From Gammaproteobacteria bacterium (GTDB lineage Bacteria; Pseudomonadota; Gammaproteobacteria; DSM-19610): a stretch of 43,125 nucleotides of DNA. This document shows, piece after piece, positions 1 to 43,125 of the stretch (position 1 is the stretch's first letter; each line of letters starts with the position of its first letter). Below the pieces are notes generated by a model. It ran no database searches and was not told where the DNA came from. It saw only the letters and a program-made list of their open reading frames with translations. Made by a program: the position numbers and the translations under genes. The DNA is taken from NCBI GenBank assembly GCA_030621785.1, contig JAUXGZ010000008.1, forward strand, positions 1 through 43,125, given 5' to 3'.

Positions 1-1
1 A

Positions 2-679
2 CAGGGCCGCAAACAGCGCCCCTTCGAGATGCTGAAAGCCCTGCTGGCCTTCGGCGGGCGTGAAGTACACGCTGAACTACTGTGTCAGGCGTTATGGCCA
101 GATGCCGAAGGCGATGTAGCGCAAAACTCCTTCGACGTCACCCTGTACCGGCTGCGACGCGCTTTCGGGCTGAAGGAACTCTTTATAATTCAGGACCGCC
201 GTCTGACCCTCAACAGCGAATTCGCCTGGGTAGACGCCTGGGAGTTCGAGAGACTGGTGAACCACGGCGAACGTCTGCTCAATCATGGCTACGCACCCGA
301 CATCGCCGAGCAGCTGGCGGTCAACAGCAATCGTTTGCTCCAGGTGTACCAGGGCCATTTCCTGGAACGCGAAGCCATGAATGGCTGGACGTTAGGACTG
401 CGCGAGCGACTTCGTAGCAAGCTGCTGCGCTACGTACTGGATGCCGGCCACGTGTGGGAAAGCCGCAAGGACTGGGACATCGCCATTCGCCTGTACCGCA
501 AAGGCCTGGAGATAGACCCCCGCATCGAAATTTTCTACCAGCGCATGATGATCTGCTACAAGGAAAACGGCCGTACTGCAGAAGCGCTGGCAACCTATCT
601 TCATTGCAACGACATACTGCAGAACCATCTGCACATCAGCCCCTGCCGCGAAACCCTCGCGATTTATGAGGCGCTGTGA
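2..679 (+). CDS. Transcriptional regulator C-terminal part with winged helix and bacterial transcriptional activator (BTAD/SARP-like) domain; truncated at left window edge
   Basis: Open frame runs off the left edge; 'GRKQRPFEMLKALLAFGGREVHAELLCQALWPD...QNSFDVTLYRLRRAF' wHTH followed by TPR-like BTAD segment. Confidence 0.75.
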   Translation, partial: QGRKQRPFEMLKALLAFGGREVHAELLCQALWPDAEGDVAQNSFDVTLYRLRRAFGLKELFIIQDRRLTLNSEFAWVDAWEFERLVNHGERLLNHGYAPDIAEQLAVNSNRLLQVYQGHFLEREAMNGWTLGLRERLRSKLLRYVLDAGHVWESRKDWDIAIRLYRKGLEIDPRIEIFYQRMMICYKENGRTAEALATYLHCNDILQNHLHISPCRETLAIYEAL

Positions 680-718
680 AACTAGACTTCCTCCAGAGTA
701 ATATTCCTCCTCCTTACT

Positions 719-749
719 CCCCCGGGGGCTTTTCCCCGGGGTTTTTCTT
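719..749 (+). terminator. Rho-independent terminator after the BTAD regulator
   Basis: CCCCGGG...CCCGGGG stem followed by TTTTTCTTT. Confidence 0.75.
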
Positions 750-918
750 TAGCCTTTCCCACACCCTTCTGCCAGACCCCAAAAAAATAAATCTGAACCA
801 CCTCACATAAAGTAAGCTTTCTGCAAGTCCGCATAGCACACAATGGCCGACCGCCAAAAACAGAATGAAAGCGGAACAGACAGAGTTTGGGGGGATCATG
901 TTGCTCATATCGGTTGAT

Positions 919-936
919 AAAAACCGGTTGGTTTTT
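919..936. terminator. Possible hairpin terminator downstream of tadA
   Basis: AAAAACC-GGTT-GGTTTTT perfect stem. Confidence 0.35.
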
Positions 937-1015
937 CGCCTACATGTGCATTCTCTGTAAGTCCATATACCGCATAGCGGCTTATGCATAATATCAGAAA
1001 CGGGCAACTGAGCGC

Positions 1016-1570
1016 TTATCGGCCACGCCGCGAACGAAAGAATTCCTGCAACTGCCCTGCGCAGTCGCGCTCCCTGACACCGCCTTGCACGATCACCCTG
1101 TGGTTCAGTCCCGGGGCTTCGAAGCTGTTGACGACACTTTCCACGGCCCCGCGTTTGGGATCACGAGCCCCGAATATCAGACGCTCGATGCGCGCATGAA
1201 CCATGGCGCCGGCACACATCTGGCAGGGTTCGAGCGTAACATACAGCGTAGTACCGGTAAGACGGTAATTATCAAGTCGCTGTGCAGCTGCGCGGATAGC
1301 AACAATCTCGGCATGCGCGGTCGGATCACAATTTGAAATCGGCTGATTCCAGCCTTCGCCAAGCAGTTCGCCGCGAGCATCGACGACCACCGAACCCACC
1401 GGGACCTCGTCCTGTTCAGCGGCACAGCGAGCCAGGTACATGGCATACTCCATCCACTGGACGTCGTACGGGTCTATTCCCAATTCTTTTTCATGCCGAA
1501 GCAACTCCGGTTTATTCACTTTTAACCAGCCCGCAACCGAGTCCGGCAAAGCAGTGCATCGGGTGGACAT
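1016..1570 (-). CDS. tadA: tRNA-specific adenosine deaminase
   Basis: HAEIVAIR and PCQMCAGAMVHARI deaminase zinc motifs; full-length ORF. Confidence 0.92.
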   Translation of the reverse strand: MSTRCTALPDSVAGWLKVNKPELLRHEKELGIDPYDVQWMEYAMYLARCAAEQDEVPVGSVVVDARGELLGEGWNQPISNCDPTAHAEIVAIRAAAQRLDNYRLTGTTLYVTLEPCQMCAGAMVHARIERLIFGARDPKRGAVESVVNSFEAPGLNHRVIVQGGVRERDCAGQLQEFFRSRRGR

Positions 1571-1731
1571 TCTTCCATATTCTCACAGCAATATCGACGC
1601 CCTCTTCCGCTTACCTGGCCGATACGAGCCCGGTGCACACCTGACGGTTAGAGTCGCAGGCATTTCAAAATCTGCCCTCCCCCCGTTTTCTGCTACACTT
1701 TGCGCAATCCCGGACGGAGCTCCTCCCCACC

Positions 1732-2670
1732 ATGAAACACAGCGTTTTTATCCAGACCAACCACAAGCAGATTGTCGGCGCGCTGGTGGCCGAGTACGCC
1801 CTGCGCCGCAACTCGCCGCAGGCGGATCAGTTCGACGTGCATATCATGCATACCCGGGACTACCCGTTCTTCAAGGAACGCGAGGGGCAGCTGTATCTGC
1901 GCGATGGCGTCAAACGTACCTGGCTGAACGATGACCTGCAGTCCTTCACGCCAACCCGTTTCATGCCACCGGAGCTGATGGGCTACCAGGGTCACGCAGT
2001 GGTCATTGACCCCGATATCTTTGCCGTCGGCGATATCATGGAACTGCTGACGCGGGACATGCAGGGCAAGGCTGTCATGTGCCGGCGACGTTCCGGGCCC
2101 AAGGGCATTGTCGATCGCTGCTTTGCCAGTAGCGTCATGCTACTCGACTGCGCAAAACTTGGTCACTGGAAAGTTGAACAGGCCTTCAACGAAATGTTCG
2201 AGTTCAAGCGCGACTATATGCCCTGGATCTGCCTGCGCATGGAGGATCGCGAAACCATCGGCCTGTTCGAGCCCGAATGGAACGACTTCGACAAGCTGAC
2301 CCCGCAAACGAAGATGCTGCACGTCACGCGGCGCAAAACCCAGCCCTGGAAAGCCGGTCTGCCGATCGACTGGCGTCCGGCGGAACGTTTCCGCCTGTTC
2401 CCGCCGGTCGCCTGGGTAATGCGGGCCAGACGACACCTGTTCGGTGAATACGGGCTACTGGGCAACTACAAGGAACATCCCGACCGCAACCAGACCAACC
2501 TGTTCTTTGGACTGCTGAAAGAATGCATCAATGAAGGCCTTGTCAGCGAAGATATGCTGCGCGAGGAGATGCGCCATAATCACGTCCGGCATGATGCTCT
2601 CGAGGTCCTCGATCGCACTCCGGACCTGGCCCCGCCCGGCAACCCGCCGCTTAATCTCTCTGCGGCATAG
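1732..2670 (+). CDS. Putative GT8-like glycosyltransferase, paralog 1
   Basis: N-terminal 'MKHSVFIQTNHKQIVGALVAEYALRR', DPD motif in 'AVVIDPDIFA'; strong similarity to the next gene. Confidence 0.6.
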   Translation: MKHSVFIQTNHKQIVGALVAEYALRRNSPQADQFDVHIMHTRDYPFFKEREGQLYLRDGVKRTWLNDDLQSFTPTRFMPPELMGYQGHAVVIDPDIFAVGDIMELLTRDMQGKAVMCRRRSGPKGIVDRCFASSVMLLDCAKLGHWKVEQAFNEMFEFKRDYMPWICLRMEDRETIGLFEPEWNDFDKLTPQTKMLHVTRRKTQPWKAGLPIDWRPAERFRLFPPVAWVMRARRHLFGEYGLLGNYKEHPDRNQTNLFFGLLKECINEGLVSEDMLREEMRHNHVRHDALEVLDRTPDLAPPGNPPLNLSAA

Positions 2671-2829
2671 CACTCGAACAGCCCCTGCTTTCAACCTCGG
2701 GGGTCGATTGCCGCCGACCAAAACTGCTTGTATTCTGCTCCAATATTCTTTTTTATCAGCAAGTTACAATGGAGCGCGTCTCCACGGTCGATTTCAGGGC
2801 CGCACACCCGGAGCAATCAGGTAAATACC

Positions 2830-3780
2830 ATGAAACACGCAGTCTACATCCAGACCAATCACAAACAGATTACCGGTGCCATCGTTGCCGAATACGCCAT
2901 ACGGCGTTACTCCCGCAACAATGACAAGTTCGATGTGCACATTATCGAGAAAAAAGACTATTCCTGGTTCGATGATCGTGAAGGTCAGATGTACCTGCGT
3001 GATGGCGTCCGGCGCAAGTGGCTCAACAACGACCTCCAGTCCTTCACGCTGACCCGTTTCATGCCGCCGGAGTTGATGGGCTACGAGGGTCGCGCAGTGG
3101 TCATCGACCCCGATGTCTTTCCGTCTTCAGATACCTGGGATCTGCTGTCACGGGATATGCAGGGCAAGTCCCTCATGTGCCGCCCCCGCTCCGGCACCAA
3201 GGGTATCATCGACCGTTGCCTGGCCAGCAGTGTCATGCTGCTGGATTGCGCGAAACTTCACCACTGGAAAGTCGAGCAGTGGTTCAATGAAATGTTCGAG
3301 CAAAAACGTGACTACATGCCCTGGATCTGCCTGCGTTACGAAGACCGCGATAACATCGGGCTGTTTGAAAACGAGTGGAACGATTTCGACAAGTTGACGC
3401 CACAAACCAGGATGCTGCATACGACGCGCCGCAAGACCCAGCCCTGGAAAGCGGGCCTGCCGATCGACTGGCGTCCGGCCGAGCGCTTCCGCCTGTTTCC
3501 GCCCGCAGCCTGGGTCATGCGGGCACGCCGCCGCCTGTTCGGCGAATACGCGTTGCTGGGTAACTACAAGGTGCACCCGGACAAGAATCAGGAAAACTTC
3601 TTCTTCGGTCTGCTAAAAGAGTGTGTCAACAAGGGCATCATTTCAGAAGATTTCGTACGTGAGGAGATGCGCCAGAACCACGTGCGTCACGATGCCTTTG
3701 AAGTGCTCGACCGTACGCCGGATCTCCCGCCGGGCCCGCAACATCCGCTGTCGGTAATAACCCGGCAGGCTGCCGCATGA
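2830..3780 (+). CDS. Putative GT8-like glycosyltransferase, paralog 2
   Basis: Tandem paralog of 1732..2670; start set to ATG at 2830 because the paralog starts with the same MKH.VYIQTNHKQI. Confidence 0.6.
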   Translation: MKHAVYIQTNHKQITGAIVAEYAIRRYSRNNDKFDVHIIEKKDYSWFDDREGQMYLRDGVRRKWLNNDLQSFTLTRFMPPELMGYEGRAVVIDPDVFPSSDTWDLLSRDMQGKSLMCRPRSGTKGIIDRCLASSVMLLDCAKLHHWKVEQWFNEMFEQKRDYMPWICLRYEDRDNIGLFENEWNDFDKLTPQTRMLHTTRRKTQPWKAGLPIDWRPAERFRLFPPAAWVMRARRRLFGEYALLGNYKVHPDKNQENFFFGLLKECVNKGIISEDFVREEMRQNHVRHDAFEVLDRTPDLPPGPQHPLSVITRQAAA

Positions 3781-3782
3781 CG

Positions 3783-4940
3783 TCAAATAAACCCGTCGCG
3801 AGCGGATCGGCTGGCCGCGGGATGCTCAAACAGGGCACGTACGTGTATTGCGGTCTGCTGCGCCTCGTCGATTGACAGTCCCGGATCTGGTTGTCGTGGT
3901 TCCTGCCCCAGCCATACGGCCTGCCCCGATGCCACCAGCTCGCGTTGAATATTGCCGATGTCACGTCGCATGCGTTGCGGACCAAAACGCATCGCCAGAC
4001 GGTGGGTCAATGGTTTGTAACGGAAGTTATGCGCATAACGCCACCACGGCCGGTGCACCCCGGTCGCCCGGTCGAGAGCCGCATCACTCATATCAAATAT
4101 AGACAATGGCTTGCCGGTAGCAGCGGCCTCGGCCATCATCGAAATACTCTCCCCGGTAACGACAAGTTCGTCGGCCAGGGCAAGGTAACCGGTATAGGGG
4201 TTTGGTTCGCGCTTACCCCACTGATATAGATGGCAGGGAACGCTAATCTGCTCCCGGAAACCTTCCAGCGCTTGCGCCGGGGTCCGGGCGCTGCTGGAAA
4301 TCAGCAGGCTGGCGCCGATTCCGGTCGCACGCTGGTTTACCTGTTGCCCCAGCAAAACCGCCTTTTCCCGGCTAAAGACAAAAGGCCCGCTGTCGCCGCC
4401 GATCAGAACCGCTATCCAGGGTTTCTGTAGACTATCGAAGTGCCCCGACCAGGTGCGCGCCGCGACTTTTAGCTGTTCGGCATCGACCCGATGCAGCGGC
4501 AGCCGGTTATGCACAACGTTCGGTTGTACCGGCAAAAAATACTGTGGCGTGGTCACGATCAGATCGAAACATTCCAGTGGCGCCCACGGACGTCCGATAT
4601 GTACCAGCCGGGTCTTGCCGCCTGACTGCCGGCAGATCCAGCGAGCAACCGGTTCATTGCGGCGCCCGGCAGTAATCACCAGGTCCGGCCAGGGCGCCCG
4701 CAACGGACTGGATCTGCGCATATCGATCCCCGCCAGTGTCGCACCGGCCAGACGGTTGGACAGCAGTTCCCAGGCGCGGTAGCTCATCCGTTTGATCTCC
4801 CGGGGCCAGCCAACCGCATCCGCCAGCGCCTGCACCTGGGTATTGTCACCAGCCTTGTGGCCAAACAACAGCCACACGCGCGGAACGGCACCCGGATCAC
4901 CGGCAGCGACTACGGAACGATGTGAATCAAATGAGATCAT
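3783..4940 (-). CDS. ELM1/DUF1022 family protein, paralog 1
   Basis: 'VWLLFGHKAGDNTQVQALADAVGWPREIKRMSY' and 'LIGGDSGPFVFSREKA' typical of the family; start moved to the internal ATG at 4940. Confidence 0.8.
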   Translation of the reverse strand: MISFDSHRSVVAAGDPGAVPRVWLLFGHKAGDNTQVQALADAVGWPREIKRMSYRAWELLSNRLAGATLAGIDMRRSSPLRAPWPDLVITAGRRNEPVARWICRQSGGKTRLVHIGRPWAPLECFDLIVTTPQYFLPVQPNVVHNRLPLHRVDAEQLKVAARTWSGHFDSLQKPWIAVLIGGDSGPFVFSREKAVLLGQQVNQRATGIGASLLISSSARTPAQALEGFREQISVPCHLYQWGKREPNPYTGYLALADELVVTGESISMMAEAAATGKPLSIFDMSDAALDRATGVHRPWWRYAHNFRYKPLTHRLAMRFGPQRMRRDIGNIQRELVASGQAVWLGQEPRQPDPGLSIDEAQQTAIHVRALFEHPAASRSARDGFI

Positions 4941-5059
4941 CAGCCTGGCCACAGGGTACCGGAAAGCAGCCTGACCAGAAACAGTCACCTGCGCAATACA
5001 GCCGTTCCCCTGTACAATGGGCCACTCAAAAATCCAGTGCATCGGGCGGCGCAGACAGT

Positions 5060-6133
5060 TTGATAATCGATCGTTACATCTTCGGAGAAATTTTCAGGCC
5101 GATGCTGCTGGGCTGCGGCCTGTTGATCGTGGTGTTTATTGCCTACAGCCTTGGCATCAGGCTCGCGGCTACATCCGGCGGCGTCGTACAACCCGCCACT
5201 ATTGCCTACATGATGTTTCTCCAGACCATGATCGTCATGGAGATCCTGCTGCCGACGGCACTGTATTTCTCCGTCATATCAGCCATCGGGCGCCTCTACC
5301 GGGAATCCGAGATGGCCGCTATGCGCGCCGCGGGGATCAGTGAAACACGTATCCTGCAATCTGTGTTTCTTTATTCCCTGCTGATTGCCGTTATTGTCGG
5401 CCTTATCTCCATATACGGGCGCCCCTGGGCTTACCACCAGAGCTACCTGCTGGAAGCAGAGGCCATTGTCGATTTCAACATCGACCAGATACAGGCCGGT
5501 CACTTTACCGAGTTCACCAACAGCGACTATGTACTCTATACCCGCGACATCAATCGCAAAAAGGGCTTGTTGCTCGACGTATTCCTGCAAAATGACATTC
5601 CTGGGAAATCAAAGCTCATCGTTGCACAGGAAGCCCGCTTACCGCCGGTAAAACTGGGAGAAGCACGATCGGTGGTGTTTTACCATGGCCATGCCTACCA
5701 GCTGGACCTGCGCGGCAAACGCGACACCACACTGCGTTTCGACACCCTGACCGTACACCTGGGAAAAGATGAGCTGCAGTTGGGGTACAAGCGAAAATCT
5801 ATCCCTACATCACTACTGATAAACTCTACCCAGCCGAAAGAGATCGCGGAGTTCCAGGGTAGAATGTCCACTTCACTGGCAACCCTCCTGCTTGCCATGC
5901 TGGCAGTACCACTCAGCCGGGCAGCTCCCCGTCAGGGCGGGCACAAGAACTTTTTTGTCGCCATCCTGGTCTACGTGGGATTCTTCAACCTGATGAACAT
6001 GACCATAAACTGGGTGAAAAATGGCGAAGTAGGCGCATTCCCCGGTGTATGGTGGGTGTTCGTCCTCTGGGTGCTCGTACTGGTGTCCCTGCTGGCCTGG
6101 CCCTACCTGCAACTAAAACGGAATCACGGTTAG
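5060..6133 (+). CDS. LptF-like LPS export permease (YjgP/YjgQ family)
   Basis: 'LIIDRYIFGEIFRPM...ISAIGRLYRESEMAAMRAAGIS'; likely TTG start at 5060; followed by LptG-like gene. Confidence 0.8.
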   Translation: MIIDRYIFGEIFRPMLLGCGLLIVVFIAYSLGIRLAATSGGVVQPATIAYMMFLQTMIVMEILLPTALYFSVISAIGRLYRESEMAAMRAAGISETRILQSVFLYSLLIAVIVGLISIYGRPWAYHQSYLLEAEAIVDFNIDQIQAGHFTEFTNSDYVLYTRDINRKKGLLLDVFLQNDIPGKSKLIVAQEARLPPVKLGEARSVVFYHGHAYQLDLRGKRDTTLRFDTLTVHLGKDELQLGYKRKSIPTSLLINSTQPKEIAEFQGRMSTSLATLLLAMLAVPLSRAAPRQGGHKNFFVAILVYVGFFNLMNMTINWVKNGEVGAFPGVWWVFVLWVLVLVSLLAWPYLQLKRNHG

Positions 6134-6138
6134 CCCCC

Positions 6139-7212
6139 ATGAACATACTGGACCGATACATCAGCCTGGCCCTGTTCAAGGGCTGGATAATCGTACTGAC
6201 CGTCCTGACATCTATCTTCGGGCTGCTGGCATTCGTCGAGGAACTCGATCGTGTCCGCGCACGCTACCAGGCCATTGACGCATTCCTGTATGTCGCCGGT
6301 ACGCTACCGCAGATCACCATGGACCTGGCACCGATTATCGCCCTGCTGGGAACGATGATTGCGCTTGCCAGCCTGGCAAGGAACAACGAAATAATAGCCA
6401 TGCGGAGCGCGGGTATTTCCAGCAACCGGGTGATCGGCGCCGTAGCCATCCCCTCCCTCGGCCTGATTGTTGCGCTTTACCTGTTCGGAGAATTCGTCGC
6501 CGCGCCGGTGCAACAACAGGCAGAAGAGCAACGCTCGGTACAGCGTTCCGGAAAAGGCAACATCCTGAAAGGCAGGGGACTGTGGATGACCGACGGCGAG
6601 CAATTTCTGAATGTCAGCAAATTGCGCCAGGATGCCCTGCCGGCAGCAGTGAGCGTATATCAGCTGGACAACGAAGGACGACTGGCAGAATTCATCCATG
6701 CCCAGAGAGCCGACGCCGGAGAGGACCGTAGATGGGCCCTGCATAAGGTATTGCGCAAACGCATGGGAAAACAGGGTGTCATGCGGACGAAACGGCAGAA
6801 GACCATGATAATTGGCCCATTCTGGGCACCGGACGAACTTCCGGTTTTACCACTGCCAACTTCGACCATGCCGCTTGTCAACCTGTATGGCTACATCAAG
6901 TACCTTCGGTCCACAGGACAGCCAACCAAAAAACTGGAGCTGAGCTTCTGGCAGAAAGCGACACTGCCGCTTTCTGCCGGGCTCATGATCCTGCTGGCCA
7001 TACCGATCGGCACCAGCCTCGGATCACAACGCAATACCGAATATGCAAAAAGACTGGCCATCGGCGCCCTTGTCGGCATTGCCTTCTACCTGGCCACACG
7101 CATCATCCACACTCTGGGTCTGGTAATCGGCCTGCCGGCGGTCATCACCGCAAGCCTGCCCCTGGTGTTGATCCTGGTATCCGCACTGCTGCTCCTGCAA
7201 CGCATGCGCTGA
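6139..7212 (+). CDS. LptG-like LPS export permease (YjgP/YjgQ family)
   Basis: 'MNILDRYISLALFKGW...LASLARNNEIIAMRSAGIS' and C-terminal membrane helices. Confidence 0.8.
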   Translation: MNILDRYISLALFKGWIIVLTVLTSIFGLLAFVEELDRVRARYQAIDAFLYVAGTLPQITMDLAPIIALLGTMIALASLARNNEIIAMRSAGISSNRVIGAVAIPSLGLIVALYLFGEFVAAPVQQQAEEQRSVQRSGKGNILKGRGLWMTDGEQFLNVSKLRQDALPAAVSVYQLDNEGRLAEFIHAQRADAGEDRRWALHKVLRKRMGKQGVMRTKRQKTMIIGPFWAPDELPVLPLPTSTMPLVNLYGYIKYLRSTGQPTKKLELSFWQKATLPLSAGLMILLAIPIGTSLGSQRNTEYAKRLAIGALVGIAFYLATRIIHTLGLVIGLPAVITASLPLVLILVSALLLLQRMR

Positions 7213-7292
7213 TTGCCCCGACCGCCGTTTCACGCGATAATTTCGCGACCTGACCAGATCCATGGTCTCAATGGAAAACCCGATACCCGCCC

Positions 7293-9032
7293 ATGCAGTT
7301 AATGCTCTTCTTTTTCCGGGCCCACCCCTGGCAATCCCTGATCACAGTGATCTCGCTGCTGCTTTCCGGCATAGCCGAGGGCGTCGGTCTGTCAGCGCTG
7401 CTACCACTACTCAACCTGGCATTGAACCAGGGAACACGTCATGTCCAGGATGGCGGACAGGGGCCTGCGGGCGATTTTGAACAAACCGTCATTGACCTGA
7501 TGGCCCAGATCGGACTGTCGCCCACCATCGGGGCGTTGCTGTCCGTCATAGTAGTCGCAGTAGCACTGAAGACGGTCCTGTTGCTGATTGCGACCAGGCA
7601 GGTCGGCTATACGGCTGCACGGGTTACCACCGACCTGCGCCTGCAGCTGTTGCATGCCATCCTGCGCAGCAAGTGGGAGTTCTTTCTCAGCCAGCCGCTC
7701 GGCAAGCTGTCCAATAGCCTGGCTACCGAAGCCAATCGCTCGTCGAGCGCCTTCGTGGGTGGCATAACACTGATCACTTACGTAATCTATGCATTCATCT
7801 ACGGCTCGGTCGCGATCGCAGTCTCATGGAAAGCCACCCTGGTCAGCCTCGGTGTCGGTGTGCTGATCGTTGCACTGTCACATTCACTGGTTCGAATGGC
7901 TCGCAAGGCTGGCAAGAAACAGACCAGGCTGCTTAAATCGCTGCTAATCCAGCTCAACGACACCTTGCAGTCGGTCAAACCCCTGAAGGCCATGGCGCGA
8001 GAGCACCTTGCGGATAGCTCGCTGCGCGCCAAAACCAACCGGCTCAACAGCACACTGCAAAAACAGGTTCTCAGTGCCGCAGTACTCAACTCCGTACAGG
8101 AACTGCTTTTTACCATCGTCATCGCGCTCGGCATGTACCTGGCACTGGTCCGTTTTGATATGCCGATGCCAACGGTCATGATCCTGGTAGTTGCGCTGGG
8201 GCGCATGTTAAACCAGTTCGGCAAGGTCCAGAAGCAGTACCAGAAAATGATGACGCTGGAGAGCGCATTCTGGTCCATGAAAGAAACTATCGACACCGCC
8301 AGAAACGCCGAAGAACATCTCGGACACGGCACGATGCCGCCACCACTGAAGTCCGGCATACGGATGCAGGAGGTATCGTTTGCATACGGCGAAAACCAGG
8401 TACTGAACAAGCTGTCACTGGATATTCCCGGAGGCTCGCTGACCACACTTACCGGTCCTTCGGGCGCTGGAAAAACGACCATAATCGATCTGATCATCGG
8501 TCTGCTGAAACAGCAGTCCGGAGAAATTCTTATCGACAACATGCCACTGGGTTCACTGGAACTCAGGGAGTGGCGCCGCATGATCGGCTACGTCCCCCAG
8601 GAAACCATCCTGCTACACGACAGCATACTGCACAATGTCACCCTGGGTGACCCGGAATACAGTGACCGGGACGCCGAGGCTGCACTGCGAGCCGCCGGTG
8701 CCTGGGAATTCGTGGCCGCACTTCCGCAAGGCATACATAGCGTGGTCGGAGAACGTGGCGGAAGACTCTCTGGCGGCCAGCGCCAGCGCGTGGTGATCGC
8801 ACGGGCACTGGTGCATCGGCCCAAACTGCTGATTCTTGACGAAGCCACCAGCGCACTGGACCCGGCCAGCGAAGCCGCCATTGCCAGATCAATCGAGGAA
8901 CTACGCGGTGGCCAGTTGACGATACTCGCCATCTCCCACCAGAAGCGACTGGTTGACGCCGCCGACCATGTATATCGCCTTCAGGATGGCCAGGCCCTGC
9001 TGGTTGATCGCCAGGAGCCTGTCCCGGAATAG
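7293..9032 (+). CDS. ABC transporter, fused permease and ATP-binding domains (MsbA-like)
   Basis: Walker A 'GPSGAGKTT', signature 'LSGGQRQRVVIARAL', Walker B 'LLILDEATSALD'; six-helix N-terminal domain. Confidence 0.88.
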   Translation: MQLMLFFFRAHPWQSLITVISLLLSGIAEGVGLSALLPLLNLALNQGTRHVQDGGQGPAGDFEQTVIDLMAQIGLSPTIGALLSVIVVAVALKTVLLLIATRQVGYTAARVTTDLRLQLLHAILRSKWEFFLSQPLGKLSNSLATEANRSSSAFVGGITLITYVIYAFIYGSVAIAVSWKATLVSLGVGVLIVALSHSLVRMARKAGKKQTRLLKSLLIQLNDTLQSVKPLKAMAREHLADSSLRAKTNRLNSTLQKQVLSAAVLNSVQELLFTIVIALGMYLALVRFDMPMPTVMILVVALGRMLNQFGKVQKQYQKMMTLESAFWSMKETIDTARNAEEHLGHGTMPPPLKSGIRMQEVSFAYGENQVLNKLSLDIPGGSLTTLTGPSGAGKTTIIDLIIGLLKQQSGEILIDNMPLGSLELREWRRMIGYVPQETILLHDSILHNVTLGDPEYSDRDAEAALRAAGAWEFVAALPQGIHSVVGERGGRLSGGQRQRVVIARALVHRPKLLILDEATSALDPASEAAIARSIEELRGGQLTILAISHQKRLVDAADHVYRLQDGQALLVDRQEPVPE

Positions 9033-9056
9033 GCTGACCTGCTGCGGACAGCATGA

Positions 9057-9253
9057 AAAATTTTTAGCAACGACTTTGTCAGGGATATCGCGACTGACCC
9101 CAATGATGCCATCATCGTGGATACCATTATCTCAAAGGTGTGGAAACCAGTGAGCAGGTTCACTTCCTGGACGATAGAGGTTGCCATTTCTACCAGGGAT
9201 ACTACTTCAGTAAAGCCCTGCCGCAAACCCGGTTTATTGACTACCTGGAATCC
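9057..9253 (+). pseudogene. Decayed EAL-domain (c-di-GMP phosphodiesterase) C-terminal remnant
   Basis: 'KIFSNDFVRDIATDPNDAIIVDTIIS' in one frame, then 'KGVETSEQVHFLDDRGCHFYQGYYFSKALPQTRFIDYLES' in another; the VIAE-proximal segment is deleted. Confidence 0.85.
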
Positions 9254-10439
9254 GGGGTCCGCGGGCAAACAACTGCCTGACTCGCTCCAGCGCACGCTGA
9301 ATATCAGTAATCGGTTCCGGCATTTTTTCCGGAAAGTTTTCACCCAGCCAGACCGCGCGGCCTTCGGCCAGCAATTGCCGGTGAACCAGGCGAATATCAC
9401 GGCCAAGGCGCCGGGGACCGAAACGTATCAACTGGCTGTAGGAAAGCCCCCGCAGACGATGATCCACCCCCGTGCCAGCATCAATTGGCGTCCGCATCGG
9501 GTACTGCCTGGAACCGATATCGAGCATGTACACGGGCTTGCATGTTGTACAGGCCTCGCTCAGCATCGAAATGCTGTCCGCAGAGACAATCAGTTGGTCA
9601 CTAAGGGCCAGGATACCGGTATAGGGATTCACACCGTCGCTCTTTTTCCAGCGATACAGATCAAACGGCACCTCGAGTTCCTGTTCCAGCACATCCGTGA
9701 CTTCCGGAGAGGTGCGGGCACTGGTGGTAATCAACAGCGAGCCACCGCTGTTGCGCACCAGGTGGTTCGCTTCGCGTGCCAGACGCAGGGCGGTCTTCCT
9801 GCCAAAGGTGTAGGGGCCACTGTCCCCGCCCAGCAGCATCCCGGTGAAGGGTCCGGATAGCGCGGTATAACGCCCGCGCCATTGCAATGCCTGCTCCTCC
9901 AGCCACTGCGGAGATACCAGGCTCAGGGTCATGGTGTTGCACAGGACATTGTCACGCCGGGGAAGCGGATACTGGGGGGTGGTAATAACCAGATCGAAGC
10001 ATTCCGGGTCGGCCCAGGGCCGACCGACATGAACCAGTCGGGTTTTGCCTCCGGACTGATTACGTATCCAGCGACCGACCGGCTCGTTGCGCATGCCGGC
10101 AGAAAGCACCAGGTCGGGCCAGGGTGGCGTCAGCGGGCTGGACCTCTGCTGGCGGATACCACGCAGGTCACTGCCGCGAAACAGACTGGTGGTGAACTCG
10201 GTCTTCCGGTACGACAACTCCTTGATTTCACAGGGCCATCCCAACAGGTCCGCCAGGGCGATCAACTGACTCCGCTCACCGGCCCGGTAGCCGGTGACCA
10301 CCCATACCCGGGGCTCAGACCCGTTGTACTGCGGCCCGGCCCGGCCCGTTTTCGTCGTTTTTTTCAGCACCCTGCTCCACAAACCAGGAGGAATTTCCTC
10401 AAAAATGCCGCTTGCCGTGGCAACATCGGCCAAACACAA
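9234..10439 (-). CDS. ELM1/DUF1022 family protein, paralog 2
   Basis: 'RVWVVTGYRAGERSQLIALADLLGWPCEIKELSYR' and 'MLLGGDSGPYTFGRKTA'; similar to 3783..4940. Confidence 0.8.
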   Translation of the reverse strand: MCLADVATASGIFEEIPPGLWSRVLKKTTKTGRAGPQYNGSEPRVWVVTGYRAGERSQLIALADLLGWPCEIKELSYRKTEFTTSLFRGSDLRGIRQQRSSPLTPPWPDLVLSAGMRNEPVGRWIRNQSGGKTRLVHVGRPWADPECFDLVITTPQYPLPRRDNVLCNTMTLSLVSPQWLEEQALQWRGRYTALSGPFTGMLLGGDSGPYTFGRKTALRLAREANHLVRNSGGSLLITTSARTSPEVTDVLEQELEVPFDLYRWKKSDGVNPYTGILALSDQLIVSADSISMLSEACTTCKPVYMLDIGSRQYPMRTPIDAGTGVDHRLRGLSYSQLIRFGPRRLGRDIRLVHRQLLAEGRAVWLGENFPEKMPEPITDIQRALERVRQLFARGPRIPGSQ

Positions 10440-10501
10440 GTAAAATCAACCGATTCTTAGTCCATCTGTCATTCAACTCTGCGCTGGATCCGAGCCATCC
10501 C

Positions 10502-10744
10502 ATGCCTGAATATAACGAATTTCTTGCCCATATCTTCGACATACTGAAACCCTACGCCAAGCGGGGACTGATTCTCAACGAGAACAGCGAGCTCGTCACC
10601 GAGCTGGGACTCACCTCGCTGCAGGTCATGGAGCTGATCGAACAGATTGAAGATCACTTCGATATCTGTATTCCGCTGAATATCCTGCCAGATATCCGCA
10701 CTGTACGCGACCTGGCCGTGAAACTGGAAACTATAACCGCCTGA
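10502..10744 (+). CDS. Acyl carrier protein
   Basis: 80 aa, 'ELVTELGLTSLQVMELIEQIEDHFDICIP' with candidate phosphopantetheine serine. Confidence 0.85.
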   Translation: MPEYNEFLAHIFDILKPYAKRGLILNENSELVTELGLTSLQVMELIEQIEDHFDICIPLNILPDIRTVRDLAVKLETITA

Positions 10745-10748
10745 TACC

Positions 10749-13195
<2,447 letters not shown>

Positions 13196-13220
13196 GCCGA
13201 CCGGTGTAACGGATCGTAAC

Positions 13221-13607
13221 TCAGGACTTTTTGCCGATCAACTCAATCGGGTAGCCGTCGGGATCTTCCACAAAGGCGATGATGGTGGTACCGGCATTCA
13301 TGGGTCCGGCATCACGCAGAATTCTGCCGCCACGGTCGCGAATCTCCTGCGTAGCCTGGTAAACGTCGTCGACTTCCAGCGCGATGTGCCCGAAACCGGT
13401 ACCCGCTTCATAATGATCGGTATCCCAGTTAAAGGTCAGCTCGAGCACGGTATTCTCCGACTCGTCACCGTAACCAACAAAGGCCAGCGTAAACTTTCCA
13501 TCCGGATAATCTTTCTGCCGCAACAGCTTCATACCCAGCACTTCAGTATAGAAAGTGATAGAACGGTCCAGGTCACCGACGCGCAACATAGTGTGTAGTA
13601 TTCGCAT
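13221..13607 (-). CDS. gloA: Lactoylglutathione lyase (glyoxalase I)
   Basis: '[35 protein letters not shown]'. Confidence 0.93.
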
Positions 13608-13693
13608 AATCCTGTTCTCCTCCTGGAAACCTGCTCGACCGACAATCATTTGAACATGTGTGCAAGCTGACCGGTATGCGCACCACCTAAGTA

Positions 13694-14914
13694 TTACTGA
13701 CGGGCGGCTTTTTTCCTTGCGGCAATCCGCAGCCGCAGCGCATTCAGCTTGATGAAGCCTTCGGCATCCTTCTGGTCGTAGGCACCTTCGTCATCCTCGA
13801 AGGTAGCGATGCGTTCATCGAACAGCGAGTCTGCTTCCGACATACGCCCGACGACAATAACGTTGCCCTTGTACAGCTTCACGCGCACCTTGCCATTCAC
13901 ATTTTCCTGCGAGGCATCAATCATCTGCTGCAACATCTCGCGCTCGGGACTCCACCAGTAACCGTTGTAGACCAGCTCGGCATAGCGCGGCATCAGTTCG
14001 TCCTTGAGGTGGGCCACCTCCCGGTCCAGGGTCAGGGATTCCATGGCCCGGTGCGCCTTGAGCATGATGGTCCCGGCCGGTGTTTCATAGCAACCGCGTG
14101 ACTTCATGCCCACGTAGCGATTCTCGACGATATCATCCCGGCCGACTCCGTTGTCGCCGCCCGCCTTGTTGAGTATCTCCATGACCTGCCCGGCGCTTAC
14201 AGGGCTGCCATCGATCTCGACGATATCGCCTTTTGCGTAGCCCAGTTCCACATACAGAGGCTCGTCCGGTGCTTTTTCCGGAGACACGGTCCAGCGCCAC
14301 ATATCTTCTTCAGGCTCGGCCCAGGGATCTTCGAGGATATCGCCCTCGTAGGAAATATGCAGTGAATTCGCGTCCATCGAATAGGGCGATTTTTTGCCCT
14401 TCCCGTAGTCAACCGGTATAGCGTGCTTCCTGGCATACGCCATCAGTGATTCGCGCGAACTCAGGTCCCACTCACGCCAGGGCGCAATGATCTTCACATC
14501 CGGCTTCAACGCATAAGCCCCCAGCTCAAAACGCACCTGGTCATTGCCCTTGCCGGTGGCGCCATGGGAAATCGCATCGGCACCGGTCTCGTTGGCAATT
14601 TCGATCAGGCGTCTGGAAATCAGCGGCCGGGCAATCGAAGTCCCGAGCAGGTATTCGCCCTCATAGATCGCATTGGCACGAAACATCGGAAACACGTAAT
14701 CGCGCGCAAAATCCTCGCGCAGATCCTCGATGTATATTTCCTTCACACCCATAGCCTGGGCCTTGGCGCGCGCCGGTTCGACTTCCTCACCCTGACCGAT
14801 ATCCGCGGTGAAAGTCACCACCTCACAGCCGTAAGTGTCTTCCAGCCACTTTAGAATAATGGACGTATCCAGTCCGCCGGAATAGGCAAGAACCACTTTG
14901 TTAATCTTGGACAT
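13694..14914 (-). CDS. argG: Argininosuccinate synthase
   Basis: '[19 protein letters not shown]', '[13 protein letters not shown]'. Confidence 0.95.
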
Positions 14915-14944
14915 GAGTTTGAACCTTTGTTTAACCTGCCAAAT

Positions 14945-17900
14945 CTAAGACTTCGCCCTGGACTTCATCTTCGCGCTACGCCGCAATCGTGCACCGAGCC
15001 GCCGCGCCAGTTCGCCAAACAATTCCGTCTGCGTCGGGTGCGGATGAATCGCTTGCCCCACCTGCTCCAGTGTCATATTGCCAGAGACCATCATCACCGC
15101 CTCACCGATCAGGGTATCCGCATGATCTGCCAGCAGATGCACGCCAATAATCCGCTGCGTCTTCTTGTCCGCCACGATCTTGATCACGCCGTGCAGCTCA
15201 TTGTTGATCATGGCCTTGGCATCGATACTCATCGGCACCTTGACCTCGGCTGCATCGATGCCCCTGGCTTTTGCCTCGTCCATCGACAGACCCACAAAGG
15301 CCGCTTCCGGACGGGTAAAGATCACCCCGCAGTCCTTGTCCTGGTCGTACTTCATGTCCTCGCCGAGGATGGTTGCGGCCGCGACGCGACCCTGCTGGGC
15401 AGCAGTATGCGCCAGCATGAGACCACCGATGACATCGCCGATGGCGAAAATATGCGCTACGCTGGTGCGGCAACGGGCATCTGCCTTGATGATGCTGTGC
15501 TCGCTGGCAACACCCGCCTTGTCGAGACCCAGGCCATCCAGTACCGGACGCTTGCCGGTACCCATGATGACATAGTCCACCTTGCTGCTGTGTGCCTTGC
15601 CGTCTGCATCCTTGTACTTGACCGTCACTGCACCGGCCTTGCCGGAGATCCCGTCGATCTGTACCGAGGTGTGCACGGTCAGGCGCGGGTCATCGTTCAG
15701 CACTGCCGTCAACTGGCGTGCAATCTCCGGCTCCACTTCCGCGAGAATACGATCTTTTGCCTCCAGCACCGTGACACTGGAACCGAAGTCCTGGAAGATC
15801 TGCGCCATCTCCAGTCCAATTGCACCACCACCAATGACCACCAGCTTTTTCGGCTGCTTGTCGAGTGCCCAGACCGTGTCAGAGGTCAACACACCGCCGC
15901 CCTCGACCAGTCCTTCGATAGCACCCGGGATCGGCGGCACGAACGGCGGTGCACCGGTAGCGATTACCGCACAACCGAAGCGGACTTTTTCCCCTGCCGG
16001 CTGATCGCCGTTCGGCGCACGCGTGTGCGGATCTTCCTGGTTACCGGAGGTGTCGATAAGCAAGGTATGTTCATCGACGAAGCGGCCGAAACCCTGCACG
16101 TAGTTAATCTTGACGCCCTTGTCGGTCTTCAGCGCCATATCGCCACGGGTCTCCAGTATCTTGCGGCGCGTGGCATCGAGCTGGCCCCAGTCCAGGCTTG
16201 CCTTGCCGGTGCTGACACCCAGATGCCCGTCATCCAGACGATCACGAATGCGGTCGGCGGCTGCGCGCCAGGCCTTGGACGGAATGCAGCCGCGCCACAG
16301 GCACTCACCACCCGGCAGTGGTGCATCGTTCACCAGTGCCACCTTGAGTCCGTGCGCAGCGAGATCGCGGGCACAATCTTCACCACCCGGCCCACCACCG
16401 ACGACCACTACGTCGTAGTCCCAGTCACCTTCCGGTATGGCGGGACCGGTCGGCCCCATCCAGCTTTCCGGCTGTTCGACCAGGTCCTTCAGGCCTTGCA
16501 GGTACATGGCGACATCGGCACCATTGACCACCCGATGATCGGCCGTAATGGTAAACGGACTACCAGCATCGGTATTGGCCGAAATAGCCAGAATCGCCGC
16601 AATACCCGGTGTCGCAATGGCATCGAAATGACTCACACCGAACATGCCCATATTGGAAATCTGGAACGTGGAGCCGGTGTATTCATCGGGCTTCAGGCGC
16701 CGCTTGCGGGCGCGCTCGACCAGGTCCTTCCAGTCTTCGTTCAGCGCGTCAAGTTCACGCGACTCACAACCGCGCAGTACCGGCACCACCAGTCCGCCAC
16801 CATCCGCAGACACCGCCATACCGATATCAACACTACTGCGTTCTACCAGCTTGTCCTGCGGCTGGTAGCACCAGTTCATGTTGGGAAAATCACGCATGGC
16901 GAGCGCACAGGCCCGGGCAATGGCCACGGTAACCGATGCACCCTGGGCCCTGGAAGCCTTGATCAGGCGTCCCAGGCTGATACTGGTGGTAACGTGGAAA
17001 GTCGGCATACTCAACGAGGCGGCCATCGCATCGCTGGTCGCTTTTTCAAGCTTGCTCATGGGACGACCGTCACCCGGCACATCGACCTGCGGGAAACCGG
17101 CGGCGGCCGGCACCACCGCCGCTGGCCTCGATGCCACATCGGCAGCCACAATCACCCCGCCCGGCCCCGTACCACCGATGGCATTCAGATCCATACCACG
17201 CTGCCCGGCAATCGCCCGGGCCTGTGGCGTCGCACCACGACCATGCGGCCGCGCAGCCGGTGCACCACCAGATGAAACTGCAGAAGGTGTCGAAGCCGCG
17301 GGCGTAGCAGCAGTCTCCGCTGCATTTGCAGGTGCTTTCTTTACGGCCGCCGGCGCGGCTTCCTCGTCGACTACCTGATCCGCATTTTCCACCAGGTAGG
17401 CCAATGCACCACCCACCGCGACCGTGGCATCCACGGGCGCCAGCGGGCCGGAGAGGTAGCCCTCCCGAAACACCTCGACGTCCATGATGGCCTTGTCGGT
17501 CTCGACCGTCGCCACCACCGTACCGCGCTCGATCCGGTCACCGATATTCTTTTCCCAGCTAACCAGCATGCCTTCGGTCATGGTGTCCGAAAGCTGCGGC
17601 ATGGCAATCGTGTAGCTCGCGCCTTCCGGTGCCGCGCTGACTGCTTCCGCAGGCGCGCTGTCCTGAGCCGTTTCCGGTTCAGCCGCCGGGCTGGCCGGAG
17701 CCGCTGATCTTTCGGCGCTGGCTGCGGCGGCCGGAGCCGGTGCTGCCGCATCACTCTGCCGTACTTCGTCTGCTGACGCCGCGATATACCCCATGGCCTC
17801 GCCAACCGGAATGGTGCTATCAAGCGGCGCCAGCGGACCGGAAAGATACCCCTCGCGGAATATCTCGACATCCATGATGGCCTTGTCGGTCTCGACGGTG

Positions 17901-18016
17901 GCCACGATATCTCCACGCTCGACCTTGTCGCCGATGTTCTTTTCCCAGCTGACCACCACACCTTCGGTCATGGTGTCCGAAAGCTGGGGCATCTTGATTA
18001 CATAAGGTTCAGCCAT
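14945..18016 (-). CDS. Fused dihydrolipoamide acyltransferase (E2) and dihydrolipoyl dehydrogenase (E3) of the pyruvate dehydrogenase complex
   Basis: Two lipoyl domains (ETDKAIMDVE twice), peripheral subunit-binding segment, acyltransferase domain, then 'VVVVGGGPGGEDCARDLA...GGECLWRGCIPSKAW'. Confidence 0.9.
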   Translation of the reverse strand: MAEPYVIKMPQLSDTMTEGVVVSWEKNIGDKVERGDIVATVETDKAIMDVEIFREGYLSGPLAPLDSTIPVGEAMGYIAASADEVRQSDAAAPAPAAAASAERSAAPASPAAEPETAQDSAPAEAVSAAPEGASYTIAMPQLSDTMTEGMLVSWEKNIGDRIERGTVVATVETDKAIMDVEVFREGYLSGPLAPVDATVAVGGALAYLVENADQVVDEEAAPAAVKKAPANAAETAATPAASTPSAVSSGGAPAARPHGRGATPQARAIAGQRGMDLNAIGGTGPGGVIVAADVASRPAAVVPAAAGFPQVDVPGDGRPMSKLEKATSDAMAASLSMPTFHVTTSISLGRLIKASRAQGASVTVAIARACALAMRDFPNMNWCYQPQDKLVERSSVDIGMAVSADGGGLVVPVLRGCESRELDALNEDWKDLVERARKRRLKPDEYTGSTFQISNMGMFGVSHFDAIATPGIAAILAISANTDAGSPFTITADHRVVNGADVAMYLQGLKDLVEQPESWMGPTGPAIPEGDWDYDVVVVGGGPGGEDCARDLAAHGLKVALVNDAPLPGGECLWRGCIPSKAWRAAADRIRDRLDDGHLGVSTGKASLDWGQLDATRRKILETRGDMALKTDKGVKINYVQGFGRFVDEHTLLIDTSGNQEDPHTRAPNGDQPAGEKVRFGCAVIATGAPPFVPPIPGAIEGLVEGGGVLTSDTVWALDKQPKKLVVIGGGAIGLEMAQIFQDFGSSVTVLEAKDRILAEVEPEIARQLTAVLNDDPRLTVHTSVQIDGISGKAGAVTVKYKDADGKAHSSKVDYVIMGTGKRPVLDGLGLDKAGVASEHSIIKADARCRTSVAHIFAIGDVIGGLMLAHTAAQQGRVAAATILGEDMKYDQDKDCGVIFTRPEAAFVGLSMDEAKARGIDAAEVKVPMSIDAKAMINNELHGVIKIVADKKTQRIIGVHLLADHADTLIGEAVMMVSGNMTLEQVGQAIHPHPTQTELFGELARRLGARLRRSAKMKSRAKS

Positions 18017-18022
18017 GGCTTG

Positions 18023-19003
18023 TTACTTCCCGAACATCCTGCGCACCCTTTCGACGACATCACCGGCATTCGGTATAGCCGCTTTCTCGAGGGTATGGTT
18101 ATAGGGGATCGGCACATTGACCGCCGACACGCGCTGTGGCGCAGTATCCAGTTCAAAGAAACATTCCTCGTTGATAATGGCAATCACCTCGGCACCGACA
18201 CCGACAGGTGCCTCGGCCTCCTCGACCACCACCGCGCGGTGCGTCTTGCGTACCGAGCTAACGATTCCCGCGCGATCAATCGGACTCAGCGCATAGAGAT
18301 CGATGACCTCCGCCTCTATACCGAACTGCTTTGACAGCGTTTCCGCCGCCTGCAGACACCAATGCACCGAAATATTATAGCCGAACAACGAAACATCACT
18401 TCCCTCGCGCGCCACCTCGGAACCTACCAGCGGATGGAAATACTCTTCGTCCGGCACTTCGCCCTTCAGGTTGTACATCAGCTCGTGCTCGTTAATGTAC
18501 ACCGGGTCATTGCAACGCACCGCAGACTTGAGCAGTCCGTAAGCCTGTCTGGGGTTACTCGGTGTCACCACGCGCAAACCGGCAATCCCCATGAATACCT
18601 TTTCCATGCGGGCCGAATGCTGGGCACCGAGCTGATGCGCGGTACCGCCCGCGGAGCGAACCACCACCGGCGCCTGCAGCTGACCACCGGACATGTAACG
18701 CACCTTGGCCGCCGAGTTGAACAACTGATCCATGGCCAGCCAGGCAAAGTTGACCGACATGATTTCGATTATCGGACGCACACCCAGGAACGAGGCGCCA
18801 ATACCCAGGCCGGTGTAGCCGTTTTCGGAGATTGGCGTATCGATTACTCGCTCCGGACCATATTTATCGAAAAGTCCCTGTGTCGCCTTGTAGGTGCCAC
18901 CGGCCACACCGATATCCTCACCCATAACGATCACCAGCGGATCGTTGGCCATCTCTTCATCGTGGGCGCGCCGCAGCGCTTCCCAGTACATTATTTCTGC
19001 CAT
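18023..19003 (-). CDS. pdhB: Pyruvate dehydrogenase E1 component, beta subunit
   Basis: 'MGEDIGVAGGTYKATQGLFDKYGPERVIDTPISENGYTGLGIGA'. Confidence 0.9.
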   Translation of the reverse strand: MAEIMYWEALRRAHDEEMANDPLVIVMGEDIGVAGGTYKATQGLFDKYGPERVIDTPISENGYTGLGIGASFLGVRPIIEIMSVNFAWLAMDQLFNSAAKVRYMSGGQLQAPVVVRSAGGTAHQLGAQHSARMEKVFMGIAGLRVVTPSNPRQAYGLLKSAVRCNDPVYINEHELMYNLKGEVPDEEYFHPLVGSEVAREGSDVSLFGYNISVHWCLQAAETLSKQFGIEAEVIDLYALSPIDRAGIVSSVRKTHRAVVVEEAEAPVGVGAEVIAIINEECFFELDTAPQRVSAVNVPIPYNHTLEKAAIPNAGDVVERVRRMFGK

Positions 19004-19995
19004 TAGCGGCCACCTCCGTATACCCAGGGGTCGTTCTCTGCGAGGATGTATTTTTCCAGTTCCTCGACACGCGGCTCGGGAGACGACTCGGCGAACGCGA
19101 TGACCTCGTTTTCGATCTCGTCGAGAATTTCGGTATCCATATTCTTGTAATCGTCCCTGGTGATTTCACCCGCTTCGATCAGGCGATCGCGCAACATGAT
19201 GACCGGGTCACGCCTGGACCACATACGTTCCTCGGTCTTGGAGCGATAGGCGTTGGAATCCGACATGGAATGACCGCGATAGCGATAGGTCATCAGTTCC
19301 AGGAAATACGGCCCCTTGCCAGAGCGCACATGCTTGACCGCCTTCTGAGCCGCCTGGTACACCTTTTCCACATCCTGGCCGTCTTCCTGTGCAGACGGGA
19401 TGTTGTAACCGGACACACGCTTGTACTGATCGATCACTGCGGTAGAGCGATCGATACGGGTACCGATTCCATACAGATTGTTCTCGCACACGTACAGTAC
19501 CGGCAGATCCCACAACTTGGCCATGTTCAGCGATTCGTGGAAGGTGCCCTGGTTGTTGGCTGCATCACCGAGGAAGCACACCACGATCTCGTCACCACCC
19601 TTCATCTTGACGGCCTTGGCCATACCGGCAGCCAGCGGGAACGGTCCGCCGACCAGTGCGTAGCCGCCCATGAAGCGGTGTTCCACGTCGAAGATATGCA
19701 TCGAGCCACCGCGCCCCTTCGAAGAACCGGTCTCCCTGGCATACAGCTCAGCCATCACCTTGCGCGGGTCCGCGCCGGCCTTGATAGCGTGCACGTGATC
19801 ACGATAGCTGGTCACCACGTAATCGTGGCCGGGCTTTGCCGCTTCCAGCACCCCGAATGCACAGGCTTCCTCACCCGAATACAGGTGCAGGAAACCACCA
19901 ATTTTTCGTTCCACGTAGGCTTCGTAGCAGCGCTCTTCAAAGCGCCGGGCAAACAGCATTTCGCGCAGCAGGCGTTTCTTGTCGGCAACGTTCAT
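19003..19995 (-). CDS. pdhA: Pyruvate dehydrogenase E1 component, alpha subunit
   Basis: 'LARRFEERCYEAYVERKIGGFLHLYSGEEA'-type N-terminus, thiamine-PP motif 'GDAANNQGTFHESLN'. Confidence 0.9.
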   Translation of the reverse strand: MNVADKKRLLREMLFARRFEERCYEAYVERKIGGFLHLYSGEEACAFGVLEAAKPGHDYVVTSYRDHVHAIKAGADPRKVMAELYARETGSSKGRGGSMHIFDVEHRFMGGYALVGGPFPLAAGMAKAVKMKGGDEIVVCFLGDAANNQGTFHESLNMAKLWDLPVLYVCENNLYGIGTRIDRSTAVIDQYKRVSGYNIPSAQEDGQDVEKVYQAAQKAVKHVRSGKGPYFLELMTYRYRGHSMSDSNAYRSKTEERMWSRRDPVIMLRDRLIEAGEITRDDYKNMDTEILDEIENEVIAFAESSPEPRVEELEKYILAENDPWVYGGGR

Positions 19996-20272
19996 GAGGC
20001 TCCTTGCAGCTCCAGGACCCGTAAGCGGAGTCCATTATTGGTTTGAAACTATTGAAATTACAGGAAAATTTCAGCATGATCCGGACTCATCCAGCAACCT
20101 GCCGAAGCCGAACTTCCGTTCCGCCCGCAATCCGGGAAGACGGTAGAAATCAGGCCCGGTATGATGTTTCTTTTACCGCAGCAGGTCAAGGTGCAAAATG
20201 TCTTGAATTGCGGTGAAAGCGTCGGGAAATCAATGCAAAACTATAGCAAAATCACGGTGTAGGAAAGAAGGT

Positions 20273-21307
20273 ATGAAACTGGTACTGAAGCAACCTGACG
20301 ACTGGCACCTGCACCTGCGCGACCGGGAGGCCATGCACTCGGTGCTGGCGCACACAGCCGCCCGGTTTGGCCGTGCCATCATCATGCCGAATTTGCGAAC
20401 TCCGGTTACCGACACCGGGGCCGCCCGCGACTACCGGCAACGCATACTGGACGCGCTGCCGGCAAACGCAGGCTTCCGGCCCCTGATGACGCTCTACCTC
20501 ACCGACAATACCGATGCCGCAGAAATCATCCGCGCACATGAAAGCGGTTATATCCACGCAGTAAAACTGTACCCGGCTGGTGCCACCACCAATTCTGCGG
20601 CCGGGGTGACGCGCATGGAAAATACCTGGTCGGCCCTGGAGGCCATGCAGGACTGCGGCATGCCGCTACTGGTGCATGGCGAGGTCACCGCGCCGGAGGT
20701 CGATGTGTTCGATCGCGAGATGGTGTTCATCGACAAGATACTGGAACCGCTGCTCAGGCGTTTCCCGACACTGAAACTGGTCCTGGAACACATCACCACC
20801 CGACAGGGCATCGAGTTTGTGCTACGTGGCGGTGACCAGGTCGCAGGCACCCTGACCGCCCACCACCTGTTACTGAACCGGAATGCGATTTTTGCCGGCG
20901 GCATCCGGCCACACCACTACTGCCTGCCCATCCTGAAACGTGAGGCACACCGCGAAGCATTGCTGGAAGCTGCGACCGGAGGCAACCCGAAATTTTTTCT
21001 CGGCACCGACAGTGCACCGCACGCCCGGCACGCCAAGGAAAGCGCCTGTGGCTGTGCGGGTCTCTACACCTCTCATGCCGCCATTGAGCTATATGCAGAA
21101 GCTTTCGAACAGCTCGACCGACTGGACCGGCTGGAAGGCTTTGCAAGTGTGTTCGGCGCGGATTTTTACGGTTTGCCACACAACGAAACGCAGATCACCC
21201 TGTTAAAAGAGGATTGGCAGGTACCGGAAAGTTACCCGCTGGGCAGTGCAGAGCTGGTCCCCATGCGAGCAGGGGAAGTCGTCCACTGGCGACTTGGCGC
21301 GCAATGA
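20273..21307 (+). CDS. pyrC: Dihydroorotase
   Basis: 'QPDDWHLHLRDREAMHSVL', 'FLGTDSAPHARHAKE'; ATG at 20273. Confidence 0.93.
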   Translation: MKLVLKQPDDWHLHLRDREAMHSVLAHTAARFGRAIIMPNLRTPVTDTGAARDYRQRILDALPANAGFRPLMTLYLTDNTDAAEIIRAHESGYIHAVKLYPAGATTNSAAGVTRMENTWSALEAMQDCGMPLLVHGEVTAPEVDVFDREMVFIDKILEPLLRRFPTLKLVLEHITTRQGIEFVLRGGDQVAGTLTAHHLLLNRNAIFAGGIRPHHYCLPILKREAHREALLEAATGGNPKFFLGTDSAPHARHAKESACGCAGLYTSHAAIELYAEAFEQLDRLDRLEGFASVFGADFYGLPHNETQITLLKEDWQVPESYPLGSAELVPMRAGEVVHWRLGAQ

Positions 21308-21326
21308 GCGTGCGGGCCGGCGCGGC

Positions 21327-22223
21327 TCAGTACACCCGCGTTACCCGGTAACCACGCTGACTGAGCAGGTTCAGCAGGCCTTCTTCACCGGGAAGATGCA
21401 GTGCACCCACGGCAATGAATCGCCGCCCCTTGCGCAGACGGGTTTCCATCCGTTCGGCCATGCGATGATTTCGCTCGACAATGATCATCCGGTTAACGGT
21501 CTCCACCAGCTGAGGGTCGCTACCTTCCATGGAGGCCTCGTTCAGCGCTACCAGGCGATCCAGATCCCGATCCACGTAGGCATCGCGCAGCTGTTCCAGC
21601 ATCCGCCCGATTTCCGGCAGGTTATCCAGCGTGTCCTCCAGTAACGCCACCTGATCCTGTTCCGACAGCGTATCGAACAGCTCCATCTGTTCTTCCACCG
21701 TCTCCAGGCCATCGACCTCCTTGTCCTGCCGGACCGCCTGCTGATAGAGCATCAGGTCCAGTACCTGCCCGTTTTCCGACGGCGGCGTCATCAGGGTTAC
21801 CGCTACCGCCCAGGGTTTCATTCTGGCCAGCAGTATTTCCGGAACACCCTGTTGCGCCATCACGTCTGCAGTACGTTTGTAGAGTCCGGCACCAATAATG
21901 GATTCCAGCGTCGTTCCATCTTCGAGCAGAAGGGCGGTCACCATGGACATCAGTGCGGCTCTGTCCAGCACCACCTCCAGGGTTACACCCTGCGCCTGGT
22001 CGAAAGCATTCTGTACCGCGGGGGGCAGCTGAACAACAGCCGGATCATCACTGTGCATGGTACCGAACAGGTAGCTTGCCATGCTGTCATTGCGTTCCAG
22101 CTTCCACAACAATCCGGTTGAGAATTCGCCGGCTTGCAAGGCAAGGCTGGCCAGCAGGCAGGCCATCAACATGACGAGGCGGCAGCCACGGTTAACTGAA
22201 AATGCGGTTTTATTCACGTTCAT
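21327..22223 (-). CDS. TraB/GumN family protein, exported
   Basis: N-terminal signal peptide, '[13 protein letters not shown]', '[19 protein letters not shown]'. Confidence 0.82.
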
Positions 22224-22250
22224 GCAGGCGTTCCGGTATGCTCTCTGTCC

Positions 22251-22871
22251 ATGGATGAAGAAGATATACCAAAAAAGCTGGCCGGGCGCTTTCGTGGCTT
22301 TCTACCGGTAATTGTCGACGTCGAAACAGCAGGCTTTAATGCCAGGAAAGATGCCCTGCTGGAAATTGCTGCGGTGATGGTCGATTTCGACAGTGACGGA
22401 CAACTGCAACTGACCGAAACCATCGCCTGCAACGTACTTCCCTTCAAGGGTGCCAATCTGGACGAGAAGTCGCTGGAATTCACCGGCATCGACCCCTGGC
22501 ATCCGTTCCGCTTTGCCAAACCGGAAGAAGAAGCACTGGGAACTGTTTTTTCGCCCATACGCAAGGCGGTCAAGGCCAGCGGATGCACGCGCGCCATCCT
22601 GGTTGGCCACAACGCCTCCTTCGACCTGGGTTTCATCAATGCAGCGGCCGAACGCAACAAAATCAAACGCAACCCGTTCCACCCGTTCAGTAGTTTTGAC
22701 ACCGCGACACTGGCCGGGCTGGCCTACGGGCAAACCGTTCTGGCACGCGCCGCCATCACGGCCGGACTCGATTGGGACCAGGAACAGGCGCACTCGGCAA
22801 AATACGATGCCGAACGCACGGCTGAACTGTTCTGCGGCATCGTGAATCGCTGGGACGCATCCAACCGGTAG
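22251..22871 (+). CDS. rnt: Ribonuclease T
   Basis: '[26 protein letters not shown]', '[15 protein letters not shown]', '[15 protein letters not shown]'. Confidence 0.92.
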
Positions 22872-22900
22872 GAGCGCCCCCTGACCTCTGTTATCGACCG

Positions 22901-23917
22901 CTACTTGCTGTCGATAATGCTCCAGCCAGCGGTCGCTGGCAGCCGTGGAAGATCCATGACAGGAAATTCACCCGTCAGCGCACCGAGAAAAGCGACTATA
23001 TCCTTCACCTGATTTTCGTCCAGATCCTTGTTAAGCTGCACTTTTGCCATCACTCGTACGGCATCATCCAGCGTCTGGACCGAACCATTGTGAAAATAGG
23101 GAGCGGTCAGAGCGATATTCCTCAACGTGGGCACCTTCCACATATGCTTGCCGTCACGGCCCTTGTCCGAAGCCAGATCGTAGGTAGCGACATAATCGTT
23201 ATCGGTGTAGGTCGGGAACTTCATAAAGAAGCCGGTGCCCGCTGCCATCGCCGGGCCATTGAAAGCCGGACCTGAATGGCAACCGGTACAGCCGGTCTCG
23301 TCAAACAGCGTCATGCCACGCAATTCCTGTTCGCTGAGTGCATCCTTGTTGCCGTTGACGTGACCGTCATAACGACTGTTCGGCGTGATCAGCGTGCGTT
23401 CGAAAGCGGCCACGGCCCGGGCTGCATTTTCCACCGTCATGGCGTCATCCTTGCCGAACGCGCTCACGAACAGGGCTTCATAGCCGGGTATTGCCCGCAC
23501 CCGGTTCATGGCAACCTCGAGATCGCTCATACCCATTTCAACCGGATTCACGACCGGGCCTTTAGCCTGATCCTCGAGAGTAGCGGCGCGTCCATCCCAG
23601 AACTGGGAAGAAGCGAAGGCCGCGTTCCAGACGGTCGGCGCACTGCGGCCGCCGGTTTTGCCGTGTACGCCCATGGAAAACGAGCGGTTGTCATCACCAC
23701 CCAGCATCAGGTTGTGGCAGGAATTGCAGGACACTGTGCCGGTCTCGGAAAAGCGGGGGTCGAAATACAACCGTTTACCCAGCTCGACTTTTTCAGCCGT
23801 CACGGGATTGTCAGCCGGCTCCGGCGCCTTGTCGGGCAGAGCCTGCCATTCGTAGGCCATCGCGGCATTTGTCGCAAGGCTGATAACGAGAGACAATAGA
23901 GCTGTTTTCAGTTTCAT
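22901..23917 (-). CDS. Di-heme cytochrome c peroxidase (MauG/CcpA family)
   Basis: Two CxxCH motifs (CNSCHN, CTGCHS), signal peptide. Confidence 0.9.
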   Translation of the reverse strand: MKLKTALLSLVISLATNAAMAYEWQALPDKAPEPADNPVTAEKVELGKRLYFDPRFSETGTVSCNSCHNLMLGGDDNRSFSMGVHGKTGGRSAPTVWNAAFASSQFWDGRAATLEDQAKGPVVNPVEMGMSDLEVAMNRVRAIPGYEALFVSAFGKDDAMTVENAARAVAAFERTLITPNSRYDGHVNGNKDALSEQELRGMTLFDETGCTGCHSGPAFNGPAMAAGTGFFMKFPTYTDNDYVATYDLASDKGRDGKHMWKVPTLRNIALTAPYFHNGSVQTLDDAVRVMAKVQLNKDLDENQVKDIVAFLGALTGEFPVMDLPRLPATAGWSIIDSK

Positions 23918-24018
23918 AACATCAATTCCTTGAAGTTTTAGCGGATTTAGGTCTTTCGGCTTAGAATCAATCTAAATTATCTTTTTTTCAACCAGAAAAA
24001 TCAAGGGTAGATGCCCGT

Positions 24019-24573
24019 ATGAGCACACTTCCGGAAAAAGACCAACAAATCATCGACGCCCACACCGGACTGATACACCGGGTGGTAATCGCCTGCGAGA
24101 ACCCCCAGCTGGTACCCGACCTGGAAGAAATCCTGAAGCAGGCAGAACAGAATGACTGGGCCTCCCTGGTTGCGGCCATTCGCCAGATCCTGGCGGGAAA
24201 ACGCGATGAGTCCATGCTGTTCGCACTGGACGAGGAGGATCGCCTGATCGTCAGCACCATCCTGCGCGGCCTGCAGAACGCTGCAACCCTGCCGGATCTC
24301 CAAAAGGGATTCGATGCCGGAATGGCTGCACCCGGCCTGGCGGCCATGATTCACGGCTCCCGCAAGGGCAACCTGGAAACGCTCAAACTGTTATCGGATA
24401 TGGCGCAGCAGATGATGCAGGCCGGTGGCGATATGGCCCGTCTGGCGGCCGTTCTGCGCCCGATGATCCAGGGCGAGCGCGAACCCGGGATACTGACCCG
24501 TGGCATGTCCGATAAAGGTGAAGAACTGCTTCAGGCAATCCTGGTGGAACTCTCCAGACTGGATTCTGAGTAG
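24019..24573 (+). CDS. Hypothetical protein
   Basis: Clean 184 aa ORF between divergent and convergent genes; no motif recognised. Confidence 0.6.
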   Translation: MSTLPEKDQQIIDAHTGLIHRVVIACENPQLVPDLEEILKQAEQNDWASLVAAIRQILAGKRDESMLFALDEEDRLIVSTILRGLQNAATLPDLQKGFDAGMAAPGLAAMIHGSRKGNLETLKLLSDMAQQMMQAGGDMARLAAVLRPMIQGEREPGILTRGMSDKGEELLQAILVELSRLDSE

Positions 24574-24585
24574 TACAACACGAGC

Positions 24586-24906
24586 CTAAGAACCGCTGGC
24601 GGCTTCCTGCAGCATCGGTTTCAACTCGCCCTTCTGGTACAGCTCCAGCACGATATCGTGGCCACCGACCAGCTCGCCTTTCACGTATACCTGCGGGAAG
24701 GTGGGCCAGTTGGCAAAACGCGGCAGGTTTTCAAAAATTTCCGGATCAGCCAGCACATTTACATGTCCAAAGTCCACTTCACAGGCCTGCAACATCTGCG
24801 CAGTTCTGCTGGAATAACCGCACATGGGCATCTGCGGCGTACCTTTCATGAAAATCACGACAGGGTCGGAGTCAACCGCCTGTTTTATTCGCTCCATTAC
24901 ATCCAT
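24586..24906 (-). CDS. grxD: Monothiol glutaredoxin, Grx4 family
   Basis: 'VVIFMKGTPQMPMCGYSSRTAQML', 'WPTFPQVYVKGELVGGHDI'. Confidence 0.9.
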   Translation of the reverse strand: MDVMERIKQAVDSDPVVIFMKGTPQMPMCGYSSRTAQMLQACEVDFGHVNVLADPEIFENLPRFANWPTFPQVYVKGELVGGHDIVLELYQKGELKPMLQEAASGS

Positions 24907-25008
24907 CGTTACCTGCCTCTGCTATTGATCCGATTTTTATACCTGCGTGGAGTGTACCCGGCAACCGGGTGAACAAAAAGTCAATTTTAAAGTGGTTATC
25001 CGCCACTA

Positions 25009-26790
25009 TCAGGCAATTGAGTCTACATTTCGCTGCAGCCAGAACTCGAGCGCCGCGAGGTGCCAGAGCTTGCTGCCCTGTAACCGGGTCAACTGGTGTT
25101 CGGGATCATTCAGTATCGCCTGAACATATTCCCTGCGGTATAAACCACGTTCGCGACAGGCCGTCGAGTCCAGGATATCGCGCATGAAATCCAGAAACTC
25201 ACCACGAATATATTTGAGCGCGGGCACCGGAAAATACCCTTTGGGCCGATCGATTACAGCATCCGGTATCAGGCCTCGCGCAATGGCCTTGAGAGGAAAC
25301 TTGCCGCCCTCACGCAATTTCAGTTGCGGAGGCATCCTGATGACCAGTTCTACCAGTTCGTGATCCAGGAAGGGAACGCGTGCTTCCAGTCCCCAGGCCA
25401 TGGTCATATTATCCACCCGCTTGACCGGGTCATCGACAATCAGGGTAGTTACGTCGAAATGCAGCACCCGGTTCAGGTACTGTTTCGCTCCCGCGGATTT
25501 CAATCGTTCTGCCACCAATGCTTCGGTATAGTCCGGACCGGCGTAGGCCTGCGACACCATGGACAGGTATTCTGCATGGTCTCGATCGAAGTACCAGGAA
25601 CGGAAACGTTCCACATCGCTGTCGACGCCGTGCTGCATGTGGGGGTACCAGAAGTAACCGGCAAAAACCTCGTCCGCACCCTGCCCGCTTTGCACCACCT
25701 TTACGTGCCGGGAAACGCGCTCGGCAAGCAGATAGAAAGCGACAGCATCCTGCCCCACCATCGGCTCGGCCATACTGTCGATCGCCTCGGGCAGGCGCTG
25801 AAGCACCTCGGCATCGGGTACATGGATTTTTTCATGGCGGGTGCCATAGCGTTCCACGATCTGGTCGGAAAACTCGAACTCGCTGCCTCGCTCGTCCGGA
25901 TGATCCTCGAAACCAACCGAAAAGGTACGCAGGTCACTACCGCCATCCTGCGCAAGCAGCGCTACCAACAGGCTGCTGTCCAGCCCGCCGGACAGCAGCA
26001 CACCCACCGGGACATCGGCAATCACGCGCCGCCGCTGTACCGCACGCAGCAATGCAGCACGTGTTTCCTCCAGCCAGTCCTGTTCACTGCGCTTGACACC
26101 ATCCGGGCCGGCATCGAGCTGCCAGTAGGGGAACACGCGATCGTGCCCGCTGGCGTCGACGATCATCAGGTGTGCAGGCGGCAGCTTGCGAATACCGCGC
26201 AGCAGGGTGCGCGGCGCCGGCACCACGGCGTGCAGCGTAAAATGGTGGTGTAACGCAACACTGTCGATGCTCGTATCCACATCACCGGCCGCCAGCAATG
26301 CCTGTGAAGTGGAAGCAAAGCGGAAGCGCTCACGTGTCTGACTGTAGTACAGCGGCTTGATACCGAAACGATCCCGCACCAGGATCAATTTGTGCTGCCG
26401 GCGATCCCAGATGGCGGCCGCGAACATACCGTGTAATCTTGCCGCAAAGCCTTCACCCCAGGCTGCCCAGGCCTTGAGAACAACCTCGGTATCACCTTCA
26501 CTTTTAAATTCATAGCCTTTGCTGATCAGCTCGGCGCGCAATTCCCGGTAGTTGTAAATGGCGCCGTTGAACACCAACACCAGCCCCAGTGCCTCGTCCA
26601 CCCACGGCTGGTCGGAAGCGTGGGAAAGATCGATAACCGACAGACGACGATGTCCCATAGCCAGTGCATCGCGCCTGTATCGACCTTCGTGATCGGGGCC
26701 ACGCTTCTCCAGCCTGGAAAGCATGCGTTGCAGCACACCATTATCGGGTGCCTGTCCATCCAGACGTAATTCACCACAGATTCCACACAT
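25009..26790 (-). CDS. Asparagine synthase family amidotransferase, resembling N-acetylglutaminylglutamine amidotransferase
   Basis: 'MCGICGELRLDGQAPDN...RRGPDHEG'-type class II Gln amidotransferase N-terminus and 'VGVLLSGGLDSSLLVALLA' synthetase motif. Confidence 0.8.
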   Translation of the reverse strand: MCGICGELRLDGQAPDNGVLQRMLSRLEKRGPDHEGRYRRDALAMGHRRLSVIDLSHASDQPWVDEALGLVLVFNGAIYNYRELRAELISKGYEFKSEGDTEVVLKAWAAWGEGFAARLHGMFAAAIWDRRQHKLILVRDRFGIKPLYYSQTRERFRFASTSQALLAAGDVDTSIDSVALHHHFTLHAVVPAPRTLLRGIRKLPPAHLMIVDASGHDRVFPYWQLDAGPDGVKRSEQDWLEETRAALLRAVQRRRVIADVPVGVLLSGGLDSSLLVALLAQDGGSDLRTFSVGFEDHPDERGSEFEFSDQIVERYGTRHEKIHVPDAEVLQRLPEAIDSMAEPMVGQDAVAFYLLAERVSRHVKVVQSGQGADEVFAGYFWYPHMQHGVDSDVERFRSWYFDRDHAEYLSMVSQAYAGPDYTEALVAERLKSAGAKQYLNRVLHFDVTTLIVDDPVKRVDNMTMAWGLEARVPFLDHELVELVIRMPPQLKLREGGKFPLKAIARGLIPDAVIDRPKGYFPVPALKYIRGEFLDFMRDILDSTACRERGLYRREYVQAILNDPEHQLTRLQGSKLWHLAALEFWLQRNVDSIA

Positions 26791-26816
26791 ATCAAATCAG
26801 GACCGTTAGCAGATTT

Positions 26817-28370
26817 TCACAGTTGACCGGAAGTCCGGCGACCAAAGCCACCACCACCAGGGGTCCGTATCAGCAGATGATCCCCGGCATCGACATCAAG
26901 CGCCGTTTTTGCGGCCACGACGGTGCCGTTCAGTTCGTTGCGACCAGGTTTACCGGCAGCACCACCGGCAAGCCCCCAGGGGGCACGCTCGCGACGTTCA
27001 GTGATCAGGGTCACCTGCGCCGGCGATAAAAACCGGTATTCCCGCAGCAGGCCGTTGCCACCATTACGCCGACCCACACCGCCGGAACCCCGGCGGATCC
27101 GGTAACGGCAGATACGCAGCGGAAACATGCTTTCGACGACTTCAACCGGGGTATTGAGGGTATTGGTCATATGCGTCTGCACGGCATCCAGACCACCGCC
27201 ATGCGGCCCCGCGCCCATGCCGCCACCGACGGTCTCGTAGTAATCCCAGCTGCCACCGGCACCGCGAGCACCCATGGCAAGGTTATTCATACTGCCCTGG
27301 CTGGCGGCCGGAATGAGATCGGGTACTGCCTCCGACAGCGCACCCAGCAACAGGTCGACCACACGACTGCTGGTTTCCACATTACCGGCGGCCACGGCGG
27401 CCGGATAGCGGGCGTTCAGCAAGCAACCTTCGGGAACCTGCAGACAGACCGGGCGGAAACTGCCGGAACAGGCCGGCGTGCGCTCATCCATAAGGCAACG
27501 GAATACATAAAACACGGCAGCGGCTACGACCGGCACGGGACAGTTGATATTGCCGGCCACCTGGGACGCAGTGCCGGAAAAATCCACATTGACGCTACTG
27601 CCCTGAATCAGTAACTCGACACAAAGGCGAATATCCCGGGTACCCAGACCATCATCGTCCAGATAGTCGGTAAACCGGTAACGGCCGTCCGGCAACTGCT
27701 CCAGTGCCTGCCGGGCCATCCGCTCGCCGTACTCGTTCAGCTCCCGAAGTGCCACCGCATAAGCCTCGGTTCCCATGACTTCGACCAGCTCGGTAATCCG
27801 CCGAACCCCGGTACGATTGGCGCTGATCTGGGCGGAAAAGTCTCCCCGGGTAATCGCCGCATTGTGGGTGCAAGCGATAATGTCATCGAGCACCTGCTCA
27901 TTGACCGCCCCCCCCTCGACCAGCAGCACGGGCGGAATCCGCAGCCCCTCCTCATCCAGCGTGCCGGCAATCGGCATGGACCCGGGGCTTTCTGCACCGA
28001 TATCAGCGTGGTGAGCACGATTTACAACAAAACCGACACATTGCCCCCGCACGAACACCGGGGCGATCAGGGTAACATCCGGCAGGTGTGTCCCGCCCTG
28101 GAAGGGATCATTGAGCAGCAGCATATCACCGTGCGTCCAGCTTCGTTCATTTACCAGGCCGGACATGGCGTACGCCATACTGCCGAGATGCACCGGAATA
28201 TGGGCGGCCTGGGCACACAGTTGTCCCTCGACATCGAACACGGCACAGGAATAATCAAGCCGGTCGCGGATGTTGGGCGAGAACGCAGCACGCCTGAGAA
28301 CCGCCCCCATTTCGTCACAGATAGCAGCAATCCGGTTGGCGAACAGGCTGAGCTGTATAGCATCCATGCA
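26817..28370 (-). CDS. Hydantoinase B/oxoprolinase family protein
   Basis: '[30 protein letters not shown]', '[20 protein letters not shown]'; start at internal ATG 28370. Confidence 0.87.
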
Positions 28371-28439
28371 CCCTATTATGCCCGAGATTGTGTACTTGCT
28401 CCCATATTGCATTCCGGGTTTGCGGCCCGTAAACTCCCC

Positions 28440-28464
28440 AATCCTGAGTAATTTGGTCGACTAT
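28440..28464. promoter_or_regulatory. Possible IscR type-1-like (Rrf2 family) operator
   Basis: AATCCTGAGTAATTTGGTCGACTAT matches 21 of 25 positions of the E. coli type-1 consensus as recalled. Confidence 0.45.
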
Positions 28465-28517
28465 TACCCGGCCATAATCATGATTCAACCTTTTCTACTC
28501 CGAGGAGCAGTAACAAA

Positions 28518-29111
28518 ATGAACCCATTAACATCCATCTGGGGCACCATTATCTCCGGATTTATCCTGGCGATTATTATCGTCTTCGCGCTGGGCACAAC
28601 CAGCGTCAACGCGCTCGAACTCGAGGTCTGGTTCCACGTACTTTCCGGCGTGGTATGGATTGGCCTGCTGTACTACTTCAACTTTGTCCAGGTTCCGGCT
28701 GTTGGCCAGGCCCTCGCCGAGAAAGACAAGGGTGGCCCCGGCCCTGCCGCCATCAACAAGTACGTGGCTCCACGCGCGCTGCTGTGGTTCCGCTGGGGTG
28801 CCGTGGCAACCTGGCTGAGCGGTGTCGGTGCCTTGCAGCACCTGGCCGAAGGCGGCGCCATGAAAGCCTTCATGCTGAGCGACGGCATGGTGGTCATCGG
28901 CATCGGCGCCTGGCTGGGCACCATCATGCTGTTCAACGTCTGGGTGCTCATCTGGCCAAACCAGAAGAAGATCCTCGGCATGGTAGACGCCAGTCCCGAG
29001 CAGATCGCCGCCGCCAAGAAGGTCGCCCTGATGGCATCCCGCACCAATACCCTGCTGTCGATCCCCATGCTGATGTGCATGACCGCCTACGGGCACGGAC
29101 TGCCGTTCTGA
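28518..29111 (+). CDS. Membrane protein resembling the urate hydroxylase PuuD membrane domain
   Basis: 'ELEVWFHVLSGVVWIGLLYYFNFVQVPA', several hydrophobic helices. Confidence 0.7.
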   Translation: MNPLTSIWGTIISGFILAIIIVFALGTTSVNALELEVWFHVLSGVVWIGLLYYFNFVQVPAVGQALAEKDKGGPGPAAINKYVAPRALLWFRWGAVATWLSGVGALQHLAEGGAMKAFMLSDGMVVIGIGAWLGTIMLFNVWVLIWPNQKKILGMVDASPEQIAAAKKVALMASRTNTLLSIPMLMCMTAYGHGLPF

Positions 29112-29135
29112 TACAAAGAACCCGGGTACGTCCGG

Positions 29136-29160
29136 AAACCCGGCTCCGGCCGGGTTTTTT
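29136..29160 (+). terminator. Rho-independent terminator after PuuD-like gene
   Basis: AAACCCGGC-TCCG-GCCGGGTTT plus T-tract. Confidence 0.85.
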
Positions 29161-29251
29161 ATTGCCAAACCACCAACAAGCACTATAAAATCCCGCCTTT
29201 GCTGTGGCGGCTCCATCGGGGCTGCCTTTTATTTTTGGAAGTCCTTTAAAG

Positions 29252-30433
29252 ATGGCCGAACACCTGATGAACACCTACAGCCCGCTGCCGGTCTGCTTCG
29301 AACGCGGTGAAGGCGTTTACCTGTATGACACTGCCGGTGAATGTTACCTGGACGCCCTGTCGGGTATCGCCGTTTGCGGGCTGGGCCACGCCCATCCGGC
29401 CGTCAGCAAAGCCATCTGCACGCAGGCCGGCCGCCTGCTGCATACCTCCAATCTGTACCGTATCAGCCACCAGGAAACACTGGCCACCAGCCTGTGCCAG
29501 GTTGCCGGAATGGACCGGGTTTTTTTCAGCAATTCCGGCGCCGAAGCCAACGAGGCAGCCCTGAAGCTGGCGCGTCTGTATGGTCACCGCAAGGGTATCG
29601 ATGCACCACAGGTCATCGTAACCGAGGGCAGTTTTCACGGACGCACCATGGCCACACTCACCGCAACCGGCAACCGCAAGATCCAGGCCGGCTTCGAACC
29701 GCTGGTACCCGGTTTCCTGCGCGCACCCTACGACGACCTGGACGCCATACAGACCATCGCCGACAACAGTCCCGGGGTGGTCGCTATCCTGGTAGAGCCG
29801 ATAACGGGAGAAGCCGGCATTCGAATTCCGTCTGAAGACTACCTGCCCAAACTACGCGAAATCTGCGACCGGCAAGGCTGGCTCCTGATGCTGGACGAAA
29901 TCCAGACCGGCATGGGTCGTACCGGACGCTGGTTTGCCTGTCAGCACGTTGATGTCCGCCCGGATGTCATGACGCTGGCCAAGGGACTCGGCAATGGCGT
30001 CCCGATCGGTGCCTGCCTGGCGCACGGGGAAGCCGCTGAAGTTTTTTCTCCGGGCAAGCATGGCTCGACCTTTGGTGGCAACCCGCTATCGACCTGCGCG
30101 GCACTGGCCGTTATTGAAACCATGAAGAAGGATCAGCTGGTGGCTGCTGCCGAACGTCTGGGCAAACGCATGCGGCAGGGCTTCGAGGAGCGTCTGCAAG
30201 GACTGGCCGGGGTGGTCGCTATCCGCAGCGCCGGACTCATGCTGGGCATCGAACTGGACCGACCCTGCGTCGCCCTGATGCAACAGGCACTGGACCGGAA
30301 ACTGCTGCTCAATGTAACTGCCGAGCGGGTGGTACGTCTGCTGCCGCCACTAATACTCGCCAATGAACAGGCAGACGAAATTGTCGCCCTGACCTGTGGC
30401 CTCATCGAAGACTTTCTGGGTAACGAACAATGA
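29252..30433 (+). CDS. argD: Acetylornithine aminotransferase
   Basis: '[22 protein letters not shown]', '[19 protein letters not shown]'; ATG at 29252. Confidence 0.9.
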
Positions 30434-31332
30434 GCCTGCGACACTTTCTTACCTTGCTGGATCTGTCGAGTGAAGAACTTCACCAGCTCATCGGGCGTGC
30501 AGTCGAGCTCAAGAACTGGCAAAAAAACGGCCGTATATATGAGCCCCTGAAGAACCGGGTGCTGGCCATGATCTTCGAGAAATCATCCACCCGTACGCGT
30601 GTCTCCTTCGAAACCGGCATGGTGCAACTCGGTGGCCATGCCATGTTCCTGTCGGCGCGCGACACCCAGATCGGACGTGGAGAGCCAGCGGAAGACAGTG
30701 CCCGGGTACTGTCGCGCATGGTAGACGCCATCATGATCCGCACCTTTGAACACGACAAGATCGAACGCTTTAGCGAGTTCTCGACCGCACCCGTTATCAA
30801 TGCACTGACCGACCAGTTCCATCCTTGCCAGTTACTGGCAGACATGCAAACCTGGTTTGAGCACCGCGGTGACATTCGCGGGGCTACCGTTACCTTTATC
30901 GGCGATGGCAACAATATGTGCCATTCGTATATCAATGCCGCACGGCAATTCGATTTCACACTGCATGTTGCCGCACCGGCCGGCTACCATCCGGATCCCG
31001 ACATTGTCGCCGGTGCCGCAGACTGCGTACGACTGTTCGAGGACCCCGTGGAAGCTTCGCGGGACAGCGATCTGGTGGTTACCGATGTATGGGCCAGCAT
31101 GGGACAGGAAGAAGAACAGCGTGAACGCGAAAAAAGTTTTGCCGGCTTCCAGGTCAACGCAGACCTCATGCGACAGGCCGGCAAGGATGCCCTGTTCATG
31201 CACTGCCTGCCGGCACACCGTGGTGAAGAAGTAAGCGCCGAGGTTATCGACGGCCCGCAGAGCGTGGTGTGGGACGAGGCTGAAAACCGGCTACATGCGC
31301 AGAAAGCACTGCTGGAATTTCTGCTGGCCTAA
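30430..31332 (+). CDS. argF: Ornithine carbamoyltransferase
   Basis: '[13 protein letters not shown]', '[13 protein letters not shown]'; overlaps argD by 4 nt. Confidence 0.93.
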
Positions 31333-31439
31333 CCCGCACACCCCGGGCCATCCAATGGCGATGGCATCGTAATTGCTTAAAATACTTTCGACCACCGATT
31401 CATGACGCCTGATATAAGCACACCGGGAGAAAGTAAAGC

Positions 31440-31757
31440 ATGGCCGTTGAACACCGTTGGAGTCAGCGCAAAGACATTTCAATCGATGTAAGTCTTTACT
31501 ACCCGCCTGTCGGGGTGGTGAACGGGACTACCCGTAACATTAGTCTGGAAGGCATGTATATTGACACCAGGGGCGTCACTATACCTCCCCAGGCTCGTCT
31601 GGAAGTCTCATTCTTTACCGAAAGCTGTGGACGGCAGATCGAACACCGCATGCCCGCCTACGTTATCCACTGCCGGGATGGTGGTGTAGGCCTTATGTTG
31701 CAGCATGTGGGCCATGGCGAATTCGATGCCTTGCGCTACATGCTGAATGTCGCCTGA
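31440..31757 (+). CDS. PilZ domain protein
   Basis: 'HRWSQRKDISIDVSLYY...TRNISLEGMYIDT'. Confidence 0.75.
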   Translation: MAVEHRWSQRKDISIDVSLYYPPVGVVNGTTRNISLEGMYIDTRGVTIPPQARLEVSFFTESCGRQIEHRMPAYVIHCRDGGVGLMLQHVGHGEFDALRYMLNVA

Positions 31758-31771
31758 ACGAGACGGCAGGC

Positions 31772-33076
31772 TCAGCCCAACCCGCAGTCCGCACGAAGCT
31801 CCGGCGGAAAACAGCAGCAAAAAATACTACCTTGCTCAGGTTCGCTTTCGATCTTCAGGCGAGCCTGGTGCCGTAACAAAACATGTTTGACAATCGCCAG
31901 CCCGAGCCCGGTTCCTCCATGCTCACGTGAACGACCGGCATCCACACGGTAAAAGCGTTCAGTGATACGCGCAATATGCCGAGCGGCAATACCCACGCCG
32001 GTATCCTCCACGGTAAATTCCGGACCGGTATCCGTGTCTGCCCATCGAATACTGATCCGGCCACCCGGCGGCGTATAGCGAACCGCGTTGAATACAAGGT
32101 TGGACAGGGCACTGTAGATTTCGGATTCGCGCCCCTTGATACACAGGCTGTAGTCAATATCCAGCTCGAAGACGTGAGCGTCACCACCATCCATATCCCG
32201 CGCATCGCGAGCAATAAAATCAATCAGGCCCGGTACCGCAACCGGCTTGTCATCATACGAAATATTTCCCGACTCCAGCTGCGACAGCGCCAGCAGGTCC
32301 TTTATGATTCGATTCATGCGCTCGGTCTGAACCTGCATGCTCTGCAGCCGGGAACCATAGCGCTCATCGAGTTCCGGATCGTCCAGAATGGTTTCAAGAT
32401 AACCGGACACCACAGTCAGGGGGCTGCGCAGCTCGTGCGACACATTGGCAATAAAATTCTGCCGGGTTTTCTCGAGGATCTGCATACGCGTCATATCATG
32501 CGCAACTACCAGCCGCCGCCCGCTCCAGTAGGGAATAATGCGCACTAACAGGGTAATATTGTCATCCACCGGCGACGGCATCTCGACCGCACCCGCATAG
32601 TCCTCGTTACGCAGGTATTCCTGAAAGTCAGGATAACGAAGCAAGTCGCCGATGCGCTTGCCACTGTCACGCGGGTACTGGAGTCCGAGGTGATGGCCGG
32701 CTGCCTGGTTCCACCAGTCGATTGCCTCGCTGTCGGGTTGCAGCTCAACCGTCGCATCAGGCAGGGCCAGGATCATCTTGTGGAAGCGCTTCAGCATACT
32801 ACGCAGGTTTTTCTTGCGCTTGCGGTTGCGCTGCTGCAAGCGCAGGATGTTTTCGAACACCGCACCCCAGATCCCTCTGGTATCTGCCGGCTGGAACTTC
32901 TTGCCTTCACGAAGCCACTTCAACAGCCGGCAGGTGTTATAGACATACCAGCCCAGGCCGAAGGCAAGGACCAGTATCAGCCCGAGTGCCGGGTATCCCG
33001 TCAGGGTACCCACCAGCAAACCCGAGAGCAGCAGGACTGCAATACGCCAGCGCTCGGCTCTCCAGGGATCAGCCAC
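31772..33076 (-). CDS. phoR: Phosphate regulon sensor histidine kinase
   Basis: H-box 'NVSHELRSPLTVVSGYLE', ATPase 'EDTGVGIAARH', 'GGTGLGLAIVKHVL'; next to phoB. Confidence 0.88.
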   Translation of the reverse strand: MADPWRAERWRIAVLLLSGLLVGTLTGYPALGLILVLAFGLGWYVYNTCRLLKWLREGKKFQPADTRGIWGAVFENILRLQQRNRKRKKNLRSMLKRFHKMILALPDATVELQPDSEAIDWWNQAAGHHLGLQYPRDSGKRIGDLLRYPDFQEYLRNEDYAGAVEMPSPVDDNITLLVRIIPYWSGRRLVVAHDMTRMQILEKTRQNFIANVSHELRSPLTVVSGYLETILDDPELDERYGSRLQSMQVQTERMNRIIKDLLALSQLESGNISYDDKPVAVPGLIDFIARDARDMDGGDAHVFELDIDYSLCIKGRESEIYSALSNLVFNAVRYTPPGGRISIRWADTDTGPEFTVEDTGVGIAARHIARITERFYRVDAGRSREHGGTGLGLAIVKHVLLRHQARLKIESEPEQGSIFCCCFPPELRADCGLG

Positions 33077-33078
33077 AC

Positions 33079-33765
33079 TCAGTGCCTTGCGGAGAAACGG
33101 TAACCGGCACTGCGAACGGTCTGTATATAACGATCATAGTCCTGTTTGCCAAGCGCCTTGCGCAGACGACGTATATGCACATCAACCGTTCGCTCCTCGA
33201 CAAATACGCCCCTGCCCCAGACATGATCCAGCAACTGCTCCCGGCTGTACACCCGCTCCGGATGACTCATGAAGAAATACAGCAGGCGAAATTCGGTGGG
33301 CGCCAGATCTACCGGTTCACCGCTCATACTGACCCGGTGGCTGACGGGGTCCAGTGACAGGCCGTCGAACTCGAGTGCATCCTCGCCACCCTGCGCCGTA
33401 CTTCGGCGCAGCACGGCCTGGATACGGGCGATCAGTTCACGCGGAGAAAACGGCTTGGTGACATAATCGTCAGCTCCCGATTCCAGCCCGCGAACACGAT
33501 CATTCTCCTCACCTCGGGCAGTCAACAGGATAATCGGCAGTGCCGAGGTCAGTTCTTCCTTGCGCAGGCGCCGCGCCAGGTCGATACCACTCATGCCGGG
33601 CAGCATCCAGTCCAGCAATACCAGGTCCGGAAGGTCCGCAGCAATCTCCAGTAGCGCCTGTTCCGCGTCCGCCACCAGCCTGAAACTGAAACCGGCCTTT
33701 TCCAGCGCAAAACCAACCATTTCGCCGATGTCTTTCTCATCCTCTACCAACAAAATTTTTTGCAT
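33079..33765 (-). CDS. phoB: Phosphate regulon response regulator
   Basis: '[19 protein letters not shown]', '[19 protein letters not shown]', OmpR-type wHTH. Confidence 0.9.
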
Positions 33766-33829
33766 GGATACTACTCAATCTCGCAGGGAGGCACGCGGCA
33801 CGACGATTCGCGCCGGCTGCGCCCAGGGA

Positions 33830-33847
33830 ATGACAGATTAATGACGC
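33830..33847 (-). promoter_or_regulatory. Pho box upstream of phoB
   Basis: GCGTCATTAATCTGTCAT on the minus strand, 15/18 match to CTGTCATAWAWCTGTCAY. Confidence 0.65.
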
Positions 33848-33909
33848 CTTCGGTTCTATGGTACAACGAGAAGTGTTACAGTTTCATTACGACATGTCCC
33901 GGCCAACCT

Positions 33910-34443
33910 ATGAATAACACGACCGATAAACAGTCCACCCATCGTATCGGCAGAGGCATGACCATTGCTGCATGGGTCATCGCCCTGCTGCTGCTTTCCT
34001 GGTTCTTCAACCATTTGCTGGAAAAGCAACGCAACCCGAACCAGACCGTATATAGCCGGGTCGACGACAGCGGCAACCTGGAAGTGATGCTAAAACGCAA
34101 CCACTACGGCCACTATATTACCGACGGCGAGATTAACGGCCACCAGGTGGAATTCATGCTGGATACCGGGGCCAGTGACGTGGCCATCCCGGCCGGACTC
34201 GCCGACCGACTCGGTCTGCGACGCGGGCCACCGGTTCAGTACCGTACCGCCAATGGACTGGTCACAGCTTACCGAACTACACTCGACAGTCTGTCCATCG
34301 GCCCTCTCGAAATCCGTGGAGTACCCGCCAGCATTAATCCGTCGATGCAGGATATGGAAATTCTGCTGGGCATGAGCGTCCTCAAACATATCGAATTCAC
34401 CCAGCGCGGCGACACCCTGATACTGCGCCCCTATGAACAGTAG
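33910..34443 (+). CDS. Membrane-anchored clan AA (retropepsin-like) aspartic protease
   Basis: N-terminal transmembrane helix, 'VEFMLDTGASDVAIPAGLADRLGL'. Confidence 0.83.
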   Translation: MNNTTDKQSTHRIGRGMTIAAWVIALLLLSWFFNHLLEKQRNPNQTVYSRVDDSGNLEVMLKRNHYGHYITDGEINGHQVEFMLDTGASDVAIPAGLADRLGLRRGPPVQYRTANGLVTAYRTTLDSLSIGPLEIRGVPASINPSMQDMEILLGMSVLKHIEFTQRGDTLILRPYEQ

Positions 34444-35815
34444 CCCGATCGAGCGACTTACCGAGCTTAGCGGGCAGTTGTCAGGCCTGCTATGGAGCAA
34501 CGGGCTGACCCTGCTCATTCTGCTGGGCATGGGCCTGTACCTGACCATCCGCATGGGACTGGTGCAGGTGCGGGGCTTTCGCCATTCACTGGCGCTGATC
34601 TCCGGACGTTACGACTGCCCCGATCACGAAGGCCAGATTTCGCATTTCCAGGCGCTCTCCACGGCCCTGTCGGCGACCGTCGGCACGGGTAATATTGCCG
34701 GCGTCGCCACTGCCATCTCACTGGGCGGGCCGGGCGCCCTGTTCTGGATGTGGGTAACCGCATTTCTGGGCATGGCGACCAAGTTCACCGAATGCACACT
34801 GGCGCTGAAATTCAGGGAAGTCGGCATCGACCACGAGGTCTCCGGCGGCCCGATGTATACCCTGTTCAACGGCCTGCACATGAAGCGAACCGCCGTGCTG
34901 TTTGCCAGCTTTGCGCTGATCGCCTCTTTCGGCATCGGCAACATGGTGCAGGCCAACTCGGTAGTGGATGGCCTCGGCTACCTGATACCGGAGGTGCGTG
35001 ATAATGCCTGGGCGGCAGGACTTGTCCTGGCCTTGCTGGTGGGACTGGTTATCCTCGGTGGAGTACAGCGCATTGCACGGGTGGCCAGTGCCATCGTGCC
35101 GGTCATGGCGGTCCTGTACATCAGCGCCGCATTGCTGGTGCTGATCAACCTTGCTGACCGGATCCCGGCGGCATTCGAGACCATATTCAACCATGCCCTC
35201 AATCCCTGGGCCGTCGGCGGGGCGGCCGTGGGCGAAGCCATTCGCTGGGGTGTGGCACGCGGCCTGTTCTCCAACGAGGCCGGACTGGGATCCTCACCAA
35301 TGGCACACGCCGCGGCACGCACCAACGAACCGGTACGCGAAGGACTGGTCGCCATGATGGAGCCGTTCATCGATACCCTGGTCATCTGTACCATGACCGG
35401 GCTGGTGATCGTGGTTACCGGAGCGTGGACCTTGCAGCAGGACAACCTGGTCGGCGCAGCGTTGACTGCACACGCCTTCAAAAGCTCTATCGGCGTCGCC
35501 GGCGCCGGCGTGGTCGGCATCGGTCTAAGCCTGTTTGCCTTTTCGACCATGATCGCCTGGTCCTACTACGGCGACCGTTCGGCACGCTTTCTGTTTGGTG
35601 ACAAGGCGGTGCAACCGTACCGCGTGCTGTACACGTTGCTGGTTGTGGTCGGCGCCGCAGTACCCCTTGAACTGGTATGGAATCTTGCCGATATCACCAA
35701 TATTCTCATGGCCCTGCCCAACCTGCTCAGCCTGGCGCTGCTGGCCGGAGTGGCACAAAAGCTCAAGAACGAGTATTTTTCACGGCCATTCTCCCGCACC
35801 AAGGCAGAACCATGA
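34433..35815 (+). CDS. Sodium:alanine symporter family (AGCS) protein
   Basis: 'FQALSTALSATVGTGNIAGVATAISLGGPGALFWMWVTAFLGMATKFTE'. Confidence 0.92.
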   Translation: MNSSPIERLTELSGQLSGLLWSNGLTLLILLGMGLYLTIRMGLVQVRGFRHSLALISGRYDCPDHEGQISHFQALSTALSATVGTGNIAGVATAISLGGPGALFWMWVTAFLGMATKFTECTLALKFREVGIDHEVSGGPMYTLFNGLHMKRTAVLFASFALIASFGIGNMVQANSVVDGLGYLIPEVRDNAWAAGLVLALLVGLVILGGVQRIARVASAIVPVMAVLYISAALLVLINLADRIPAAFETIFNHALNPWAVGGAAVGEAIRWGVARGLFSNEAGLGSSPMAHAAARTNEPVREGLVAMMEPFIDTLVICTMTGLVIVVTGAWTLQQDNLVGAALTAHAFKSSIGVAGAGVVGIGLSLFAFSTMIAWSYYGDRSARFLFGDKAVQPYRVLYTLLVVVGAAVPLELVWNLADITNILMALPNLLSLALLAGVAQKLKNEYFSRPFSRTKAEP

Positions 35816-36162
35816 GTGAAATCACGACCGACAGCGGACTGAAATACGAAGACCTCAACATCGGTGATGGCACCCTGTGTACCGGTCGCGGCCAGACCGC
35901 TATCGTGCACTACACCGGCTGGCTCGAGGATGGAACCAAATTCGATTCCAGTAAGGACCGCAACGACCCGTTCAGCTTTCCGATCGATTGCAGCTACGTA
36001 ATTCCGGGCTGGGACCAGGGCGTGGTGGGCATGAAAGTCGGCGGAATACGCAGACTCACCATACCTCCAGAACTCGGCTACGGCGAACAGGGTGCCGGCA
36101 ACGCAATCCCGCCAGGCGCCACGCTGAGCTTCGAAATCGAACTGCTGGAAATTTCCGAATAA
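35812..36162 (+). CDS. FKBP-type peptidyl-prolyl cis-trans isomerase
   Basis: 'VHYTGWLEDGTKFDSSKDRNDPFSF', 'IPPELGYGEQGAGNAIPPGATLSFEIELL'. Confidence 0.92.
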   Translation: MSEITTDSGLKYEDLNIGDGTLCTGRGQTAIVHYTGWLEDGTKFDSSKDRNDPFSFPIDCSYVIPGWDQGVVGMKVGGIRRLTIPPELGYGEQGAGNAIPPGATLSFEIELLEISE

Positions 36163-36999
36163 ATGCTGCTCGAGGTACTGGAGGCGCGCGTCGGACACGA
36201 CATCCGGCAGGCGCTGGAAGAAGATCTGGGCAGTGGCGATGTAACCGCCCTGCTGATTCCGGAAAACCGGGTATGGAAAGCGCGTGTCATCAGCCGCGAG
36301 GCTGCCGTACTCTGTGGCCGCAACTGGTTCGATGCGGTCTTCGCTCACATCGACAGCCAGGTGGATGTCCGCTGGAACGCGCAGGACGCTGACCGGGTGG
36401 AGCCTGACCAGGTGCTGTGTACCCTCAAGGGCCCGGCGCGCGCCCTGTTGAGTGGCGAGCGGACGGCGCTCAACTTTCTGCAAACCTTATCCGGTACCGC
36501 CACACAGGCCGCGCAGTACGCCGGACAGGTCAAGGGCATGCATACCCGTATCCTGGATACCCGCAAGACCATTCCCGGCCTGCGCCACGCGCAGAAGTAC
36601 GCCGTACACTGTGGTGGTTGCCATAACCACCGCCTGGGGCTCTATGATGCTTTCCTGATCAAGGAAAACCATATTATCGCCGCCGGTTCGATTGCCACCG
36701 CCATCCAGAATGCGCGCCGGCTGCGCAGTGAGCTACTGGTCGAGGTGGAAGTCGAAAATACCGGCCAGCTGGCACAGGCCCTGGACGCGGGCGCTGACCG
36801 CATCCTGCTCGACAATTTCACACCGGAGCAGGTTCGTGCCGCCGTGCTCACCAATGCCGGCCGTGCCGAACTGGAAGCTTCCGGCAGCATTACACTGGAA
36901 AATCTGCACGACTACGCCGCTACCGGTGTGGACTACCTCTCTATCGGCGCCCTGACCAAGGATGTGCGCGCCATCGACCTCTCGATGCGCTTTACCTGA
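36163..36999 (+). CDS. nadC: Nicotinate-nucleotide pyrophosphorylase (carboxylating)
   Basis: 'RTALNFLQTLSGTATQAAQYAG', 'ILDTRKTIPGLRHAQKYAVHCGGCHNHRLGLYDAFLIKENH'. Confidence 0.95.
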   Translation: MLLEVLEARVGHDIRQALEEDLGSGDVTALLIPENRVWKARVISREAAVLCGRNWFDAVFAHIDSQVDVRWNAQDADRVEPDQVLCTLKGPARALLSGERTALNFLQTLSGTATQAAQYAGQVKGMHTRILDTRKTIPGLRHAQKYAVHCGGCHNHRLGLYDAFLIKENHIIAAGSIATAIQNARRLRSELLVEVEVENTGQLAQALDAGADRILLDNFTPEQVRAAVLTNAGRAELEASGSITLENLHDYAATGVDYLSIGALTKDVRAIDLSMRFT

Positions 37000-37160
37000 A
37001 CCCGATGCGAGCGACTGTGGGCCGATGCTGCCCGTGATTCCCGCCGGAAATTCAGGGTGTGAATATTGCACAGTTTTGCCAGTCATTACTTCCTATCGAT
37101 CCAGACCGCCTCTGAGTATTCTGTATTCATCGAATCACAGAAGTTCGCGAGGCAGACGAT

Positions 37161-37748
37161 ATGGATATCAGGCTTCGAGCGCCGCTATTCCCGGCGTTAC
37201 TCATTGCAGCGCTGTGCGCCAATGGAATAACGCTGGCAGAACCCGTGACGCCACCACAACCGCAGATGACCCTTTCCCGGGCGTTGGTGGAATTCAAGGT
37301 AAAAGTCCTGGGTATAATCCAGGTTACCGGCTGGTTCCATAACGTGTACGAATCGATTGCCGACCCGAACCGGAAGGCTGACCTCAATCCTGATATCACC
37401 ATCGAAGTCCAAAGCGTCGATACCCGCCATTCCTTGCGAGACCATTTTCTCAGAAGCCCGGCCTTCTTCGATGTCGACCGGTTTCCCACCATCCATCTTT
37501 CACAGGTGCAGATATCAAACGGTAGAAACGGCCGTAAACAACTGTACGGCAACCTGACATTGCACGGCATGACGCAAGCGGTTGTATTTGAACTTGCGCC
37601 GGTTGATCGGAACCGCAAGCGCGGCAAGACGCATGCAGATGACTACGCGGCATACACGACCATCAAGCGCACCGACTTCGGACTGGACGGCTTCCGGGCA
37701 GCCGTCAGTGATGACGTGGAAATTGTGGTATACGGCCGTTTTCGATGA
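37161..37748 (+). CDS. YceI-like family protein, exported
   Basis: Signal peptide; 'FFDVDRFPTIHL', 'LYGNLTLHGMTQAVVFEL'. Confidence 0.75.
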   Translation: MDIRLRAPLFPALLIAALCANGITLAEPVTPPQPQMTLSRALVEFKVKVLGIIQVTGWFHNVYESIADPNRKADLNPDITIEVQSVDTRHSLRDHFLRSPAFFDVDRFPTIHLSQVQISNGRNGRKQLYGNLTLHGMTQAVVFELAPVDRNRKRGKTHADDYAAYTTIKRTDFGLDGFRAAVSDDVEIVVYGRFR

Positions 37749-37817
37749 GCGTCCGCTCACAACAGGGTGCTGTAATCAGTCGTATGATCTGCAGAGTCTC
37801 TTCGGCAACGTTGACTA

Positions 37818-38321
37818 TCAGCGTATCTCTTCGATGGAGAGCTTCTTTTCCATCACACGCGGTGCAATGACAGCGTAACCCTGCAATTGCCAATGAGCGA
37901 TTTCAGTAATCGCTGAGGGTGTCACTTTGATGAAGTCCTGAAAATCCTCCGTACGGTAGCCGTAGTCCCCGGCCGCCAGGCCACACACTCGAAATTCGAC
38001 GCCCAGCGCTGCGTAGTAGCGCATACGATCGACCGCATCCCGGTATTTTTCATAGTTCTTTTTCGCGACCGTCACAATTTCTGTGCCATGGATAATGACT
38101 TTTATATCCAGAAATTCCGGCGCCATGTCGTAGGGAGTATCCATCAGGGGATTCATCAGTGAGCGTATCCAGTACAGCGCACTGTTGATCTTCTGCGGGT
38201 CGTCAAAGTAGAAATCAAACAATACCTGCTGTTCGCTGTAAGGCGTTTGTACAAATTCCGGGCCGTCGCCGGCCTGTGCCCAGGAACACAGCAACACTCC
38301 GAGTAACACCAGTATCTTCAT
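37818..38321 (-). CDS. Exported DsrE-like family protein
   Basis: Signal peptide 'MKILVLLGVLLCSWAQA'; 'DIKVIIHGTEIV...YAALGVEFRVCGLAA'. Confidence 0.65.
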   Translation of the reverse strand: MKILVLLGVLLCSWAQAGDGPEFVQTPYSEQQVLFDFYFDDPQKINSALYWIRSLMNPLMDTPYDMAPEFLDIKVIIHGTEIVTVAKKNYEKYRDAVDRMRYYAALGVEFRVCGLAAGDYGYRTEDFQDFIKVTPSAITEIAHWQLQGYAVIAPRVMEKKLSIEEIR

Positions 38322-38398
38322 GTAGGGAGTATAGACCACCGGTAATCAATAACTATCAGATGATTGCAGGTACCACAATCGATAATAGGTAATTCGCA

Positions 38399-40294
38399 CT
38401 AGCCGGACGATGGCGGCGCATCCTCCTCCTGAGACACTGCTTCCTTTGTTGGTGCAGGCTCCTGTGGCAAAGGCACCGCCCTGGCCTTCTTCTTTTTCTT
38501 GCGCGGCACCTTGACCGGCTCCTGCCAGGCACTGCTATCGGCTTCCGGATCGACCTGATCCGGGTCGATCAGCACCCGCCCCCTCGCCCTCTGATACTTC
38601 AGATAAGCGCGTATTGCCGGTTTGAGGGTCTGGAAACGTGGCATATCCCCGGCTTTCTCCCGCTCGCGGACATACGAGGGATTGAAAAAGCGCGCCAAAT
38701 TGTGCCCCGCCCGGGCAAAGTGAAGCTTAATCCCCTGTGCCGCCAATTCTTCGCGCAATTCCCCGACTTTCTGTATTGCAGTAACATCAACCACATTGAT
38801 CGGACTGGCGTCGATCACCACCCATTCCACCGGCGTCGTCTGGGCGGCGATGACTTCCCGTATTCGCATCTTGAACCAGTCGGCATTGTAAAACACCACA
38901 TTCGCCTCGAAGCGGTACAACAGCAGACCCGGGATCGTTTTGGCATCGGGAAAGTCAACTACGTCGTAGTATCCCTTGCGGCCATGCACCTTGCCCAGGA
39001 CCGCATCGTTGGGGCGCGATGTCGCCGATAGCAACCACAGAAGAGACATCGCCACTGCCAGCAGAACCCCCGGCAGGACACCGAGCACCAGCACCCCGAG
39101 GGTGGTGCCGACCGACATCAGAAACTCCCGCCGGCTCATCCGCAACAGCAAACGCAATGCGGCCAGATCGAACAGACCAATCGCCGATACCAGGATCACC
39201 GCCGCAAGCGCAGTAATCGGCACATAAGCCAGCGGCGAGGTCAGAAACAGCAGGACCAGCAGCATTGCACTACCGGCGACAATACCGACCAGCTGCGTCT
39301 TGCCCCCCATCGCATTGTTGACTGCGGTCCGCGAATCCGCGCCGGTCACCGGAAAACCCTGCAGAAATCCGGTCACAACATTACTGGCGCCAAAACCAAT
39401 CAGCTCCTGGTTGGCATCGACATCGTAGCCGTTACGCCGCGCGAAACTCTTGGAGGTCAGCACGCCACTGGTAAAACTCACCAGCATAATGCCAGCGGCA
39501 TCGGTCATAATCTCCTTGGCGACACTGGGGTCGAAGCCCTGCCACGCCAGAGACGGCAGTCCCGCCGGCACCTGTCCCAATACCAGGACTCCGCGAGCAT
39601 CCAGGCCCAGCCAGGTAACCAGACCAATGCTCGTCAACACCACCACCAGGGCACCCGGCAAACGCGGCAGAAAGCGCATAATCAGCATCAACAGCACCAG
39701 CATCGCACCACCGAGCGCCATGGTCGGCGGATGGCCATCTCCGGCCCGCTCAAGGAATTCAAGGGCTTGCATGAAAAACTCTTTTTCATGCGCAACATAA
39801 CCGAACAACTTCGGTAACTGACCGACAATGATCAACAACGCAATACCATTCAGATAGCCGGTCAGAATCGGTTGCGACAGGAAGTTGGCAATGAACCCCA
39901 GGCGCAGCCCTCCGGCGAGCAGGTACAACAACCCGGTCATCACGGTCAACAGCTCCAGCAGCATGACATAACGCACCGGATCGCCACCTGCCAACGGCCC
40001 CAGCGCCGCTGCGACGATGATGCAGGTAGCCGCATCCGGCCCGGTCATCAATTGCCGCGAGGAACCGAACAATGCATAGACGAACAACGGGAAAATCGCT
40101 GAATACATGCCGACCACCGCCGGCACACCGGCGAGATCAGCGTAGGCAATCCCGACCGGCAACGCGATTGCTGCCACCGACAGGCCGGCGGCGAGATCTC
40201 TTGGTAACCAGGAACGTCGGTAATGAGCCAGTGCAACCAGTCCCGGGGTTGCACTGACGGCCAGGTGGCGTAGCTTGCGCAGGCTGCGACGCAT
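38399..40294 (-). CDS. SulP family anion permease with STAS domain
   Basis: 'GLSVAAIALPVGIAYADLAGVPAVVGMYSAIFPLFVYALFGSSRQLMTGPDAA' and C-terminal STAS segment. Confidence 0.92.
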   Translation of the reverse strand: MRRSLRKLRHLAVSATPGLVALAHYRRSWLPRDLAAGLSVAAIALPVGIAYADLAGVPAVVGMYSAIFPLFVYALFGSSRQLMTGPDAATCIIVAAALGPLAGGDPVRYVMLLELLTVMTGLLYLLAGGLRLGFIANFLSQPILTGYLNGIALLIIVGQLPKLFGYVAHEKEFFMQALEFLERAGDGHPPTMALGGAMLVLLMLIMRFLPRLPGALVVVLTSIGLVTWLGLDARGVLVLGQVPAGLPSLAWQGFDPSVAKEIMTDAAGIMLVSFTSGVLTSKSFARRNGYDVDANQELIGFGASNVVTGFLQGFPVTGADSRTAVNNAMGGKTQLVGIVAGSAMLLVLLFLTSPLAYVPITALAAVILVSAIGLFDLAALRLLLRMSRREFLMSVGTTLGVLVLGVLPGVLLAVAMSLLWLLSATSRPNDAVLGKVHGRKGYYDVVDFPDAKTIPGLLLYRFEANVVFYNADWFKMRIREVIAAQTTPVEWVVIDASPINVVDVTAIQKVGELREELAAQGIKLHFARAGHNLARFFNPSYVREREKAGDMPRFQTLKPAIRAYLKYQRARGRVLIDPDQVDPEADSSAWQEPVKVPRKKKKKARAVPLPQEPAPTKEAVSQEEDAPPSSG

Positions 40295-40305
40295 ATCTTC
40301 AGCTC

Positions 40306-40890
40306 CTACTCCGGTCTGGACTCCAGTTTGCTCTGCTGGATCGAGCGAATGGTACCGGTGGCATTTTCCAGTTGCCGTACACGCTTCCAGAGCTTGTCGG
40401 GTGTCGTTGCATAGATGGCCAGTAGTTCACCCGCCGCTATCCAGACGATTTCACGCCGTTTTTTGAACCGACCAACCGTGTCATTCTCCCATTCCCGGTT
40501 CAGCGTCTCAACGTCCCGGTAGGGAAATTCGATAAAGAATGTCTTCCACTGCTTCGGGTGAAGAGGATTACCCGGCGCCCGTCTACACCACCAGTCGGGA
40601 TGAGCACCAAGTGTTGCATCAAACAGGGCTTCAACTACTGGAATCTGGTTCCTGACCCCGTCAGCACCGCGGCTTGCCAGCCGCAGATCATCAGCGAAAT
40701 ACATCGTTTCAGTTTCCTCGATGAACTCCCGTATAGCGGTCTCCCGGTAATCCTCGCTCTCACCCAAACCACCGCCGAAGTCGACCAGATAGCCCGCCTT
40801 TCTCCCGCTAAAGGTCTTTTGGAACAAAAAGTGCACCTTGCGATTGTTTGTAGCAAAGGGGATTACACCAGCGCCCATTTTTTTCTCCAT
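40306..40890 (-). CDS. NUDIX hydrolase domain protein
   Basis: 'VDFGGGLGESEDYRETAIREFIEETE' Nudix-like box. Confidence 0.75.
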   Translation of the reverse strand: MEKKMGAGVIPFATNNRKVHFLFQKTFSGRKAGYLVDFGGGLGESEDYRETAIREFIEETETMYFADDLRLASRGADGVRNQIPVVEALFDATLGAHPDWWCRRAPGNPLHPKQWKTFFIEFPYRDVETLNREWENDTVGRFKKRREIVWIAAGELLAIYATTPDKLWKRVRQLENATGTIRSIQQSKLESRPE

Positions 40891-40933
40891 TTGCCCGTCA
40901 CGGTCTGTAACCGTTCATCCACAATCGATACCG

Positions 40934-40961
40934 CAAAAAAGAACCCCGCCAGAGCGGGGTT
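40934..40961 (-). terminator. Rho-independent terminator of the cold-shock gene
   Basis: AACCCCGC-TCTG-GCGGGGTT then TCTTTTTTG on the minus strand. Confidence 0.85.
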
Positions 40962-41028
40962 CCTTGTATCGGCCTATCCGATAAGATCTTGCCTGAGCTG
41001 CATTTCGTCCCGCGGCAAGAAGTGCGGG

Positions 41029-41232
41029 TCAGGCGGCAGTAACATTGGCTGCCTGAAGTCCTTTAGGACCTTTTTCCACCTCATAGTTAACCGACTGACC
41101 TTCAGCCAGTGTTTTGAAGCCCGAGCCCTGAATCGCATTGAAATGCACGAATACGTCATCGCCTCCGGCATCCTGAGAAATAAAACCAAATCCCTTGGCC
41201 TCGTTAAACCATTTTACCGTGCCTGTAGCCAT
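41029..41232 (-). CDS. Cold-shock protein, CspA family
   Basis: '[34 protein letters not shown]'. Confidence 0.95.
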
Positions 41233-41565
41233 ATCACTTTTTACCTTGAGTCAATTGAACAAACGGATTGCTGCGTACAGCTAATGACACGGGAAATTCA
41301 TACATTATGGAATACAATGAATGCAACACCTGAAACCACCAGTAACAAAATCTGTAGACGCAGACCCTGTATAGGCGAATTTCCTCAAATTTTCAAGAAA
41401 AATTAATATACTTCTTATGAGAAATGGTACTTCCCCGGGCAAAAACCACCGTCATCCATGATGGATTAATGTAATCGTTAGGGGAAGAGCCGATAAAGTA
41501 AGCTCGCTTCTTCTTTGTCCATTGGGAAAAATGGCGCACCTGATTCTAACGAGATTTATACTCAC

Positions 41566-41906
41566 TCATGCTTTTTTTACAAATTCCGATTTTAGTTGCA
41601 TCGCGCCAATACCTGGTATTTTACAATTGATGTTATGATCACCCTCAACTAGTCGAATATTCTTCACCTTAGTGTCCACTTTAACGACCGAGGATGATCC
41701 TTTAACTTTTAAATCTTTTACCACAACAACCACATCACCATCATTCAAAACTGTGCCATTGGCATCTTTGATATTACTTTCTTCTTCTCGCACATTTCCT
41801 TCGTCATTTAACACCCATTCGGACCACATTCCGGACATACCAGCGACATACCATCTTCGTACGTATATAGTGAATTGCACTGTGGACACGGTGGTAAATC
41901 AATCAT
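41566..41906 (-). pseudogene. phnA: PhnA-like protein interrupted by an apparent 1-nt deletion
   Basis: '[28 protein letters not shown]' in one frame, then '[84 protein letters not shown]' in the next. Confidence 0.88.
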
Positions 41907-41932
41907 CGATGATGCTTCTCTCTTTATTCATT

Positions 41933-41988
41933 GCCAAACGTTCCGGCTCAGGCGCACATTTATGCGTCGCCTGGAGCCATTGTTATAT
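41933..41988 (-). repeat. Integron attC-like site B
   Basis: Minus strand: ATATAAC-AAT-GGCTCCAGGCG-(13 nt)-CGCCTGAGCC-GGAAC-GTTTGGC; stem with one extrahelical base. Confidence 0.75.
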
Positions 41989-42321
41989 TCCGATTATCTG
42001 ATTCAATCCATCTACGATTTCTGCCAACGGCTCAGGCTCAATAGTTCCTAACTTCTTTCCAATTCGTTCTACCGATAAAGTGCGTATTTGGCTGATCTTA
42101 ACCCAAGATGGTTTTTGTAGTTGCCTGGGTTCAAGCGAATAGGTAAGCGGGAAGCGAGCCTTTTGAGGTTGTCTGGTTAACGCCATAGCGATCACAGTAC
42201 CAGAACGCTTGTTGAATATATCGTGACTTAAAATAACCACAGGCCTTAGGCCGGCCTGTTCGTGACCGCGGGTTGGGCTTAATTCCGCCCAACGCACCTC
42301 ACCCCTTAATATTCGGGCCAT
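41983..42321 (-). CDS. MazF/PemK family mRNA interferase toxin
   Basis: 'RGEVRWAELSPTRGHEQAGLRPVVILSHDIFNKRSGTVIAMALT'. Confidence 0.9.
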   Translation of the reverse strand: MARILRGEVRWAELSPTRGHEQAGLRPVVILSHDIFNKRSGTVIAMALTRQPQKARFPLTYSLEPRQLQKPSWVKISQIRTLSVERIGKKLGTIEPEPLAEIVDGLNQIIGI

Positions 42322-42548
42322 TCAGACAGGTCCTCAGTTAAACCTTCCTCCGCCAACGCCTTTTCAAAATTGGGATCCAAATTTGCGCATTCCTGCGCCA
42401 AAAGGCTTCGATTCAGGCGATTTAATTTCTCTTCAACCGCTGCTTGGATGGCTCTACTGCGATTGGGAAACATGCGTTTTTTCACCAAGGCATCAACCTC
42501 GGCTAACATGCCGGATTCGAGGGTAATTGCGATTTTGCTACTGCTCAT
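42306..42548 (-). CDS. Ribbon-helix-helix antitoxin partner of the MazF-like toxin
   Basis: 'KIAITLESGMLAEVDALVKKRMFPNRSRAIQAAVEEKL'; overlaps toxin start. Confidence 0.85.
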   Translation of the reverse strand: MSSSKIAITLESGMLAEVDALVKKRMFPNRSRAIQAAVEEKLNRLNRSLLAQECANLDPNFEKALAEEGLTEDLSEWPEY

Positions 42549-42552
42549 AGGA

Positions 42553-42591
42553 AACCTCCAATAGTATGATTGTTAGTCATACTTTGAGGTT
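42553..42591. promoter_or_regulatory. Dyad operator upstream of the mazEF-like operon
   Basis: AGTATGA-N7-TCATACT perfect inverted repeat, extended by outer AACCTC/GAGGTT arms. Confidence 0.6.
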
Positions 42592-42600
42592 CGTCAAGGA

Positions 42601-42660
42601 ATATAACGATTGAATTGAGCCGCGTTGATTTTTAACGCCGGTTCAAATGATTGGTTATGC
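42601..42660 (-). repeat. Integron attC-like site A
   Basis: Minus strand: GCATAAC-CAATCAT-TTGAACCGGCGTT-AAAAATC-AACGCGGCTCAA-TTCAATC-GTTATAT; stem with one extrahelical base. Confidence 0.82.
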
Positions 42661-42915
42661 CGCAGATTCCTGACGAACATCCCAACCAGGGAAGACGAGA
42701 ACTGCGGGATGACACTTGAGCGCCCTGGCAAGAATCTTGGCCCGCTCTACTCCAAGGTTGACCCGATCATTTTCAATAGCAGAGATGGTAGATTGAGGGA
42801 TACCTGTCAGTTCAAAGAGCTCATTCTGGCTCATCTCCTGCAACTCTCGAAGAATACGAACTGACTCTCCGACCGAAACGTCCACCACCTTTTTCGCTTT
42901 GCGATAATCTTTCAT
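42655..42915 (-). CDS. XRE-family HTH antitoxin (HigA-like)
   Basis: 'SVRILRELQEMSQNELFELTGIPQSTISAIENDRVNLGVERAKILARAL'. Confidence 0.88.
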   Translation of the reverse strand: MKDYRKAKKVVDVSVGESVRILRELQEMSQNELFELTGIPQSTISAIENDRVNLGVERAKILARALKCHPAVLVFPGWDVRQESAA

Positions 42916-42916
42916 C

Positions 42917-43125
42917 TTACTTCCTCCGATAATCATGCGGAGTCACGTTAACCACCTGGACTAAAACAAGATCCTTCTCGATTTTATAGATGACGCGATA
43001 CTGAATATTTAGACGGCACGAACGATGCCCTTTCCATTCACCACGAAGAGCTTCATCCCTGAATCCTCTAATTTGCCTCAACCCATCAGGGCCACTTATC
43101 AATATGATATCTTTCCATTTTTCAT
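42917..43125 (-). CDS. RelE/HigB-superfamily toxin, truncated at right window edge
   Basis: 'GFRDEALRGEWKGHRSCRLNIQYRVIYKIEKDLVLVQVVNVTPHDY'; frame stays open to the edge; adjacent to the antitoxin. Confidence 0.8.
   Translation of the reverse strand, partial: EKWKDIILISGPDGLRQIRGFRDEALRGEWKGHRSCRLNIQYRVIYKIEKDLVLVQVVNVTPHDYRRK

Follow-up and report, generated by a model that had tools for sequence, protein, structure and literature searches.

The window analysed here, a stretch of 43,125 nucleotides from a draft gammaproteobacterial assembly (112 contigs, 75% complete), contains an ABC exporter gene and a convergently oriented gene, ELM1-2, behind which lie genes for an acyl carrier protein-like product (ACP) and an SPT-like aminotransferase-fold enzyme (SPT). 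The 3′ ends of the exporter and ELM1-2 genes are separated by DNA derived from the C-terminal part of an EAL-domain gene. The features of the locus are as follows:

7293–9032, plus strand: ABC exporter, upstream, intact and with its own stop codon (Pfam ABC_tran and ABC_membrane; C-terminus comparable with those of relatives)
9033–9264, no strand assigned: insert absent from relatives, reaching from the exporter stop to the 3′ end of ELM1-2, with GGC at both edges (empty-site comparison; single copy in its own genome)
9033–9065, no strand assigned: 5′ part of the insert, possibly further decayed EAL sequence (suggestive alignment to EAL homologues)
9066–9134, plus strand: EAL remnant, first piece SNDFVRDIATDPNDAIIVDTIIS, before the deletion (translation; co-linear alignment with intact EAL domains)
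9134–9253, plus strand: EAL remnant, second piece KGVETSEQVHFLDDRGCHFYQGYYFSKALPQTRFIDYLES, with its frame shifted by the deletion of about 34 nt (translation; Pfam EAL; whole-genome EAL scan)
9234–10439, minus strand: ELM1-2, convergent, with its last ~8 codons (9237–9260) and stop in the insert (Pfam Mito_fiss_Elm1, 1.2e-57; C-termini of relatives)
10502–10744, plus strand: ACP (Pfam PP-binding; adjoins ELM1-2 in 17 of 17 relatives with the locus)
10749–11930, plus strand: SPT, PLP-dependent (Pfam Aminotran_1_2; 82–87% identical and beside ACP in 17 of 17 relatives with the locus)

The TTG start of ELM1-2 was assigned mechanically and is probably too far upstream, the homology of relatives beginning at about residue 32–44. 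Elsewhere in the window, a 1023-aa open frame (14945–18016, minus strand) corresponds to an E2-E3 fusion with two lipoyl domains, an E3-binding domain, a 2-oxoacid dehydrogenase acyltransferase domain and a dihydrolipoamide-dehydrogenase-like module; it lies beside E1 subunits at 18023–19995. Three long open frames on the plus strand (1732–2670, 2728–3780 and 20213–21307) have no Pfam match at 1e-5 and may be uncharacterised genes. The region 40936–41421 (minus strand) matches the cspA thermoregulator RNA family with 79.7 bits (cut-off 78).

Translation and alignment identify 9066–9253 on the plus strand as the C-terminal part of an EAL domain split over two reading frames. The peptide of the first piece, ...KIFSNDFVRDIATDPNDAIIVDTIIS, is read in the frame of 9033 and that of the second in the frame of 9035, position 9134 at the deletion junction being common to both readings. 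The joined read-through matches the Pfam EAL family PF00563 with an E-value of 7.9e-8 and 32.4 bits, above the cut-off of 31.3 bits. The second piece alone reaches 6.1e-7 and 29.5 bits, under the curated cut-off, and the first alone gives no match. When all six frames of the genome were scanned with the EAL profile, the second piece was recovered (E = 5.7e-6) together with 13 intact EAL domains. On these scores, the EAL match of the remnant is well above chance expectation. Both pieces are co-linear with the C-termini of intact EAL proteins, the closest one sampled (G302:C1:2495860-2496078, in an open frame of 1154 aa) showing 63% identity over about 62 residues. The decayed EAL C-terminus reported in the initial annotation is thus borne out by both the family match and the co-linearity.

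The remnant carries the disabling lesions of a pseudogene fragment: a frame-changing deletion, a truncated 5′ side and a TGA codon at 9054–9056, which is in frame with and upstream of the first piece, as noted earlier. Alignment to intact EAL proteins places a single internal deletion of about 34 nt (11 codons and 1 nt) where these proteins have MARHLGLDVVA and the first base of the following codon, with approximate breakpoints that only the parent sequence could fix; this is near the size of the dozen codons plus a frame change first proposed. Homology to EAL genes is seen from 9066 onwards. For the 33 bases before it (9033–9065), an alignment to EAL genes is possible if several small gaps are allowed; its score, equalled by 3 of 60 shuffles, is suggestive without being significant. 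The remnant begins downstream of both the EAL and DDFG motifs, and the part of the catalytic barrel that bears them is not represented; the sequence upstream of the insert is the end of the intact exporter gene. Neither piece contains a stop codon and the usual EAL C-terminal residues are retained, indicating that the remnant is either of recent origin or constrained in its drift.

The genomic context was examined by searching for ELM1-2 in 56 genomes. Each of the other 16 genomes from the genus carries the gene, as does one genome from a different genus of the family, and ACP and then SPT follow behind it at all 17 loci. At two of these loci the sequence is cut by a contig end and no exporter was found, leaving 15 informative relatives, among them the one from the other genus. 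In all 15 the exporter and ELM1-2 are convergent neighbours. In 13 of these the stop codons are –21 to +27 bp apart, the genes overlapping in several, and in 14 the two genes are separated by no more than about 33 bp. In one genome (G014) the homologous regions are about 33 bp apart and the ELM1-2 frame is broken by an earlier stop; in another (G011) the stop-to-stop distance is 131 bp. The in-frame stop of the former (L033, G014:C2:47580-48641) falls early in the conserved part of ELM1-2 and reflects either a pseudogene or an assembly error.

The same convergent order in 15 informative relatives indicates that the adjacency of exporter, ELM1-2, ACP and SPT is ancestral; this order is therefore an old conserved feature of the group and not a recent assembly of parts. 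Judged by gene order, the EAL piece arrived later, in the line leading to this genome, between genes that were already adjacent. The initial annotation had taken the remnant to mark a recombination or gene-loss event by which ELM1-2/ACP/SPT came to lie beside the exporter. The exact position of the remnant at the boundary of the two gene groups would suit such a scar, but the groups are nowhere apart in the informative relatives, which have the same order and adjacency and lack the EAL piece, and this explanation now retains next to no probability. An intact EAL gene was seen at the locus in none of the relatives.

The junctions of relatives serve as empty sites, which delimit an insert of about 232 bp at about 9033–9264, with edges fixed within 2–3 bp. 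At the left edge the exporter stop codon is retained, and at the right edge the ELM1-2 coding sequence resumes with GCAAACA. When the flanks are joined, they read ...GGAATAG|GCAAACA..., compared with ...GGAATAA|GCAAACA... at the empty site of G016, where GCAAACA stands directly 3′ of the exporter stop. The span first given for the remnant, 9057–9253, holds for both peptides as they were described, while the insert defined by the empty sites is slightly wider. The draft state of the genome could point to an assembly artefact; however, the flanking genes continue in the ancestral order, the edges fall at gene ends and the piece duplicates no other sequence of the assembly, making an artefact very unlikely.

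The only candidate target-site duplication, a GGC of 3 bp found at each edge, does not exceed chance expectation, and no inverted repeat of at least 8 nt surrounds the insert. A mobile repeat of the MITE or REP-like kind was rejected because of the lack of such repeats and because a genome search found the insert in single copy. A Ku gene, which would offer an end-joining route, was not found in this incomplete genome and turned up in only 3 of the 17 genomes of the genus.

The 131-bp spacer of G011 (L028:1358-1488, G011:C224) contains a palindromic element of about 91 bp, which has 43 matches in its own genome and others in nine further members of the genus, but none in the genome studied here. 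Like the EAL piece, it adds sequence between these two convergent genes; it differs in being repeated, whereas the EAL piece is neither palindromic nor present in more than one copy. The finding of two unrelated additions there in 16 genomes suggests that the exporter/ELM1-2 junction tolerates extra DNA. Such DNA between convergent genes should do little harm.

The stop of ELM1-2 at 9234 lies inside the antisense of the EAL remnant, as had been observed from the open reading frame. The protein ends in ...ARGPRIPGSQ, and comparison with the C-termini of relatives assigns its last ~8 residues (GPRIPGSQ) to antisense insert sequence, in agreement with the proposal that they derive from the junction. 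These final residues should accordingly be treated with caution, as they are not native. The ELM1-2 proteins of relatives run on for no more than about 8 residues past a conserved hydrophobic stretch (mostly LF), and these tails are short and freely variable in length and sequence. The short new tail is probably harmless.

Nearly all of the EAL barrel is missing, and the remnant therefore cannot act as a phosphodiesterase. Some other retained role, such as coding for a small protein, forming a transcript end or giving ELM1-2 a useful new tail, could be read from the changed tail and from the pieces being free of internal stops. Against it stand the short and variable tails of relatives and the insert itself, in which no promoter, terminator, Rfam family or unusual or significant RNA fold was detected, so that such a role is extremely unlikely. 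Retention of the EAL-derived DNA for some benefit of the altered tail or of a short remnant product is barely conceivable. By far the likeliest reading is that the remnant is neutral, non-functional scrap.

The search for a donor covered the 17 genomes of the genus, samples of 369 genomes from the class and 399 from the phylum, the GTDB contig collection and plasmids. At 63% identity, intact EAL C-termini from two other genera of the class come nearest, and no closer donor was found in any of these sets. The best match within the genus shows 56% identity. No parent copy was found in the genome itself, which is about 75% complete, and the parent may sit in the missing part; its 13 intact EAL domains are all more distant than the 63%-identical match. 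With a G+C content of 0.504, the insert ranks at the 9th percentile of the window, low but not extreme, and falls slightly short of the EAL C-termini of the same genome (0.52–0.58). A foreign origin is possible; the composition is not decisive.

Taken together, these observations are best explained by a pseudogene scrap, a piece of an EAL gene inserted between the abutting 3′ ends of the convergent exporter and ELM1-2 genes in this lineage only, a reading to which we assign a probability of about 0.9. The piece would have entered between the two 3′ ends either short from the outset or as a longer insertion trimmed afterwards. About 34 nt have been lost internally, putting the remainder out of frame, and the sole visible effect is an ELM1-2 reading frame that runs about 8 codons into the insert before ending. 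Since neither a close donor nor a genome of the same species is available, a short insertion and a trimmed longer one cannot be separated.

One variant of this explanation holds that a complete EAL gene was inserted and then eroded to its last ~65 codons. Entire genes are common units of transfer, the remnant extends to the natural end of an EAL protein, and failed transfer is, along with decay of native copies, a recognised source of prokaryotic pseudogenes (PMC522871). However, on either side the flanking sequence is preserved up to a few bases from the ancestral gene end, so that erosion must have halted at the edges of the insert, and no intermediate occurs in any relative. Such an erosion of a whole gene is conceivable but on balance doubtful.

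By itself, an EAL-derived scrap between the exporter and ELM1-2 carries little weight, being one more intergenic gene fossil. It resembles the C-terminal part of EAL cyclic-di-GMP phosphodiesterases (PF00563), with which it is co-linear and of which it retains the GVET and QGYYFS stretches; it differs from intact enzymes in comprising only about 65 codons, with the deletion and frame shift and with most of the barrel gone. Like the prokaryotic intergenic pseudogene fragments described by Liu et al. (2004; PMC522871), it combines protein homology with disablements between annotated genes. It does not differ from them in kind; here, relatives supply the empty site, and hence the timing of the insertion relative to the neighbouring genes.
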